DNA from: Ferroacidibacillus organovorans
GTDB lineage: Bacteria > Bacillota > Bacilli > Alicyclobacillales > SLC66
Reading direction: 5' to 3'
NCBI RefSeq assembly: GCF_001642725.1
Contig: NZ_LSUQ01000001.1
Coordinates: 62,001-126,000, forward strand
Length of the DNA stretch: 64,000 bases
The notes beneath the pieces were generated by a model. It saw only the letters and a program-made list of their open reading frames with translations. It was not told the DNA's origin and ran no database searches. How positions within the stretch are numbered: position 1 is the first letter of the stretch; each line of letters opens with the position of its first letter. Of this stretch, positions 1 through 64,000 are shown piece by piece. The position numbers and the translations under genes are program-made.

Positions 1-531
1 TTTCTCGGAGTCGCGATCATCACGCTAGGTCCCCAGTCGTCTTCTCACTACCTGCGCGGCACGCTGCTTATCCTTGTCTCTGCAGTGTCTACCGCGTTCT
101 ACTTTGTCTATCAACAACCGCTTCTCATGCGATATGGCGCGATCGACGTGACCGCGTATGTTACGTGGTTTGGCACTGTGCCGATGCTCTGGTTTACAAA
201 AAGTTTATTTTTGCAAATGCCACACGCCAGTCTCACGGCGACGATCGCGGTGATTTATATTGGTGTATTCCCGGCCGCGATCGCGTATGTCGCGTGGGCG
301 GTGGCGCTCTCTTTAGGGCGTGCGTCTGGCGTGTCTTCGGCGCTCTACTTAAACCCCATTCTCGCCATGATCGTCGCGTGGTTTCTGTTGCGTGAGGTTC
401 CAAAGTGGCAGGCTGTGCTCGGTGGCGCAGTGGCAATTCTCGGCGTGATTGTCGTCAATCGCTCGAATACGCTTTCGCGCAAACGAAAGACGGCAATCGC
501 GACGGAAGAAGGGAGAAATTCGACTACTTAA
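1..531 (+). CDS. DMT-superfamily (EamA) exporter, C-terminal part
   Basis: The frame is open from base 1, so the gene begins outside the window. The visible 176 residues are strongly hydrophobic, with about five membrane segments and a repeat-like closing half. A segment reading YLNPILAMIVAWFLLREVP is typical of the last helices of EamA-type drug/metabolite transporters. The protein ends in a short basic tail (SRKRKT) after the last helix. Substrate cannot be told from sequence. It is followed by a promoter for the next unit, so it probably closes its own transcript. The family call is firm; the role is unknown. Confidence 0.8.
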   Translation, partial: FLGVAIITLGPQSSSHYLRGTLLILVSAVSTAFYFVYQQPLLMRYGAIDVTAYVTWFGTVPMLWFTKSLFLQMPHASLTATIAVIYIGVFPAAIAYVAWAVALSLGRASGVSSALYLNPILAMIVAWFLLREVPKWQAVLGGAVAILGVIVVNRSNTLSRKRKTAIATEEGRNSTT

Positions 532-547
532 TTTGTCTTGAGTGGGA

Positions 548-576
548 TTGTCACCGCGCGGCGTGTAGGGTATACT
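548..576 (+). promoter_or_regulatory. sigma-A type promoter for the cimA leader
   Basis: TTGTCA at 548-553, a 17-base spacer, and TATACT at 571-576. It lies just after the transporter stop and about 20 bases before the first conserved leader element, as expected for a riboswitch-controlled gene. Confidence 0.75.
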
Positions 577-597
577 TGCCATAATTCATGAGAGTGT

Positions 598-836
598 TGG
601 CGATGATGGGAACGAGTAGTCTGGAAGAGCGAACAGAGAGCGGGACGCAAGGGTGCGAGTCCTGAACGAACTCACCAGATGAAGATCCTCCTTGAGCTGT
701 TGCGTGAACCTTTTTGCAGTAGCGCGACCGGAACCCTACCGTTAAAAAGGGGGGATGTGATCAAAGAAACGGATCACCCGGTGGTAGAGCGAAGAAGTCT
801 TTCGTCCGGTATGGATGAAGGGCTATTTGTGTTTTT
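598..836 (+). promoter_or_regulatory. T-box leader of cimA, probably isoleucine-specific
   Basis: Stem I-like elements are visible near 610-665, with an AGAGAGCGGGA segment and GGGTGCGAGTCC. A candidate specifier region follows, where GAAG-ATC at about 680 would read isoleucine. The T-box itself (GGTGGTAGAGCG, 780-791, with CGTCC at 803-807) is a slightly variant form of the usual GGTGGTACCGCG. The terminator is clear: a 9-bp stem 799-807/813-821 followed by a U-rich run to 836. Uncharged tRNA would stabilise the antiterminator and switch on citramalate synthase. The class is solid from the T-box/terminator pair. The specifier assignment is inference and should be folded. Confidence 0.85.
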
Positions 837-895
837 AAAAGAGATAAGAACTTCGGTTCAAAAGAGAGAAATAAGGGAGAAGGAGTGGGGACGAC

Positions 896-2452
896 ATGAA
901 CCGTGTGTACGTCTATGACACAACGCTGCGCGACGGCGCTCAGACAGAAGGCGTGAGTTTTTCCGTTGCCGACAAGCTTGATGTGGTTACGCGCCTCGAT
1001 CAGTTAGGCGTCGATTACATCGAGGGTGGATGGCCTGGATCAAACGCCAAGGATCTCGAATTCTTTTATCGCTTAAAATCACTTCCGCTTCGACACAGCC
1101 GAGTCGTCGCGTTTACGAGCACGCGCCGCAAGGGGCAAAAGATTGAGCAGGATGAACCGATGAAGATGGTGTTGGGGACGGATCTAGCGCACTGCGCAGT
1201 CGTAGGGAAAACGTGGGATTTCCACGTTGAGAAGGCGCTGCAAACGGATCTTTTAGAGAATCTGGCGATGATTCGTGATACGGTGAGATTTCTGAAGGAT
1301 CGAGATATTGAAGTTTTATTTGACGCGGAACACTTTTTTGACGGTTACAGTAACAACTCGGTCTACGCATTGGAGGCGCTTTATACGGCAAAAAACGCCG
1401 GGGCGGACTGGCTGATCTTATGCGATACAAATGGCGGAGCGCTGCCGAGCGCAATTGCGCGCGCGGTGGCTGATGTTCGGGCAAATGGGTTGGGACCTGT
1501 GGGAATTCACGCGCACAATGACGGGGGGCTGGCGATTGCAAACACCCTCTTTGCCGTCGATGCTGGCGCTACGCAGGTTCAGGTGACGGTGAATGGACTC
1601 GGTGAACGCTGTGGGAATGCCGATATGTGCTCCGTGGTGCCGAATCTTGTTCACAAAATGAAGCACGTCTGCACCATGGGAGAGCAGGGATTGCGTGATC
1701 TGAAATCCATCTCAGAACATCTTTACACGTTGACGGGAATCAAGCCGCAAGCGCATCAACCGTATGTTGGCCGAAGCGCGTTCGCGCATAAAGCGGGCAT
1801 CCACGTGAGTGCGGTGATGCGCGATCCAAAACTCTACGAACATCTCGCGCCTGATGCAGTTGGGAATGAGCGACGCGTTCTCGTGTCTGAGCTGTCTGGC
1901 GCGAGCAATATCGCCTTTTACCTGGAGAGCAGAGGGGTTCAGGCAACGCCTGCACAAATTCAGGAGATTCTGGGCCAGGTGAAATTGGCAGAGCAGAAAG
2001 GCTATGTATTGGAACACGCGCCAGAGACGCTTGAGTGGATTGTTTCACGCGCTCTTTTTGACAACAAGGGAAGAGCTGCCCTTCACGCGAGCGCGGAATG
2101 CCACAGTGTTGAACACGGAATGGAGTGTCACTGGCAGTGGCTGGATAAGGAAGAGGGTCGTCACGAGACGCCTGGTGTCGGCGTTGGGCGAACAGAGACA
2201 GAGGCACTTTTTTCTGCGGCGGGGTTTGCGGCGCAGGGCGTCGTGTTAATCAATGCGATCACGACGGAGATCATCCACAGCGATCAAAGCGCGCGCTGTC
2301 GCGTCCGTGTGGAGTTTGAAGCACTTGGCCGCTACGGCTGCTTCATGGGCGTCGGGTATGATTCGCTCTCAGCGAGTGTGGATGCGCTAACCCAAATGGC
2401 GGAACTCTTCCATTTTCGACAAGCTGACAAAACGGCTGAAACAGCGGTTTAG
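896..2452 (+). CDS. cimA: (R)-citramalate synthase
   Basis: Condenses acetyl-CoA with pyruvate to give citramalate, the first step of the threonine-independent route to isoleucine. The 518 residues begin with the HMGL-like TIM barrel: DTTLRDGAQ at residues 8-16 supplies metal and substrate ligands, and the HAHND metal motif sits near 205-209. The C-terminal third is a LeuA-type allosteric domain, where isoleucine feedback is known in the family. Length and the N-terminal signature fit the CimA/LeuA2 branch rather than LeuA. The start at 896 was chosen because the frame matches the family N-terminus and a purine-rich SD (AGAAGGAG) precedes it. Its T-box leader with a possible Ile specifier agrees with the pathway. 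A strong terminator follows. Confidence 0.93.
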   Translation: MNRVYVYDTTLRDGAQTEGVSFSVADKLDVVTRLDQLGVDYIEGGWPGSNAKDLEFFYRLKSLPLRHSRVVAFTSTRRKGQKIEQDEPMKMVLGTDLAHCAVVGKTWDFHVEKALQTDLLENLAMIRDTVRFLKDRDIEVLFDAEHFFDGYSNNSVYALEALYTAKNAGADWLILCDTNGGALPSAIARAVADVRANGLGPVGIHAHNDGGLAIANTLFAVDAGATQVQVTVNGLGERCGNADMCSVVPNLVHKMKHVCTMGEQGLRDLKSISEHLYTLTGIKPQAHQPYVGRSAFAHKAGIHVSAVMRDPKLYEHLAPDAVGNERRVLVSELSGASNIAFYLESRGVQATPAQIQEILGQVKLAEQKGYVLEHAPETLEWIVSRALFDNKGRAALHASAECHSVEHGMECHWQWLDKEEGRHETPGVGVGRTETEALFSAAGFAAQGVVLINAITTEIIHSDQSARCRVRVEFEALGRYGCFMGVGYDSLSASVDALTQMAELFHFRQADKTAETAV

Positions 2453-2485
2453 TGACATTCGCGCAAAAGAGGGTTCGCTCACGTG

Positions 2486-2518
2486 AAAGCCCCTTGCGCG
2501 ATGAGGCAAGGGGCTTTT
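2486..2518 (+). terminator. rho-independent terminator after cimA
   Basis: GCCCCTTGC (2489-2497) pairs with GCAAGGGGC (2506-2514), then TTTT. It lies between cimA and the convergent mtnD and may also stop transcription from the other side, although the T-run on the minus strand is short. Confidence 0.85.
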
Positions 2519-2568
2519 GTGGGAGCGCCCGTGATGAGACGCGTAAATAGGATGTGCCGCAAAGTTTC

Positions 2569-3111
2569 TTATGCTTTTTCAAAACCGATGTCTGCATAGG
2601 GGTGAGCGACCCAGCCTGCGGGATCGATGAAAAGGCGAACGGCGACGACCGCCCGCTCATCGGTCAGTGTAAAAAAGTGCGGGTTGTGCTCGGGGACTGA
2701 AATCACGTCACCCGCGCGTAGGTTAACGTCAAAATAGCCGACTTCCGCGGAACCTTTAATAATGAAAATTCCACTGCCCGCAGCGATGGCGCGCACTTCA
2801 TCTTCGGTGTGTGTGTGAACTTGTTCAAACTTTTTCAAAAGATCTTCAAGCCCCGGCGTTTGATTGGAGAGGGCAATGACATCCCATTTTACATACCCAC
2901 GCTCCTTGGCGAGTTTTTCGATTTGCGGCGCGAGCGCTGTCAGAATCTCCTCTTTTTCTGTGTCGCCAAGTGAAAATGAGTTTGACTGCTCAGGTGTCAG
3001 AGCAAAGAGATCCCATTGTTCGTAATAGACGCCCTGGTTTGCTAAAAACGCGCGCACAGCCTCATCATCGGTGATCCACTCATCTGTGTTTCGCACACGG
3101 ATTGTTGCCAT
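2569..3111 (-). CDS. mtnD: acireductone dioxygenase
   Basis: Oxidises the acireductone of the methionine salvage pathway, yielding 2-keto-4-methylthiobutyrate and formate with Fe2+ (other metals change the products). The 180-residue cupin carries the HTHTEDEVR metal motif in the middle and a second His in NPHFF. The start at 3111 was chosen because it gives the family N-terminus (ATIRVRNTDEW) and is preceded by AAGGAG at good spacing; an upstream ATG at 3150 has no such support. It is divergent from mtnWXB, with which it shares a pathway, so the 3112-3274 interval probably holds promoters for both units. Confidence 0.93.
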   Translation of the reverse strand: MATIRVRNTDEWITDDEAVRAFLANQGVYYEQWDLFALTPEQSNSFSLGDTEKEEILTALAPQIEKLAKERGYVKWDVIALSNQTPGLEDLLKKFEQVHTHTEDEVRAIAAGSGIFIIKGSAEVGYFDVNLRAGDVISVPEHNPHFFTLTDERAVVAVRLFIDPAGWVAHPYADIGFEKA

Positions 3112-3215
3112 CTTGCCACTCCTTCGGGTGAACGTATTTACGCTACGCACAGGATAACGGCGCGCTGATTGTCCTATTTTAGGAGAGTTGAAACGCTTTG
3201 TCTATGGATGGTGGT

Positions 3216-3245
3216 TTGACACGCCGCTTTACCGGTCGGTATAGT
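3216..3245 (+). promoter_or_regulatory. sigma-A type promoter for mtnWXB
   Basis: A perfect TTGACA at 3216-3221, an 18-base spacer, and TATAGT at 3240-3245, 30 bases before the mtnW start. I saw no SAM riboswitch or T-box in this gap. Confidence 0.75.
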
Positions 3246-3274
3246 GTTCAGAGGTTTAAAAAAGGACGGATCGC

Positions 3275-4498
3275 GTGATGGAACAGCAGAATGATGTAAT
3301 CGCACGCTATGCGCTGATTGATCGTGAAAAAAACCTGTCTGCACGCGCGGAGGGGATCGCAGTCGGGCTAACGGTAGGCTCCTGGACGGATTTGCCGCGA
3401 GCGACGCAAGAGCGTGTGGAGCCATTTCGAGGGCGCATTGAAGAGATTAGGACACTTGATGTCATCGATGAAAATCGTGTGCGAGCAGAGATTGCGATCC
3501 GCTATCCAATGATCAATCTGACGGATCAGATCGCGGCGCTCTTGACCACAGTCTTTGGTAAACTGTCAATGGACGGTGAGATTCGCCTTGTCGATCTCAC
3601 ACTGCCAAGCGCCTATCAGGCGAAGTTTCAAGGCGCGAAATTCGGTGTGCGCGGATTGCGTGAACGACTCTCGGTCTATGATCGCCCGCTTGTGATGAGT
3701 ATCTTCAAAACGTGTGTTGGACAGACGCTCGATGAGTTGGCGTTTCACTTTCGCGAACAGGCGCAAGGCGGCGTCGATCTGATCAAGGATGACGAGATTT
3801 TCTTTCACGAGGCTGTGCCACCACAGGTTCGCGTCAAACGTTATCGTGAAGAGGGATTGCGACTGGAACAAGAGACAGGTCGGCGACCGCGCTATGCGGT
3901 GAATTTGACGGGTCCTGTCTTTCAACTCAAGGAACGGGCAAAACGACTGCAAGAGGTGGGCGCAGATCTCTTTTTATTTAACGTGTTTGCGTACGGGCTT
4001 GATGTTTTGCGTGAACTCACATCAGACAGTGACATTCAGGTTCCGTTTATGGCGCATCCAGCGCTCGCAGGCGCCTTCTATGCAAGCGCACATCACGGGA
4101 TCGCCGCGCATGTGCTGCTCGGCGACCTGTTGCGGTTGGCAGGCGCTGACATCGCCATTTTCCCGTCGCCGTTCGGATCAGTTCGGCTCGCGCGCGAGGA
4201 GAGCGCTTTGCTTACCGAGCGGTTGCGTGCGCCTGGTCCCTTCGCGCCGTTGATGCCTGCACCTTCTGCCGGAATTCACCCAGGAATGGTACCGCTATTG
4301 GTTGCGGAGTACGGTGAGGATGTGATTGTCAATGCGGGGGGCGGAATTCACGGTCATCCGCGGGGGGCGGCAGCTGGTGGCAAAGCGATTTATCAGGCGC
4401 TCGACGCGGTTCGCAGTGGAGTGCCGCTAAACGTTGCGGCAGAGACTCACATGGAACTCTACGAGGCGCTTGTGAAGTGGGGGGCGGCGCGTGTCTAA
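3275..4498 (+). CDS. mtnW: 2,3-diketo-5-methylthiopentyl-1-phosphate enolase (RuBisCO-like)
   Basis: A RuBisCO-like protein that enolises the diketone intermediate of methionine salvage. At 407 residues it has the family length. The N-terminal alpha/beta domain is followed by the barrel, with the lysine-acidic motif GVDLIKDDE around residues 165-173 where RuBisCO carries its carbamylated lysine, and glycine-rich phosphate-binding stretches near the C-terminus (GGGIHGHP). The start is GTG at 3275 or ATG at 3278; both are served by the AAAGGA upstream. It overlaps mtnX by 8 bases, showing translational coupling in the mtnW-mtnX-mtnB order known from Bacillus. Confidence 0.93.
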   Translation: MMEQQNDVIARYALIDREKNLSARAEGIAVGLTVGSWTDLPRATQERVEPFRGRIEEIRTLDVIDENRVRAEIAIRYPMINLTDQIAALLTTVFGKLSMDGEIRLVDLTLPSAYQAKFQGAKFGVRGLRERLSVYDRPLVMSIFKTCVGQTLDELAFHFREQAQGGVDLIKDDEIFFHEAVPPQVRVKRYREEGLRLEQETGRRPRYAVNLTGPVFQLKERAKRLQEVGADLFLFNVFAYGLDVLRELTSDSDIQVPFMAHPALAGAFYASAHHGIAAHVLLGDLLRLAGADIAIFPSPFGSVRLAREESALLTERLRAPGPFAPLMPAPSAGIHPGMVPLLVAEYGEDVIVNAGGGIHGHPRGAAAGGKAIYQALDAVRSGVPLNVAAETHMELYEALVKWGAARV

Positions 4499-5171
4499 CC
4501 CGGTCGGACTCTCCATTTTCTGTGACTTTGACGGCACGATTGCGACTGAAGACATGATCTCGGCGATTGTTACCTACGCGCTAAAGGATGCGGCGCAGCC
4601 CCTTTTTGAACGCATTCTAACGCGCGAGTGCTCGATTCGCGAAGGCGTCAGCGCACTGTTCGCGATGATTCCTTCTTCGCGGTACGGTGAGCTCGTTTCG
4701 TTTGCGCGCGAGCGCGTCACGATTCGACCGGGATTTGGCGAGTTTGTCGCGTACTGCCAGGAGAATCAAATACCTCTGCGCATCGTGAGTGGGGGCTTTG
4801 ACTTTTTTGTGAAGCCAGCGCTTGCTTCTTTTGCCGGAATTGACGCAATCTATGCCAACACGCTTGACACGTCAGGGCCGTACTTGCGCGCGGTTTGGCC
4901 GTACCCATGTGACGAACACTGTGCAGGGGATTGTGGACTCTGTAAACCTTCCATCAAACGATTGCACGAGGCAAAGCGCGTGGTAGTCATTGGCGATGGA
5001 ATCACGGATGTGCGCATCGCTTTGCAGGCGGATCTCGTCATTGCGCGCGATGCGCTGCTTTCGTATGGGGTGGAGCACGGGCTGCCTGTCGCTAGATTTG
5101 AGGACTTTATGGATGTTATCGCGATTTTAAGGCGTGAGGAAAAGGAGTTGAGCGCGTGTCTGAAGCTGTAA
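4491..5171 (+). CDS. mtnX: 2-hydroxy-3-keto-5-methylthiopentenyl-1-phosphate phosphatase
   Basis: A HAD-superfamily phosphatase acting directly after MtnW to release the acireductone that MtnD oxidises. Of 226 residues, the nucleophile motif DFDGT is at 12-16, and the acidic motif GDGITD near residue 168 binds Mg2+. The GTG start lies inside the mtnW 3' end, and the gene overlaps mtnB by 16 bases. A CDEHCAGDCGLCK segment holds three cysteines, a feature also seen in MtnX relatives. Assignment rests on family motifs plus position between mtnW and mtnB. Confidence 0.9.
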   Translation: MSNPVGLSIFCDFDGTIATEDMISAIVTYALKDAAQPLFERILTRECSIREGVSALFAMIPSSRYGELVSFARERVTIRPGFGEFVAYCQENQIPLRIVSGGFDFFVKPALASFAGIDAIYANTLDTSGPYLRAVWPYPCDEHCAGDCGLCKPSIKRLHEAKRVVVIGDGITDVRIALQADLVIARDALLSYGVEHGLPVARFEDFMDVIAILRREEKELSACLKL

Positions 5172-5776
5172 AAGATTTGGTTGAGGTTGCGCAGCGGTTA
5201 GGTGGATACGGCTATTTCCCGGCTACCAGCGGAAATTTGTCGATCCGCGAATCGGGCGAAACCTTACGCATGCGCGTCAGCGTCTCTGGTATCGACAAGA
5301 CGCGCCTCACAGAGGGTGATCTGCTTTTGGTGGATGAGCATCTGCAGTCCACAGAACAGGCTGCGCGCAAGCCGTCTGCCGAGGCCATCGTCCACGTAAA
5401 GCTGTATCAAAAGTCGGACGCGATGTGCATCCTTCACGTGCATACGATCTCAAACAATCTCATCACACTGCGCTATGATGCGCGCGGTAGCATTCCGCTT
5501 TCTGGAAATGAACTCTTAAAAGCGCTTGGCCACTGGGAAGAAGATGCGCGCGTCAATGTTCCTCTCGTTGAGAATTACAGTGACTTGACGAAACTCGCCA
5601 CTGCGGTTGCTGCGGCGTATGATCCGGCGGTGCCTGGAGTGCTCGTGAAACAGCATGGCATCTACGTACTCGGTCGAAGCGTCGCTGAGGCGCTCCGCCA
5701 TTTAGAGGCGTTTGAATTTCTTTTCTCACTCACCTTGCAGCGCGCAGCGCTCACTCCGCTTGCAACAGCGGAGTGA
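5156..5776 (+). CDS. mtnB: methylthioribulose-1-phosphate dehydratase
   Basis: A class II aldolase-fold zinc enzyme that dehydrates methylthioribulose-1-phosphate, the step before MtnW. It has 206 residues from a GTG start. The zinc-binding HVH is near residues 95-97, with a further His in the KQHGIYV segment near 167. PATSGNLSIR near residue 21 is the substrate-phosphate motif. It is the last gene of the mtnWXB unit; its 3' end overlaps the convergent helicase gene by 26 bases. mtnA and mtnK or mtnN, needed to feed this enzyme, are not in the window. Confidence 0.92.
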   Translation: MSEAVKDLVEVAQRLGGYGYFPATSGNLSIRESGETLRMRVSVSGIDKTRLTEGDLLLVDEHLQSTEQAARKPSAEAIVHVKLYQKSDAMCILHVHTISNNLITLRYDARGSIPLSGNELLKALGHWEEDARVNVPLVENYSDLTKLATAVAAAYDPAVPGVLVKQHGIYVLGRSVAEALRHLEAFEFLFSLTLQRAALTPLATAE

Positions 5777-7907
5777 GCGGATCTTTTTGCAGGATATAAA
5801 GGCGATGGAGCGCGCGTGTACAGGCGACATAAAGCAGTTTTGCGTGAAGGGAAGAGCGCGCGTCATACGAGTGTTCACTCGGATTGAGGACGATCACCGC
5901 GTCAAACTCCAGCCCTTTGCTCATATAAATCGGCATGAGGTGGAGTCCGCCTTCGTAGTGCTCAGTTTTCTCTGACAAAAGGGGAAGCGTATATGCCGCA
6001 TCCTTTTGCAAACGATCCTGCAGCGCGCTGCACGCCGCGATTGTCTTTTCGACCACGGCAATTTGTTTATACCCCTCGCTTTGTATGCGCGAAATGAGTT
6101 CGATCAGCGCCCCCACCTCATGCGTTTCATCCGTCTGAAGAATCTCCGGTTCGACGCCGTGGCGAAGCACCGGTTTTGCGAGTGGAATTCCCGGCGTTTG
6201 GTAACGCTGCAGCGCTCGATTGGCAAACGTGACGATCTCCACCGTGGAGCGATAGCTCTGTTCGAGCGTCTTATACGCTGCACGCTCCGCAAACACATCG
6301 CGGGTCACTTCGTCCCATGACGTCAATCCTTTATAGGGTGAGATCGATTGGGAGACGTCACCAAAAATGCTGAGTGTTGCATTTGGACTAAGCTTTGTCA
6401 AGACGAAAATTTGAAAGGCGCTAAGATCTTGCGCCTCGTCAACGATCATGTGAGCATAGCGGGTATCCGCCGCAAAGCCGTGAAAATGTCTCGTGAGAAA
6501 GAGCAGCGCCGCTGAGTCTTCCCACTCAAGTGTGCGATCAGCTTCCGCATAGCGTGCCAGCACATAACGTTTTGTCTGTTCGTTTAGCTCAAGGTCATCC
6601 GACAGCTCAGCGAGTACCCGACTCACATTGTTTTCGCTACTAAGCACCTTGCGATAGAGCGCATAGATGTCGATATTCTTAACTGTGCGCACATACCGCG
6701 CGTAGCGCTCTTCAATCGCTGCTTTGATTTTGGCGCTCTGCTCTAGAGAGTCGGCGTATCTCCCTTTTGTCAATCGTTTGTCAAAGCGCGCGATCTCTTC
6801 TTTAATCGCGTCTTGCGCGAAGCGCGCCAAACTGTCGAGTAGGCGCTTTCTACGCTTCAGGTAAGGCTCATAGCGGTAGTCATCAAAAAAACGTCTCGCG
6901 ATTTCCTCTTTTGGCATCTGGTGACGAGGCGACAGCACAAGGTCCGCATCTGGCACGATCTGCTTTGCAACCTTTTCAACAACCCGCAAAAGCAGCCTGG
7001 CAAACGCCATGCTTCCGCGCAGGCGCGCTGCGTGTATGATGATCTGCTGTTCAGCGCGCTTTGCGTCGTCGCTTTCTTCGAAAAAAAGCATACGCTTCTG
7101 CGCTTCACTCGCAAACTTTGTTTTTTTAGGGAGAAGATGGTGCGTCAAATCCTCCCACGTGTATTGCGCGACACCTTCGACGCCAAGATCAGGCAAGACG
7201 TTTGCGATGTAGTCCAAAAATACACGGTTGGGGGCAATAACGAGAAACTGGGTGTGTGCCGCGTTGTTTCGCTTTTGGTATGCAAGATAGGAGAGGCGGT
7301 GAAGCGCGATGGTTGTTTTGCCACTCCCGGCAACTCCTTGCACAACCATGTTCTCGCGGGCATCCGCGCGGATGATACGATTTTGTTCCGCCTGAATCGT
7401 CTCCACAATATCCTGAAGCTTGTCGCCGCTGCGCGCGCTCAACCGCTCAAGCAGGAGGCGATCGATAAGCGCACCGTTTTCACTGTCGTAAAACGCCTCG
7501 AGTGAGCCGTCGCGAAACTCGAACTGGCGCTTTCTTTCAAGATCAAAGGTGAGTGGGTGTTTTGGATCCACGTCGACGGATACATTCTCAAATGCGTCGT
7601 TATAGTAGAGATTGGCAATCGGGCTGCGCCAGTCGAGAACAATCGGTTGCAGTGTTTCCCGCTCAAAGATGCCAAAGCGGCCGATGTAGGCGTCCTCATT
7701 CACAGTGCGGCCGTGTTCTTTAAAGAAGATGCGAGCAAAATGTGGCTGCCTGTGGGACTTGATCAGTTCGCGGGATTGGTTTTGCAAGATGGCGGTCAGA
7801 ACGGTTTCGGTGTAATCGTTCGACGGTTTACCACTTCCGCGCAGCGCCTCGGCATCGCGCACGATATGCGCTCGGATGGCTTCGACGTGCTCTTTTTCCT
7901 TCATCAA
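5751..7907 (-). CDS. helD: HelD-type superfamily 1 ATPase (RNA polymerase recycling factor)
   Basis: A UvrD/Rep-like SF1 ATPase of the HelD group, known to bind RNA polymerase and strip it from stalled complexes. Walker A GVAGSGKTT is near residues 192-200 and the DEAQD box near 487. The stretch LDWRSPIANLYY is diagnostic of HelD. Compared with Bacillus HelD the N-terminus is about 45 residues shorter, so the coiled-coil arm that enters the polymerase secondary channel is reduced. TTG at 7907 and ATG at 7904 have poor SDs. A strong GGAGGT (7934-7939) instead points to an ACG codon at 7925 giving KLEDEL before this start. It lies downstream of the DUF1450 gene in the same frame. Confidence 0.85.
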   Translation of the reverse strand: MMKEKEHVEAIRAHIVRDAEALRGSGKPSNDYTETVLTAILQNQSRELIKSHRQPHFARIFFKEHGRTVNEDAYIGRFGIFERETLQPIVLDWRSPIANLYYNDAFENVSVDVDPKHPLTFDLERKRQFEFRDGSLEAFYDSENGALIDRLLLERLSARSGDKLQDIVETIQAEQNRIIRADARENMVVQGVAGSGKTTIALHRLSYLAYQKRNNAAHTQFLVIAPNRVFLDYIANVLPDLGVEGVAQYTWEDLTHHLLPKKTKFASEAQKRMLFFEESDDAKRAEQQIIIHAARLRGSMAFARLLLRVVEKVAKQIVPDADLVLSPRHQMPKEEIARRFFDDYRYEPYLKRRKRLLDSLARFAQDAIKEEIARFDKRLTKGRYADSLEQSAKIKAAIEERYARYVRTVKNIDIYALYRKVLSSENNVSRVLAELSDDLELNEQTKRYVLARYAEADRTLEWEDSAALLFLTRHFHGFAADTRYAHMIVDEAQDLSAFQIFVLTKLSPNATLSIFGDVSQSISPYKGLTSWDEVTRDVFAERAAYKTLEQSYRSTVEIVTFANRALQRYQTPGIPLAKPVLRHGVEPEILQTDETHEVGALIELISRIQSEGYKQIAVVEKTIAACSALQDRLQKDAAYTLPLLSEKTEHYEGGLHLMPIYMSKGLEFDAVIVLNPSEHSYDARSSLHAKLLYVACTRALHRLYILQKDPLTPLLQAE

Positions 7908-7946
7908 TTCATCTTCAAGTTTCGTGCGCCGACACCTCCAATTCCA

Positions 7947-8216
7947 TCATGATTCACCGCATCCATCAACCGCTGCGTCAGCCAACTCGCGTTGTTCCCG
8001 TGCGAATTGCGCGACGACACGTTTGAATAGCGCGTCCGGATCAGGGTCTTCCAGAAGTTTACCGTCGATCAAAAGGTAGGGTGTTTGCACACATAAATCA
8101 CAGTGATCAAGGCATGGATACTCGATGGCGTCATACGCATAAGAAAGGTGTCCCAACGCCTCTAACTCAGACGCTTTTTCAGAGATCGCATTGGCGACAC
8201 ACCATTCGACAATCAC
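7947..8216 (-). CDS. DUF1450 (YuzB-like) small cysteine protein
   Basis: 89 residues from a GTG start. The segment IVEWCVANA at the N-terminus and the cysteine cluster YPCLDHCDLC with the following PYLLIDGK are characteristic of DUF1450 proteins. Their function is not established; cysteine spacing suggests metal or redox chemistry. The GTG at 8216 was chosen because AAGGAAGG sits about 8 bases upstream and because family members start just before IVEW; the frame stays open much further upstream but into non-coding sequence. It probably forms a transcript with the helicase gene 39 bases downstream, which lies in the same frame. Confidence 0.85.
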   Translation of the reverse strand: MIVEWCVANAISEKASELEALGHLSYAYDAIEYPCLDHCDLCVQTPYLLIDGKLLEDPDPDALFKRVVAQFAREQRELADAAVDGCGES

Positions 8217-8389
8217 GGGAGACACCTTCCTTTGGCAAGGATGACGCGGCGCAAGGTTCGTCGTACAGCGCAAGGTCATGTTTTTTGAGTATAGCGCACT
8301 TCCGCGCTGTCTGCTTTGCAGGATTTCTGCCGCTTGATTCCGAATTCTATGACGACCGAGTTTCGTCACCCAAGGGGAGGGTTTTAGAG

Positions 8390-10423
8390 ATGAGTCTACA
8401 GGATAACAAAAAAACACCGTTTCATGAAGAAGATTTTTATCGCTTTACTTGGCTCTCTCTTCCTCGCTTTTCGCCAGACGGCGGTTTACTTGGCGTCGGC
8501 CTTCGCCGAGTTAACGCTGCGCGCGATGGGTATCGGGAGATTGTGGGTGTCCTCGATGTAGTAAGCCGCAAACTGACAGAGTATACGAGCGGCGAGTTCA
8601 GTGATACATTTTGCGATCTCTCCACGTCTCACCTGCTCTTTTGCTCGGCGGATCGCGCAGCGCTTGGCAATCAGCTTTATGTCATGCCGCTGCACGGAGG
8701 CGAAGCCAAACGCTTGACGTCACTCGCAGGAGATGTGAAAACAGGCCGGTTCTCGCCTGCTGGAACGCGGATTGCGGCGCTGGTCGCGTGTGTAGATGGA
8801 GAACCGCTGACGCGCGAGAAGGATGATGAGGATAAGAAAAAAAAGGCGCTTGCGCCTTATGTGGTTGAGAAGCTTCCGTATAAGCGTGACGGAAAAGGAC
8901 TTGTCGATCAAAAGAAAACACAGGTGTTCATCCTCGATGCGCAAAGCGGCGACGTGCTGGCGCAGACACACTTGCCACATGGCGTGACATCGTACTCCTT
9001 CACACAGGATGAAGCGGAGCTGTTGCTCGTCACGCCGGTGACGGATGAACCGTACCGTCACGAGACGCGCGTCGTTTTGTGGAATCGTGAGACGGGGGAG
9101 GAGCGCGCCGTTTCTACGGGGACGGAGTCGATCGAGCAGGCGACGGTCGCGCCAGACGGTGCGCACTGGGTGGGAATAGGAAGCGATTTCGCTTTCTACG
9201 GCGCAACGCAGCCGCTGCTTTATCGCGGTGCGCTGACTGGAGAACCGGGTTCCCCTGAGCGCTACATCGAGGAGAACTTCGATTACGGAATTCACGCGGC
9301 AGGGATGAGCGACATGCGCGGTCACGAAGAGCTCCCAGGGCCGCTTTTTATGGCGGATGGCCAGAGCGTGCTCGCACCCGTCAGTCACGAGGGGCGCGTT
9401 TCACTCGCGGTGTTTTCTCCCAGCGGGAAACTTTCGTGGCGCGTCAATGAGCCGTGCGAAGTGTACGCGTATGCGTACAACAAAGCGACCGATACCGTGG
9501 CGTATCTGGCAACGGATGTGACACAACCGGGTGAACTGTTTTTTTCGACGGGAGACGGTATCGAACAGATCACCGACGTGAACCCGTGGCTCCGCGAACG
9601 GATCATCGCGCCGGTGGTCGATACGTATCACGCGGCGGATGACGGTGTACGACTGCACACCTTTTTTATGGATGCGACAGAAACGGCCGCACGCGTTGAA
9701 AACCAGAATAGGACCGAAAAGACACCGCTCGTGCTACAGATTCACGGTGGGCCGCACGCGATGTATTCGTACTCTTTCGTGTTTGAGTTTCAGCTCATCG
9801 CTGCCAAAGGCTATGCGGTCGTGTATGGAAATCCGCGCGGCAGCTTTGGCTACGGACAAGCGTTTGTCAAACGCTGCATGGGGGATTATGGCGGGCGCGA
9901 CTTCGCTGATCTTATGAATATCCTTGATGCCACGCTCGCCGCTCAAAAAGATTTGGATCGGGACGCGCTCGGCGTGACGGGCGGTTCGTATGGCGGCTTC
10001 ATGACCAATTGGATCGTCGGTCATACATCTCGCTTCCGCGCGGCGGTCACACAGCGTTCGATCTCAAACTGGGTCAGCTTTTATGGCGTGAGTGATATCG
10101 GCTATGAGTTCACAGAGCGTGAACACCACTGGCATCTGCGCGATACGCCGTTTACGAACATTGATGACTTATGGAAGGTGTCGCCGCTTCGCTATGTCGC
10201 GTCGGTGGAAACGCCGCTTCTCATCCTGCATGGTGAAAACGATCTGCGCTGCCCGATTGAACAAGGGGAGCAAATGTATACGGCGCTTGCGGCACTGGGG
10301 AAAGAGGTCGCTTTCGTTCGTTTTCCAGGGGCGAATCACGACCTTTCGCGGACAGGTCACCCAGGTCTTCGCGTCGCGCGATACCAGCACATGGTGGGGT
10401 GGTTTCAAACGCATCTCTCCTGA
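8390..10423 (+). CDS. S9 family (acylaminoacyl/prolyl oligopeptidase-like) peptidase
   Basis: 677 residues: an N-terminal WD40/beta-propeller half with DPP-like repeats (LPRFSPDG, FSPAG) followed by a C-terminal alpha/beta hydrolase. The catalytic Ser533 is in GGSYGG, the Asp near 617 in GENDLRCP, and the His near 649 in GANHD. No signal peptide is visible, so it is probably cytoplasmic, cleaving short peptides or N-acylated residues. The ATG at 8390 has a clear GGGGAGG; an open frame further upstream overlaps the opposite-strand DUF1450 gene and is not coding. It is transcribed alone, ending at the hairpin at 10443. Confidence 0.92.
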   Translation: MSLQDNKKTPFHEEDFYRFTWLSLPRFSPDGGLLGVGLRRVNAARDGYREIVGVLDVVSRKLTEYTSGEFSDTFCDLSTSHLLFCSADRAALGNQLYVMPLHGGEAKRLTSLAGDVKTGRFSPAGTRIAALVACVDGEPLTREKDDEDKKKKALAPYVVEKLPYKRDGKGLVDQKKTQVFILDAQSGDVLAQTHLPHGVTSYSFTQDEAELLLVTPVTDEPYRHETRVVLWNRETGEERAVSTGTESIEQATVAPDGAHWVGIGSDFAFYGATQPLLYRGALTGEPGSPERYIEENFDYGIHAAGMSDMRGHEELPGPLFMADGQSVLAPVSHEGRVSLAVFSPSGKLSWRVNEPCEVYAYAYNKATDTVAYLATDVTQPGELFFSTGDGIEQITDVNPWLRERIIAPVVDTYHAADDGVRLHTFFMDATETAARVENQNRTEKTPLVLQIHGGPHAMYSYSFVFEFQLIAAKGYAVVYGNPRGSFGYGQAFVKRCMGDYGGRDFADLMNILDATLAAQKDLDRDALGVTGGSYGGFMTNWIVGHTSRFRAAVTQRSISNWVSFYGVSDIGYEFTEREHHWHLRDTPFTNIDDLWKVSPLRYVASVETPLLILHGENDLRCPIEQGEQMYTALAALGKEVAFVRFPGANHDLSRTGHPGLRVARYQHMVGWFQTHLS

Positions 10424-10442
10424 GCGTGCTGTGCGTTTGCTC

Positions 10443-10479
10443 AGGTCTGTCGCGCGTGAGGCGCGTGGCAGACCTTTTT
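10443..10479 (+). terminator. rho-independent terminator after the S9 peptidase
   Basis: AGGTCTG (10443-10449) and CAGACCT (10469-10475) enclose an inner GCGC-rich stem, followed by a T-run. Confidence 0.85.
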
Positions 10480-10597
10480 AGGTTGCGCGTGTTCGCAAAC
10501 TGGCATCGCGGCGTGAAGTTTGTTATCTTAAGTAAGTGAGTCATACGTATACAAAGCAACAGTGAATGAAATTTGAAGGGTTGGCAGGGGGACGCAT

Positions 10598-10948
10598 ATG
10601 GGACCGATGGATCTACAATCTGTGCAGATAGCGCTTGACGCGCGTGTTGGCAGGATGCAATACGTTCACCTGGAGACGACCAACGGCGCGTATGCTGCGC
10701 ATCGCGAAGAGGGAGCAATGACCGTATGCGCCTACATTCGCAATGGTAGAATTGAATTTGAGCGAGGAACGATCGTTGGTGATGGCCCGTACCGTGTCGG
10801 CCTAAAGATGCAGATCGGCTGGATTTACGCAGAAGGACTAACCGATTTTGAAGTGGATGCAAAAGGGCGTTTGTTGATGGCAGGCTACGATAGCGAAGGG
10901 CGATTAGCCATTGCGCTCGAACTTTCGGACGAACCGTTTGCGATGTAG
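10598..10948 (+). CDS. yojF: YojF family protein (DUF1806)
   Basis: 116 residues containing YVHLETTNGAYAAH, DGPYRVGLKM and GWIYAEGLTDF, which are the YojF hallmarks. In Bacillus yojF is next to yojG (bshB2), exactly as here with a 63-base gap. The biochemical role of YojF is not known to me; co-occurrence suggests a link to bacillithiol metabolism. The start ATG at 10598 follows a GGGGG-type SD; a second in-frame ATG lies three codons later. Confidence 0.85.
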   Translation: MGPMDLQSVQIALDARVGRMQYVHLETTNGAYAAHREEGAMTVCAYIRNGRIEFERGTIVGDGPYRVGLKMQIGWIYAEGLTDFEVDAKGRLLMAGYDSEGRLAIALELSDEPFAM

Positions 10949-11011
10949 GGAACGTGTGGTCGATGAAACTTGCCGTGTGATACGTTTGGTTATGAGAGGG
11001 GATCCGTTTTC

Positions 11012-11680
11012 ATGGAACGCCATGTATTGGTCGTTTTTCCGCATCCTGATGATGAGACATTTGGGACAGGCGGTACGATTGCGTCGTTTACGAAAGCCGG
11101 GGTTCCTGTCACCTATGCGTGTGGAACGCTCGGACAGATGGGTAGAAATATGGGCAAGCCCTTTTTTGCAACGCGCGAGACGCTGAGTGAAGTGCGTGAG
11201 AAAGAACTGCGCGCCGCGTGTGACGCGCTTGGCATTAAAGATTTGCGACTCCTCGGACTGCGCGACAAGACAATCGAGTTTGAAGATCGCGAAGTGATCG
11301 CAGATCAACTTCTCTCAATCATAGAGGAGTTGAATCCGTCCTTAATTATCACGCACTATCCGGGATTTGCGGTGCATCCAGACCACAATGCGCTAGGGGC
11401 TGCTTGCGTGCGCGCTGTGGAAAAGCTGCCTGTCGCGAAACGCCCTGTGGTGTATGGTCACGCATTCGCGAGGAATCGCGAGGAATTCATTGGGAGTCCT
11501 GATGTGACGATCGACATTCACGATGTGGCAGAAACAAAACTCGAAGCGGTTCGCGCGCATCGCTCCCAGTCAGAGAATGTGATCGCGCGTTTTGAGGAAG
11601 CGCTTAAAAATAAAGAAGCGGCGGCGCAGTTTGGACCAAGCATGTTTACGGAGAGTTTTTATACGATGAAATTTGCCTGA
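11012..11680 (+). CDS. bshB2: bacillithiol biosynthesis deacetylase BshB2
   Basis: A LmbE-like zinc deacetylase that converts GlcNAc-malate to GlcN-malate in bacillithiol synthesis, and may also act on S-conjugates. It has 222 residues; the zinc motif PHPDDE is at residues 10-15 and the second metal motif HPDHN near 122-126. The ATG at 11012 was chosen for its GAGAGGGGA SD; an upstream in-frame start at 10970 lacks one and would add a non-family extension. It follows yojF in one unit and is closed by a hairpin at 11702. It indicates that the organism makes bacillithiol as its low-molecular-weight thiol. Confidence 0.92.
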   Translation: MERHVLVVFPHPDDETFGTGGTIASFTKAGVPVTYACGTLGQMGRNMGKPFFATRETLSEVREKELRAACDALGIKDLRLLGLRDKTIEFEDREVIADQLLSIIEELNPSLIITHYPGFAVHPDHNALGAACVRAVEKLPVAKRPVVYGHAFARNREEFIGSPDVTIDIHDVAETKLEAVRAHRSQSENVIARFEEALKNKEAAAQFGPSMFTESFYTMKFA

Positions 11681-11701
11681 CGGATTGGGAATGGGCTAGA
11701 A

Positions 11702-11738
11702 GAGGGCTGTGCGCTTTGTGCGCAAAGCCCTCCTTTCT
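11702..11738 (+). terminator. hairpin terminator between bshB2 and pncB
   Basis: GAGGGCT...GTGCGC pairs with TGCGCA...AGCCCTC, then a short CCTTTCT tail. The T-run is weak, so termination may be partial and pncB may receive read-through. Confidence 0.65.
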
Positions 11739-11766
11739 GCATCCACGCACGAAGGGGAGTAACGCG

Positions 11767-13257
11767 ATGCCACAGAAGCGCCTTGATACATTAAAACATT
11801 CTCCGCTCTATCGCGATCGACAAGATGCGCTGTTAACCGATTTATATCAACTCACGATGATGTATGGTCACTATAAAGCTGGCCGCCTCGATCAGGAGGT
11901 TGTCTTTGATCTTTTTTACCGTGTCAATCCGTGCGGCAATGGATTTGTTGTCTTTGCCGGATTAGAACAGGCTGTTCTCTACCTCATGACGCTGCGCTTT
12001 ACAGAAGAAGAGATTGCGTATCTGCGCCATACAAAGCTATTTGACGATGGGTTTTTAGACGAGCTCGTCGCGTTTCGCTTTACTGGAACTGTGCACGCGG
12101 TGACGGAGGGGACAATCGTATTCCCGTATGAGCCACTCTTGCGAATCGAGGGGCGTTTGTTTGAACTTCAACTGATCGAATCCGCATTGCTCTGTTTCAT
12201 CAATCACCAATCCCTCATCGCGACGAAAGCGACGCGTATGAAACTGGCGACACAAACCGTTCTCTTTGACGAGGGTGGGGCGATCAGCGATTTTGGGTTG
12301 CGTCGGGCCCAAAATCGTGATGCGTCCGTTTTTGGCGCGCGCGCAGCGTATATCGGCGGTTGTTCAAGCACGAGCAATGTCGCCGCCGGGTTTCACTTTG
12401 GCATTCCCGTTTCCGGGACGCAGGCGCACAGCTGGATTCAGAGTTTCCCGTCAGAACTCGCCGCGTTTCGTGCCTACAAAGATGCGTACCCTGACCAGAC
12501 GGTGTTGTTGGTCGACACGTACAGCGTGCTGCGCTCGGGGGTTCCTAACGCCATCACCGTTGGGTTGGAACTGCGCAGGGAGGGGCGTGATCTGTTGGGC
12601 ATACGGATTGATTCGGGCGATCTCGCCTACCTCTCGAAGGAAGCACGCAAGCGATTGGATGAGGCAGGATTTACCAAGACGAAGATCATCGCATCGGATG
12701 ACCTCGATGAGGATACGATTCGCGATTTGCTCTTGCAAGGAGCGGCGATTGACGCTTGGGGAGTGGGCACGGCGCTGATTACTTCGAAGGACTGTCCAGC
12801 GCTCGGTGGTGTTTACAAGCTCTCTGCGGAAAAAGTCGATGATCTCTATGTTCCGAAGATTAAAGTGTCGGAGAACCCGCAAAAGGTGACCCATCCAGGA
12901 AAAAAGAAGTGGGTGCGCTTTTACGTCAACGGACTCGCCAACGCGGATTTGATCATGCTGGAAGACGAACGGTTACCGAAAGGTGAAGCTGTGACGCTGT
13001 TTGATCCGATTCACACGTATAAACAAAAAACGATCACCCAGTACCGAGTGCGCGAGATGCTTGTGCCGATCATTGTAAACGGGCAGATCGTCTATGAGTT
13101 ACCCGAACTCGCCGACGTTCGGGCGTATGCGGAAAATGAGCTGCGTTCGATTCCTAGTGAGACCCTTCGTTTAAAGAATCCGCATGTGCATCACGTCGAT
13201 CTGAGTCGCGAACTCTGGCAACTCAAACAAAAACTCGTGCAAAGCACACGCGTGTGA
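11767..13257 (+). CDS. pncB: nicotinate phosphoribosyltransferase
   Basis: Makes nicotinate mononucleotide from nicotinate and PRPP (NAD salvage). It has 496 residues, the Firmicute length. LLTDLYQLTMM near the N-terminus, EGGAISDFGLRR around residues 170-181 (active-site region) and GTQAHSW near 218 are family motifs; RIDSGDLAYLS is the phosphate-binding stretch. The ATG at 11767 has a GGGGAG SD; 17 more upstream codons are open but overlap the terminator hairpin. It is convergent with the following gene with only four bases between them. Confidence 0.94.
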   Translation: MPQKRLDTLKHSPLYRDRQDALLTDLYQLTMMYGHYKAGRLDQEVVFDLFYRVNPCGNGFVVFAGLEQAVLYLMTLRFTEEEIAYLRHTKLFDDGFLDELVAFRFTGTVHAVTEGTIVFPYEPLLRIEGRLFELQLIESALLCFINHQSLIATKATRMKLATQTVLFDEGGAISDFGLRRAQNRDASVFGARAAYIGGCSSTSNVAAGFHFGIPVSGTQAHSWIQSFPSELAAFRAYKDAYPDQTVLLVDTYSVLRSGVPNAITVGLELRREGRDLLGIRIDSGDLAYLSKEARKRLDEAGFTKTKIIASDDLDEDTIRDLLLQGAAIDAWGVGTALITSKDCPALGGVYKLSAEKVDDLYVPKIKVSENPQKVTHPGKKKWVRFYVNGLANADLIMLEDERLPKGEAVTLFDPIHTYKQKTITQYRVREMLVPIIVNGQIVYELPELADVRAYAENELRSIPSETLRLKNPHVHHVDLSRELWQLKQKLVQSTRV

Positions 13258-13261
13258 TTGT

Positions 13262-14434
13262 CTAAGCAAATTTGTGAAGCGTCATTTGCTGATTTACAAA
13301 TCTCCCCACCATCGCGGAGAGGTTCTTTTCAACGATGGCAGCGGTCGCCTCATTCAAACCTTCTGTGCAGACGGATAGCGCGAGCGGGCGATTCGCGATC
13401 ACAAAAAGCGCAGAGTCGTGAAATTGATTGGGCCAATTTCCGAGAACATGATAGAAGGGGGCGACGGAGTTTCCTCTGAGACCCGCTTGTAGTCGATCGG
13501 CAGTGGGTACTTGCGCGAGATCTTTTAACAGGGGTGCGAGTGTAGACGGATGTGCCTGTGCCATTGCGTAGAGTGTCACCATGTACTTTGTTAGATCGAC
13601 GGGCGTCACTGTATAGGGTGGCGTCATGGGGGCGGCACTGCCAAGTCCTTGCGAAAAACGGCTGACCTGATCGGGTCCGAGCGCGCGCATCAGCATGTTG
13701 ATCGCTACAACATCACCGCGCACAATGGCTGCTCTTGCGAGCTGGGCGTATGTGAACGACGTTCCCAGAGGCATTCCGCCAATGTATCCGGGACCCGCTT
13801 GAAGATCGGCCGCCGTCAGGGTGACGGTGTCCGTTGGTTTTAGAAGCCCTTGTGCGATGTCGCTGTACAGAGTCATGGCTACGGGTAGCGCGAGCGTTTC
13901 TGCCGCGCTAAATGTCGCTGTGCCTCGTATAGAAAGCGTAGCTCCGCTATTGACATCGAGTAGAGAGACGCCGACGGTGCCAGGAACCGTATTTAAATAG
14001 GTTTGCATTTCCTTCGCAAGACCGTTGTATTCTTGCTGAGAAAATGGGACACTCGCCGTTGAAGCGAGCATCAGATTCCAGTCTGCGCGAATTGATTTTG
14101 AGACGGTGGGCACTACATATTTAGAGAGTGCGAATGCGCCCGCGCCAAAGACGGCTGCAGCCGCCACAACGGTAAAGAAGCGCATGATGCGCAGCCGCCT
14201 TTTTTTCAGGCGATTTTTATTGTGTTTTGAGACGGTTGCGGCGGTTTGCGCACGGTTTCGCGGCGACTGTGTAGCGGTTGCCCTTTTTCGCGAAGAATTT
14301 GCTTTTTTCCCTGAAGGTTGAGCGACTTTCGTCGGCTGATCTGTGGCGCGCGCCGAGGCGGCCGACCGTCTCATTTGACTGTTTTTTTCGAGCGCTGATG
14401 TTGACTTGCGCGTTTTTTTTCTTTGGGTGTTCAT
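13262..14434 (-). CDS. membrane-anchored class A beta-lactamase-like protein, catalytically degenerate
   Basis: 390 residues. A highly basic cytoplasmic N-terminus of about 80 residues (RKKTRKS..., KKRRLR) precedes one membrane helix near 85-107, followed by an extracellular beta-lactamase/PBP-like domain. All three catalytic motifs are altered. Where SxxK is expected the protein reads FSAAETLALPVAM (Ser to Glu, Lys to Ala). SDN is GDV, and KTG before NWPNQFHDSA is VLG. I checked the Glu and Ala codons on the DNA. Fold and export look intact, so this is probably a pseudoenzyme that binds rather than cleaves, perhaps a cell-wall or protein scaffold. The basic tail could bind nucleic acid or lipid heads. 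Confidence 0.8.
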   Translation of the reverse strand: MNTQRKKTRKSTSALEKNSQMRRSAASARATDQPTKVAQPSGKKANSSRKRATATQSPRNRAQTAATVSKHNKNRLKKRRLRIMRFFTVVAAAAVFGAGAFALSKYVVPTVSKSIRADWNLMLASTASVPFSQQEYNGLAKEMQTYLNTVPGTVGVSLLDVNSGATLSIRGTATFSAAETLALPVAMTLYSDIAQGLLKPTDTVTLTAADLQAGPGYIGGMPLGTSFTYAQLARAAIVRGDVVAINMLMRALGPDQVSRFSQGLGSAAPMTPPYTVTPVDLTKYMVTLYAMAQAHPSTLAPLLKDLAQVPTADRLQAGLRGNSVAPFYHVLGNWPNQFHDSALFVIANRPLALSVCTEGLNEATAAIVEKNLSAMVGRFVNQQMTLHKFA

Positions 14435-14614
14435 GAACTACCCATCCTATCGGTTATTAACCTATCAATAAAAAGCGGTGGATCAAAGAGCAATCCTGGT
14501 CACATAAAAGGGTGTAAAGGCTATCCATATCGCATTCGTGTGAGGTGTGGTAGGATACGAAGTATAGTACACAACGATTATAGCATGCTAGGGTTTCGGG
14601 AGGGAAGATTTAGC

Positions 14615-15370
14615 ATGAATGACACGAGGATGATTGTTCCGATTCGCGACGTTAAGGTGCGTCGCGAAGTGGTGCTTCCAACAAGCCAGGAAACGTCGCG
14701 CCCGGGGCGCATTCTGATTGTCGATGATGAGCGGGGAATTCAGGATTTTCTCCTGTTTGGCTTGCGCGATGAAGGGTTTGACGTGGCGACTGCGTCTGAC
14801 GGTGAAGAGGCGCTGCAAGTGCTCGAAATCTTTCGTCCTCACATCGTTCTCCTAGATATCATGCTACCAGGGATGGACGGATTTGAGGTCTGTCGGCTCA
14901 TGAAAGAGCGGTCGCGCGTCTCGATCATCATGCTGACCGCCAAAGAAGAGGTAGACGACCGTGTGCGGGGCCTTAGTTCAGGTGCGGATGACTATGTGGT
15001 CAAACCGTTTGCGTTCGTCGAACTCAAGGCGCGGATTGAGGCGCGCTTGCGCGGTCAATTTCCAGAGCTGACGTCGGTTCATCGCATTGGAAAATTTGAA
15101 ATCGATAAGGTGCAGCGCCTGATACGCTATGAGGGTCGCGCGCTCGGGCTCTCGCGAACAGAGTTTAGCCTGCTTGAACTCCTGCTTGAAAAACCGGGTG
15201 TCGCACGGTCGCGCGAAGAAATCATGCAGTGCGTGTGGGGACAGGATTTTCACGGGGAAGACAACATTCTTGAGGTTTACATTCGCTATTTGAGACACAA
15301 ATTGAACGATACGAAACGACAGCTCATTCGGACCGTTCGAGGTGTCGGCTATCGTGTGGAAGTTCAGTAA
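14615..15370 (+). CDS. OmpR/PhoB-type response regulator
   Basis: 251 residues. An unusual leader of about 32 residues precedes the receiver domain (RILIVDDE; phospho-acceptor Asp81 in LLDIMLPGMDGF; TAKEE switch; YVVKPF lysine). A C-terminal winged helix follows (SRTEFSLLELLL, EVYIRYLRHKL, VRGVGYR). The ATG at 14615 follows GGGAGGGAAG. A possible -10 (TATAGT, 14563-14568) lies upstream without a good -35. It overlaps the kinase gene, giving a classical two-component pair whose signal is unknown. Confidence 0.92.
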   Translation: MNDTRMIVPIRDVKVRREVVLPTSQETSRPGRILIVDDERGIQDFLLFGLRDEGFDVATASDGEEALQVLEIFRPHIVLLDIMLPGMDGFEVCRLMKERSRVSIIMLTAKEEVDDRVRGLSSGADDYVVKPFAFVELKARIEARLRGQFPELTSVHRIGKFEIDKVQRLIRYEGRALGLSRTEFSLLELLLEKPGVARSREEIMQCVWGQDFHGEDNILEVYIRYLRHKLNDTKRQLIRTVRGVGYRVEVQ

Positions 15371-16898
15371 GAGGACGCTTCGGTCACAATCGGCGCACAC
15401 GATCAGGCGTTCACTCTACTCGCGCTACGTGTGGGTCGTTGTCAGCATCCTTCTGATTATCGGGATTATTCAGGTGCAGACATTGCGCAGTACGCTGATT
15501 ATTGCGGGTGAGACAACGCTCGTATTCAATCTGCGTGATGCGCTCTATCACCAGAAAATCACACCTGAGAATCTTCACAGCATCGCTCCGCAACTGCTTC
15601 ATATGCTCAGTTCGCGCGCGGTGAATGTGGCAGTCTATGACGCCCATTTGAGATTGATTGGTAAACAGATGGCGGCGTATGATCCGATGCCTCTGCAACC
15701 GATGACTACGCAGATTGCGAATGGCGTCTGGGGTTCAGAAGACACGCCATATGGGCGCTTTAAAAATTTGCGTATCCTGCTTTCGCATGGGTCCATTCAG
15801 GTCTACGCACCGCTTGGGACGCGAGCGCAGCCGGCAGGTTATCTGCAAATCGCCTATCGAGACCAAATTCTGTATCCATTTATCTGGCGTGGGATGGCAC
15901 TCTACTTTACGGCGAGTGTTCTGCTCCTCATCTTTGCGGCGATCTCGCTTTTGCCAGTCGTCGAGTCGGCACTCGCACCGCTCCATCGCCTTTTGGCGAC
16001 GGCGTCCCGCATTCGCTCGGGCGCAGTCGCGGAGCGCCTACCCGTGATGGGCACGCGCGAGACGGAACAACTGGCAGTCATGATTAATGAAGGGCTCGAT
16101 CAACTCCAAGAGTCTGTTCGCCAGGAGAAGGAAATTACACAGCGCATGAAGCGATTTGTCTCGTCTGCGTCACACGAATTGCGCACGCCGCTCACCTCGC
16201 TTAAAGGTTTCAGCGAGGTGCTTTTGCGGCGGCTTGACACCTATCGCGAGAATACGAGTGTGGCGCGTGAAATCGCGCTAAACGCGGCGCCGAGGAGGTT
16301 GCGACCGCTGCTTGAAGAGGCGTTTAGCCGCGATGAACAGCTCGCAGAGATTCGGCACGCAGTTGCGTCCATGCAAAATGAAACGACGCGCTTGGAAGAA
16401 CTGGTGAGCGACCTTTTGCAATTGGCGCGTCTTGATGAACATTTCAAGCTCAATCGCTGTGTGATTGATTTAGCCGAATTTGTAGCTGAGCATCAAATTC
16501 AGTATGAGATTCTCTCGAAAGGGCAGAAAATGTTTTTTCATTTAACGCCTTGTCGTGTTGCGTGTGATCCGTCACTTCTTCAGCAAGTGATCTATAATTT
16601 GATTATGAACGCATTGCACTATACGCACGTTCAGACTGGTGAAATTCACGTCACTGTCTCGCCGCGCGGCGCGGAGGGCGCGATCTTAGAGGTGTCAGAC
16701 AATGGCCCGGGAATTGACCCGGCGCATCTTGAGCGCATCTTTGATCGCTTTTTTCGGGCGTCTGAAGCGCGTGAGCGAAACCCTGGCGGAGCAGGACTTG
16801 GGCTCTCGATCTGTGCGGCGATCATCGCGGCGCACGAGGGGAAAATTTATGCACAGAGCACGCTTGGCGTGGGTACGACCATGACGGTTGAACTGTGA
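15354..16898 (+). CDS. membrane sensor histidine kinase
   Basis: Partner of the preceding regulator. Two membrane segments (about residues 24-45 and 180-203) bracket an extracellular sensor of about 130 residues; then HAMP, DHp with phospho-His274 in SASHELRTP, and the catalytic ATPase domain (N box NLIMNALHY, DNGPGI, GLGLSI). Between the two DHp helices there is an extra stretch of roughly 25-30 residues (around 295-325, including NAAPRRLRPL), longer than in the usual PhoR/ResE type. I chose GTG 15354 because GAGGTG precedes it; GTG 15342 is the alternative. It overlaps the regulator gene by 17 bases. Confidence 0.9.
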   Translation: MWKFSKRTLRSQSAHTIRRSLYSRYVWVVVSILLIIGIIQVQTLRSTLIIAGETTLVFNLRDALYHQKITPENLHSIAPQLLHMLSSRAVNVAVYDAHLRLIGKQMAAYDPMPLQPMTTQIANGVWGSEDTPYGRFKNLRILLSHGSIQVYAPLGTRAQPAGYLQIAYRDQILYPFIWRGMALYFTASVLLLIFAAISLLPVVESALAPLHRLLATASRIRSGAVAERLPVMGTRETEQLAVMINEGLDQLQESVRQEKEITQRMKRFVSSASHELRTPLTSLKGFSEVLLRRLDTYRENTSVAREIALNAAPRRLRPLLEEAFSRDEQLAEIRHAVASMQNETTRLEELVSDLLQLARLDEHFKLNRCVIDLAEFVAEHQIQYEILSKGQKMFFHLTPCRVACDPSLLQQVIYNLIMNALHYTHVQTGEIHVTVSPRGAEGAILEVSDNGPGIDPAHLERIFDRFFRASEARERNPGGAGLGLSICAAIIAAHEGKIYAQSTLGVGTTMTVEL

Positions 16899-16907
16899 GG
16901 GATTTTT

Positions 16908-17873
16908 ATGAAAGTCATTAAAATTACTCCGCGCGGCTATTGTTACGGCGTCGTCGATGCGATGACCATCGCTGCGCGCGCGGCGGCACAGCCGGAATTG
17001 CCGCGTCCTATCTATATTCTGGGTATGATTGTTCACAATCAGCATGTGGTGGAGGCATATGAAAAGCTCGGCGTCATCACGCTTGATGGAATAAATCGCC
17101 TGGAGATTCTTGAAAAGGTTGATCACGGCACGGTGATTTTAACCGCGCACGGCGTCTCCAATGCTGTACGCGAGCGGGCTAAAGAAAAAGGACTCTATGT
17201 GATCGATGCGACGTGCCCAGACGTGACCAGAACGCATCGCTTGATAGAAGCGCGTATAAAGGATGGGTACCGGGTTGTCTATATCGGCAAGCATGGCCAT
17301 CCAGAACCAGAAGGCGCAGTCGGCGTTGCGCCTGATCATGTGCGCGTTGTCGAGACGATCGCTGAGGTGGATGCGCTTCCAGAAGAATATGGTATGCAAG
17401 ACGGTGGACGGAAGCTGCTCGTAACCAACCAGACGACGATGTCCCAGTGGGACACAGCAGAACTTGTCGAAGCTCTCCTTGCTCGCTTTCCCGAGGCAGA
17501 AGTTTGCAATGAGATCTGCGATGCGACGAGCTTGCGCCAAAACGCGGTGGCTGAACAAGCGCCTCAGGCGGATCTTTGCATTGTTGTCGGCGATCCAAGG
17601 AGTAACAACAGCGCGCGTTTGGCACAGGTAGCGCGGGAGATTGCCGGTGTTCCAGCGCATCGCATTGCGAGTGTCCAGGAATTGGATCGCGCATGGCTGC
17701 ATGGCATTAAAACGGTTGCGATCACCTCGGGCGCGTCTACGCCGACTTCGATTACGCGTCAAGTTGTCGAGTATCTTGAAGCGTACGAAGAGCAGGATGT
17801 GTCTACGCACGCACTCCCGGATCCTTTGTCGCCTGATCGCGTTTTACCGCAACTAACCACACCTTCTGCCTAA
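16908..17873 (+). CDS. ispH: 4-hydroxy-3-methylbut-2-enyl diphosphate reductase
   Basis: The last enzyme of the MEP isoprenoid pathway, making IPP and DMAPP with a 4Fe-4S cluster. Of 321 residues, the three cluster cysteines are in GYCYGV (12), ATCPDV (about 103) and NEICDATS (about 202); the proton-relay motif TNQTTMS is near 170. It begins 9 bases after the kinase stop with GTGAGGG as SD, so it may be co-transcribed with the two-component pair. The C-terminal 30 residues are a variable tail seen in Firmicute forms. Confidence 0.94.
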
Positions 17874-17903
17874 TTGATGATTGTTAAGAAAGGATCGGTC
17901 CTT

Positions 17904-18821
17904 ATGGAAGAATTGATGCGCCAGGTTCTCCTCTCCCTCTCAAAAAATAAAAATGCCAATCAACTGGCTAAGCAATTTGGATTGCGCTTTGGGGCGCAGC
18001 GTTTTGTCGCAGGCGAAACGATCGCCACAGCCATCGCGCGGGTGCAGCAATTGAACGCGTCTGGAATGCGTGTTACGCTCGATCACCTGGGCGAGTTTGT
18101 GCTGGATAAAGCAGAGGCGGAGGCGTCTTGTGACCACTGTGTTGAAACACTGTACGCGATGGATCGGGCGCAGGTGGACGCCAACTTATCGATCAAATTG
18201 ACCCAGTTGGGTCTCGATATTGATAAAGAGTTATGCTTCGAAAACGTACAGCGAATTCTGACTGCAGCTAAAGAAGTAAACCGATTTGTGCGCATTGATA
18301 TGGAAGATCACACGCGCTGTGACGTTACGCTCGAACTCCTTCACAGAGTGCGTGAACGATTCGACAATGTGGGAACCGTCATGCAGTCGTATCTCTATCG
18401 GGCGGCTGATGATGTGGCGCACCTCGCGGGACTGGGGATACCGCTTCGCATTGTAAAAGGGGCGTATAAAGAGCCAAAAGAGGTCGCCTATCCTGAAAAA
18501 CGGGATGTAGATGAAAACTATAAACGACTCGTGTCGCAGTCGCTGAGGCTTGGGAATCGCACAGCCATTGCGACGCACGATGACACATTGATTGAGTGGG
18601 CAAAACGGTTTGTCGAACAGGAGGGTATTTCCCGGGATTTGTTCGAGTTTCAGATGCTTTATGGCATCCGTACAGGACTCGCGCAATCCCTTGTCACACA
18701 AGGATACGGTATGCGCATCTACGTTCCATTTGGGACAGACTGGTACGGCTATTTCATGCGTCGTCTCGCTGAGCGTCCCGCCAATGTCGGTTTTGTGCTG
18801 CGCGGCTTGGTTCGCTCATAA
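17904..18821 (+). CDS. putB: proline dehydrogenase
   Basis: A monofunctional FAD enzyme oxidising proline to pyrroline-5-carboxylate. At 305 residues it matches Bacillus-type PutB/FadM. Visible motifs are RIDMEDH near residue 140, RIVKGAYKEP near 190 and a C-terminal YVPFGTDWYGYFMRRLAERPAN, the flavin/substrate signature of the family. The ATG at 17904 follows AAAGGA; ten further in-frame codons upstream lack support. It lies 30 bases after ispH. The P5C dehydrogenase needed to finish proline catabolism is not in the window. Confidence 0.92.
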   Translation: MEELMRQVLLSLSKNKNANQLAKQFGLRFGAQRFVAGETIATAIARVQQLNASGMRVTLDHLGEFVLDKAEAEASCDHCVETLYAMDRAQVDANLSIKLTQLGLDIDKELCFENVQRILTAAKEVNRFVRIDMEDHTRCDVTLELLHRVRERFDNVGTVMQSYLYRAADDVAHLAGLGIPLRIVKGAYKEPKEVAYPEKRDVDENYKRLVSQSLRLGNRTAIATHDDTLIEWAKRFVEQEGISRDLFEFQMLYGIRTGLAQSLVTQGYGMRIYVPFGTDWYGYFMRRLAERPANVGFVLRGLVRS

Positions 18822-18907
18822 CACATTGTCGCGCAGCGCATGCACAATCGGGGAGAAATGACAAATTGTGCTATACTTTTCGTAATCGCTACGGAAAGTC
18901 TCTTCGC

Positions 18908-19234
18908 TTATGGCGTGCGTGGAAACGTGATTGGGACGAGTTTGCCCATTGGATATCCCACTTCTTCTGAAGATCCAAGCGCAAAACCGTAGACAAATAC
19001 GCCGTTGAATCGTTTTGGCACAAAGAGCACCGCTTCATTCTCAATCCCGTATGTGCTGCCGAGTTCAATGTCCTTCGGATCGGTCGCATAGGAACGCGTG
19101 AGGAAGTAGCGCGACTCTAAAACACCATACTCGCTCAGATTTCCTTCTCGATAGGCGAGTTCTCCGGCGCGCTTCAAGCGCTCCATTTCTTCGAGCAGTT
19201 CAGCGCGGTTCATTTCGCGAAGGGGTTTCGTCAT
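18908..19234 (-). CDS. yfhH: YfhH family protein (DUF1811)
   Basis: 108 residues. The N-terminal coiled helix (MNRAELLEEMERLKRAGELAYREGN is split here as ELLEEMERLK and AYREGNLSEY) and the later NGVFVYGFALGS strand match the DUF1811/YfhH family of Bacilli, whose function is unknown. The ATG at 19234 is preceded by GAGGTGAT; a TTG two codons upstream is less likely. It is transcribed alone and divergently from mazG. Confidence 0.75.
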   Translation of the reverse strand: MTKPLREMNRAELLEEMERLKRAGELAYREGNLSEYGVLESRYFLTRSYATDPKDIELGSTYGIENEAVLFVPKRFNGVFVYGFALGSSEEVGYPMGKLVPITFPRTP

Positions 19235-19300
19235 GGTCAATCACCTCGTGCCGAATTTTGACTATCGTACCACAATGTCAGGCGAAGGAAGGGTGGGACC

Positions 19301-19618
19301 GTGCTCAAGCAGACACCTACACTCTCGGATTGTCAAGCGTTCCACAGATGGCTAGACCGTGAAAAAGGATTTTCAGAGGATTTGCCGACGAATGTCATGC
19401 TGCTTGTCGAAGAAGTCGGGGAAGTCGCTAAAGAGGTTCGCAGACTTTTGCACGCGACGGATGACGCTGTTCGTCAAGGTGCACATGACCACTTGCGAGA
19501 AGAGTTGGCGGATTGTTTGGCGTTTATTGCGAAGCTTGCGAACTATACAGACATTGATCTTCAGCAGGCGTATGTTGAAAAAATGACGAAAAATATTGGA
19601 CGCAATTGGCTCGAATAG
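19301..19618 (+). CDS. MazG-like nucleotide pyrophosphohydrolase
   Basis: 105 residues from a GTG start with AAGGGTGGG upstream. Contains the all-alpha NTP-PPase motif: EEVGEVAKE near residue 37 and EELADCLAF near 66, giving the EExxE/ExxD metal cluster. Such single-domain proteins hydrolyse non-canonical or excess NTPs as housecleaning enzymes; the preferred nucleotide cannot be told. It is followed 13 bases later by galU and may share its transcript. Confidence 0.85.
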   Translation: MLKQTPTLSDCQAFHRWLDREKGFSEDLPTNVMLLVEEVGEVAKEVRRLLHATDDAVRQGAHDHLREELADCLAFIAKLANYTDIDLQQAYVEKMTKNIGRNWLE

Positions 19619-19631
19619 GAGTGATATTTAA

Positions 19632-20519
19632 ATGAAATGTGTTCGCAAAGCGGTGATTCCCGCCGCTGGACTCGGAACGCGCTTTTTGCCTGCCACCAAG
19701 GCGCAACCGAAAGAGATGCTTCCGTTGGTCGATAAACCGGCGATTCAATACATTGTCGAAGAGGCTGTAGCAGCTGGCATTGAGGATATTCTCATCGTAA
19801 CTGGCAAATCAAAACGCGCGATCGAGGATCATTTTGATCGCTCGTTGGAGCTTGAGGCTCACTTGGCTGAGCATGAGAAACGCGTTGTTTTAGAAGAGGT
19901 CAAACGGATCTCTGACCTCGCAAACATCCACTACATTCGTCAACCGGAGCCAAGAGGGCTCGGACACGCGGTCTCAATGGCGCGCTCGTTTGTCGGCGAA
20001 GAACCGTTTGCAATCATGCTTGGGGATGACATCATTCACTCGACGACGCCGGGACTCGCCCAGTTGCTCTCTGTGTTTGAGCGTACGGGCACATCTGTGG
20101 TAGGTGTGCAAGAGGTGCCACACGAACGCGTATCAAGCTACGGAATCATCGCAGGTCTTTCGACAGATGGCGTACAGTACACGCTGTCGGATGTGATTGA
20201 AAAACCGTCACCCGATGAATCTCCATCGAATCTCGCCATCGTTGGACGATACGTTGTCAACGCGAGTATTTTTTCGATTTTACAGACGCTGCCGCCGGGA
20301 AAACAGGGCGAGATACAGCTTACCGATGCGTTGAAGCAGCAGATGTTGCGTGAAGGCATGCACGCCTGTGTGATTGATGGAATGCGCTTTGACATTGGCG
20401 ACAAACTGGGTTTCCTACAAGCGACCATTGGGCTAGCCCTGACGCGCATCGATATGCGCGATGAGTTGATTCGCTATATGTCGGGAGTCATTGAACAGGA
20501 GCGCATGCGTTCACGCTGA
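19632..20519 (+). CDS. galU: UTP-glucose-1-phosphate uridylyltransferase
   Basis: Makes UDP-glucose for teichoic acid, glycolipid and exopolysaccharide synthesis. It has 295 residues. The nucleotide-binding N-terminus AAGLGTRFLPATKAQPKEM, followed by VDKPAIQYIVEEA and LGDDIIHS, is diagnostic of GalU/GtaB. The GGAGTGATATTTAA region before the ATG holds the SD. A normal, complete gene. Confidence 0.94.
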   Translation: MKCVRKAVIPAAGLGTRFLPATKAQPKEMLPLVDKPAIQYIVEEAVAAGIEDILIVTGKSKRAIEDHFDRSLELEAHLAEHEKRVVLEEVKRISDLANIHYIRQPEPRGLGHAVSMARSFVGEEPFAIMLGDDIIHSTTPGLAQLLSVFERTGTSVVGVQEVPHERVSSYGIIAGLSTDGVQYTLSDVIEKPSPDESPSNLAIVGRYVVNASIFSILQTLPPGKQGEIQLTDALKQQMLREGMHACVIDGMRFDIGDKLGFLQATIGLALTRIDMRDELIRYMSGVIEQERMRSR

Positions 20520-20570
20520 CGCTACGCGCGGCATACTGTAACCTCATGACGAGTTGTGAGGAGGTTCGGA

Positions 20571-20825
20571 ATGGCCGCTTTTGTGAGTGTGGGTGCCTTT
20601 CAAGTCGCCTCCGTTGCGAACGATGTCGGGTTTTTTTATGGACAAAACGTTCAAAATGCCTGGGATTCACACGCGCCGCTACAGATGGGCGCTGGATTTA
20701 CGATGGGCAATTATGATTTGATGAACAACGCGGGGATTGTATCGAATACGCCAGCCGCGGTGTTGCAGCCAATCAATGATCAAGATGTAAAAGATAACTT
20801 TTCACCGAGTTGGCAGGGACCCTGA
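20571..20825 (+). CDS. small GerPA/GerPF-like protein, copy 1
   Basis: 84 residues with no signal peptide. It is a paralogue of the next gene: both carry SVGxxQ near the N-terminus, FxGQNVQNxWDxHA in the middle and a closing QPIxDQDVK. The glycine-rich middle (GAGFTMGNYDLMNN) and NDQDV ending loosely follow the layout of GerPA/GerPF spore germination proteins, but the usual SPKS motif is missing, so the relation is tentative. The ATG at 20571 has a perfect GAGGAGG. Its stop overlaps the next start (TGATG), so both are translated together. Confidence 0.75.
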   Translation: MAAFVSVGAFQVASVANDVGFFYGQNVQNAWDSHAPLQMGAGFTMGNYDLMNNAGIVSNTPAAVLQPINDQDVKDNFSPSWQGP

Positions 20826-21076
20826 TGGCAGCATTTATTTCAGTCGGTTCGATTCAAACTGCCGCCATGACCAATGCGACGGGTCAGTTTTTTGGCCAAA
20901 ATGTGCAAAATGATTGGGATGCGCACGCTGTGACCGCCATGGCTGCGGCGCTGTGCATGGGCGATTTTGCGTATGTTCGCACATCAGGCGCATGGCTTTC
21001 CATGCGCGCAAACGTGATTCAACCTATTTATGATCAAGATGTAAAGGGCAACGGAGCGTATGTCATTCAGCGCTGA
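20825..21076 (+). CDS. small GerPA/GerPF-like protein, copy 2
   Basis: 83 residues, paralogous to and translationally coupled with the gene before it. GQFFGQNVQNDWDAHA and QPIYDQDVKGN are the shared blocks; the middle has diverged (AAALCMGDFAYVRTS). If the GerP resemblance is real, the pair would be sporulation-expressed and located in the spore coat or cortex interface. A strong terminator 46 bases downstream closes the two-gene unit. Function unproven. Confidence 0.75.
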   Translation: MAAFISVGSIQTAAMTNATGQFFGQNVQNDWDAHAVTAMAAALCMGDFAYVRTSGAWLSMRANVIQPIYDQDVKGNGAYVIQR

Positions 21077-21121
21077 TTGCTGATGTAATCTGTGGAAACT
21101 GCCGATTTTTCAGATGGTTGG

Positions 21122-21146
21122 CCCGAGGATTTCCTCGGGTTTTTTG
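21122..21146 (+). terminator. rho-independent terminator after the GerP-like pair
   Basis: CCCGAGG (21122-21128) and CCTCGGG (21133-21139) with a short loop, then TTTTTTG. Confidence 0.92.
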
Positions 21147-21315
21147 TTTTGGGGAATTGTGAGCAGTATTACACAAAGAATGCTGTTGATACGCCTATGC
21201 GAAAAAGGATCTGGCGCACACGTCGATAACAGATATGGAGTGAATGAATCTAATCTGTGCAATTGAACCTCTTCGCTGTTCGCGGGCGAGTAGGTTACGG
21301 GAAGGGGTTTTAGGA

Positions 21316-22404
21316 ATGATACGATCTACGCCACAGTGGCGCGCGCCGCGGTGCAAAGCACTGCAAAGAAGGGTCGGCGCGTCAGTCTTTGCCGCAGTCA
21401 TTTTGGTGACAGGGTGTGATCCGATAGGGCTCACCAGCGATCCGGCCGTGCCCGCTGCGACGGTGGAGCAAGGTATGACCCTTCTTTGGGGACCGGAAAT
21501 CAAGTCAGAAGCATTGCAGATGATTCAAGCGAGTACCGTGTTTTGTCATCTCACGATGTATGAACTTGGCGATCAAGATATTCTCGCCAGCCTGCGGAAG
21601 GCGAAGCAAAGAGGTGTCGACGTCAGGGTAATTCTTGATGCGACAGAACCTCACTCGCAGACGATAGCGCTACCATTTCTTCGCAAGTATCACATTCCGG
21701 TGAGCCTTCTCGCCATTTCGGGTGGAATATCCCACATCAAATCGCTCGTCACTGAAAATTCAACAGGCCTGCACGCGTTGATGGGGGGGATGAATTTTGG
21801 ACCATGGAGTTGGGAAAACCACGACGCTTCTGTTTATATTTCACACGCTGAGAATGGGTTTGAAGGGCTCTTTCAGCAAGATGACGCGCGCGCCAATGGC
21901 TGGCCAGAAGCAAGTGTCGCGTACCCTCTGCCGCTGCTTTATGACAGCCAGATTGAACCAGCAGTGCTTGAAGCAATCTCTGGCGCAAAACGCACGGTCG
22001 ATGTAGAGGCGTTTGCGTTGACAAGCAGGTCGTTTATCACGGCGCTGGAAACGGCTGCGGCGCGCGGTGTCACTGTTCGTGTTCTACTAGACGCGAAACA
22101 GGGGTACAATCACCGCAGTGCGGCGCGTCTCGCTCGCGCAGGTATTTCTGTCAAGTATTACGCTCCTTATCAAGGGGAGTATCTTCACGCCAAAATTGTG
22201 AATGTCGATCATGGGAGTGTACTCTTTGTTGGTTCGTCAAATTTCTCCTACCACGGCTTTTCTGTCAATCACGAAGGAGATCTAGAACTGATACAGGTAC
22301 CGCGTATGGGGGCCACCGTCGCGAGCGACTTTAACACACAGTGGGGCCGCGGAGGAGATGTCTCGACATCCGCGTATCGTTCGAGCAGTTATGGAAACGG
22401 TTAA
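21316..22404 (+). CDS. phospholipase D-like lipoprotein
   Basis: 362 residues. The N-terminus RRVGASVFAAVILVTGC ends in a lipobox-like LVTGC, so the protein is probably lipid-anchored outside the membrane. Two PLD halves follow. The second has a full HxK(x4)D motif (HAKIVNVD) with GSSNFSYHG. The first reads HIKSLVTE with NFG, where the Asp of HKD is replaced by Glu. Relatives include secreted nucleases and phosphatidyltransferase-like enzymes; substrate unknown. The ATG at 21316 was chosen to give the signal sequence; it follows AAGGGG and TAGGA. The earlier in-frame start at 21244 would only add a non-signal extension. Confidence 0.82.
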   Translation: MIRSTPQWRAPRCKALQRRVGASVFAAVILVTGCDPIGLTSDPAVPAATVEQGMTLLWGPEIKSEALQMIQASTVFCHLTMYELGDQDILASLRKAKQRGVDVRVILDATEPHSQTIALPFLRKYHIPVSLLAISGGISHIKSLVTENSTGLHALMGGMNFGPWSWENHDASVYISHAENGFEGLFQQDDARANGWPEASVAYPLPLLYDSQIEPAVLEAISGAKRTVDVEAFALTSRSFITALETAAARGVTVRVLLDAKQGYNHRSAARLARAGISVKYYAPYQGEYLHAKIVNVDHGSVLFVGSSNFSYHGFSVNHEGDLELIQVPRMGATVASDFNTQWGRGGDVSTSAYRSSSYGNG

Positions 22405-22461
22405 ACAGCTTTAGAAGAGAACGTTTTCGGGTGGGAGTAGTTCATAGACGGTGAATACGCT

Positions 22462-23037
22462 ATGATGAGATCCATGGGAAAATTTCATGTGTACAAACAA
22501 AAAACATGGGTAGATTCGTGGATTAAGATAGACCATTTTATCGTGGATTGGGTGATTGGCATCCACGCGCAGCAGCGTGCTTTGTTTTTATGGATGCGTC
22601 TACTTGCCCGCACTGGCGCATGGTTCATGGTTTCCGTGATGATCCTTTTTATAGTGTGGAGAATCTTTGTCTTTTCGGATCTCTCTGTGATTCCTGAAGT
22701 TTTTGGAGCCATGTTTTCAGCGGTTTGCACGAAGTTTTTAATCGATGCGCTCGCCGTGAGAGTTGGCAGAGTGAGACCCTTTGTCAAGCGCGGAATGATT
22801 CCTTTTGTGAAAAAGGATGAACAGGATCCGTCGTTTCCTTCGAATCACGCAGGAGGGGCATTCGCACTAGCTGGGTATCTTGCCTTTCATCTCTCGCCCC
22901 TCGCTCCATTTCTCTATGTGATCGCAGTTGGGCTGGCTACCTCTCGCGTCTTTACGCTTTTGCACTATCCGAGTGATCTATTGGCTGGGGCAAGCGTAGG
23001 TACACTCGTTGCATTGGGGGTTTCTTTGATGTTGTAA
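22462..23037 (+). CDS. PAP2-family membrane phosphatase
   Basis: 191 residues with about five membrane helices. PAP2 motifs: GRVRPF (motif 1), PSNHAGGAFALAGY (motif 2, His as general base) and SRVFTLLHYPSDLLAG (motif 3, nucleophilic His). Likely dephosphorylates undecaprenyl pyrophosphate or another lipid phosphate outside the membrane, as BcrC-type proteins do. The start is uncertain: the ATG at 22462 has no clear SD, and another ATG lies at 22474. Confidence 0.85.
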   Translation: MMRSMGKFHVYKQKTWVDSWIKIDHFIVDWVIGIHAQQRALFLWMRLLARTGAWFMVSVMILFIVWRIFVFSDLSVIPEVFGAMFSAVCTKFLIDALAVRVGRVRPFVKRGMIPFVKKDEQDPSFPSNHAGGAFALAGYLAFHLSPLAPFLYVIAVGLATSRVFTLLHYPSDLLAGASVGTLVALGVSLML

Positions 23038-23172
23038 TAGGCAACCGGGTAAAGGGAACTCTTAGAGAGGAAGCCCAAAAAGGGGTCAGAACTCTCCTGC
23101 GCATTATTGCGTCAGCGTCAAACAAAAAGGGAATTAGAAATTTGCGAACGCTTTCTGAAAGGGTGATGCTAC

Positions 23173-23529
23173 ATTCGTGCGGCGCTATTCCAACTGCTGG
23201 CGGTATGTACAATTTGCGGGAGTACATGTTTTGCGACGGTAACGCACGCAGAAGAGTTTCATGTGGCGATTACGGCAAAAGGATTTGTCCCCAATGAACT
23301 ACGAGCTACGGGTAATGGTCCGATTCGCATCGATATTGTGAATCAAACCGACCACGTCCATAATTTCGTACTGCCAAAATACTTTTTGTTTACTCAAAAC
23401 CTGCAGCCGAAGGAAAAGACGTACGTTTCATTTGTGCCCGACAAGGCTGGGCGTTTCGAGTTCTATTCAGATACGGGCGGAAAAAAGGAACAGGGGTATT
23501 CGGGATATTTGCAAATTGATCACAAGTGA
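23173..23529 (+). CDS. exported cupredoxin-fold protein with lost copper ligands; ATT start proposed
   Basis: The cupredoxin-like core (AITAKGFVPNEL, DHVHNFVLPKYF, AGRFEFYSDTGG) is in frame with an upstream stretch reading IRAALFQLLAVCT...ATVTHAEEF, which is an obvious signal peptide with a THA cleavage site. No ATG, GTG or TTG exists between the upstream stop (23164) and GTG 23263, which would delete the signal. An ATT at 23173 follows AAAGGGTGAT at suitable distance and is my preferred start (118 residues). The C-terminal copper loop reads FYSDTGGKKEQGY where blue-copper relatives have C, H and M, so only the first His remains. Copper binding is doubtful. Confidence 0.65.
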   Translation: MRAALFQLLAVCTICGSTCFATVTHAEEFHVAITAKGFVPNELRATGNGPIRIDIVNQTDHVHNFVLPKYFLFTQNLQPKEKTYVSFVPDKAGRFEFYSDTGGKKEQGYSGYLQIDHK

Positions 23530-23598
23530 GGTACGACCACGCCGAATCGCTCTAAATTTTGAGATTATGCGTGGTCGAAACGCGTAACGCCTTCCTGT

Positions 23599-23943
23599 CT
23601 AACCTAGCGAAACTTCGAGCTTTCTGCCACCCAGAATGTGATAATGCAAGTGGAATACAGTCTGACCCGCCTCTTCTAAAACATTCGTAATCACGCGAAA
23701 CCCGGTTTCATACACGCCCGTTTTCTTTGCCACAGCGATGACTGCCTCCTGAAGCGCAGAAAGCAGATTTCCGTCCGTTGGATCTAGCTCTAGAACGGAT
23801 TGCAGATGCTTTTTTGGTATAATCAAGACATGTGTCGGCGCCATTTTTGAGATGTCTTCAAAAGCCATGACGTACTCATTCTCATAGAGGATGGTTGATG
23901 GAAGTTCTCGGCGGGCAATTTTACAGAAAATGCATGACTCCAA
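23599..23943 (-). CDS. HIT-family nucleotide-binding protein (Hint-like)
   Basis: 114 residues with the histidine triad HLHYHILGG near the C-terminus and an N-terminal CIFCKIARRELP zinc-like cysteine pair typical of bacterial Hint/Hit proteins. Such proteins hydrolyse adenosine phosphoramidates or related adducts. It starts with TTG at 23943, preceded by GAGGTGA. Transcribed alone, back-to-back with dat. Confidence 0.92.
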   Translation of the reverse strand: MESCIFCKIARRELPSTILYENEYVMAFEDISKMAPTHVLIIPKKHLQSVLELDPTDGNLLSALQEAVIAVAKKTGVYETGFRVITNVLEEAGQTVFHLHYHILGGRKLEVSLG

Positions 23944-24029
23944 CCTTCGTTCACCTCGTCTTGGCGCAATTCATCTACGCCTCTAATATGGATTCAGACT
24001 GATCATAGCAAACGGGAGAGAATAACTCT

Positions 24030-24905
24030 ATGGCAGATGATTATCGTGACGGTATTGCGTTTGACGGCGAAAGGTTTTTGCCGATTGAGAAAGCTATGGT
24101 TCCGCTCGAAGATCGCGCACATCAATTTGGCGATGGAATTTATGAGGTTATTCGCATCTATCAAGGCACATTTTTTAAATTGGAAGAGCATATGAAACGG
24201 TTAGAGAGGAGTGCTCAGGCAGTCGCGCTTACACTTCCGTATGAGATGTCAAAGATCATGGAGTTGATAGAAAAAGCGCGTTTGGCGAGTGAATGTAAAG
24301 AGGCGGCACTCTACATCCAAGTATCGCGGGGCGCGGCGCGCCGTGACCATCCTTTTCCTGATGCACCTGCACGTCTCACCATGACAATAAGACCCGTGTT
24401 TACTGAAAAGACGACCGCTTTGCGCCGCCTCGGACAGCGTGTCATGACGACAGAAGATATTCGCTGGTCATGGTGCTACATAAAATCGCTCAATCTGTTA
24501 CCAAACGTATTGATGAAACAGCGCGCGCTCGATGCTGGTTTTAACGACGCAATCTTTGTTCGCGATGGGCTGGTTACGGAAGGAACGAGCAGCAACATTG
24601 CGATCCTGCGCGACAGAACCCTTTATACACACCCGGCGAATCAGGCGATACTTCACGGTGTAACGCGACATGTCGTGTTGGAACTGGCGCGCGAAATCGG
24701 CATTTCAGTCGTTGAGAAAGCTTTCACGGTAAAGGAGCTAAAGGAGGCTGACGAAGCGTTTACAATGAGCACGATTGCAGAAATTGTGCCGATTCGGCAG
24801 GTGGATGAAGCGCTGATCAAAAACGGAAACGTTGACGAGTTTGAGCTGACACACCTATTGCAGGAGCGATTCGCAGCTCAGCATTCACGCGATTTGGTGA
24901 AGTGA
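24030..24905 (+). CDS. dat: D-amino-acid transaminase
   Basis: A class IV PLP aminotransferase interconverting D-Ala and D-Glu, a source of D-glutamate for peptidoglycan. It has 291 residues. The PLP lysine is Lys152 in YIKSLNLL; FGDGIYEVIR near residue 32 and EGTSSNIAI near 190 are the class IV signatures. DIRWSWCYIKSLNLLPNVL is close to the Bacillus D-AAT sequence, which favours it over branched-chain or ADC-lyase relatives. The SD is GGGAGAG. Confidence 0.88.
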   Translation: MADDYRDGIAFDGERFLPIEKAMVPLEDRAHQFGDGIYEVIRIYQGTFFKLEEHMKRLERSAQAVALTLPYEMSKIMELIEKARLASECKEAALYIQVSRGAARRDHPFPDAPARLTMTIRPVFTEKTTALRRLGQRVMTTEDIRWSWCYIKSLNLLPNVLMKQRALDAGFNDAIFVRDGLVTEGTSSNIAILRDRTLYTHPANQAILHGVTRHVVLELAREIGISVVEKAFTVKELKEADEAFTMSTIAEIVPIRQVDEALIKNGNVDEFELTHLLQERFAAQHSRDLVK

Positions 24906-24978
24906 TAAATTTCCGGTTTATCTTATTTATGTGAAATGCACGGAAATCGCTAGTTAAGATGACAGGCACTCGAAAACA

Positions 24979-24994
24979 TTGACCGATCAGTCAA
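24979..24994 (+). promoter_or_regulatory. TetR-type operator before the fad operon
   Basis: TTGACCGATCAGTCAA is a near-perfect palindrome (TTGAC-YGATCR-GTCAA). The same TTGAC/TCAA ends occur in the palindrome before the tetR gene at 31963. TTGACC also forms a -35 with TATTCA 17 bases on (25002-25007), so a bound repressor would block the promoter. Another -10-like TATGAT sits at 25025-25030. Operator identity is inference. Confidence 0.5.
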
Positions 24995-25058
24995 AAAATC
25001 ATATTCAAAATGATGATCCTCTGCTATGATAGACGCAAGAGCAAGGAGGTTGATTGGA

Positions 25059-27446
25059 ATGATATCGATTAAACGCGCCGCAGTGCTTGGCTCTGGAGTC
25101 ATGGGAGCGGCCATCGCGGGTCATCTTGCAAACGTTGGAATACCGAGTCTTCTTCTCGATATTGTGCCTGCAGCGTTGCTTCCTGAAGAGGAAAAGAAAG
25201 GGCTTTCACTCTCGGATAAACGTGTAAGGAATCGCTATGCCGATCGAGCCCTCGCCAATCTACTCAAAGCAAAACCGGCGCCTCTCTATACGAAGGAGCA
25301 GGTGAAGCACATAGAAACAGGAAATTTTGAAGATGACTTTAAGCGTATTGAAGAGTGTGACTGGATCATTGAAGTTGTTGTTGAAAATCTGGCAATAAAA
25401 AAACAGGTTTTAGAGCGCGTTGACGCATTTCGAAGGCAGGGTTCGGTCGTCAGTTCAAATACGTCTGGCGTGTCCATAGAAGCAATGGCGGCTGAACTTT
25501 CTGCGGATTTCCAGAAGAACTTCCTCGGCACGCATTTTTTCAATCCCCCCCGCTATATGAAACTTATTGAGTTGATCCCAACTGCGAACACCGACCCAGC
25601 TGTCGTAGCGGCGATGGAGACATTCTGCTCGCGTGTTTTGGGAAAGGGCGTGGTCATTGCGAAAGACACGCCGAATTTTATCGCGAACCGCATCGGAACG
25701 TTCGGTTTGCTTGTGACACTAAGAGAGATGGCAAAGACAGGGTTTGGCGTCGATGAAGTTGACACGTTGACAGGACCAGTGATGGGGCGCCCTAAAAGCG
25801 CCACATTTCGCACGCTCGATCTTGTTGGCTTGGATACGTTTGTTCACGTTGCGAAAAACGTATTGGAAAACTCTACAGATGAACGCGAGCGTGACGTATT
25901 TACCGTTCCTACTGCACTCTTAGAAATGGTCGCAAAAGGATATCTCGGCGACAAAAGCGGTCAAGGTTTTTTTAAAAAACAAAGAGGAGCGAATGGAACA
26001 GAGATTCTCGCCATTGAGCTTTCCGATCTATCCTATCGCGCGCGACGGAAACTTCGCTCCGCTTCGTTTGACGCTGCGAAAACTGCAGCAACCTTGTCAG
26101 AAAAGCTCTGCGCGCTTGCTTATGGAAAGGATAAGGCAGCGTCCTTTATCTGGAGTGTGCTGAAACAAGTACTGATTTATAGCGCCTCTCTCGTAGGTGT
26201 TATTGCAGACGATATCGCAGCGATTGACAACGCCATGAAGTGGGGCTTTAACTGGGAGTTTGGACCTTTTGAAACATGGGACGCGCTCGGACTTGCGCAT
26301 TCGGTAAAACGAATGACAGATGAAGGAGAAAATGTCCCGTCGTTTGTTCTCGAAATGGCCGAAAAGGGGCAGTCCTTTTATCTGAGAGACAACGGTGTCA
26401 CATCCTTTCATACTCGCACAGGATATCAAAAGCTAGAACAGGGGGTACACGTTAATCTTGCTGCACTAAAAGCGCAAGGGCGGGAAATTTTCAGCAATCA
26501 GGGCGCGACGCTGCTTGATCTTGGGGATGACGTGGCTTGCCTGCACTTTCACTCTTTAAAACAGGCGATTGGCGGAGATATGGTTTCTATGATGATGCGC
26601 TCCGCTGACGAAGTAGAAAAAAATTATCGCGCACTGGTCATCGGGGCTAATGCGACTAATTTTTGTGTGGGTGCCAATATCATGATGATGTTGGCGGAGG
26701 CGCAGGACGAAAACTGGGATGAGATCGATCTGGCAATCCGGCAGTTTCAGAATGCGACATCGCGCATGAAGTTTATGAAACGCCCCGTCGTCGTCGCGCC
26801 ATACGGGCTGACACTTGGAGGCGGCGCAGAAATAGCGCTTTCAGGTTCTGCGATTCAAGCGGCGGGTGAAACGTACCTCGGGCTTGTTGAGACAGGGATC
26901 GGTTTGATCCCGGGCGGTGGCGGAAACAAGGAATTGTTGATGCGCGTGATGGAAAACGTGCCCGATCTTCCGGATGTCCCACTGCTTCCGTTTGTACAGA
27001 AAGCGTTTGAGACGATTGCGCTTGCCAAAGTTTCGTCATCCGCGCTCGACGCAAAGTCGCTCGGTTTTCTAACGGAGCGTGATCGTGTCACGGTTGGACA
27101 GGATTTTCTCTTGTCTGATGCAAAGCAGCGCGCGCTTGAATTAGCCATTGAATTTGTCCCTAAAAAACCTGCTCACGTTCGCGTGGCGGGTGAGAATGGG
27201 GCGGCAGCACTTACCGTAGGCGTATATGGAATGAAGCGAAGTGGCTACATTTCAGATCATGATGAGAAAGTGGCCAAACAGTTGATCCGTGTTTTAACAG
27301 GGGGGCAGGTTCAGTCTGGCACGCTTATGTCTGAACAGTCGCTGCTCGATTTAGAGCGGGAAGCATTCTTGTCACTGCTGGGAGAGGCCAAAACTCAAGC
27401 GCGGATGCAGCATATGCTGCAGACCGGTAAACCGCTTCGCAATTAG
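25059..27446 (+). CDS. fadN: 3-hydroxyacyl-CoA dehydrogenase / enoyl-CoA hydratase fusion
   Basis: The multifunctional beta-oxidation enzyme, 795 residues. The N-terminal NAD-binding Rossmann fold is VLGSGVMGAAIAGHLA; NTSGVSIE and GTHFFNPPRYMKLIE are HAD hallmarks. The C-terminal half is a crotonase domain with GGGAEIALSG and GLIPGGGGNKELL oxyanion-hole and catalytic segments. This domain order (HAD first) is that of Bacillus FadN rather than E. coli FadB. The ATG at 25059 has a textbook AAGGAGGTTGAT; the upstream ATG at 25026 lies in the promoter region. First gene of the fadN-fadA-fadE operon. Confidence 0.93.
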   Translation: MISIKRAAVLGSGVMGAAIAGHLANVGIPSLLLDIVPAALLPEEEKKGLSLSDKRVRNRYADRALANLLKAKPAPLYTKEQVKHIETGNFEDDFKRIEECDWIIEVVVENLAIKKQVLERVDAFRRQGSVVSSNTSGVSIEAMAAELSADFQKNFLGTHFFNPPRYMKLIELIPTANTDPAVVAAMETFCSRVLGKGVVIAKDTPNFIANRIGTFGLLVTLREMAKTGFGVDEVDTLTGPVMGRPKSATFRTLDLVGLDTFVHVAKNVLENSTDERERDVFTVPTALLEMVAKGYLGDKSGQGFFKKQRGANGTEILAIELSDLSYRARRKLRSASFDAAKTAATLSEKLCALAYGKDKAASFIWSVLKQVLIYSASLVGVIADDIAAIDNAMKWGFNWEFGPFETWDALGLAHSVKRMTDEGENVPSFVLEMAEKGQSFYLRDNGVTSFHTRTGYQKLEQGVHVNLAALKAQGREIFSNQGATLLDLGDDVACLHFHSLKQAIGGDMVSMMMRSADEVEKNYRALVIGANATNFCVGANIMMMLAEAQDENWDEIDLAIRQFQNATSRMKFMKRPVVVAPYGLTLGGGAEIALSGSAIQAAGETYLGLVETGIGLIPGGGGNKELLMRVMENVPDLPDVPLLPFVQKAFETIALAKVSSSALDAKSLGFLTERDRVTVGQDFLLSDAKQRALELAIEFVPKKPAHVRVAGENGAAALTVGVYGMKRSGYISDHDEKVAKQLIRVLTGGQVQSGTLMSEQSLLDLEREAFLSLLGEAKTQARMQHMLQTGKPLRN

Positions 27447-27472
27447 AGATTTTTGGAAGAGGAGGAATTCGC

Positions 27473-28648
27473 GTGAATGAGGCAGTTATTGTTGCGGGAG
27501 CGCGCAGTGCGATTGGCCGCTCGGGCAGGGGATCCCTGCGGCATACGCGACCGGATGAGTTTGGGTCGGCAGTATTGAAGGAAATGCTCTCTCGAGTCGC
27601 ATTCGACCCGGCAGAGATTGAAGATATAATTTTGGGGTGCGCCACACCGGAAGCTGAGCAAGGAATGAATATGGCGCGTATCGTTGGACTTCGCGCGGGG
27701 CTTCCGACTAATGTGGCGGGGATGACGATCAATCGTTTTTGCAGTTCTGGTCTTCAATCGATTGCACTTGCGGCGCAAGGTATTTTGGCAGGAACGTATG
27801 ATGCGGTCGTGGCAGGTGGCGTAGAGAGCATGAGTCGTTTGCCGATGGGCGGGTATAATCTATCGCCCAATCCATATCTGGCAGAAAACTTCCCTGACGC
27901 TTACATCTCTATGGGTCATACGGCAGAAGAAGTAGCCCGGCGTTTTGGCGTCTCTCGGGAAGATCAGGATGCATTTGCGCTGCGGAGTCATCGTTTGGCG
28001 GCGGCCGCCAATGATGAAGGGAAACTTGACGCACAGATTGTCCCGTTACAGGTCTCGGTACAAGAGACGGACGAGGATGGGCGAACGGCAACCCGCTCCT
28101 TCACGTTCTCACGTGATGAGGGAATCCGCAGAGAGACGACGCTTGATGCGCTTGCCAAGTTGAAGCCGGCCTTTTCGTTAAATGGATCGGTAACTGCGGG
28201 AAACTCGTCGCAGACGAGTGACGGAGCGGCGGCTGTGCTTATGATGTCAGCGAAGCGCGCGGCGCGGGAAGGGTTAAATCCGATTGGTGTATTCCGCTCC
28301 TTCGCGGTAGCTGGCGTCGACCCGGATATCATGGGGGTTGGACCCGTCGCGGCTGTTCCTAAAGCGCTTGAGAAGGCGGGATTATCGCTTGCAGAGATTG
28401 ATTTGATTGAATTGAATGAAGCATTTGCCGCACAGGCTGTACAGGTGATTCGCGCACTCGGGATGAATGAAGAGATTGTGAATGTGAATGGCGGCGCGAT
28501 TGCGATCGGACATCCGCTCGGCTGTACAGGTACGCGACAAACCGTCGATTTACTTGAGGAGCTAAAGCGTCAGAAAAAGCGTTATGGACTTGTCACGATG
28601 TGTATCGGCGGTGGCATGGGGGCGGCTGGCGTCATTGAGAGAGTGTAA
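27473..28648 (+). CDS. fadA: acetyl-CoA C-acyltransferase (3-ketoacyl-CoA thiolase)
   Basis: Performs the final thiolytic step of beta-oxidation. It has 391 residues. The nucleophilic Cys near residue 90 is in NRFCSSGLQS, the His in GGAIAIGHPLGCTG, and the second Cys in CIGGGMGAAG. It starts with GTG at 27473 after GAGGAGGAA. It lies 26 bases after fadN and 45 before fadE. Confidence 0.94.
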   Translation: MNEAVIVAGARSAIGRSGRGSLRHTRPDEFGSAVLKEMLSRVAFDPAEIEDIILGCATPEAEQGMNMARIVGLRAGLPTNVAGMTINRFCSSGLQSIALAAQGILAGTYDAVVAGGVESMSRLPMGGYNLSPNPYLAENFPDAYISMGHTAEEVARRFGVSREDQDAFALRSHRLAAAANDEGKLDAQIVPLQVSVQETDEDGRTATRSFTFSRDEGIRRETTLDALAKLKPAFSLNGSVTAGNSSQTSDGAAAVLMMSAKRAAREGLNPIGVFRSFAVAGVDPDIMGVGPVAAVPKALEKAGLSLAEIDLIELNEAFAAQAVQVIRALGMNEEIVNVNGGAIAIGHPLGCTGTRQTVDLLEELKRQKKRYGLVTMCIGGGMGAAGVIERV

Positions 28649-28693
28649 TTGGATGCGCTTGAAACTGTGGAGAATGTGGGAGGAGAATTGAAC

Positions 28694-30472
28694 ATGGAAG
28701 AGACAAATAAAAGAGAAATTGGCGCAGCGTTCTTTGTGGAAGAAAGTGACTATAACCTGTTGTTCACGCCTGAAGATTTTAGCGATGAGCATCGCATGAT
28801 CGCAAAAACGACAGCTGATTTTGTGAACGGGGAGGTCGTACCAGTCAGTGAACAACTTGAGCACCAAGATTGGGAACTTACGAAAAGGCTCTTGCAAAAG
28901 GCAGGGGAACTTGGTTTGCTGGCGGCGGATGTTCCGGAGAGCTTCGATGGGTTGGGATTAGACAAGGTGAGCTCTTCGCTGATCGGCGAGTATATGACGC
29001 GCGGCGGTTCATTTGCACTTTCACACGGTGCGCATGTAGGGATTGGGACACTTCCCATTGTATATTTTGGCACGGATGAACAGAAGAAAAAATATCTTCC
29101 TGACTTGGCTGCGGGCAAAAAATTTGCTGCGTATGCGTTAACGGAGCCGGGGTCTGGCTCGGATGCACTCGGCGCGCGAACCACTGCAAGGCTGTCTGAT
29201 GACGGCAAGCATTACATTTTAAACGGCCAAAAGCAGTATATTACGAACTCAGCGTTCGCTGATTTGTTTGTCGTCTACGCAAAAATCGATGGTGACAAGT
29301 TTTCAGCTTTTATCGTGGAGCGCAATTATCCTGGTGTTAGCACTGGCCTTGAAGAGAAGAAGATGGGAATCAAAGCGTCGTCGACGCGCCCCCTAATTCT
29401 TGAAGATGTTCACGTTCCAGTTGAAAATTTACTGGGTGAAGTGGGTAAAGGGCATGTGATCGCTTTTAACATTCTAAACATCGGACGCTATAAATTGGCG
29501 GTTGGCTGCGTCGGCGGAAGTAAGGAGGCGCTTCAAACGGCTGTCGCATACGCCAAGACACGGGAGCAGTTTAAACGGCCAATCGCATCATTCCCATTGA
29601 TTGGTGGGAAAATTTCGGATATGGCAGCGCGAACGTTTGTTGCGGAATCGATCGCCTATCGCACGACGGGCGCAATTGACGCGGCACTCTCGGCGTCTGA
29701 CCTGACGGGCGCGGACGCTGGACGCGTCGCTGCAAAAGCGATTGAGGAGTTTGCGATTGAGTGTTCGATCAACAAAGTGTTTGGCTCAGAGGTTCTCGAT
29801 TTCGTCGTTGATGAAGGGGTCCAGATTCACGGAGGTGCCGGTTTTATCCAGGATTATCCGATCGAGCGGATGTATCGCGATTCTCGTATCAATCGAATTT
29901 TTGAGGGAACAAATGAGATTAATCGCTTGCTCGTTCCGGGGACGCTTATGCGAAAAGCTCTGAAAGGTGAAGTTGCGCTCTTACAGGCTGCGACGAAAGT
30001 ACAAGGCGAGATGATGTCGACGCTGGAACTGCCTGATGAGGATGTTGAACTTGGCGCAGAAACGTATGCAACAAAGATGACCAGGAAGATTTTTTTGATG
30101 GTTGGCGGAATGGCCGTGCAGAAATACGGGCAAGCGCTTGATCGCGAACAAGAGGTACTGGCGAATCTTGCAGATCTCGGCATTGCACTCTATTCGATGG
30201 AGAGCGCATTGCTTCGCGCGAAAAAAACGGCGGTAAATGGCGGAGCCCGCGCAGCGTTACAGGCAAATTATGTGAAACTTTTTGTGGCAGAGACGTTCCC
30301 ACGTGTTGAGGCTATTGCACGCGACACACTGGCTGCCATGGAAGAGGGGGATGCTCTAAAGACGGCGCTCACCCTCCTGAAAAAATTGACTCGATACACA
30401 CCTAAAAATACAGTGGCGCTTAAACGCGCGATAGCAAAAGAAACGATCGAGGCGGGACGCTATCTCGCATAA
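28694..30472 (+). CDS. fadE: acyl-CoA dehydrogenase
   Basis: A flavoprotein for the first beta-oxidation step. At 592 residues it is of the long FadE type of Bacilli, with about 200 residues beyond the usual ACAD core. Signatures are YALTEPGSGSDALG (FAD and substrate loop) and QIHGGAGFIQDYPIERMYRDSRINRIFEGTNEI broken over residues 390-425, which carries the catalytic Glu region. The ATG at 28694 follows GGGAGGAGAA. The last gene of the operon; a bidirectional terminator follows. Confidence 0.94.
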   Translation: MEETNKREIGAAFFVEESDYNLLFTPEDFSDEHRMIAKTTADFVNGEVVPVSEQLEHQDWELTKRLLQKAGELGLLAADVPESFDGLGLDKVSSSLIGEYMTRGGSFALSHGAHVGIGTLPIVYFGTDEQKKKYLPDLAAGKKFAAYALTEPGSGSDALGARTTARLSDDGKHYILNGQKQYITNSAFADLFVVYAKIDGDKFSAFIVERNYPGVSTGLEEKKMGIKASSTRPLILEDVHVPVENLLGEVGKGHVIAFNILNIGRYKLAVGCVGGSKEALQTAVAYAKTREQFKRPIASFPLIGGKISDMAARTFVAESIAYRTTGAIDAALSASDLTGADAGRVAAKAIEEFAIECSINKVFGSEVLDFVVDEGVQIHGGAGFIQDYPIERMYRDSRINRIFEGTNEINRLLVPGTLMRKALKGEVALLQAATKVQGEMMSTLELPDEDVELGAETYATKMTRKIFLMVGGMAVQKYGQALDREQEVLANLADLGIALYSMESALLRAKKTAVNGGARAALQANYVKLFVAETFPRVEAIARDTLAAMEEGDALKTALTLLKKLTRYTPKNTVALKRAIAKETIEAGRYLA

Positions 30473-30503
30473 ACGATGTAAGTGAATAGGATAGACGGAG
30501 GAC

Positions 30504-30538
30504 AAAAGCCCGCAGCGTTTCTGACGCCGCGGGCTTTT
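30504..30538. terminator. bidirectional terminator between fadE and the LysM-3D gene
   Basis: AAAAGCCCGC (30504-30513) and GCGGGCTTTT (30528-30537) make a stem with T-runs on both strands, serving convergent genes. Confidence 0.9.
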
Positions 30539-30553
30539 ACGAGTGAGAATGGG

Positions 30554-31414
30554 TTAGATGACATGCTCTGCAGAAAGGAAAGCGGGACGCCAGACAGATT
30601 GAATGAGAATGATATCCGCCGCGTCAAGAATGTTTGGCGCGTGGAAGAGGCGCGGCGAATGCGCGGGGAGAACCATGTGGTGATTGTGTAACGGGTGAGT
30701 GTGTGAAGTAAAAAAAGTGACTGCACGTTTATGTCGCGCATAGGTACGTTGTATAATACGTCTGTCATACGCGTGACCATGCATGTATGGGTGTGCATTG
30801 GCGCGAAGAATTCCTTTCATCATCGAACGCATGGAGTAAGGAAGGACATAAACAATCTGGTTTCTTTTTCGTCCAAATTGAAGCGCGGTGTTTTCGCTGC
30901 GAAAAAATACATCAATGTGAGTGCCTGTAATGGCGCCTCCCGTATCGTCAGCGATGCGAAACCCTACACCTGGGATGTAGAGAACGGAGCCGTATGGGAT
31001 CACATTTGGGTCGACAGCGACCGTAATTCCTTGAATGGTCGTGTCACCTGTGGCAGTCACTCCGTATGACGGGGTTCCTGGGTGCTTTCCGGTGGATGCA
31101 AAGCCATCTGTGTATGCTGTTAATGTGCTCACAATGGCTCGCGTGCCAGACGGCGCGAAGGGAAGCGTTTGCGGAATCTGTAACTGTTGTCCTGTTTGAA
31201 TGAGATTAGGATGATTGATCCGATTCAGCTTCACAAGTGTCTCGACAGACGTTTTAAAGCGCTTTGCGATCGTTTGGAGTGTATTGCCTGGTTGAATGCG
31301 GTATACAATCACGGCAGTTGGTTGCGTGTGCGTGTGAATCTGCGAAGTTTGAAGTGAGGTATTCGCCTGTGTCATCATTGCGACAGACGCGATCCACCCG
31401 ATGATCCGTCTCAT
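30554..31414 (-). CDS. secreted LysM and 3D-domain cell-wall protein
   Basis: 286 residues. A signal peptide (IIGWIASVAMMTQA) is followed by one LysM repeat (YRIQPGNTLQTIAKRF... LQIPQ) near 38-83. A 3D (Sps/MltA-like) domain with three conserved Asp residues follows near 95-190: TAYTDG, AVDPNVIPYGSVLYI, ADDTGGAITGTHIDVF. Such proteins bind and cut peptidoglycan glycan strands. After the 3D domain there is an unusual tail of about 95 residues rich in His and Arg (HPYMHGHAYDRR, HTHPLHNHH), which most relatives lack. The SD is AGGAGAG before 31414. Confidence 0.85.
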   Translation of the reverse strand: MRRIIGWIASVAMMTQANTSLQTSQIHTHTQPTAVIVYRIQPGNTLQTIAKRFKTSVETLVKLNRINHPNLIQTGQQLQIPQTLPFAPSGTRAIVSTLTAYTDGFASTGKHPGTPSYGVTATGDTTIQGITVAVDPNVIPYGSVLYIPGVGFRIADDTGGAITGTHIDVFFRSENTALQFGRKRNQIVYVLPYSMRSMMKGILRANAHPYMHGHAYDRRIIQRTYARHKRAVTFFTSHTHPLHNHHMVLPAHSPRLFHAPNILDAADIILIQSVWRPAFLSAEHVI

Positions 31415-31506
31415 ACATCTCTCTCCTAGTTTATGACGTTAGCTATAGACTTGCCAAGAATGGCGAGAGTTAAACAGCCAAATCTGAAAATGAAATTTAG
31501 GAGTGT

Positions 31507-31896
31507 ATGGTGTTGATCAAGCTGATCGGATTTCTCATTGTCATAGCGGTCGTCATCTATCTCTTTTCGCTGCGCAGGCGTAAAGGTGATTTTTCGTTTC
31601 GCATAAGAAAAGTAAAGCGTCACGTGTCAGATCTGCTGTCACTCTCGATCAAATTGCGGACGGAGGCTGAGTTTGCCGCACTTGAGCGTCCTGATGAGAT
31701 AAAGCAAGTGGTTCACTGGCTTGACGAGTGCAGTGGTCCTCTCGTCGAAATAAAAGAGGCGCTCGATCGCTTAGAGCAGCGCGCCAAATCGTGGACGGAT
31801 GCATCTGATCTGTATGTGGATATCGGGATCCAGGAAGAGGCGTTGGAAAAAATTCAACCGCTGCTTATGAAAGCGAAACAAACACTCGGCGCATAA
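31507..31896 (+). CDS. small membrane-anchored coiled-coil protein, unrecognised
   Basis: 129 residues: one N-terminal membrane helix (about residues 4-22), a positive stop-transfer cluster (RRRKGD), then a charged, mostly helical cytoplasmic domain with heptad-like Leu/Ile spacing to residue 125. I do not recognise a family. Start codons ATG 31507, GTG 31510 and TTG 31513 are adjacent, with TAGGAG upstream; the later ones fit spacing better. It lies between divergently read cell-wall and regulator genes, giving no functional clue. Confidence 0.7.
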   Translation: MVLIKLIGFLIVIAVVIYLFSLRRRKGDFSFRIRKVKRHVSDLLSLSIKLRTEAEFAALERPDEIKQVVHWLDECSGPLVEIKEALDRLEQRAKSWTDASDLYVDIGIQEEALEKIQPLLMKAKQTLGA

Positions 31897-31962
31897 ACAC
31901 GCGTTTTGGCTATGAAACTTCGTCATCTGTACTCAGCCTTCTCCTTGTGTGCTAGAATAGAT

Positions 31963-31982
31963 TTGACTGAGCGCTCGCTCAA
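31963..31982 (+). promoter_or_regulatory. TetR-type operator before the tetR-icmF unit
   Basis: TTGACTGAGCGCTCGCTCAA is a palindrome (TTGAnYGAGCGCTCRnTCAA) of the class bound by fatty-acid and CoA-related TetR regulators. It begins five bases after a -10-like TAGAAT (31953-31958), so it would cover the transcription start. This suggests autoregulation by the TetR protein encoded 26 bases downstream. Confidence 0.65.
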
Positions 31983-32008
31983 GAACCTTATTCTCGGGAG
32001 TTGGTACA

Positions 32009-32635
32009 GTGTCCATTCATAAAATTGCCACGCCCGTAAAGGATCTCGAGTTAGTTCGAGTGCGGCGGGAACAGATTGTCAATGCGGCGACTACGCTTTT
32101 CTTAAAAAAGGGATATCACCGCACAACGACGCGCGAAATTGCCAGGGAAAGTGGGTTGGGTACGGGTACGCTTTATGAGTACATCGGATCCAAAGAAGAC
32201 ATCCTCCTTTTGGTGTGTGACATGATTCACTCACAAGTGGAGGTAAAACTTCATGCAACAACGCCGAACGGAATGACCATGGCCGAAGCGTTTCCGGGTC
32301 TTCTGAAAAATTTCTTTCATGCGATTGATGACGTGCAAGATCTCGTTGTTTTGATTTATCAAGAGACGCGCTCGTTGCCAAAAGACTACATGCGTGCGGT
32401 GCTGGCTCGTGAACAAGGCATTAGCGACTATTTTGCAAAACTTTTGCAGCGCGGCATTGAGGATGGTTCATTTACACTCGCGCGTGAGCTTGTGATGCTG
32501 ATGGCACACAACATCACAGTGCTCGGACAGATGTGGGCGTTTCGCAGATGGTCGATTCATCGCTCGTATACGTTGGATACTTTCACTGAAACACAAACTT
32601 CACTCATCATGCGGGAACTGTGTTCGGCGACATAG
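32009..32635 (+). CDS. TetR/FadR-family transcriptional regulator
   Basis: 208 residues. The N-terminal helix-turn-helix is clear: IVNAATTLFLKKGYHRTTTREIARESGLGTGTLYEYIGSKEDIL. The C-terminal half is a ligand domain, probably for acyl-CoA given the neighbours. It starts with GTG at 32009 after GGGAG. It stands directly before icmF and may repress that gene and the fad operon; both units have related palindromes. Ligand and targets are inferred from context only. Confidence 0.9.
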   Translation: MSIHKIATPVKDLELVRVRREQIVNAATTLFLKKGYHRTTTREIARESGLGTGTLYEYIGSKEDILLLVCDMIHSQVEVKLHATTPNGMTMAEAFPGLLKNFFHAIDDVQDLVVLIYQETRSLPKDYMRAVLAREQGISDYFAKLLQRGIEDGSFTLARELVMLMAHNITVLGQMWAFRRWSIHRSYTLDTFTETQTSLIMRELCSAT

Positions 32636-32715
32636 GTGTCGTCACAGTTGGGGTCGTATCGACCTACTGTTAGGTCGCGTGAGTTGACTCGACGAGAAGC
32701 GAGGAGAGATTCGCT

Positions 32716-35700
32716 GTGGAGATGCAGACCATGAATGAAAAGCCGTATTTTCCGAAACACCATGTGCGCTTCGTGACAGCCTCAAGCCTGTTTGACGGAC
32801 ATGATGCTTCCATTAATATCATGCGCAGGATTCTACAGGCAAGCGGAGTTGAAGTGATCCATCTCGGACACAATCGGTCGGTGGCGGATGTCGTGAAAGC
32901 GGCGATTGAAGAGGATGCTCAAGCGATTGCCATCAGCTCCTATCAAGGAGGACACGTTGAATACTTTCGCTACATGATCGATCTTTTAAACTCGCTTGGC
33001 GCCTCCCATATCCATGTTTTTGGCGGCGGCGGCGGCGTGATCGTTAAGCGTGAGATCGATGCATTGCACGACTATGGCGTCGCGCGCATTTATTCCCCTG
33101 AAGACGGAAGGATGCTTGGGCTTCAGGGGATGATCAATGAGATGATTCGTATCAGCGACCACGATACTCCGCGTCATCGCGCGCTAAAATGGGTGGAAGA
33201 AGGCGCTTCTGGAAATCTGGTCTGGAATCATCAAGATGTAGCAGAATGGATCACACAAGTCGAAGATCGCGTGTCAGGCGCAGTGTTTAAATCCCTCCTG
33301 TCAAAAATCAGAAAGGAAGATGCGCAGGATGATTCGGCGCGTATTCCGGTGGTTGGCCTAACCGGCACAGGGGGTTCCGGTAAAAGTTCCTTGACCGATG
33401 AACTGACACGACGCTTTCTTACCTATTTTCCGTCAAAGAGGATCGCCATTCTGTCGGTGGACCCTACGCGCCAAAAAACAGGTGGAGCACTTCTTGGGGA
33501 CCGCATTCGTATGAACGCGATCGATCATCCGAACGTGTATATGCGATCCTTTGCTACACGCACCTCAAACTCTGAGATCTCGCTCGCGCTCAGTGACGCC
33601 ATTGACGTGTGCCGCGCTGCCCAATTTGACATCATTCTCGTTGAAACGAGCGGCATTGGACAAGGGGACGCCGCCATCGTCTCGCTTTGTGACATAAGCA
33701 TCTATGTGATGACATCAGAATTTGGAGCGCCCTCACAGCTCGAAAAAATTGACATGCTCGATTATGCCGATTTTATCGCGATCAACAAATTTGACCGTCG
33801 CGGATCGATGGACGCTTTGCGTGATGTGCGAAAGCAGTTGCAGCGCAATCGCGGGTGGTTTGAGCGTGACCTAGAGTCGCTACCTGTGTATGGGACCATG
33901 GCGAGCTCATACCGTGATGAAGGCGTCCAGAAGCTGTTCTATGACTTGACGGATGAAATTGCCGTCCGCTTTGACGCATCGTTTACCGTCAAGGACCGAG
34001 TGACGGTGAACACGATGTCTCGGCACGCCATCCTTTCGACGGATCGTCAGGCTTATTTGTTTGACGTGGTCAAAACGATCAAACAGTACAAGGCGAACAC
34101 CGAGAAGTTTGCAGATGCGGCAACCGCATGGTTTCAGATTGAAGGTGCGCGAAAGCGCCTTGGCCATCTGCTCGATGATGCGGCGATTCGCGTTCTAGAG
34201 GGACAAAGCGAAGCACTGCGCGACACGCTTCCTCGCCAGCTTGTGACGCAAATTGAAGAGATCCCCTCGCTTTTGGAGCGATATACTCAAGATGAGTACG
34301 TGACGATCATTCGCGAACGCGAGATTCGCACACCGCTGTTTGTGCGCTCGCTCTCTAACACGCGCATCCCTAAAGTGGCGCTTCCGTCTTTTCGCGACTA
34401 CGGGGATTGGGTGCGCTTTTTGCGTGCGGAGAATGTGCCAGGGGCATTTCCATTTACGGCAGGCGTTTTTCCGCTGAAGCGAACAGAGGAAGAACCGCGC
34501 CGCCAATTTGCGGGTGAAGGGACGCCTGAGCGAACGAATCGTCGGTTCCACTACCTCTCTCAGAATGACACTGCCAAGCGGCTGTCGACCGCGTTTGACA
34601 GCGTGACGCTCTATGGTGAGGATCCCGCTGAGCGTCCTGATATCTATGGAAAAATTGGTGAGAGTGGCGTGAGCGTCTGTACGCTCGATGATATGGACCA
34701 GCTCTTTGACGGTTTTGACTTGACGCATCCGTCCACCTCCGTTTCGATGACGATCAACGGACCTGCCCCGATTCTGCTCGCTATGTTTTTTAACACGGCG
34801 ATTCGACAGCAGGAGGCAGTGTTTGAGCAACGCGAAGGTCGTCAGCCTACGGAACTTGAAAAAGAAGAGCTGAAATGGGCGACACTGCGTCACGTACGGG
34901 GCACGGTTCAAGCGGACATTTTGAAAGAGGATCAAGGTCAGAATACGTGCATTTTTTCCACCGATTTTGCGCTTCGGATGATGGGGGATATACAACAGTA
35001 TTTTGTGGATCATGCTATTACTAACTACTATTCTGTATCAATCAGCGGTTATCACATCGCAGAGGCAGGAGCCAATCCGATTTCCCAACTCGCGTTTACG
35101 CTGTCCAACGCCTTCACGTATGTGGAGTATTATCTGAGTCGCGGTATGAAGATTGATGACTTTGCGGCAAATCTCTCCTTTTTCTTCAGCAATGGGATGG
35201 ATCCTGAATACACCGTCATGGGGCGTGTCGCGCGTCGTATCTGGGCAATTGCCATGCGCGATCTCTACGGTGGATCGGAACGCAGTCAAAAGCTTAAATA
35301 TCACATTCAGACGTCCGGGAGGTCGCTGCACGCGCAGGAAATCGATTTTAACGATATCCGAACGACGCTTCAGGCGCTTCTTGCCATTTATGACAATTGC
35401 AATTCGCTGCACACAAACGCTTACGATGAAGCGATCACCACCCCCACAGAAGAGAGTGTGCGGCGAGCGATGGCGATTCAGATGATCATCAACCGCGAGT
35501 TCGGGCTCACGATGAATGAGAACCCGCTGCAAGGCTCGTATCTCGTCGAACAACTGACCGATCTCGTGGAAGAGGCGGTGCTCGCTGAATTTCTGAGAAT
35601 AAATGACCGCGGCGGCGTTCTTGGCGCCATGGAGACACAGTACCAACGAGGAAAAATACAGGAAGAGTCGCTGGAGTACGAAATGCAAAAGCACTCAGGA

Positions 35701-35997
35701 GCCTTGCCGATTGTTGGGGTTAATACATTTTTGCGTCCAAGTGGCGAATCGATGGTGAAAGACATCCCGCTTGCGAGGGCGACGCCTGAAGAGAAACAAT
35801 TGCAGATCGATCATCTTCGCGCGTTTCAAGAGCGACACCGCGGTGCGGTCTTGGATGCGCTTGATCGCCTCAAACAAACTGCGCTTGAGGGTGGAAACTT
35901 GTTTGCAGAGCTGATGGAGACGGTGAAAGTGGCTAGTCTCGGTCAAATTACGGAAGCGCTCTACGTGGTCGGTGGCCAGTACCGACGAAATATGTAA
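32716..35997 (+). CDS. icmF: fused isobutyryl-CoA mutase with G-protein chaperone
   Basis: 1093 residues joining three parts. The N-terminal adenosylcobalamin-binding domain carries [13 protein letters not shown] with the axial His. A MeaI-type GTPase follows with P-loop GTGGSGKSS near residue 217. The substrate-binding mutase TIM barrel is C-terminal ([26 protein letters not shown]). It converts isobutyryl-CoA to n-butyryl-CoA (some members act on pivalyl- or isovaleryl-CoA); the GTPase part reloads cofactor. This links valine or branched acid breakdown to the beta-oxidation operon nearby. The GTG at 32716 follows GAGGAGAG. A hairpin terminator at 36035 closes the unit. Confidence 0.94.
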
Positions 35998-36034
35998 AGA
36001 ATTGTTAAAGGTTGTGTGGATCGTCGACATTGAG

Positions 36035-36075
36035 AGACAGGTTTCGTACCGTATGCGGACGAAACCTGTCTTCTT
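36035..36075 (+). terminator. terminator after icmF
   Basis: AGACAGGTTTCGT (36035-36047) and ACGAAACCTGTCT (36059-36071) form a 13-bp stem followed by TCTTG. Confidence 0.8.
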
Positions 36076-36124
36076 GTGGTACAATCTTCGCGTTAGAATG
36101 ATCCGACTGGGAGGTTCCTATTCA

Positions 36125-36973
36125 ATGCATGTATCGCAGACCCTGATTTTTGCTCTTATTCAGGGGATCACAGAACTCTTCCCGATCAGTAGTGTCGGCC
36201 ACGGAGTTCTTCTTCCGTATCTCCTTCATTGGCCAAACGTTCAGGCGAATCCAGCGTTTTTACCCTACCTCGTCTTGCTTCATGTAGGTACGGCTGTGGC
36301 GCTGCTCATCTACTTTTTTCGCGACTGGCTCACGTTTCTTATCGCTCTCTTTGCGAAAGACAGTAAGTCTTCTGTTGTTGCCAAGCGACAACGCATCGCG
36401 CGCAAAGAGTTTATCTTGCTTGTTGTTGGTACCATTCCTGCAGTGATTATTGGCGGGCTCGGTGCGAAAAAGTTTGCGAGTTTGTTTGCCACACCGCGCG
36501 TCGCAATGATTTTTCTCATCGTAAACGGCATCATTCTCATCCTGGGCGATCGACTGTTAAAGCGAAAAGGCAACCGCAACATGGATGATCTTAATTTCAA
36601 AGAAATTCTGGTCATCGGTGTACTGGAGTCTCTTGCATTGATTCCGGGATTTTCTCGCTCTGCCATGACGATGATTGGCGGATTGATGTACGGTCTTCGC
36701 TACGAAGCGGCGGCACGTCTTAGTTTCCTCCTCGCAACACCCGTCATCCTTGGTGCAGCTGTCAAAGAACTGCCGAAGCTCCACAATAACCACACCATGC
36801 TCACAATGGGGCTGCTCGGCGGCTTGGTTGCCGGGATTGCTGCATACGCGAGTGTTTGGTTCTTAATGCGCTACTTTAAAACACACGAAATTAAGGCGCT
36901 CCGTCCATTTGGATACTATTGCGTTGGATTGGGTGGACTCGTGTTAATCTATAGTTTCTTTGTCGTAGGGTAA
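36125..36973 (+). CDS. uppP: undecaprenyl-diphosphate phosphatase (UppP/BacA)
   Basis: 282 residues, polytopic with seven to eight helices. ITELFPISSVGHGVLLP near residues 16-32 is the BacA/UppP catalytic loop (with ELF in place of the common EFL), and GFSRSAMTM near 178 is the second signature with the catalytic Arg. It recycles the lipid carrier of cell-wall synthesis. The ATG at 36125 follows GGGAGGTT; an upstream open stretch overlaps the icmF terminator. The gene ends 12 bases before the large hairpin. Confidence 0.92.
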   Translation: MHVSQTLIFALIQGITELFPISSVGHGVLLPYLLHWPNVQANPAFLPYLVLLHVGTAVALLIYFFRDWLTFLIALFAKDSKSSVVAKRQRIARKEFILLVVGTIPAVIIGGLGAKKFASLFATPRVAMIFLIVNGIILILGDRLLKRKGNRNMDDLNFKEILVIGVLESLALIPGFSRSAMTMIGGLMYGLRYEAAARLSFLLATPVILGAAVKELPKLHNNHTMLTMGLLGGLVAGIAAYASVWFLMRYFKTHEIKALRPFGYYCVGLGGLVLIYSFFVVG

Positions 36974-36984
36974 AAAACGTATTG

Positions 36985-37084
36985 GCGCAGGATATCCCTT
37001 TTTCTAGCGCGTATGACTTGTCGTGCATTAGGCAAGCTACGTGATACGAAAGAAAGGAGGGGATATCCTGCGCTTCTTTTTTTT
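36985..37084 (+). promoter_or_regulatory. long-range hairpin with U-tract spanning the MFS gene start
   Basis: GCGCAGGATATCCC (36985-36998) is perfectly complementary to GGGATATCCTGCGC (37060-37073), which is followed by TTC and eight T. Between the arms, CGTAT/ATACG and CCTTTTTCT/AGAAAGG could pair further. It looks like an intrinsic terminator for uppP, but the 3' arm also contains the SD (AAAGGAGGGG) and probable start of the next gene. The structure could therefore control the transporter by attenuation or SD masking. Control is inference. Confidence 0.65.
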
Positions 37085-38375
37085 AAAACGACTCTCGACA
37101 GATGCGCGGCGACTGGTTGGATCAAATACGCTCTTTATTGCAGGGTTAGGCCTCTCCGCGACATTTATCAATGTTTACTTATGGCGGGTCGATCGTTCAC
37201 TTTTACCACTGCTCTTGTTCAATGGGTTCCTTGATGTGGGAATCCCCCTCGCTTTTATCTTTTGTGGATTTTTGGCGCATCAGATCAAGGAACCGACACT
37301 TTTACGCATTGGAATTATCGCTGTATCCATCTTTTTTGCAGTTCTACTCCTTGCGGGCAAAGTGGCTGCGCATCACGCTGCATGGCTTGGTTTGTTGTTT
37401 GGTCTTGGTCAGGGATTCTACTGGTATGCGTTTCATGTCGCTTCATTTGATTGTACGCGCTCAGACTCGCGAACCGATTTTCACGCGGTATCCGGTTTTT
37501 TCACATCGCTCGTCGGTATGCTTACACCGTTTGCAGCGGGTCTTATCATTGCGAATTCTGCCAAACTGACTGGATATTCACTGGTTTTCGGCTGTACGTT
37601 TACGCTTTTTGTCATTCTTTTTGTGCAGTCTTTTCGCTTGAAGCATGGCCCGCGTCGCCGCACGGAGTTTGCGGAAGGATTTTGCTTTGCGCGCGATCCG
37701 GACTGGCGAAGGGTTTGGTTTGCAACGGTGAGCTTTGGATTGCGAGAAGGCGTCTATGCATTCGTCATCCCAATACTCGTTTTTTTCTCGTCAAAAACAG
37801 AGGCGGGCGTTGGCGACTACGGGTTGTGGACGGGAATTGTCGCGCTGCTATCGTATGGATGGATTGGGCGGATGAAACGGCACGATTTTCTCAAGCGTTT
37901 TATGATTGTGCCGAGTATCGCGCTCGGAGGATTTGCCTGCGTACTTCTTCTCGGGGTTAAGCCAATCATTTTAACGATCTTTGGGGCGAGTACAGCGCTC
38001 TTGTTTCCATTTGTCATGATTCCATTGACGGCGGTCACTCAGGATGAGATCGATGAGTCAGAACGCTCGAGCGTGCGCCGGGCAGAGTACTTCATCAGTC
38101 GCGAAGTCGCCCTCGGAATCGGGCGTGTGAGCGGGGTACTGCTCCTCTGGGTCACACTCTCAATCGTTCCAGGCGTTCGTGGCGTATTGTTCATTTCGTC
38201 TATTCTTGGATTCGCCTATGTGGTATCGAGCGTATTCATCGCAAAGGTGACGTATACGGACAGGCGCGGAATACGCAGTGGGAGTTCACAGAATGCACAC
38301 ACTCCTCACACGGCAGACGCTGGTGCATTTGTCTCTATGAATCGCAAGGACAAGCGACTGCGTCCTATGCGCTAA
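37068..38375 (+). CDS. MFS transporter; CTG start proposed
   Basis: 435 residues with about twelve membrane helices and the cytoplasmic central loop rich in Arg/Lys (SFRLKHGPRRRTEF). The first helix (LFIAGLGLSATFINVYLWRV) matches a YfkF-like group of Bacilli MFS proteins. Substrate unknown. GTG 37041 in the same frame lacks an SD, whereas AAAGGAGG (37054-37060) lies seven bases before CTG 37068, giving an N-terminus LRFFFLKRLSTDARRL that suits the family. The stop lies in the 5' arm of the terminator. Confidence 0.7.
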   Translation: MRFFFLKRLSTDARRLVGSNTLFIAGLGLSATFINVYLWRVDRSLLPLLLFNGFLDVGIPLAFIFCGFLAHQIKEPTLLRIGIIAVSIFFAVLLLAGKVAAHHAAWLGLLFGLGQGFYWYAFHVASFDCTRSDSRTDFHAVSGFFTSLVGMLTPFAAGLIIANSAKLTGYSLVFGCTFTLFVILFVQSFRLKHGPRRRTEFAEGFCFARDPDWRRVWFATVSFGLREGVYAFVIPILVFFSSKTEAGVGDYGLWTGIVALLSYGWIGRMKRHDFLKRFMIVPSIALGGFACVLLLGVKPIILTIFGASTALLFPFVMIPLTAVTQDEIDESERSSVRRAEYFISREVALGIGRVSGVLLLWVTLSIVPGVRGVLFISSILGFAYVVSSVFIAKVTYTDRRGIRSGSSQNAHTPHTADAGAFVSMNRKDKRLRPMR

Positions 38376-38404
38376 AAAACCCGTCAATCATTGACGGGTT
38401 TTTT
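38374..38404. terminator. bidirectional terminator between the MFS and ferredoxin genes
   Basis: AAAAAACCCGTCAAT and ATTGACGGGTTTTTT form a 15-bp stem with T-runs on both strands; the MFS stop codon overlaps its first bases. Confidence 0.93.
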
Positions 38405-38416
38405 ATGCATTCGTTA

Positions 38417-38650
38417 TTATTTAAAGAAGTCAGCATTCTTTTGAATGAACGACTTTTCTTCATCGGGTACGAAATCTTCTTGAAAAATAGCTGCCACTGG
38501 GCATACCGCTTCGCACGCGCCGCAGTCAATGCACGTATCTGGATCGATGTAGTATTGATCTTCGCCTTCATGAATCGCATCGACTGGGCAAGTTTCAACA
38601 CAGTCGGCTGCTTTTTCACCGATACACGGCGACGTAATGATAAACGCCAT
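38417..38650 (-). CDS. fdxA: 7Fe-8S (3Fe-4S + 4Fe-4S) ferredoxin
   Basis: 77 residues. PCIGEKAADCVETCPVDAIH holds the first cluster with C-x7-C-x3-CP, lacking one cysteine of a 4Fe motif as expected for 3Fe-4S. CIDCGACEAVCPVAAI is a full 4Fe-4S motif. The body EGEDQYYIDPD and closing FVPDEEKSFIQKNADFF match Bacilli and actinobacterial FdxA. The ATG at 38650 follows GAGGGAG. Partner redox enzymes are not evident nearby. Confidence 0.93.
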   Translation of the reverse strand: MAFIITSPCIGEKAADCVETCPVDAIHEGEDQYYIDPDTCIDCGACEAVCPVAAIFQEDFVPDEEKSFIQKNADFFK

Positions 38651-38688
38651 GATATACACTCCCTCGTTTGCAAGATCCTTGCATGTCT

Positions 38689-38718
38689 ATCATATAATAC
38701 GCCTCATGCTGATTTCAA
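38689..38718 (-). promoter_or_regulatory. sigma-A type promoter of fdxA
   Basis: On the minus strand, TTGAAA (38718-38713), an 18-base spacer, and TATGAT (38694-38689), 38 bases before the fdxA start. Confidence 0.65.
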
Positions 38719-38770
38719 TATCTAAACAGCGATTGAACTGATTTAAAGCAGGATTGGCAAATGGCTCAAT

Positions 38771-38788
38771 TCGTGAATTCTTTCACGA
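38771..38788 (+). promoter_or_regulatory. Rex-like operator 1
   Basis: TCGTGAATTCTTTCACGA has perfect 7-bp arms and keeps the GTGAA-N4-TTCAC core of Rex sites (consensus TTGTGAA-N4-TTCACAA), with only the second base of each arm changed. It lies between the divergent fdxA and ndh promoters. Binding by the NADH-sensing repressor Rex is inferred. Confidence 0.5.
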
Positions 38789-38873
38789 TCTTCGCGTTTC
38801 AGAATACTAGAACAGATGGTTATTTAAGACTCATACAGTTGCGTGTGACATGTTTGTTTTCTTGTTCACTGGA

Positions 38874-38901
38874 TTGACATCATACGCATTCCTGTTATGA
38901 T
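38874..38901 (+). promoter_or_regulatory. sigma-A type promoter of ndh
   Basis: A perfect TTGACA at 38874-38879, a 16-base spacer, and TATGAT at 38896-38901, with a second AT-rich hexamer directly after. Confidence 0.8.
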
Positions 38902-38931
38902 AATTGTGTGTCAAATGCTTATATGAATTTA

Positions 38932-38951
38932 TTTGTGAAATCATAAACAAA
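38932..38951 (+). promoter_or_regulatory. Rex-like operator 2 (imperfect)
   Basis: TTTGTGAAATCATAAACAAA keeps one full TTTGTGAA half and a weaker opposite half. It sits about 30 bases after the ndh promoter and just before the SD, a position suited to a roadblock repressor. Less certain than the first site. Confidence 0.4.
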
Positions 38952-38973
38952 GTGAAGGATGGTTAGGAAACCG

Positions 38974-40146
38974 ATGAAACACATCGTCATTCTAGGCGGC
39001 GGTTATGCAGGTCTTCTCTGCGCGCTGGAACTGCGAAAGCACGTTTCTTCTTCCGACGCTGAGATTACGCTTATCAATAAACACTCCTATCATCAATTGA
39101 TCACTCAGCTCCATGAAACGGCAGTTGGGGCGCGCTCGGATCGTTCTCTGCGCCTGTCGCTCTCAAAGCTGCTTGACGGAAAACACGTAGAGATCGTCAA
39201 AGGCACGGTTAGCGCAATCACCCCTGATGGACACGCGGTTGAACTTCAAGATGGAAGAACGATCACGTATGACAAACTGGTCGTCGCACTCGGTAGCGAG
39301 ACAGAATATTTTGGCATTGCAGGGATGAAGGAACACGCATTCACGTTAAAGTCAGTCAATCAGGCGCGCTTGATTCGCGCACACATAGAATCATGTTTTG
39401 CGCGCTATCTCTACGAGCGCGACCCGGCGCTCTTGCGGTTCGTCGTTGGGGGGGCCGGGTTTAGTGGAATTGAACTGGTAGGAGAACTCGCTGACGCTTT
39501 GCCGCAGTTTGCGCGTGAGGCGGGCGTTACAATGGATCAAGTTGAACTCTACAATATCGAAGCGGCGCCAGGGATTCTCCCAGGGTTTGATCAAGATCTT
39601 GTGGATGCCGCACAGCACAGCCTGACGTCGCGCGGTGTGCGATTTATGACGGGCGCCGCCATCGTCCAGGTCGAACCGGGGCGCGTTACGGTCAAAACGG
39701 GGCAGGTGGTTGAGACGCACACGGTGATCTGGACAGGTGGCGTGCGCGGGAATCAACTGGTCGTGGATGCAGGGTTTGAAACTGAACCACGCGGTCGCGC
39801 GAAAGTTAACGCGTATTTGCAATCGGTCAGCCATCCTGATGTGTATATTATTGGAGATGCCTGCTTTGTCATGGGTGAAGAGGGTAGACCACTTCCTCCG
39901 ACTGCGCAATTAGCGTGGCAAATGGGGATTGCGAGTGGAAAAAACATCACAAACGAACTGCGCGGTGTGGCGCTTGAACCGTTTAAACCAAACATTTTGG
40001 GATCCCTCGCGTCACTCGGTCGCAAAGATGCTGTAGGCAAGGTTCTTAAATCATATAAAATGTATGGGAAAATGGCGTATATGGCAAAAGAGGCAAGCCA
40101 AATGCGCTATCTCGCGAAAATTGGCGCGATGTTTCACTCCAACTGA
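38974..40146 (+). CDS. ndh: type II NADH:quinone dehydrogenase (NDH-2)
   Basis: A single-subunit, non-proton-pumping NADH dehydrogenase attached to the membrane. It has 390 residues. FAD-binding IVILGGGYAGLLCAL is at the N-terminus, a second NADH-binding glycine motif VVGGAGFSGIELVGELA near 157, and the C-terminal VYIIGDACFV FAD motif near 293 followed by PTAQLAWQMG. ATG 38974 was preferred over 38959 for SD spacing. In Bacillus the equivalent gene is repressed by Rex, in line with the operators upstream. Confidence 0.92.
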   Translation: MKHIVILGGGYAGLLCALELRKHVSSSDAEITLINKHSYHQLITQLHETAVGARSDRSLRLSLSKLLDGKHVEIVKGTVSAITPDGHAVELQDGRTITYDKLVVALGSETEYFGIAGMKEHAFTLKSVNQARLIRAHIESCFARYLYERDPALLRFVVGGAGFSGIELVGELADALPQFAREAGVTMDQVELYNIEAAPGILPGFDQDLVDAAQHSLTSRGVRFMTGAAIVQVEPGRVTVKTGQVVETHTVIWTGGVRGNQLVVDAGFETEPRGRAKVNAYLQSVSHPDVYIIGDACFVMGEEGRPLPPTAQLAWQMGIASGKNITNELRGVALEPFKPNILGSLASLGRKDAVGKVLKSYKMYGKMAYMAKEASQMRYLAKIGAMFHSN

Positions 40147-40154
40147 GGTTCGAT

Positions 40155-40195
40155 GAATCACTGCATACGTTTGCGCCAACGTCGTGCAGTGATTC
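40155..40195 (+). repeat. inverted repeat after ndh
   Basis: GAATCACTGCA (40155-40165) and TGCAGTGATTC (40185-40195), with an inner ACGTT/AACGT pair. A stable hairpin lacking a following U-run; it may protect the ndh transcript end or be a poor terminator. Confidence 0.7.
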
Positions 40196-40306
40196 GTCTA
40201 CTTGCGAAATGATTCGGAAAACGGTACACTGAGTTCGTCAGATTTGTCAGGCAACAAGACCGATAGTGCACAGCATGCGACATGTCTCTCGAAGGGATGG
40301 GTGTCG

Positions 40307-40537
40307 GTGTTTCAATGTCCGGTTTGTGGTGAACTGATGGAAGCTTTGACGAATTTTCATTGTGTCAGTCGACACCGCATGACACGTCGCGACGTCGTTG
40401 ATGGCCATGGAATGCCAAAGTACGTCTCCCCCGCGATGAAACGTGAGATCCAACAGTGGATACGATCGTCTCAATTGATTTCAAAAATTGACTTTGATGT
40501 AGCGCAAGCGGCTGCGCGGAGCCAGGTTCGAAAATGA
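40307..40537 (+). CDS. small zinc-knuckle-like protein, unrecognised
   Basis: About 76 residues from a GTG at 40307, chosen because AAGGGA lies nine bases upstream; an open frame goes back to a TTG at 40202 without SD. The N-terminus FQCPVCGELMEAL followed by FHCVSRHRMTRRDV gives a CxxC and HCxxxH set able to bind one zinc ion. The remainder is helical (MKREIQQWIRSS). No family recognised. It lies between two strong inverted repeats. Confidence 0.5.
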   Translation: MFQCPVCGELMEALTNFHCVSRHRMTRRDVVDGHGMPKYVSPAMKREIQQWIRSSQLISKIDFDVAQAAARSQVRK

Positions 40538-40607
40538 ACCCTAGGCGGTTTGGCAATTCGCGAGTCACTTACGCATGAAAAAATGGGAATGCAGCATGGA
40601 ACTTCGA

Positions 40608-40655
40608 CATGCGGCTGGTGAGCTCGAGTATTTTCGCGCGCTCACCAGCCGCATG
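40608..40655 (+). repeat. perfect 16-bp inverted repeat
   Basis: CATGCGGCTGGTGAGC (40608-40623) and GCTCACCAGCCGCATG (40640-40655) with a 16-base spacer. No T-run follows. It could be the terminator-like end of the small gene before it or a protein-binding site for the M16 operon after it. Confidence 0.8.
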
Positions 40656-40732
40656 CCGCGCTTTGGCTTACGCATACTACATAATCATGTGAAGCATTTT
40701 GTGATTTGGGATGATGGATAGGAGGATTTTCT

Positions 40733-42031
40733 TTGAATGCGACGTTTCAATCAAGCTCGCACGGACGACTGCATGTACACACCTTGCAGACAAAAAAATA
40801 TAAAACAGCCACTCTCTGGCTTGTTCTTGAGCGGCCACTCTCGGCTGACGATGTGACTGAAGTCGCGCTTTTACCGCGTATTTTACTGCGTGGAACGGAG
40901 CGATACAAAACACCAGAGGCACTGATGCAAGCGTTTGACGCGCTGTATGGCGCAGGTATCTCCGGGGTTGCCGGGAAGCATGGGGATCTGCAGACGGTTG
41001 AGTTTCACGTACAATTTGCGGACGAAACGTATCTCCCCGGTCATCCGCGTGTTCTCGATGAGGTCGTTCAGTTGCTTGCGGACGTGTTCCTTCGACCAGC
41101 GGCAGAAAGCGAGCGCTTCAATGAAACAGGGGTTGAAGTAGAAAAAGATTTGCACAGGCAACGAATTGAAAATTTAGTCAACGATAAAGCGGCTTATGCG
41201 GGTGATCGCACACTCGCACTGATGTGTAAAGAGGAACCCTTTGGTGTGCCGCGCATGGGCTATGCAGATCGTGTAGGGAGTATTACGCCAGCGGGGCTCT
41301 ATAAGAAGTATAGAGAAATTCTGCGCGATGCAACGGTTCACCTTTACGCGGTAGGAAATTTTACAAAAGAGCATTTTGATTCGGTCGCGCTTCGCGCATT
41401 CGCGTCGCTAACAGAAATGCGTTCTGCAGCTGTTGAAACGGATGTGTTCATGTCATCCTCCAATCCCGCACCCAAAGCAGCAGTGACGATTGTGGAGCAA
41501 ATGGATGTGCAGCAAGGTGTGCTGTGTGTTGGACTTCGCTCTTCTGTCTTTTATAAAGACGACATGTACCCGGCGCTGCTTGTTTATAACGGCATTCTCG
41601 GCGGATTTCCGCACTCCAAGCTATTCGTCAATGTTCGCGAAAAGGCAAGTTTGGCCTATTACGCGTCAAGCCGCATGTTTGGGCTTAAGGGTGTCCTCCT
41701 AATTCAATCAGGGATTCAGATTGATCACTACGAGCAGGCCAAAGCGATCATTCTGGAACAAATTCGCGCGATGGAAACGGAGATTACAGAAGAAGAGCGA
41801 TCCTTTACGATTCAAGGCTTAATCAATCAATATCTGCTCTCTGATGACCAACCATTGACGGATGCCATGATGGACGTCTACGCTCGCATGGGCGGTAAGA
41901 AACGATCCGTGGATGCGTTGATCGAAGCTGTGCAAGCGGTGACGATTCAAGATGTGCAAGCGGTTGCGCGTACGATCTGGGTTGATACAATCTACTTTTT
42001 GCGCGATGAGGAGGGAAAACGTCATGCATAA
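40733..42031 (+). CDS. ymfF: M16-family peptidase-like protein without zinc site (YmfF-like)
   Basis: 432 residues of M16 (pitrilysin/MPP) fold lacking the HxxEH zinc motif in the N-terminal half, as in Bacillus YmfF, which pairs with the active YmfH. The C-terminal half holds the LGGFPHSKLFVNVREKASLAYY segment typical of M16 partners. It starts with TTG at 40733 after ATAGGAGGA. It overlaps ymfH by 8 bases, so the two subunits are made together and probably form a heterodimer. Confidence 0.85.
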   Translation: MNATFQSSSHGRLHVHTLQTKKYKTATLWLVLERPLSADDVTEVALLPRILLRGTERYKTPEALMQAFDALYGAGISGVAGKHGDLQTVEFHVQFADETYLPGHPRVLDEVVQLLADVFLRPAAESERFNETGVEVEKDLHRQRIENLVNDKAAYAGDRTLALMCKEEPFGVPRMGYADRVGSITPAGLYKKYREILRDATVHLYAVGNFTKEHFDSVALRAFASLTEMRSAAVETDVFMSSSNPAPKAAVTIVEQMDVQQGVLCVGLRSSVFYKDDMYPALLVYNGILGGFPHSKLFVNVREKASLAYYASSRMFGLKGVLLIQSGIQIDHYEQAKAIILEQIRAMETEITEEERSFTIQGLINQYLLSDDQPLTDAMMDVYARMGGKKRSVDALIEAVQAVTIQDVQAVARTIWVDTIYFLRDEEGKRHA

Positions 42032-43349
42032 AACAGAGTATAAAACGTTGCAAGAAGCGGTCTACCATCAGACGCTTGATAACGGCCTGACCGTTTACAT
42101 CGTGCACAAGCCAGATTTCCGACAGACGTATGCGTCATTTACGACGCAATACGGAAGCGTCGATCGCGAGTTCGTGGTCGCGTCTCGCGGCGAACGTGTC
42201 GTTGTTCCGGACGGCATCGCACATTTTCTTGAACACAAAATGTTTGAGGAAGAGCACGGTGACGTATTCCAGGATTTTGCGCGCTATGGCGCGCAGGCGA
42301 ACGCATTTACAACCTATGATACGACGACCTACCTTTTTTCGTCGACCGCGAACGTGCGTGAAAATCTCATGACGCTGCTCGACTTTGTTCAGCGACCGTA
42401 TTTTACGGATGAGAACGTTGAAAAGGAAAAGGGGATCATTGGTCAGGAGATCGCCATGTATGATGAAATGCCAAACTGGCGATGTCACTCCAATTTTCTT
42501 CGCGGACTCTACGGCGACCATCCCATGGGCATCGATATTGCGGGCACCCTTTCGTCGATCCAAAAAATTCGTAAAGAAGATTTATACGACTGTTATGAAA
42601 CGTTTTATCACCCGAGCAACATGGTGCTGTTTGTCGTTGGACCAGAAATTCCTGAACGCGTGATATCGTGGGTGGCTGAAAACCAGGCGAAAAAAAACTA
42701 CACGTTGCAAAAACCCGTTCAGCGATTTCTTCCGTCCGTTCCCGCGCAGCCGCGTGAACAGCGCGTTGAATCAGAGTTGACCATGGCGCAGCCGCGCGTT
42801 TTGTTCGGATTTAAAGAGACGTGGCAATCGCCTGACGCAAAGGAGAGACAGCTTCGGGAAACCGCGATGGAAGTGTGGATGGAATCGCTTTTGGGCCGCG
42901 GATCGCCGCTCTATCACGCGCTTATGGATGAAGGGCTGACAGATGCGGGATTCGGTTCGGACTATGAGTTGACACCTTGGTATGGTCACTCGCAAATGGG
43001 GGGGAACTCCAATCGCCCTGATGAACTGGTTGAGCGGGTTCTCTCAGCGCTGAATCAATACGGGAAAGAGGGACTGGCACAAGAAGATTTTGAACGTGTC
43101 CGCAAAAAGGCGATGGGACGCTTCTTTTCACTGCTTGATTCTCCGCAAGGCATCGCGTATGTATACACAGCCCAAAAACTGCGCGGAATCGATGTTTTTA
43201 CGGCGCTCGATGTACTTGAGCGCATGACGATCGACCATGTGATGAACGCATTGCGCTCGCACGTGAACGAAGAGCAACTGACGGTTTCTCTTGTGCGACC
43301 TAAACAGCCGCGCGAACTTGTTGCAGGAAAGGGCGGTACCCTTCAGTGA
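42024..43349 (+). CDS. ymfH: M16-family zinc peptidase (YmfH-like)
   Basis: 441 residues. The inverted zinc motif HFLEH is near residues 67-71, with the distal Glu expected about 75 residues later in the KEKGIIGQEIAMYDE region. It is the catalytic partner of the preceding gene. Relatives process or degrade small peptides; the natural substrate here is unknown. The ATG at 42024 overlaps the ymfF stop, and GAGGGAAAA serves as SD. Confidence 0.88.
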   Translation: MHKTEYKTLQEAVYHQTLDNGLTVYIVHKPDFRQTYASFTTQYGSVDREFVVASRGERVVVPDGIAHFLEHKMFEEEHGDVFQDFARYGAQANAFTTYDTTTYLFSSTANVRENLMTLLDFVQRPYFTDENVEKEKGIIGQEIAMYDEMPNWRCHSNFLRGLYGDHPMGIDIAGTLSSIQKIRKEDLYDCYETFYHPSNMVLFVVGPEIPERVISWVAENQAKKNYTLQKPVQRFLPSVPAQPREQRVESELTMAQPRVLFGFKETWQSPDAKERQLRETAMEVWMESLLGRGSPLYHALMDEGLTDAGFGSDYELTPWYGHSQMGGNSNRPDELVERVLSALNQYGKEGLAQEDFERVRKKAMGRFFSLLDSPQGIAYVYTAQKLRGIDVFTALDVLERMTIDHVMNALRSHVNEEQLTVSLVRPKQPRELVAGKGGTLQ

Positions 43350-44365
43350 TTACGTGCAAGATCTTGCCTCAGGACAGCGGTAAAAAGTTGCATCGGTATT
43401 TGCGTCAAACGCTGCCTGGCATGCCACTGAGTGGTGTGTATAAAATGATTCGCGTTGGTCGGGTCAAAGTAAACGGAGTCAAGGGAAAAATGGAGACCGT
43501 TTTACAACCGGGCGACGTGTTGACTTTGTATATCCGTGAGGAAGAGTACGAATCCCTCACACGGCCGGTTCGCAAGTTCGGCGGTGTCAGTACGGACATT
43601 GCAGTTGTACACGAGGATGAGCACATCTTGATCCTCAATAAACCTGTGGGGCTGTTGACACACCCTGACGCGCAAGAGCACAAAGATACGCTAATCAATC
43701 GGGCGCTTGCATACTTGCACGGGCACGGTGAAATCGAGCATGGTCGCTCGTTTTTGCCAGCGACTGTCAATCGACTCGACCGCAATACGTCTGGGCTTGT
43801 CCTGATCGGCAAAGATGCGCAAACATTGCGCGACCTTGCAGAGCAGATCAGACGACACAAGATAAAAAAGCACTACTTGGCCGTGGTGTGGGGAAAATTA
43901 GAGGGAGGGGGTGAGATCGATTTGTCCCTCGTGCGCGATACGGCGAATCAAGTGACCCGGCCGCTCACCAGATCACTGGATCAGGCGCTTGGGAAAGTCG
44001 CACTTACCCGGTATCGTCCCTTGGCGAGTGCGGCTGGATTCACGTTGATCGAGGTGGAACTGATCAGCGGCAGAACGCATCAAATCCGGGCTCATTTGCA
44101 AAGCATTCGCCACCCGCTGCTCGGCGACATCAAATATGGCGGAAAACCTGCATTTGATGTCAATCACCACCTGCTTCACGCGTATGGATTGGTGCTTCCC
44201 GATGGTCAAACGTATGTAGCGCCGCCGTCCCCTATTTTTTCAGATATTCTCCAAAAAACAGGGTTAACGCGGGGACTCGCAGAGACGAGTCTCCCGCTCG
44301 CAGGTACCTCTCGCGGAGCTACGCAAGCTGAGCCAACGCGCGAATCGCGACACTCGCGAGGATAA
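43346..44365 (+). CDS. RluA-family pseudouridine synthase
   Basis: 339 residues: an N-terminal S4 RNA-binding domain (about 15-75) and the RluA catalytic domain. The catalytic Asp is in NRLDRNTSGLVLI (most relatives have HRLD), and SGRTHQIRAHL and HPLLGDIKYGG are further signatures. Modifies uridine in rRNA or tRNA; the site cannot be told. The GTG start overlaps the ymfH stop. The last 47 bases overlap the convergent tcdA gene, and the C-terminal tail of about 30 residues there is unlike the family. Confidence 0.88.
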   Translation: MITCKILPQDSGKKLHRYLRQTLPGMPLSGVYKMIRVGRVKVNGVKGKMETVLQPGDVLTLYIREEEYESLTRPVRKFGGVSTDIAVVHEDEHILILNKPVGLLTHPDAQEHKDTLINRALAYLHGHGEIEHGRSFLPATVNRLDRNTSGLVLIGKDAQTLRDLAEQIRRHKIKKHYLAVVWGKLEGGGEIDLSLVRDTANQVTRPLTRSLDQALGKVALTRYRPLASAAGFTLIEVELISGRTHQIRAHLQSIRHPLLGDIKYGGKPAFDVNHHLLHAYGLVLPDGQTYVAPPSPIFSDILQKTGLTRGLAETSLPLAGTSRGATQAEPTRESRHSRG

Positions 44366-45068
44366 GCCCTGCGATGGGCGGTACATAGGCGATGCTCGCA
44401 GGTGGATTTGACGCTTTGCGCGTAGCGTCTGCGGGCAGTGCATCAGGTACGATGGCGCGCCGTACGTCTTCACGCGGTAGTCGCGGCGGCTCGGTTGAGC
44501 AGACGACTGGAACGTTGCGGCTGATCCCTCGCTTGCGCAATTCTCGGCGCATGACGCGAGCGATCGGATCGGTCTGTGTCTCGAACAAATCCATCACCGT
44601 AAAGCGCGTCGGATCAATCTTATTGGCGGCGCCCATGCTCGTGACGAGAGGGATGTCACGCTCTTTGCAGCGACACACCAAATCGATCTTTGCACTTACC
44701 GTATCCATGGCGTCGATGACGTAATCGTACCCTGTTGAAAAGAAGCGCTCGGCAGTTTCTGGCAAGAAAAACATGTGCATGGTGTGAACCTGGCACGCAG
44801 GGTTGATGTCGAGGATGCGTTCGCGCATCACCTCGACTTTTTCTCGTCCAATCGTAGATGTGAGCGCCGGAATCTGCCGATTGATGTTGGTGATGTCAAC
44901 TGTGTCGCGATCGACCAATGTGATCGTGCCGACACCGCTTCGCGCTAAAGCCTCTACGGCGTAGGAGCCGACGCCGCCGACGCCGAGCACAGCGACGTGA
45001 GCATTCTTTAGACGCTCAAGTCCTTCTGGACCAACCACGAGCTCAGTTCGAGAAAAACGATGAATCAT
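44319..45068 (-). CDS. tcdA: tRNA threonylcarbamoyladenosine dehydratase
   Basis: A ThiF/E1-like ATP-dependent enzyme that cyclises t6A37 of tRNA to ct6A. It has 249 residues. The nucleotide-binding loop VLGVGGVGSYAVEALARSG is near residues 27-45, with the Arg/Asp motif INRQIPA and DAMDTVSAK characteristic of the TcdA (CsdL/YgdL/YrvM) group. The ATG at 45068 follows GGAGGT; an earlier in-frame start lacks an SD. Divergent from the SDR gene. Confidence 0.9.
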   Translation of the reverse strand: MIHRFSRTELVVGPEGLERLKNAHVAVLGVGGVGSYAVEALARSGVGTITLVDRDTVDITNINRQIPALTSTIGREKVEVMRERILDINPACQVHTMHMFFLPETAERFFSTGYDYVIDAMDTVSAKIDLVCRCKERDIPLVTSMGAANKIDPTRFTVMDLFETQTDPIARVMRRELRKRGISRNVPVVCSTEPPRLPREDVRRAIVPDALPADATRKASNPPASIAYVPPIAGLILASVAIRALAQLA

Positions 45069-45172
45069 TTGGGTCGACCTCCGAGCGAGTGAGGGTGGGA
45101 TGCATCTTGCGCGTATCCTTCCCATTTTGTTAAGCTACGAACTAGTGTAAAGCACGAAGGGGAGGAATTCCA

Positions 45173-45943
45173 ATGGATCTGTTTTCGGTGCGCAATCGTC
45201 GTGTGCTCGTGACAGGCGCGACGCGCGGGATCGGTTTTGCATTGGCTGACGGATTCGCGGCGGCGGGCGCTGAAGTGATGCTGACCGCGCGCGGGGAGGC
45301 AGGTTTGGAGGATGCGCTGCAAACGCTTCGCGAGCGCTACCCGGAAGCGATTCTTCACCGGATGACGATGGATGTTTCGGACACAAATGAGGTTCGTCGC
45401 GCTATGCTTGAAGCGGTAGCGATCATGGGCGGAATTGATACGCTGATTAACAACGCGGGACAAAACATTCGCAAGAAGGCGATGGATGTCTTGGAGCAAG
45501 ACTGGGATGCGGTTGTTGACACCAATTTGCGCGGAGCATTTTTCGTTGCTCAAGCGGCGGGGCGTGTCATGATAGAGCAAGGTGGCGGCAGTATTGTAAA
45601 CATCGCTTCTGTCGGCGGGCAGGTGGCACTGCGCACGGGTGTCGCTTATGCGGCTGCAAAGGCTGGGCTGCTTCACATGACGCGCGTCTTGGCAGTGGAG
45701 TGGGCGACGCGCAATGTACGTGTTAACGCGATTGGCCCCTGGTACTTTCGCACGCCCCTGACTGAAAAGTTGCTTGATGATCGAGATTATCTCGCGGAGA
45801 TTCTCGCGTGCACGCCAATGAAGCGCGTGGGAGATGTGCGTGAATTGGTTGGCCCGGCACTCTTTTTGGCATCCGATGCCGCAAGTTATGTGACAGGTCA
45901 GACACTCATGGTGGACGGCGGTATGAGCGTTTATGGGTTCTAG
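45173..45943 (+). CDS. short-chain dehydrogenase/reductase
   Basis: 256 residues of classical SDR: cofactor motif TGATRGIG near residue 15, NNAG near 93, catalytic Ser in NIASVGG, YAAAK, and the C-terminal VTGQTLMVDGG. Closest in feel to gluconate 5-dehydrogenase / 2-deoxygluconate dehydrogenase types, but substrate cannot be assigned. The SD is GGGGAGGAA. Followed after 3 bases by a small membrane protein gene. Confidence 0.88.
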   Translation: MDLFSVRNRRVLVTGATRGIGFALADGFAAAGAEVMLTARGEAGLEDALQTLRERYPEAILHRMTMDVSDTNEVRRAMLEAVAIMGGIDTLINNAGQNIRKKAMDVLEQDWDAVVDTNLRGAFFVAQAAGRVMIEQGGGSIVNIASVGGQVALRTGVAYAAAKAGLLHMTRVLAVEWATRNVRVNAIGPWYFRTPLTEKLLDDRDYLAEILACTPMKRVGDVRELVGPALFLASDAASYVTGQTLMVDGGMSVYGF

Positions 45944-45946
45944 TCG

Positions 45947-46261
45947 ATGAAACAAGTTATGCTGCGCGTGGTCATTCTCTATGTTGCTGTTCTCGTTTTG
46001 CTTCTCATCATTACGTGGCTCACGGCGCCACATACGTTTCAGTCTTTTGTCAATCGCGGGGCGTTGGTCGGCATCGGCGGTATTTTTGTTCTCCTTTTCA
46101 TGAATCGATCGGGGTTATCGGTCGATGATGCGATGTCGACCTCAAGCTATGATGATCTTACGCGCGCGTCGCGCCGAAAGTGGCTCTACGCATCCGTGAT
46201 TGTCGCAATCCTCTTGTTGCTGACATCGGTGGTTTCACAGTACATGATCTGGCGATCATAA
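45947..46261 (+). CDS. small membrane protein, unrecognised
   Basis: 104 residues with three predicted membrane helices (about 5-25, 37-52, 80-100) and a charged loop between the second and third (DDAMSTSSYDDLTRASRRK). It starts 3 bases after the SDR stop and ends 17 bases before murT, so it is probably co-transcribed with murT-gatD. No family recognised with confidence. Confidence 0.75.
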   Translation: MKQVMLRVVILYVAVLVLLLIITWLTAPHTFQSFVNRGALVGIGGIFVLLFMNRSGLSVDDAMSTSSYDDLTRASRRKWLYASVIVAILLLLTSVVSQYMIWRS

Positions 46262-46278
46262 GAGAGGTCTCATTAACG

Positions 46279-47628
46279 TTGGATGTTCGATCATGGATAG
46301 CCTTTGTGGTTGCAAGTGTGACAGCTTTTGTGCTGCGCGTCACCAAGAGGGCTGGGACGAGCTTGCCTGGATATCTCGCGACGCGTATCTCGCCCAATCT
46401 GCTTTTTTACGTACTCGCAAAGCTCGACCGCTGTGTCATCGTTACCGGAACAAACGGCAAGACCACGACAAACGCACTCTTAAAATCACTCGTAGCACAA
46501 GATGAGGCGTGGATTTCTAACGCGATGGGCGCCAATCTCTTGCAAGGTATCCTGTCTGCACTCTTGCCAGAATTGACTTGGCGCGGTCAACTGCGGGTAA
46601 AGCGCGCCATCCTTGAAGTGGATGAGGCGACACTCCCACGTCTCACGCAGCGCTTTCAACCCGATATGATCATCGTGACCAATGTGATGCGTGATCAGCT
46701 CGATCGCTACGGCGAAGTGGATGCGACCCTTGGCTATCTCTATGAGAGCACGCGGGATGAGACGGTTTTGCTTGTGTTAAACGCGGATGATCCGCTTGCT
46801 GCAAGCCTTGGAAAGGGTCGTTTGAACACGTTTTATTTTGGATTATCGGATTGGCCTGAGGATGATCTTTTGCGCCAGGAAGTGCGGGATGGGGCGTTTT
46901 GTCTTCAGTGCGGTGGGGAACTTTTGTATACGCGAACGGTATTTGGCCAAATGGGTCACTATCACTGCCCAATCTGCTTAGCGCAACGCCCTTTTCCGCA
47001 GTTTTCCATGCGCGTCAGGGAGAGACAAGAGGAAGTGGAGATTCATGAGGAGATTCGTTTGCAAAGCCCGATCGCGTATCGCGTGACATCGCCACTCCTT
47101 GGCATTTATAACGCCTACAATTTGCTCGCGGCTTGCAGTGCTGCCCGGCTGCTCGGAGTCAATCCAGCGCGTTTTGAAGCGGGACTGGCGCAATTCACAG
47201 CTCCGATCGGGCGGATGCAGACATTTCCCGGAAATCCACCGCGCATTCTCGCACTGATCAAAAATCCAACGGGCGCAACGATGGTGTTGCGCTCACTTGA
47301 AGGTACGTTAAACGGCGATCCGCTCTGTTTTGTCATCAACGACGCGGATGCGGATGGTCGTGATGTCTCGTGGTTGTGGGATATCGATATGGAGTCTTTT
47401 GTGTTGCGCTCGCCTCACGTCAGCGGATGGTATTGTGCAGGCACACGCGGCGCGGATATGGCGCTCCGGCTTAAATATGCAGGAATTAACCCTGCACAGA
47501 TCCAACTCCTTGAGAACGCGGCAGACACTTTGAAGGTAAACGCCGAGGAAGGTGGTTCCGTGTACATTTTGTGCACGTACACAGCACTCCATCCGCTTGC
47601 GAATCGACTGGAGGCAATGCATACGTGA
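46279..47628 (+). CDS. murT: lipid II isoglutaminyl synthase, MurT ligase subunit
   Basis: With GatD, amidates the D-Glu of lipid II to D-isoglutamine. It has 449 residues from TTG 46279, chosen because AGAGAGGT precedes it. The Mur-ligase P-loop VTGTNGKTTT is at residues 55-64. A four-cysteine zinc ribbon (CLQCGG...HYHCPIC) is inserted in the central domain, as known for MurT; the C-terminal DUF1727-type domain contains DADGRDVSWLWDI. A membrane helix near the N-terminus (about 5-20) is common in the family. The stop overlaps the gatD start. Confidence 0.94.
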   Translation: MDVRSWIAFVVASVTAFVLRVTKRAGTSLPGYLATRISPNLLFYVLAKLDRCVIVTGTNGKTTTNALLKSLVAQDEAWISNAMGANLLQGILSALLPELTWRGQLRVKRAILEVDEATLPRLTQRFQPDMIIVTNVMRDQLDRYGEVDATLGYLYESTRDETVLLVLNADDPLAASLGKGRLNTFYFGLSDWPEDDLLRQEVRDGAFCLQCGGELLYTRTVFGQMGHYHCPICLAQRPFPQFSMRVRERQEEVEIHEEIRLQSPIAYRVTSPLLGIYNAYNLLAACSAARLLGVNPARFEAGLAQFTAPIGRMQTFPGNPPRILALIKNPTGATMVLRSLEGTLNGDPLCFVINDADADGRDVSWLWDIDMESFVLRSPHVSGWYCAGTRGADMALRLKYAGINPAQIQLLENAADTLKVNAEEGGSVYILCTYTALHPLANRLEAMHT

Positions 47629-48392
47629 GGACGCAAACGATTCGCATTGCGCATTTGTTTCCAGAGTTGCTAAACCTCTATGCAGATCAAGGAAATCTCG
47701 CTGTACTCACTGCGCGCGCACGCGCGCGTGGCATCGAGGTTAAGGTGGTGCCAATCAAGCTGCGTGAGCCCATTGACTATCGCCAGGTCGATCTCATCAT
47801 GCTTGGCGGTGGGTCTGATCGTGAACAGCGTGTGGTCAGCGAGGCGCTCGCGAGCTATGCGCCAGATCTGCGTCACGCAATCGAGGATGGATTCCCGTTT
47901 CTCGCGGTATGCGGTGGCTATCAGTTGCTCGGTCACTCGTATGAACTCACGAGTGGTGAGCTCCTGCCTGGGCTCCAGGCGCTTGACCTTGTCACGAAGG
48001 CGGGAACTTCGCGTTTGATTGGAAATATCGCGATTGAATTACCCGCAACGCTTAAGCTTGCGCGCTCGACGGTAGTCGGTTTCGAGAATCACATTGGGCG
48101 CACCGAACATGCACATCAGGCGCTCGGGAGGGTGCTCGCAGGCCACGGAAACAATGGCGTCGATCATGCGGAGGGGATTTTTTTGAAGCGCGTCATCGGG
48201 ACGTACATTCACGGACCCCTGTTGCCCAAAAATCCTCATCTCGCAGACCTTTTGCTAAGCTATGCGCTCGCTTACCGCGGTGATGAAAGGACACTGGAAC
48301 CGCTCGATGATACAATGGAGTGGCTGGCGCACGATCAGATGCTCGCGCGTTTAAACGTCGCGCGCAAAGAACGTCTGGAAGAAGGAGAATGA
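47625..48392 (+). CDS. gatD: lipid II isoglutaminyl synthase, GatD glutaminase subunit
   Basis: A class I-like glutamine amidotransferase of CobB/CobQ type that supplies ammonia to MurT. It has 255 residues from GTG 47625 (GTGA overlap with murT). The nucleophile Cys96 is in AVCGGYQLLG and the catalytic His196 in TYIHGPLLPKNP. LFPELLNLYADQGN near the N-terminus is diagnostic of GatD. Confidence 0.94.
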   Translation: MRTQTIRIAHLFPELLNLYADQGNLAVLTARARARGIEVKVVPIKLREPIDYRQVDLIMLGGGSDREQRVVSEALASYAPDLRHAIEDGFPFLAVCGGYQLLGHSYELTSGELLPGLQALDLVTKAGTSRLIGNIAIELPATLKLARSTVVGFENHIGRTEHAHQALGRVLAGHGNNGVDHAEGIFLKRVIGTYIHGPLLPKNPHLADLLLSYALAYRGDERTLEPLDDTMEWLAHDQMLARLNVARKERLEEGE

Positions 48393-48394
48393 AC

Positions 48395-48886
48395 ATGCAT
48401 CACGCCGTAGAAGCTCCATCTATAGCGCGCGAATTCTATCCATTTCTCGCAGAACAATTGTCCTATCTCATCGGCGATGAAACCGACCGAATTGCGGCGC
48501 TCGCAAACGCGTCCGCGCTGTTTCGTGAATATCTTAAAGCGATAAACTGGGTAGGTTTTTATCTCGTGCGTGGCGAAGAACTCGTTTTAGGCCCTTTTCA
48601 GGGTAAACCTGCGTGCGTTCGAATCGGGTGGGGAAAAGGGGTCTGCGGTACGGCTGCCAAAGAAGATCGCGCACTGGTTGTGCCAGATGTTCAAACATTT
48701 CCCGGGCATATCGCGTGCGACAGCGACTCGCGGTCGGAATTGGTGATTCCGCTTCACGTCGATCGTCAGGTCATCGCCGTCCTTGACATAGACAGCCCGA
48801 CGGTCGCGCGTTTTACGGAAGAGGATGCCGGAGGTCTCTTGCTTTCCGTAAAGGTTTTGGAGCGCGTATTGAGTCGCGCTCTGTAG
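48395..48886 (+). CDS. msrC: free methionine-(R)-sulfoxide reductase (fRMsr, GAF domain)
   Basis: 163 residues of a single GAF domain. The three redox cysteines are Cys74 (GKPACVRIG), Cys84 (GKGVCGTA) and Cys108 (HIACDSDSRSELVIP); their spacing of 10 and 24 is that of the E. coli enzyme. Repairs oxidised free methionine, which suits an oxidative-stress setting. ATG 48395 was preferred over 48389 because GGAG is then at good distance. Confidence 0.93.
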   Translation: MHHAVEAPSIAREFYPFLAEQLSYLIGDETDRIAALANASALFREYLKAINWVGFYLVRGEELVLGPFQGKPACVRIGWGKGVCGTAAKEDRALVVPDVQTFPGHIACDSDSRSELVIPLHVDRQVIAVLDIDSPTVARFTEEDAGGLLLSVKVLERVLSRAL

Positions 48887-48942
48887 GGATTGTGTGCAAT
48901 GTCTCGTAACGGACTGCGAATGAAAATACGTTGCGTCTCTTG

Positions 48943-49878
48943 TCACTGCGCGTGTTGTTGTGACGCCCAGTGCAAGAGACCTTTTGCGTTTAGCTCAAGA
49001 TCGATACCAATTTTTTCAATGTCAAGCGATGTGTGACCCTCCCCGCTCAGCATGCCAGCGTACAAACCTGTAAGCGCAAGCATATACTCCTCCCAGGATA
49101 CGCCCTCGTAGTAGAGTGCTCTTGCCATATGCGCTAAGCGTTCCACGCCACGCTCTGTTCCTGAGAATGCTTCCTCCGCGGGGGACGGACCAAAATGAGT
49201 GTGAAAAACCGTTTTTGGGTGCAATGCACGGAGCTTGTGAACGGTCTTTTCAACGGCGTTTGGGTCGAAGTCTGACGGACTTGTCGATGGCATGACAAAT
49301 TCGAAGTCGTATCCTGTAAAGGCGGGTACATAGCGAATTCCCAGTGCATCTCCTGAGAAAATGGCTTTCCTACGTTCATCGTGAATGCTAAAGTGATGTT
49401 TGGCATGTCCAGGCGTGTCATAAAATGTCCAGACGCGATCACCAAGGTCAATTTGGTCACCTTCGCCTTGAATCAACAATTGCTCGGGAGGAATGGCGAC
49501 CATCTCTCCGAACAGTTCATCAAGCGCATCTCCATAAACGGCTTTCGCGCCAGCCATAAGGCGTGTTGGATCCATCAGGTGACGCTCTGCGCGCGGGTGC
49601 GCAACCACGCTCGCGTGAGGGGCGAGGCGGGCAAGGTGCCCGGCGCCACCAGCGTGGTCGAGGTGGATATGTGTGACGATAATATAATCGAGCTCATTCG
49701 GGGAGATGTCAGCCTCGCGCAACGCGTCGAGGATCGTTTGATGTGACAGCGATGAGCCCGTTTCGATCAAAGCTTTCTTTTGACCGAGATAGAGATAGGC
49801 GCTCGATCGACCGGGTTGATGTTGTTCCATTAAATCAAAAAGATACAATTGATCACCGAGTGAAGTGAGTTTTTGCAT
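48943..49878 (-). CDS. metallo-beta-lactamase-fold hydrolase
   Basis: 311 residues with the HIHLDHAGG motif near residue 72, a further metal His in DTPGHAKHHFSI and Asp in FSGDALGIR. Family members include glyoxalase II-like and quinolone-hydrolase-like enzymes; this branch (DLMEQHQPGRSSAYLY opening) is common in Bacilli but has no agreed substrate. It is transcribed downstream of the SEDS gene, 20 bases apart, with GAGGTGT as SD. Confidence 0.88.
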   Translation of the reverse strand: MQKLTSLGDQLYLFDLMEQHQPGRSSAYLYLGQKKALIETGSSLSHQTILDALREADISPNELDYIIVTHIHLDHAGGAGHLARLAPHASVVAHPRAERHLMDPTRLMAGAKAVYGDALDELFGEMVAIPPEQLLIQGEGDQIDLGDRVWTFYDTPGHAKHHFSIHDERRKAIFSGDALGIRYVPAFTGYDFEFVMPSTSPSDFDPNAVEKTVHKLRALHPKTVFHTHFGPSPAEEAFSGTERGVERLAHMARALYYEGVSWEEYMLALTGLYAGMLSGEGHTSLDIEKIGIDLELNAKGLLHWASQQHAQ

Positions 49879-49898
49879 GTGACACCTCGTTTAAAAGA

Positions 49899-51119
49899 TT
49901 AGGATCGTTTTGCGCTCTGCTGATTATTCTGCCTGCGCGCACGCATGCGTTTTTGTTTCATCTTCATAGACTCAAAATCAATGGGTGACGCCTCGCGTTC
50001 GACGCCGTGGAGTGATAAGGGTCTTGTGTAGCGAGAGAGTGAGAGCAGTATGCCGACAGACCACAATTTTACGATCAACGCAGTTCCGCCATAGCTGATA
50101 AAGGGGAGAGGAATGCCTGTCACGGGAAGAAGTCCCGATACGGCTCCAACGTTAATAATAACCCCCCATGTGATCATGCTTACGATTCCGATGGCGAGAA
50201 GAGAAGAGAAGCGGTCTTCAAGTGATGTTGCAATTTTCATCCCGCGCCAAATAAAGAAGCTGAATGCGAGAAGGACGGCGAATGCCCCGACGAGACCGAG
50301 TTCTTCGACGATCACGGCGAAAATGAAATCGGCGTGAGGAACAGGTAGGTAGCCAAAGGGTTGGATCCCGCGTCCCAGTCCTTTGCCAAACCATCCTCCG
50401 TGATAGATGGCAATAAAGGATTGGATAAGTTGATAGCCGCCTTGATTGGCGTATTTTGGACTGAAGGGATGTAAAAATACGAGCAGCCTCTGTGCTCGAT
50501 AACGCTGCATGTAGATAAACAAAAACAACACAGGGACGAGGAATGCCGCCAAAACAGCCATGTGGCGAAAGCGAATTCCTGCCGCAAACATGACGGCTAG
50601 CCCTGAGAGCAAGAGCAGCATGGACGTCCCCATATCCGGTTCTTTTAGGATGAGAAACGTTTGCAAGCCAATCATCAAAAAGGGAGGTATCACGCCTTTT
50701 TTGAAGGAGTGAATCTGATCGCGCCGTTTTGCGAAGATGTACGAAGCGTAAATGAGAATCGTCAAAAGTGAAAACTCGCTCGGTTGAAACAAGAGCGAAG
50801 GAGGCCCCAACCAACGCCTGACATTTTGACTTTGGTGACCGACATGTGGAATCAAAACAAGGATCAGGCAGAGCAAAATCACGAGTGTAATTTTGCGTGC
50901 GTGTTTATTGAAGAAGGCGGGAGGTACATTCATTAAAATGAACATTCCCGTCAGACCGATCCCCGCACTTAAAAGTTGATGTCGAAAAAAATAGGAAGAC
51001 GAACTTCCGACGACTTGCAATGCATAAACCATGCTTGAACTGTAAACCATAACAAGTCCGAAGGCGACGAGGCAGAGCGTAATAAAAAAGAGTTGAAAAT
51101 CCGGCTTGTGTTTTACGAT
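49899..51119 (-). CDS. SEDS-family glycosyltransferase/cell-cycle protein (SpoVE/FtsW-like); ATC start proposed
   Basis: About 406 residues, ten membrane helices. FQPSEFSLL near the middle, EPDMGTS, FYLP-like GYLPVPHADFIFAVIVEELG and LPVTGIPLPFISYGG are SEDS signatures, closest to SpoVE/FtsW. ATG 51050 would cut into helix 1. The same frame upstream reads VKHKPDFQLFFITLCLVAFGL, matching the start of SpoVE, back to an in-frame stop. That stretch has no ATG, GTG or TTG. GGAGGT (51132-51127) lies seven bases before ATC 51119, which I take as the start (ATC 51122 is the alternative). The C-terminus is a basic tail. Confidence 0.8.
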   Translation of the reverse strand: MVKHKPDFQLFFITLCLVAFGLVMVYSSSMVYALQVVGSSSSYFFRHQLLSAGIGLTGMFILMNVPPAFFNKHARKITLVILLCLILVLIPHVGHQSQNVRRWLGPPSLLFQPSEFSLLTILIYASYIFAKRRDQIHSFKKGVIPPFLMIGLQTFLILKEPDMGTSMLLLLSGLAVMFAAGIRFRHMAVLAAFLVPVLFLFIYMQRYRAQRLLVFLHPFSPKYANQGGYQLIQSFIAIYHGGWFGKGLGRGIQPFGYLPVPHADFIFAVIVEELGLVGAFAVLLAFSFFIWRGMKIATSLEDRFSSLLAIGIVSMITWGVIINVGAVSGLLPVTGIPLPFISYGGTALIVKLWSVGILLSLSRYTRPLSLHGVEREASPIDFESMKMKQKRMRARRQNNQQSAKRS

Positions 51120-51215
51120 GATCCCTACCTCCAGATGCGCTTAAAGGTAATAGTTCGCTGTAGGAAAGGAATCCTCCTGCCTAAAATCATATGGAATCGC
51201 ATACTTTTATCGAAG

Positions 51216-51250
51216 ACAAAAAGACCAAGCCGCGTCTGCTTAGCTTGGTC
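51216..51250 (-). terminator. terminator of the His-rich protein gene
   Basis: On the minus strand GACCAAGC (51250-51243) and GCTTGGTC (51230-51223) are followed by TTTTTGTC. Confidence 0.88.
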
Positions 51251-51290
51251 GAAACATTGCTTCAAGAATGGATGTTCAATGTGCGGTTTT

Positions 51291-51599
51291 TTACCAGGCG
51301 CCCATGGCTCCAAGCCCTAGCGCTGTGACACCGGCGATTGCAAAGAGTGGAACAGCGAGTGCCGCTCCTGGGAAATAGACATGTGTCGGTGTCTCTTTCT
51401 CGTGCTTTGTAATTGTGGGATCTGTCAAAATTGAAACGTTTGGTGACTCTGATGCGTCATAACTTGCAAGGCGATGGCCATGCATGAGCAAATGGGTTGC
51501 AGTGACACCCTGCACGTGTCCGTGAAAGGAACCGTGAAGATGCGTATGCACGATCACATGACGTCCTACGAAACGATGCAAGTGTGAGTGGGGAACCAT
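51291..51599 (-). CDS. small histidine-rich membrane protein, unrecognised
   Basis: 102 residues. The N-terminal half is packed with His in HxH-like spacing (HSHLHRF, HTHLHGSFHGH, HLLMHGH), a likely metal-binding region. A polar stretch follows and a single hydrophobic helix near the C-terminus (about 75-100) ends in GLGAMGAW. The ATG at 51599 is preceded by GGAGGTGAA. An independent unit with its own terminator. No family recognised; a metal-sequestering or spore-surface role is conceivable. Confidence 0.75.
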   Translation of the reverse strand: MVPHSHLHRFVGRHVIVHTHLHGSFHGHVQGVTATHLLMHGHRLASYDASESPNVSILTDPTITKHEKETPTHVYFPGAALAVPLFAIAGVTALGLGAMGAW

Positions 51600-51701
51600 A
51601 TGGAATTCACCTCCATGTAAAAACGTATGCTTGATGGCGATTGTCCTGTAGGGGGCTTTCGCGGAGCAGCGCGTGTGGAGATGTGACGTGAGGAGACAGC
51701 T

Positions 51702-52289
51702 ATGGGCATCGGCGACGTGATTCAGCACTACGGACTGATTGGCATCGTGATTCTGCTGGCGCTCGGCATTGTTGGTCTTCCGCTTCCAGATGAGACCATC
51801 TTGACCGCCGTTGGCTACATGGTCTATCGCCGAGAGCTACCCTATCTGCCGTCTGTTCTCGCGGGGATGGTCGGTGCGATCCTAGGGATTACGCTCAGCT
51901 ATGCAGCAGGTGCTTGGCTTGGCAAGCCACTGTTGCAGCGCGTTATGCATATCGTACACAAGAGTGAGCGCAGCATCTCGCGCACATCTGACCAGATGGA
52001 GAGGTATGGTTCTTATCTCTTGTTTTTTGGTTACTTTATTCCAGGCGTCCGCCATGTCACCGCCATACTTGCGGGAATGACACGCATGTCTTTCGGGCGG
52101 TTTGCACTGTTTGCGTACACTGGCGCGTGCGTATGGGTCATTTGTTTTATAACGCTTGGTCATCTCGCGGGACCGCGCATTGAACAACTTCGCACACATC
52201 TTTCGTCCCCACTTCTTTACACGCTCACAGCGTGCGTTGCGCTGGCGTTTGTCACTGGCGCGTTGTATCGACGCGCGCGCGCAAAATAA
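51702..52289 (+). CDS. DedA-family membrane protein
   Basis: 195 residues with about five helices. GLPLPDETILTAVGY near residue 25 and FGYFIPGVRHVTAILAGMTRMSFGRF near 107-132 are the two DedA (SNARE-associated) signatures. Members act as flippases for undecaprenyl phosphate or phosphatidylethanolamine, or as proton-coupled transporters. It lies among SEDS genes, supporting a lipid-carrier role. The SD is GAGGAGAC. Confidence 0.88.
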   Translation: MGIGDVIQHYGLIGIVILLALGIVGLPLPDETILTAVGYMVYRRELPYLPSVLAGMVGAILGITLSYAAGAWLGKPLLQRVMHIVHKSERSISRTSDQMERYGSYLLFFGYFIPGVRHVTAILAGMTRMSFGRFALFAYTGACVWVICFITLGHLAGPRIEQLRTHLSSPLLYTLTACVALAFVTGALYRRARAK

Positions 52290-52444
52290 TTTGATAGGTC
52301 AAAAAAACGTCATTATTTTCTACGCGGGCGGGTGTAGATCTTTCATTGCGCGAAGCGGTCAATCCATGAGAAAATAGGTCGGACGTGCATAGCTGTCGCT
52401 CGCCTGTGGGAGCGAAGTTGTCGCCAATAGGAGGAACTATTTCA

Positions 52445-53635
52445 TTGGAATCTATCGTAAAACGAAACATTCGCGACCTAGACTACGTGCTTATCGCAGT
52501 GATGATCTTGATCTCGGTGATTAGTTGCATCGCCGTCTACACATCGACGCTTGGCAAGGCGAATCCGAATACGGGGAGCGCCTCTCTCGGTATTCCCGCC
52601 CATATCCTGTACAGGCAAATTGCTTTTGAAGTTCTCAGCTACATCGTGATGTTTGTGGTCATGCTCTTTGACTATCGCAATCTCGCAAAGCTTCGCTGGT
52701 ATTTTTATGGTGGAACACTGCTGTTGCTCGTTGCGGTTTTTGGGTTTCATCGCGTGAACGGGGCGCACAGTTGGATTCCATTTCCGTTGCTGTCGTTCCA
52801 ACCGTCGGAGCTTGCCAAACTCGTCTCGATCATCTGGGTTGCCGACTATATGTCGCGCATGAATGAGAGGGAAGTCCCAGATTATAGTTTCCGCGGACTT
52901 TTACCTATCTTTCTCGCGTTTATCGTGCCATTTGTCTTGATTCTGAAGGAACCTGCACTCGGTCAGGCGCTCGTGCTGTTGGCGATTATGTATTCGATGC
53001 TCCTCGTTTATGTAAAGAAAAAACAAATGCGCTGGATGCTCGCCGCGAGCGCCATTTTCATCTCACTCATTGTCGTCGCAGTCGCCGTGGTGCCAAATCA
53101 GACCGTGAATTTCCTCGACCATCAACACATCTTGAAACCGTACCAAACCGGGCGGCTCATCTCTTTCATTGAGCCGGGCTATGATCCGGCGTCAAGCGGA
53201 TGGCAGGTCCATCAGGCGGAGATCGCAGTAGGCGCGGGAGGGGTGTTCGGTCAGGGGATCGGAAAAGGATCTCAAACAAACGGGAGTTGGGTCCCTTTTC
53301 AATGGACAGATTTTATCTTCTCGGCGATTGCGGAACAGCTCGGATTTGTCGGTTCAAGCGTGCTGATCATGTTATTTTTAATCATGCTGTATCGGCTGAT
53401 TCGCGTCGCAACAACTGCGCTTGATGATTTTGCCTCCTATGTGATCGCGGGTATTGTCGGCATGTTTGCATTTCAGGTATTCGAAAATATCGGTATGAAT
53501 CTCGTCGTCACGCCTGCGACTGGAATCACCCTGCCTTTCGTCAGCTACGGCGGCTCATCGCTTGTTGTCAACTTTATTAGCATAGGAATTGCGTTGAGTG
53601 TATCGGTGCGGAGAAGAACGCTTCGGTTTGATTGA
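52445..53635 (+). CDS. rodA: SEDS-family peptidoglycan glycosyltransferase (RodA-like)
   Basis: 396 residues with about ten helices. SFQPSELAKLVSI, KEPALGQALVL, FQWTDFIFSAIAEQLGFVG and TPATGITLPFVSYGGSS are SEDS motifs; the VNFLDH...YQTGRL loop and FDYRNLAK region favour RodA over FtsW. It starts with TTG at 52445 after AATAGGAGGAA. It lies 2 kb from the SpoVE-like paralogue on the other strand. No partner class B PBP gene is adjacent. Confidence 0.88.
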   Translation: MESIVKRNIRDLDYVLIAVMILISVISCIAVYTSTLGKANPNTGSASLGIPAHILYRQIAFEVLSYIVMFVVMLFDYRNLAKLRWYFYGGTLLLLVAVFGFHRVNGAHSWIPFPLLSFQPSELAKLVSIIWVADYMSRMNEREVPDYSFRGLLPIFLAFIVPFVLILKEPALGQALVLLAIMYSMLLVYVKKKQMRWMLAASAIFISLIVVAVAVVPNQTVNFLDHQHILKPYQTGRLISFIEPGYDPASSGWQVHQAEIAVGAGGVFGQGIGKGSQTNGSWVPFQWTDFIFSAIAEQLGFVGSSVLIMLFLIMLYRLIRVATTALDDFASYVIAGIVGMFAFQVFENIGMNLVVTPATGITLPFVSYGGSSLVVNFISIGIALSVSVRRRTLRFD

Positions 53636-53663
53636 ATCAACGTGAATTAAGCTGACATAAAGG

Positions 53664-53693
53664 TTGACGAATTTCTTTTTTATCGCATATACT
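53664..53693 (+). promoter_or_regulatory. sigma-A type promoter of glnA
   Basis: TTGACG at 53664-53669, an 18-base spacer, TATACT at 53688-53693. I did not find a convincing GlnR/TnrA palindrome next to it. Confidence 0.75.
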
Positions 53694-53733
53694 CATCTCA
53701 TAACCTAACAACAAGGTCATAGGAGATGGAGTC

Positions 53734-55158
53734 ATGACAGCAGAAGACATTCTTAACCTTATCAAAGAAAAACAAATTCTCATGGTGGACTTTCGTTTAG
53801 TCGATATGCCTGGACGTCAGCATCACGTCACCATTCCAGCGGTGGAAGTTGACGAAGATATGCTCACGCGCGGTGTCGCGTTTGACGGATCTAGCATTCA
53901 GGGATTTCGCGGGATCGAAGAGTCTGACATGGTGATGCGTCCTGATCTTGACTCTGCCTACGTGGATGCGTTTACTGCCGTTCCGACGCTTGATCTCGTG
54001 TGTGACATTTATGAGCCTTCGGGCGTTCGCTACAATCGCGACCCGCGTTTTATCGCGCAAAAAGCGGAAACGCTGCTCAAACGCTCCGGAATTGCGACAG
54101 ACGCGTATTTTGGTCCTGAACTCGAGTTTTTTCTGTTTGATGATGTGAAATTCAATTCGGATCCGTCCGGCTCATTCTATAGTATCGATTCAAGTGAAGC
54201 GCACTGGAACACAGGCTCTTCTGATGGACCTAATCTTGCTTATAAAATCAAGAACAAGGGTGGATATTTCCCTGTTCAGCCGACGGATAGCCAACATGAC
54301 ATTCGCACAGAAATGGTTTTGGAATTAATGAATGCGGGCATTCGCGTTGAGCGTCACCATCACGAGGTGGCGTCTGCGGGACAGGCGGAGATCAACTTCC
54401 GTTTTGATACATTGACAAAGGTTGCCGACACGGTCATGCTTTACAAATACATCGTGCGCAACGTTGCTCGAAAAGACGGGAAAGTTGCGACGTTTATGCC
54501 AAAACCACTGTTTGGAGACAACGGTTCTGGCATGCACGTTCACCAAAGCCTCTTTAAAGACGGTGTTCCCCTCTTTTTTGAAGAAGGCGCGTACGGCAAC
54601 ATGAGCGAAATGGCGATGCACTACATCGGCGGAATTCTCTATCACGCACCGGCGCTGCTCGCCTTCTCAACACCGAGTACCAACTCTTTCAAACGTCTTG
54701 TTCCGGGCTTTGAAGCGCCTGTAAACCTTGTCTTTTCAAAAGGTAATCGCAGTGCTGCGGTGCGCGTTCCCGTTGCCGCCGTTACCCCGAAAACTGCGAG
54801 AATTGAGTTTCGGACGCCAGACTGTACGGCAAACCCATACCTTGCGTTTGCGGCGATGTTGCTCGCAGGTCTCGATGGAATTAAAAAAGGGATCGATCCT
54901 GGTAAGCTAGGATACGGACCATTTGACAAAAACATTTACGAGTTGAGCGCAGAAGAAAAAGCGCAAATCCGCAGTGTTCCAGGTTCTCTGGAAGAGGTAT
55001 TGAGCGCCCTTGAGGATGATCATGAATTCCTTTTAGAAGGCGGCGTCTTTGACAGAGATTTCATTCAAACGTGGATTGAGTTGAAGCGTACGACGGAGAT
55101 TCAACCCCTCTCTATGCGCCCACATCCGCATGAGTTTCAAATGTATCTGGATCTCTAA
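53734..55158 (+). CDS. glnA: glutamine synthetase, type I, GSI-beta-like
   Basis: 474 residues. AFDGSSIQGF near 51, the ATP/glutamate motifs MPKPLFGDNGSGMHVHQSL broken over 250-270, and the metal His/Glu residues are all present. Length, the RDPRFIAQKAE and GSFYSIDSSEAHWNTG segments, and the adenylylation-type loop KNIYELSAEEK with Tyr402 place it with GSI-beta (E. coli, Mycobacterium) rather than the 444-residue GSI-alpha of Bacillus. It stands without an adjacent glnR. In Bacilli this is unusual and hints at lateral acquisition. Confidence 0.92.
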   Translation: MTAEDILNLIKEKQILMVDFRLVDMPGRQHHVTIPAVEVDEDMLTRGVAFDGSSIQGFRGIEESDMVMRPDLDSAYVDAFTAVPTLDLVCDIYEPSGVRYNRDPRFIAQKAETLLKRSGIATDAYFGPELEFFLFDDVKFNSDPSGSFYSIDSSEAHWNTGSSDGPNLAYKIKNKGGYFPVQPTDSQHDIRTEMVLELMNAGIRVERHHHEVASAGQAEINFRFDTLTKVADTVMLYKYIVRNVARKDGKVATFMPKPLFGDNGSGMHVHQSLFKDGVPLFFEEGAYGNMSEMAMHYIGGILYHAPALLAFSTPSTNSFKRLVPGFEAPVNLVFSKGNRSAAVRVPVAAVTPKTARIEFRTPDCTANPYLAFAAMLLAGLDGIKKGIDPGKLGYGPFDKNIYELSAEEKAQIRSVPGSLEEVLSALEDDHEFLLEGGVFDRDFIQTWIELKRTTEIQPLSMRPHPHEFQMYLDL

Positions 55159-55248
55159 GTGGCTCGTACATTCAAAAAAGATGAGAAGTAGGATGCTTCC
55201 CCTTTTTTGTACCTGCATTTGATGATTTGACGGTGCAACGCACCGATG

Positions 55249-55277
55249 TTGGAGCAATTGCATCCCCATGATACACT
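55249..55277 (+). promoter_or_regulatory. possible promoter of nfo
   Basis: TTGGAG (55249-55254), a 17-base spacer and TACACT (55272-55277). Moderate match only. Confidence 0.45.
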
Positions 55278-55348
55278 GTGCGTGTTCGCGACAACGTTGC
55301 GAGCACGCTCTTTTGTGATCAAACCTTTCAAGATCGGTGGTGGAGAAA

Positions 55349-56212
55349 ATGCGTTTAGGTGCCAATGTATCAATTGCCAAAACAGGGCTGCTGCGCGCGG
55401 TTGAAGAATCGATCTCCTATGAAGCGGACACGTATATGATTTACACGAGGAGCAATCGCGGGGGACCAGCGCGCGACATCGAAACATTCCATCGAGATCA
55501 GGCGTATGAAATGATGGCGACACATCACCTCGCCGACCCTGTTGTCCATCTCTCGTATCTCGTCAATCTTGCGAGCGTCAAGCCTGAAACCTACGCGTAT
55601 GGTGTCGAGGTTTTGCGTGAAGAGATCAAGCGTGTGTCCTATCTCGGCTTTCGCTACATCGTGATGCACCCGGGCAGTCATGTGGGCATTGGCGCAGAGA
55701 GTGGCATCAAGCGCATTGCAGAAGGACTGAATGAAATTCTTGATGGTACGGAAGACGTGTTTCTGTGTCTTGAGACAATGGCAGGCGATGGATCCAAGGT
55801 TGGAAATTCACTTGAAGAAATTGCAGAGATTATCTCTCTCGTACAGCAGCGTGATAAAATGGCTGTCTGTATCGACACGTGCCACAACTATAGTTACGGT
55901 TATGATATCGTGAATGACTTCGATGGATTCCTGCAAAAGTTCGATGACCTACTCGGCCTTTCACTTTTAAAAGTGGCGCACATCAATGATTCCAAAACCC
56001 CCTTTGGCTCACACAAGGATCGGCACGCAAACATAGGTCGTGGATCGATTGGTGTGGACGCACTTCGGCGGATCGTGCGCCATCCTATTCTCGCCGAGAT
56101 CCCACTCATACTTGAAACACCAGGTGGGCACTACAAGCAGGAGATTGCTTTGTTGCGCGGACTTACCGAAGATTTACCTGAAGATGCGGATGACAAGGGA
56201 GAATCCGCGTGA
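55349..56212 (+). CDS. nfo: endonuclease IV (AP endonuclease)
   Basis: A TIM-barrel enzyme with three zinc ions that nicks DNA at abasic sites. It has 287 residues. Metal ligands are visible in order: HLSYL, MHPGSHVG, CLETMAG, CIDTCHNYSYGYD, AHINDSK...SHKDRHANIG, LILETPGG. The ATG at 55349 is preceded by GGTGGAG. Its stop overlaps the mtnE start. Confidence 0.93.
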   Translation: MRLGANVSIAKTGLLRAVEESISYEADTYMIYTRSNRGGPARDIETFHRDQAYEMMATHHLADPVVHLSYLVNLASVKPETYAYGVEVLREEIKRVSYLGFRYIVMHPGSHVGIGAESGIKRIAEGLNEILDGTEDVFLCLETMAGDGSKVGNSLEEIAEIISLVQQRDKMAVCIDTCHNYSYGYDIVNDFDGFLQKFDDLLGLSLLKVAHINDSKTPFGSHKDRHANIGRGSIGVDALRRIVRHPILAEIPLILETPGGHYKQEIALLRGLTEDLPEDADDKGESA

Positions 56213-57384
56213 TGACGCAGGCTGAGCGGATGAATCGACTGCCGAAGCAATTCTTTGCCACGCTGACAAGAAAAGTGGCAGAACTTCAAAAAAGCGCACC
56301 AGATTTGATCAATTTAGGGCAAGGCAATCCCGACCAACCAACCCCGCCGCACATTGTTGACGCGCTCTGTGAAGCGGCGCGCGATCCAGTGAACCATCGA
56401 TACGGATCTTTTCGCGGAGAGTCCTATTTAAGAGAAGCCATTTGCTCGTACTATGAGCGAGAATTTGGCGTTTCTCTCGATCCTGCGCGAGAAGTGGCCA
56501 TTCTGTTTGGTGGAAAGGCGGGTCTTGTCGAAGTCAGCCAATGTATTTTAAATGAAGGGGATCTCGCGCTCGTTCCTGACCCTGGGTATCCAGATTATCA
56601 ATCGGGGGTCGCACTGGCCGGCGCTCATATGGAATACATGCCGCTGTTGCGAGAGAATGATTTTTTGCCTGACTATCGGAGCATTGATGAAGAAGTGGCG
56701 CGGCGAGCGAAACTGATGTTTTTAAACTACCCGAACAATCCTACGGCAGCGGTGGCAACTCCTGACTTCTTTGAAGAGACGGTCCGTTTTGCGAAACGAA
56801 GCCACACGGTGGTGGTTCACGACTTTGCATACGGCGCGATTGGGTTCTCCGAAAAACCTGTCAGTTTTCTCGCGACAAAAGGCGCAAAGGATGTTGGGAT
56901 TGAAGTCTATACACTTTCGAAAACGTACAACATGGCCGGTTGGCGTGTGGGATTTGCCCTTGGACGAGAAGATGTGATCGAAAGCCTCAATCTGTACCAG
57001 GACCACGCGTATGTTTCGCTTTTTGGCGCGATCCAGCGGGCGGCAGCGGTAGCGCTTACCGAATCGCAAGCATCGGTGCGGGAGCTTGTTGATCTCTACC
57101 GAAAGAGACGAGACAGGTTTTTGCAAACGCTCAGCGATCAAGGGGTGCCCGTTTTGCAGTCGCAAGGATCGTTTTTTGTATGGCTCCCTGTTCCTGAAGG
57201 CGTTTCATCCGAATCGTTTACAGATCAACTCCTCTATGACGAACATGTCGCTGTGGCTGCCGGAAACGGCTTTGGCCGCTACGGAGAAGGGTATGTTCGC
57301 ATCGGTTTGTTGACGGATGAGACTCGCCTATACGCTGCGGCTCTACGAATTGCGCGCATGTACCACCGCGCGGCGAGAGGATAG
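56209..57384 (+). CDS. mtnE: methionine aminotransferase of the methionine salvage pathway
   Basis: Transaminates 2-keto-4-methylthiobutyrate to methionine. It has 391 residues of class I/II PLP aminotransferase. LPKQFFATLTRKV, INLGQGNPDQPTPPHIV, LFGGKAGLVE, NYPNNPTAAVAT, VVHDFAYGA and the PLP lysine in YTLSKTYNMAGWRVGFA follow Bacillus MtnE (YkrV) closely. GTG 56209 or ATG 56212 is the start; AAGGGAG serves either. It lies 50 kb from mtnWXB/mtnD, coupled to nfo instead, so the pathway is split. Confidence 0.88.
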   Translation: MMTQAERMNRLPKQFFATLTRKVAELQKSAPDLINLGQGNPDQPTPPHIVDALCEAARDPVNHRYGSFRGESYLREAICSYYEREFGVSLDPAREVAILFGGKAGLVEVSQCILNEGDLALVPDPGYPDYQSGVALAGAHMEYMPLLRENDFLPDYRSIDEEVARRAKLMFLNYPNNPTAAVATPDFFEETVRFAKRSHTVVVHDFAYGAIGFSEKPVSFLATKGAKDVGIEVYTLSKTYNMAGWRVGFALGREDVIESLNLYQDHAYVSLFGAIQRAAAVALTESQASVRELVDLYRKRRDRFLQTLSDQGVPVLQSQGSFFVWLPVPEGVSSESFTDQLLYDEHVAVAAGNGFGRYGEGYVRIGLLTDETRLYAAALRIARMYHRAARG

Positions 57385-57400
57385 ATCAATCCCATCGATG

Positions 57401-58039
57401 TCACGGGTGTTCGTATCCTTCCCCTAACTGTGTGGGGCGACGGAAGCGGTCTGCGAGTTGGATAAGCCATAGACGGTGGTAGGGCTCAATAAAGAGTACG
57501 GGCTCTACGCGTCGATCAAGCCCTGGTTCTATTTTATATTGCCAAATGGTTGTGCGCGTGGTTGCACCCTCGTTCATGCGCACACCCATGTGTACGGAAT
57601 CGCGATAGCCGTTTTTATAAGAAATGAGATTCAGCTGTCCGTGAAGCTCATTCACGAGAAAGCGAAAACGTGCGCTGCGCAAGACAGGCGCTTTGATCCA
57701 CGGCGTCAAGCCGTCTTTTCCAGTGCGAAATCGCTGTTCTGTTTCAAGAACGACGACTTCTGCGTCTGGGAGAGGCTTTAAGGTTCGGCCGTCGATGACT
57801 TTAACGCGAAGATCACCATATTTTTGTCCAGGAACGACAGGGTCATAACCCGATGATCCACGTGGTGGATCATGTCGCGGCGCAGGCGTTGGTTTGGGAA
57901 CGGATTGGTTTGTGTCGGGCGCGCTGTTCCCAGAAGCCGCCAATGCGCTTGATGTCGTTACAAGGGATAGCGAAAAGAGAGCAAAGGCTGTGCAGAGTGG
58001 CAATGCTAAGCGTTTACCTTGCAGGCGCACCAGTCTCAT
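57401..58039 (-). CDS. exported protein of unknown function
   Basis: 212 residues. A signal peptide (LALPLCTAFALFSLSLVTTSSALA) is followed by a Pro-rich linker (NQSVPKPTPAPRHDPPRG). A compact domain with LRVKVIDGRTLKPLPDAEVVVLETEQRFRTG follows, resembling a carboxypeptidase-regulatory/CnaB-like beta-sandwich. ATG 58039 overlaps the stop of the SpoIID-like gene; GTG 58030 has better SD spacing. Exported together with the preceding SpoIID-like protein, so possibly cell-wall related. Confidence 0.75.
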   Translation of the reverse strand: MRLVRLQGKRLALPLCTAFALFSLSLVTTSSALAASGNSAPDTNQSVPKPTPAPRHDPPRGSSGYDPVVPGQKYGDLRVKVIDGRTLKPLPDAEVVVLETEQRFRTGKDGLTPWIKAPVLRSARFRFLVNELHGQLNLISYKNGYRDSVHMGVRMNEGATTRTTIWQYKIEPGLDRRVEPVLFIEPYHRLWLIQLADRFRRPTQLGEGYEHP

Positions 58040-58701
58040 CCTTTCCCGACGCCGGGGATCTGAACGAGAGATCGTCCGACATAATAAAATTGGAGAATTT
58101 GCAAGAAGTCACGGCCTTGGGAAGCTAAAAATTGGGTCCCCCACTGTGACATTTTTTGCGAATTGCGATATTGCCAGTTGGGGCTATTTTCATAACCAGC
58201 GCGATAGTTTAATTCAAAGATTTCACCGCTTGGTTGAACAAATGCAAGGGGGCGTGTGCGATAGTACGCGCGATCGGTTGCATCCTGGTCTGAAAAAGCT
58301 TTGTAGGTTTGAAAGTTGACCGTGTTATCGACATCAAAGGTGAAACCGCCTACGGTCACGGGGTGAAGATGGTGGTACCAAGCGAACATCTTTACGGCGA
58401 TGGCTCCTGACTCAAGTGATGCGGGGTGCCAAGATGGAAACCATTCATTTGGAATGACATCGCGACAGTACTGGTCGAAGTTGACTGTGGAAACATAAAT
58501 GATGCGCCCGCGCGGATCGGGCTCACCAGACATATTGTTTTCTCGAATGGCGACGCGAATCATACTTGGAAATCCGGATTGTCCGATCAAAGAGATCTGC
58601 GCGTGAGCGATGTTGTGAGATGCGTTAAAAAGAGCCACCACAGTGCCGATCAGCGTCAATGCGCTGAGCAATCGAAGAGGAAACCACGCGCGATGCACCA
58701 A
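58036..58701 (-). CDS. exported SpoIID/LytB-domain protein
   Basis: 221 residues from TTG 58701 (GGAGGT seven bases upstream; GTG 58698 and GTG 58710 are alternatives). A signal peptide or anchor ends near IAHAQ. The SpoIID domain shows IRVAIRENN, then VIPNEWFPSWHPASLESGAIAVKMFAWY with the catalytic-type Glu, and the C-terminal KMSQWGTQFLASQGRDFLQILQFYY. SpoIID cuts glycan strands lacking stem peptides during engulfment. This single-domain form may act in vegetative or spore wall remodelling. Coupled to the following exported protein by a 4-base overlap. Confidence 0.82.
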   Translation of the reverse strand: MVHRAWFPLRLLSALTLIGTVVALFNASHNIAHAQISLIGQSGFPSMIRVAIRENNMSGEPDPRGRIIYVSTVNFDQYCRDVIPNEWFPSWHPASLESGAIAVKMFAWYHHLHPVTVGGFTFDVDNTVNFQTYKAFSDQDATDRAYYRTRPLAFVQPSGEIFELNYRAGYENSPNWQYRNSQKMSQWGTQFLASQGRDFLQILQFYYVGRSLVQIPGVGKG

Positions 58702-58790
58702 CAGGAACACCTCCAGCGATCAATGTGAGAAAAGATAGGTACAATGCTGTGTACTTATCCATTCCCAACTCGCAGAAGATCATGCACCCT

Positions 58791-58818
58791 TTGAGAAATT
58801 GCGTTGAATCGTTACAAT
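58791..58818 (+). promoter_or_regulatory. sigma-A type promoter of the ywhD-speA unit
   Basis: TTGAGA (58791-58796), a 16-base spacer, TACAAT (58813-58818). It excludes the ATG at 58817 as a start and supports GTG 58853. Confidence 0.7.
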
Positions 58819-58852
58819 GAGAGCAGGCAAGGATGAAGGGTGGGACAAAAAA

Positions 58853-59425
58853 GTGGAACGTTTAAACTTGACGGGTGTCAATAAACACAAAGCGCCTGAT
58901 GCGCTCTCAAACCTCTCTGCTGTATTGATTGATCGAGACGGTGTTCGCATCGATAATGCCGCGATTCACGGTAAGAGCAAAGTTGAGCGAGGCATTACGT
59001 GGGTGACTGACACGGACGATATCCCAGAACCTCAGCGCATTGCGTTAGTTTGGGTGACACTTCATCGCGAGATTCTTGGCCTTGGGATTCACGGATTGGC
59101 GGCTTCTATTTTTTACGTTGATTCAGAAGCAGGTTTGGGTTATAAAAATTTGGCTGATCAAGTGAACAAGATGGACAGCGCAGTCAAAGGAAAAATTCAG
59201 CTTGACATGCTTACAGAAGCAGAAATGAAGCAACTCGGCGCTTTTCTGATGGCACAACGAGAAGAACTCTGGGTCAATGCGTCAGAGGCGGTGTGGGCAA
59301 ATTGGCTTACTGAGGAGCAATACAAGCCGATGAAGCTCATGCGAATTGAGGCGGAAAAAGATCGCGAACGCATTCGCCGTGAGGCAGAGCGAGAGCGTTC
59401 CGAAGGGATGAACGAACACAAGTAA
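58853..59425 (+). CDS. ywhD: YwhD family protein
   Basis: 190 residues. GKSKVERGITWVTD, LVWVTLHRE and LGYKNLADQVNKMDSAVKGKI match the YwhD family of Bacilli, whose function is unknown. The C-terminus is a charged helix (EAEKDRERIRREAERERSEG). GTG 58853 was chosen over ATG 58817, which lies in the promoter -10 element; AAGGGTGGG serves as SD. In Bacillus ywhD is near polyamine genes, and here speA follows. Confidence 0.82.
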   Translation: MERLNLTGVNKHKAPDALSNLSAVLIDRDGVRIDNAAIHGKSKVERGITWVTDTDDIPEPQRIALVWVTLHREILGLGIHGLAASIFYVDSEAGLGYKNLADQVNKMDSAVKGKIQLDMLTEAEMKQLGAFLMAQREELWVNASEAVWANWLTEEQYKPMKLMRIEAEKDRERIRREAERERSEGMNEHK

Positions 59426-59458
59426 ACGCATCGTTGCAGACAGGATGGGATTGTCCAG

Positions 59459-60913
59459 TTGTCGAATCAGCAAGATACACCTCTTTTTACTGCGCTGCGC
59501 AAACACGCAGAGCGTCAGCCGCTCCAATTTCACATTCCAGGACACAAGACTGGTCTTGCGATGGATCCTGAATTTCGCGATTTTATGGGGCAAAATGCCC
59601 TCTCCATTGACTTGATCAATATCGGCCCGCTCGATGATCTGATGCATCCGACCGGGATCATCGCTGAGGCGCAAGCGCTCGCGGCGGAAGCGTTTGGCGC
59701 AGACGCCACCTATTTTTCTGTGCAGGGCACGAGCGGGGCGATCATGGCCATGATTTTGTCTGTGGTCGGACCTGGCGACGAAATTCTCGTGCCGCGAAAC
59801 ATTCATAAATCCGTCTTGTCGGCAATCATCCTTTCCGGCGCGCGCCCGTTTTTCTTGCAGCCAGAGGTCGATCTTCATCTCGGCATTGCGCATGGCTTGC
59901 GCTTGGAAACGGTGATCGCGGGGCTTGACGCGCACCCAAACGCAAAAGCTGTATTAGTAATCAATCCCACCTATTTTGGTGTCGCGACGGATCTGCGTTC
60001 GATCGTTCACGTCGCCCATGCGCGTGGCGTACTGGTGCTCGTCGATGAGGCGCACGGTGTTCATACGTATTTCCACGAAGCGTTACCCGATTCGGCGATG
60101 CAAGCGGGCTGTGACCTCTCTGCGACGAGTGTTCATAAACTGGGCGGATCACTCACACAGAGTTCTGTATTGAATGTGCGCGAAGGTCTTGTGCGGGCAC
60201 GCCACGTTCACTCCATACTATCGATGCTCCACACCACGTCGACGTCCTATCTGCTGTTGGCATCCCTTGACGCGGCGCGTCGCCAGCTAGCGGTACACGG
60301 GAGAGGACGGATTGCAAACGCGATTACTCTTGCGGAGGACGCCCGCCTGCGAATCAATGAGATTGAGGGGCTCTATTGTTTTGGACGCGAAATTTTACAG
60401 TCTTCCGCGACGTTTGCGTTCGATCCGCTTAAACTCACGATTCGCGTCGCGGATATCGGGATCTCTGGGTATGAGGTAGAAGGAATTTTGCGTGATCACT
60501 ATAACATTGAAGTCGAGATGTCTGATCTGTACAACATCCTATGCATTATTTCGTTCGGGGACACGGAGTCAAGCGTAGCGCAACTCATTCACGCGCTGCG
60601 TGATCTCGTTGAAATTGAGCGGCTGCGAACCCATGTCCCGCGAAAAATTGTCGTCCCGTCGACGCCGCGCCTTGCCATGCCGCCGCGTGACGCATTCTAT
60701 GCAGATTCTGAAGTTGTCACGCTGCGTGAAGCGATTGGGCGAACCATTGCCGACATGATCATGGTCTATCCACCCGGCATACCGATTTTACTCCCGGGCG
60801 AGATCGTCACACTCGATAATGTGCAATATATTGAAGAAAATCTCGCTGAGGGGCTGCCTGTACAGGGACCTGATGATCCATCGATTCAAACGGTTCGTGT
60901 CGTTCGCGAGTAA
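59459..60913 (+). CDS. speA: Orn/Lys/Arg decarboxylase, probably arginine decarboxylase
   Basis: A fold-I PLP decarboxylase of the short Bacillus type (484 residues). FHIPGHKTG near residue 24, the aspartate motif VDEAHGVH and the PLP lysine Lys227 in SVHKLGGSLTQ are clear; the C-terminal domain contains MVYPPGIPILLPGE. Probably makes agmatine for spermidine synthesis, although lysine decarboxylase activity cannot be excluded. It starts with TTG at 59459. Follows ywhD in one unit. Confidence 0.85.
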   Translation: MSNQQDTPLFTALRKHAERQPLQFHIPGHKTGLAMDPEFRDFMGQNALSIDLINIGPLDDLMHPTGIIAEAQALAAEAFGADATYFSVQGTSGAIMAMILSVVGPGDEILVPRNIHKSVLSAIILSGARPFFLQPEVDLHLGIAHGLRLETVIAGLDAHPNAKAVLVINPTYFGVATDLRSIVHVAHARGVLVLVDEAHGVHTYFHEALPDSAMQAGCDLSATSVHKLGGSLTQSSVLNVREGLVRARHVHSILSMLHTTSTSYLLLASLDAARRQLAVHGRGRIANAITLAEDARLRINEIEGLYCFGREILQSSATFAFDPLKLTIRVADIGISGYEVEGILRDHYNIEVEMSDLYNILCIISFGDTESSVAQLIHALRDLVEIERLRTHVPRKIVVPSTPRLAMPPRDAFYADSEVVTLREAIGRTIADMIMVYPPGIPILLPGEIVTLDNVQYIEENLAEGLPVQGPDDPSIQTVRVVRE

Positions 60914-60983
60914 TTTCGGGTTGGCTGCGATTTCCTGGTGACAGCGTTCGACAAAAATCGTAAACTATAAAAATAGCATAGCC

Positions 60984-61103
60984 GAATCACTTGAAGAGAG
61001 TGTACGGAGGACCCATGTAGTTGGGGTGAACTTTGCATTGATGCAAAGCGGGACGACCTTCTCCCGAACCCGTCAGCTAACTCCGGAGGCGTGGGAGGAA
61101 ATC
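60984..61103 (+). promoter_or_regulatory. c-di-AMP (ydaO/yuaA) riboswitch
   Basis: Conserved blocks are in order: CCGAATCAC near 60982, GGGGTGAA at 61023-61030, a hairpin CTTTGCAT/ATGCAAAG at 61031-61050, CGGGACGACC, and CCGAACCCGTCAGCTAA (61064-61080) followed by CTCCGGAGGCG. A TATAAA -10-like box lies at 60966-60971. c-di-AMP binding normally turns such leaders off. The gene after it is a cell-wall protein, a classic target. Confidence 0.92.
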
Positions 61104-61105
61104 GT

Positions 61106-61903
61106 TTGACATACGAAATTTTTAAACGGTTGTCAGCTGCTACGCTGACAGTTGGTTCTTTTCTTATGTTTTTTGGTGGTGACGCAACCAGTATGGCGGC
61201 GACGCTTCCAGCGGCACCATACACTGTTAAGGCGGGGGATACGCCTCTTTCAATCGCTCACCTCACTGGCTTTAGTGTTTCTCGTTTTGATTTGGTCAAT
61301 CACCTCGCTGGTCCGAGTGCGCGTTTGATTCCAGGTGAAAAAGTGGCGCTCCCATTTTTGTATCGTGTGTCATCTGGCGATACACTCTCTTATCTTGCGC
61401 AGCATTACGGCACGACGGTCGCGCGGATCATGGCATTGAACCACCTGCACAGCTCGTTGATTTACGCGGGGCAGACACTGCTTTTCGCGCGAGGAAGTGC
61501 CGCTGTTCAGCATGTTGCACATCCGCTCGTTTTTCGAGCGGCGAATGTCTCGTCCCATGTTGCACCTGCACCAACACCCGCAAAACAAGGACTGGGGACG
61601 TTTTTGGCCAGCGCCTATGATCCGTCCGTCTCTTCGAATGGGCCGTGGGGTGCGGTTGACTATTTTGGACAACCCCTCAAGTTCGGGGATGTCGCGGTCG
61701 ACCCGAGTGTCATACCACTTGGCTCAACGCTTTATATCAGCGGTTACTCAGATCCGGCGCTGCCGGCTGGTGGATTTTATGCAAAAGCGGTGGATACAGG
61801 CGGCGCAATCAAGGGAAAACGAATCGATGTGTTCTTGCCAACCTATACCGCTGCCATGAACTTTGGGTTGGAGAATGTCAGTGTCTCCATCGTTCGAAAG
61901 TAA
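61106..61903 (+). CDS. secreted LysM x2 and 3D-domain cell-wall protein
   Basis: 265 residues from TTG 61106, preceded by GGGAGGAAA. A signal peptide is near residues 8-35. Two LysM repeats follow (YTVKAGDTPLSIAHLTG and YRVSSGDTLSYLAQHYGT), a linker, and a 3D domain with SAYDPS, AVDPSVIPLGSTLYI and AVDTGGAIKGKRIDVF. Likely a peptidoglycan lytic enzyme of the Rpf/YuiC/YocH type. Control by the c-di-AMP riboswitch directly upstream ties wall turnover to turgor/potassium signalling. Confidence 0.9.
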   Translation: MTYEIFKRLSAATLTVGSFLMFFGGDATSMAATLPAAPYTVKAGDTPLSIAHLTGFSVSRFDLVNHLAGPSARLIPGEKVALPFLYRVSSGDTLSYLAQHYGTTVARIMALNHLHSSLIYAGQTLLFARGSAAVQHVAHPLVFRAANVSSHVAPAPTPAKQGLGTFLASAYDPSVSSNGPWGAVDYFGQPLKFGDVAVDPSVIPLGSTLYISGYSDPALPAGGFYAKAVDTGGAIKGKRIDVFLPTYTAAMNFGLENVSVSIVRK

Positions 61904-61924
61904 GGGTGTCTAAGACGGATTGGT

Positions 61925-61954
61925 TTGAAACGCGCGTGCCCGCTCCGTTATACT
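61925..61954 (+). promoter_or_regulatory. sigma-A type promoter of the peroxiredoxin gene
   Basis: TTGAAA (61925-61930), an 18-base spacer, TATACT (61949-61954). Confidence 0.75.
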
Positions 61955-61999
61955 GACTGAGTAAACGGAGGTTGTTATTCCACAGTCGGGAGGTACGTT

Positions 62000-62452
62000 A
62001 TGCCAATCATGTCTGGACAAGCCCCTACGTTTCAACTCGCTGCGACTGGTGAGCGGAACGTTTCGCTTGAATCGTATGTGGGGAAAACCGTGGTTCTCTT
62101 TTTCTATCCAAAAGATGACACACCAGGCTGAACCACGGAAGCGACCGGTTTTCGCGATCAGTATGAGCTGTTCGTCGAAAAAGGGGTTGCCGTGCTCGGT
62201 GTGAGCACTGATTCGATCGCGTCTCACGAAAAGTTTGCCGCGAAATACCAATTGCCATTTCCATTGCTTTCCGATCCTGACGCAGCGATTTGTAAAGCCT
62301 ATGAGGTGTATGTCGAAAAAAACATGTATGGTAAAAAGTACATGGGCATTGAACGCACCACATTTGTGATCGATGGGGAAGGTCAGATTGCGAGAGTCTA
62401 TCCTAAAGTGAAAGTGGATGGACACGCAGAAAAGGTTCTTGCAGATCTATAA
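62000..62452 (+). CDS. bcp: Bcp/PrxQ peroxiredoxin with in-frame TGA at the peroxidatic site; probable selenoprotein
   Basis: Read through one TGA, the frame gives a complete 150-residue PrxQ/Bcp thiol peroxidase from ATG 62000 (GGGAGGT SD). Blocks are [47 protein letters not shown] and FVIDGEGQI. Codon 44 (62129-62131) is TGA exactly where the peroxidatic Cys stands. All else, including promoter and terminator, is intact. The resolving-Cys position five residues on is Thr. Selenocysteine at this site is known in some Prx families. Alternatives are a cysteine-inserting UGA suppressor, a recent nonsense mutation, or sequence error. Downstream codons alone (from 62192) would not make a working enzyme. 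Confidence 0.8.
62129..62160 (+). promoter_or_regulatory. candidate bacterial SECIS hairpin
   Basis: Directly 3' of the TGA, GCGA (62141-62144) and TCGC (62152-62155) close a loop CCGGTTT that contains GGU, nine bases after the UGA. An alternative fold pairs CGGAA (62136-62140) with TTTCG (62150-62154) and the UGA with TCA at 62158-62160. Size and distance are near those of known bacterial SECIS elements, but stems are short and codon constraint could produce them by chance. Confidence 0.45.
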
Positions 62453-62460
62453 ATACGCTT

Positions 62461-62517
62461 AAAACCCCACATCTCGGGCCATGCTGATGAGGATGGCCTA
62501 GAGAAGGTGGGGTTTTT
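62461..62517 (+). terminator. terminator after the peroxiredoxin gene
   Basis: AAAACCCCAC (62461-62470) pairs with GTGGGGTTTT (62507-62516), with an inner GGCCAT/ATGGCC stem. Confidence 0.9.
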
Positions 62518-62812
62518 ACGCGAAATCGGCCGTTCATAATGATTTCGGTGATGGTTATTTGTGTGTCATTTGTTCCACATGCGACACTTGTTAACGTGAG
62601 CCAAAGCATAGGGCGGGATGTGTCAGATCTCGAAATCAAAGCTTGGAACGCAGCGCAAAGAGATGGTATTTTTCGAGTGATGCAGCTGCAAATTCAGAAA
62701 ATCACCAAACTGGCGGTGCAATCGCATTTTTAGGTCACGGATTTTGAAGCAATGGGTGCTCCATTCGGTGTATACTTGTCGTAATCGTATTCGCTGAAAG
62801 GAGCATTCATTC
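62518..62812. other. intergenic stretch without a supported gene
   Basis: An ATG-led frame at 62539-62733 has no SD and no recognisable motif, and I do not call it. A TATACT at 62771-62776 is a likely -10 for the Fe-S carrier gene, but no good -35 is visible. The SD for that gene (AAAGGAG) ends the stretch. Confidence 0.6.
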
Positions 62813-63160
62813 ATGGTTACACTTACAGAACAAGCTGCAGACAAAGTCAAATCGATGTTGAGCGATTCTGAGGATGCCGGACTTCGCATCGTGATCAAAC
62901 CGGGTGGTTGCTCGGGGTTTAGTTATGGACTGGCACTGGATGAACGCAAACCGAACGATATCGCAATCATCCAACACGGAGTGAGTGTGTTTGTCGATGC
63001 GGAAAATGAGCGACTCGTCGACGGCGCTCAGATTGACTATCTCGATGATTTGTCGGGAACAGGGTTTTCGATTCACAATCCGAACGCGATATCGACGTGC
63101 GGGTGCGGGTCGAGTTTTCGCACAAAAGAGGATGCCGGGCAACCGGGTTCGTGTGATTAA
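62813..63160 (+). CDS. erpA: HesB/IscA-type iron-sulfur carrier (ErpA-like)
   Basis: 115 residues of A-type carrier fold. The three conserved cysteines are in KPGGCSGFSYG near residue 34 and STCGCGSSF near 97-99. Delivers Fe-S clusters to apoproteins. The short C-terminal tail (TKEDAGQPGSCD) bears an extra Cys. In a window with IspH and ferredoxin, clients are close by. All family cysteines are encoded as Cys here, unlike some HesB-like selenoproteins. Confidence 0.92.
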   Translation: MVTLTEQAADKVKSMLSDSEDAGLRIVIKPGGCSGFSYGLALDERKPNDIAIIQHGVSVFVDAENERLVDGAQIDYLDDLSGTGFSIHNPNAISTCGCGSSFRTKEDAGQPGSCD

Positions 63161-63164
63161 AAAA

Positions 63165-63220
63165 GCGATGATGCTTAAGCATCATCGCGGGCTGCCGAGT
63201 GAATTCTCGGCAGTTTTTTT
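63165..63220 (+). terminator. palindrome plus terminator after erpA
   Basis: A perfect 24-base palindrome (63165-63188, 12-bp arms without a loop) is followed by a terminator hairpin CTGCCGAG (63192-63199)/CTCGGCAG (63206-63213) and seven T. The terminator serves erpA; the DedA stop on the other strand overlaps its end. Confidence 0.88.
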
Positions 63221-63818
63221 ATCGGCTGTGTCTGCGATTGCGCAGTAAAAAACTGATAAAGAGAACGACGAGTAGCGCCGCGGAAAGGTCTGTGAAAAGT
63301 GTGAAATGAGTTGTAACCGTTTCCCAGTGTTGCCCAAGCGCGTACCCGACGTAGGCGAGAATGGCAACCCAGGGAATGCATCCGATGATTGTAAAAATCA
63401 TAAACGTGCTGAGTCGCATCTTGGCGATTCCGGCAGGCAGCGAGATGAAGGTTCGCACAGCAGGTAAAAGCCGACTGATCAATACGGTGATTGCGCCGTA
63501 TTTGGCAAAAAAGCGTTCGGATGATTCAAAGTGACGCTCGGAAAACAAAACATAGCGTCCGTATGAGCGGAGGAAGGCTCGTCCGCCGCGCAAGCCGATC
63601 CAATAGGCCAAGAGTGAACCGATCAAATTGCCGAGCACGCCGGCGATGATCGCGGGCGCAAGACCCATTTCACCGCGAAAAGCGGCATAACCCGCAAACG
63701 TCATGATCAGTTCGCTTGGGATCGGAATACATGCACTTTCGAGTAACATGGTGAAAAAAACGGCAGCAATCCCGTAGTGACGTACAGCGTGTTCGAGAGC
63801 GAGCGATATGCCGTGCAG
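63219..63818 (-). CDS. DedA-family membrane protein; CTG start proposed
   Basis: 199 residues with about five helices. ESACIPIPSELIMTFAGY and SRLLPAVRTFISLPAGIAKM are the DedA signatures; the C-terminus is basic (RNRRHSR). ATG 63749 would remove the first helix half. The frame continues upstream as LEHAVRHYGIAAVFFTMLLES, like other DedA proteins, to a CTG at 63818 with AAAGGGG seven bases before it. No ATG, GTG or TTG occurs in that stretch. This is the second DedA gene of the window, different from the one at 51702. Confidence 0.78.
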   Translation of the reverse strand: MHGISLALEHAVRHYGIAAVFFTMLLESACIPIPSELIMTFAGYAAFRGEMGLAPAIIAGVLGNLIGSLLAYWIGLRGGRAFLRSYGRYVLFSERHFESSERFFAKYGAITVLISRLLPAVRTFISLPAGIAKMRLSTFMIFTIIGCIPWVAILAYVGYALGQHWETVTTHFTLFTDLSAALLVVLFISFLLRNRRHSR

Positions 63819-63902
63819 GTTTGTTACCCCTTTCTTTTGACAAAGAAATGGAAATGCGTGTTTAACTTTTTAATGATAGCACAGCCCGAAATGGTAGTCT
63901 AC

Positions 63903-63943
63903 TTGTCCGACGAAAAGCATACATGGTATAGTAAGTCGGACAA
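63903..63943 (+). promoter_or_regulatory. promoter embraced by a 9-bp inverted repeat
   Basis: TTGTCC (63903-63908), an 18-base spacer, TATAGT (63927-63932). TTGTCCGAC (63903-63911) and its exact complement GTCGGACAA (63935-63943) flank it, covering the -35 and the start region. This resembles a two-site operator for a repressor of the gene that begins at the window edge. Confidence 0.65.
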
Positions 63944-63983
63944 TGAACTTATTTGAGAATGGGTTGACAGAGGAGACTTTCTT

Positions 63984-64000
63984 TTGATTTCATGGACCGC
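63984..64000 (+). CDS. start of an unidentified gene, cut by the window end
   Basis: TTG at 63984 follows AGAGGAG at eight bases spacing and opens a frame reading M-I-S-W-T. Too short to identify. The promoter at 63903 and its inverted repeat would control it. Confidence 0.45.

Follow-up and report, generated by a model that had tools for sequence, protein, structure and literature searches.

A predicted 1-Sec peroxiredoxin of the Bcp/PrxQ family in Ferroacidibacillus organovorans

Does a single in-frame TGA at the catalytic position of a peroxiredoxin gene mark a broken gene or a selenoprotein? The window, a stretch of 64,000 nucleotides from Ferroacidibacillus organovorans, poses this question with a bcp/prxQ gene on the + strand that starts with ATG at 62000 and ends with TAA at 62450 to 62452. 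Its frame has one internal stop, a TGA at 62129 to 62131 (codon 44), and encodes a 150-residue peroxiredoxin with a predicted selenocysteine (Sec) at residue 44. The first-pass annotation had described a full Bcp/PrxQ frame with the TGA at the peroxidatic codon, and the frame and the family models bear this out. With TGA taken as Cys, the protein scores 141.4 bits against the NCBIfam model NF006960 (thioredoxin-dependent thiol peroxidase; cut-off, 140) and 142 bits against Pfam AhpC-TSA. The AlphaFold model has a pLDDT of 97, and its best PDB matches are Bcp/PrxQ structures. The PrxQ/BCP subgroup is recognized by the signature P(K/A/R)(D/A)xTxGC, in which Gly precedes the peroxidatic Cys (PMC5302317); the window protein reads PKDDTPGU, with Sec replacing Cys. 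Around residue 44, TPGU also conforms to the TxxU motif and places UGA at the peroxidatic position (PG-U-TTE), and codon 44 aligned with the peroxidatic Cys in all homologues examined.

The flanks of the gene were previously said to show no decay. A Shine-Dalgarno-like GGGAGGT (61988 to 61994, +) can be read directly 5 nt before the ATG, and a sigma-70-like promoter, TTGAAA-18-TATACT (61925 to 61954, +), is present as a match to the consensus. Downstream, AAAACCCCAC/GTGGGGTTTT, an inverted repeat with a long loop and T after it (62461 to 62516, +), is visible by direct reading and is a probable terminator; a simple terminator scan did not call this hairpin. Further upstream, a c-di-AMP riboswitch (RF00379, 86.9 bits) lies at 60970 to 61106, just ahead of a cell-wall-binding-type gene that ends at 61903.

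The best bcp match of each of 150 related genomes was compared with that of the window genome (151 in total). TGA occurs in 22 of the 150, or in 23 of the 151 with the window, and in all 23 genes it lies at the peroxidatic codon, where TGC or TGT stands in the remaining 77 homologues that were examined. The exchange of UGA and UGC at codon 44 is widespread in the relatives. A selB gene was found in 63 of the 151 genomes, including those of 21 of the 23 TGA genes. In G012, which has a TGA bcp gene, selB is split by contig ends; G041, which also has one, contains a tRNA-Sec (62 bits), and its 99% complete assembly gave no selB match above the level of EF-Tu. Among genomes that lack any selB, 50 bcp genes were examined, and 49 of them encode Cys, the exception being that of G041 with its selC; the bcp genes of 28 selB-positive genomes encode Cys as well. 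A protein tree from which the two trait columns had been left out needs 8 changes between Sec and Cys, in one direction or the other, and no fewer than 3 of these fall on well-supported branches. A Sec form (L042, from G081) and a Cys form (L055, from G099) come from one genus, which suggests a recent switch there.

Can this bacterium insert selenocysteine? The assembly that contains the window (3.03 Mb, 98 contigs, estimated to be 96.8% complete) was searched family by family. It encodes a tRNA-Sec (selC) with a UCA anticodon, found with a covariance model (63.3 bits; cut-off, 47) and with ARAGORN, as well as SelB (372 bits; cut-off, 242), SelA (567 bits), and SelD (388 bits). Absence of this machinery would have spoken against the selenocysteine reading put forward earlier; its presence supports it. 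The selA gene adjoins selD on contig 34, and SelD has a TGA of its own in the active site SGUGCK, at a site that is commonly Sec. A gene for a thioredoxin-fold protein whose active site is degenerate (ASWDESS; L069:2406-2744) lies about 1.6 kb upstream of selA.

The bcp gene is not the only one in this genome with such a codon. A single TGA at the catalytic position was found in 3 of 14 AhpC-TSA matches, the window gene (TPGU) among them, and in 1 of 10 thioredoxin-domain matches. The second peroxiredoxin has its TGA at the peroxidatic position in TPVU (DWTPVUGAQ; contig 93, L018:1127-1684). On contig 53 (L021:1402-1929), the TGA falls in the UxxC motif GTWUPNC of a SelL-related or Prx-like protein, which scores 62 bits where the family cut-off is 120. 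The thioredoxin, on contig 11 (33627-33917; L235:1501-1803), carries its one TGA in place of the first active-site Cys (ADWUPGC); this predicted selenothioredoxin may serve as reductant of the Sec peroxiredoxin. None of the 5 molybdopterin-domain genes of the genome, members of a family that includes formate dehydrogenase, has a TGA, and hence a Sec formate dehydrogenase was not found. The AhpC-TSA, thioredoxin-domain, and molybdopterin-domain families together with SelD, which the search covered, yielded at least five predicted selenoproteins, SelD included.

Insertion of Sec in bacteria would also be expected to leave a trace in the mRNA, in the form of a SECIS-type hairpin, and a candidate is present just past the UGA. 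The RNA from 62149 to 62181 (+) can fold into a hairpin of 12 bp that contains a U.U mismatch and a single bulged U (UUUUCG-CGA-U-CAG, loop, CUG-U-UCG-U-CGAAAA); the stem begins 17 nt past the UGA, and the apical loop is near 62162 to 62167. The fold of 62145 to 62185 has a z of −3.53, and 0 of 200 shuffled sequences were as stable. Against a null of synonymous recoding, which preserves the protein, the mean z at a fixed hairpin register, picked after the sequences had been seen, was 1.44 in TGA genes versus 0.03 in Cys genes (P = 2e−5, with kinship ignored). At this register, 12 of 23 TGA genes (52%) were individually below a P of 0.05, compared with 6% of Cys genes; by helix score 7 of the 23 were, and the clarity of the hairpin is uneven among the relatives. 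When the partner strand was slid, pairing fell from 67% to 34 to 52% and covariation from 0.27 to 0.10 to 0.17, again with kinship ignored. A first SECIS rule, which asked for G in loop positions 1 to 2 and for a loop 14 to 37 nt from the UGA, told Sec and Cys genes apart only weakly (P = 0.046). In the window hairpin, neither of the first two apical-loop positions clearly holds the canonical G, and RNAalifold found no structure across all Sec genes. Overall, a stable hairpin follows the UGA and is enriched in TGA genes, making it a candidate bSECIS.

How else could the TGA be explained? Under translation table 11 the bcp frame ends at codon 44, as it would in a recent pseudogene or in a gene for a 43-residue fragment. 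However, the same codon is TGA in 22 other genomes, and several other genes of this genome have a single TGA at a catalytic Cys next to a full set of Sec machinery. The gene of G001, a genome of the same genus, has the identical TGA at a protein identity of 93%, which rules out a sequencing error at this position. The two genes differ at 47 nucleotides and 5 amino acids in the 106 codons past the TGA, giving a dN of 0.03 and a dS of 0.99. These values indicate strong purifying selection, and this part of the gene is evidently translated. We therefore reject the pseudogene and consider a nonsense mutation exceedingly improbable. A suppressor tRNA that decodes UGA as Cys, or as another amino acid, would fit the alignment of the TGA with Cys codons. 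Against this, the UCA-anticodon tRNA that was found is a tRNA-Sec by both the covariance model and ARAGORN, and selA, selB, and selD are all in the genome, leaving such decoding very unlikely. We conclude that residue 44 of the bcp/prxQ product is, with high confidence for a prediction from sequence, selenocysteine.

The remaining rival concerns the catalytic cycle rather than the codon. The first-pass annotation noted that the usual resolving Cys is absent, and this proved to hold for the Sec forms in general. At the +5 site (codon 49, 62144 to 62146, +), where most Cys homologues have the resolving Cys of the E. coli BCP type, the window protein has Thr49. The +5 Cys occurs in 63 of 77 Cys forms and in 1 of 23 Sec forms, the one from G031; the difference in its absence (14/77 versus 22/23) has a Fisher P of 1e−11 with kinship ignored. 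A test of independent pairs for Sec against loss of the resolving Cys, with 3 supported pairs, was underpowered. The association is therefore strong as a count, and shared ancestry may contribute to it. In the literature searched, in which few subscription journals are represented, we found no report that ties Sec to a missing resolving Cys. Seven bcp genes from Sec-using genomes (L037, L055, L082, L088, L098, L105, and L120) encode a peroxidatic Cys and lack the +5 resolving Cys. The enzyme could instead be resolved internally by a Sec44-Cys98 selenylsulfide, with no need of an external thiol: Cys98 is the only Cys that the window protein retains, and it occurs in 19 of 23 Sec forms versus 43 of 77 Cys forms. 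Yet 4 Sec forms have no Cys whatever, Cys98 does not coincide with the resolving Cys84 of Xanthomonas campestris PrxQ, and the corresponding columns, 77 to 83, are without Cys in every relative of the set. We regard internal resolution as improbable. The missing +5 Cys and the Cys-free Sec forms are most simply read as signs of a 1-Sec enzyme that an external donor recycles, and because Thr49 occupies the +5 site we propose, with fair confidence, that an external reductant regenerates the protein.

According to this proposal, SelB and tRNA-Sec(UCA) would decode UGA44 as selenocysteine, guided by the hairpin just downstream, and the product of bcp would be a full-length Bcp/PrxQ peroxiredoxin of the 1-Sec type. 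The Sec44 selenolate would reduce H2O2 or an organic hydroperoxide and become a selenenic acid, and the enzyme would be regenerated from outside by a thiol or selenol, most likely that of a thioredoxin (one being a predicted Sec protein) or bacillithiol. Bacillithiol or a thioredoxin-like partner had been named earlier as the plausible donor. The bshB2 gene is indeed in the window (10970 to 11680; 326.6 bits, cut-off 195), and bacillithiol probably belongs to the reductant repertoire of this genome. An external thiol fits the missing +5 Cys; one correction is that thioredoxin, possibly the predicted Sec-thioredoxin, is at least as likely a donor as bacillithiol. More speculatively, PrxQ of the Bacilli might have switched repeatedly between 2-Cys and 1-Sec forms. 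Sec would make the resolving Cys dispensable because a selenenic acid is readily reduced externally and resists overoxidation, and the Sec peroxiredoxin and Sec-thioredoxin would form an all-selenium peroxide relay. In G002, G003, G008, G010, G017, G058, and G099, the Cys forms that lack a resolving Cys would then be reversions that retain a 1-Cys architecture. We offer this scenario tentatively and think it possible rather than likely.

The rarity of the Sec pathway in Bacilli had been taken to make the gene notable. Sec is not rare among the relatives, judged by the count of selB given above, and Sec Bcp-type peroxiredoxins were described in 2005 (PMC1088965), so the finding is less notable than claimed. 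Annotation pipelines tend to treat such TGA genes as broken. The Sec pathway is retained in many related Bacilli, and the selenoproteins found in the window genome are peroxide/thiol redox enzymes and SelD. Close Sec/Cys pairs with and without the resolving cysteine provide ready material on what selenium gives a peroxiredoxin.

How does the window protein compare with known systems? PrxU of Eubacterium acidaminophilum (NCBIfam NF040737) is likewise a selenoperoxiredoxin, as predicted here, but belongs to a different Prx subfamily, whose cut-off of 270 bits the window protein (64.4 bits) does not reach. The Bcp/PrxQ proteins of X. campestris and Burkholderia ambifaria (PDB 3gkn, 5iiz, and 5enu) share the fold of the window model (TM about 0.9, rmsd 1.0 to 1.2), 47 to 48% of its sequence, and the GC-type active site. 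They have a peroxidatic Cys in place of the predicted Sec44, and Cys84 resolves the X. campestris enzyme and has no counterpart in the window protein. The closest relationship is to the Sec peroxiredoxins of COG1225 with the motif TxxU. This family was reported in 2005 (PMC1088965), which agrees with the earlier statement that Sec is known at this site in some Prx-like selenoproteins; it appears again in PMC1794560, and with 91 proteins from 78 organisms it is one of the top 20 selenoprotein families of bacteria (PMC5029168). Sec peroxiredoxin (TxxU) also figures as a known selenoprotein family in a 2026 review (PMC13188914). The available portions of the COG1225 literature do not discuss the host lineage seen here (Bacilli, the order of Alicyclobacillus) and do not mention a missing +5 resolving Cys in Sec forms. 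In the features that these portions do describe, the two agree: the same COG (Bcp/PrxQ), the TxxU motif (here TPGU), a peroxidatic Sec (here predicted), pairs of Sec and Cys homologues (here 23 TGA and 77 Cys), and the presence of selA, selB, selC, and selD. Because this type has been on record since 2005, the window gene, as read from its sequence, is a predicted member of an already-known group of selenoproteins.
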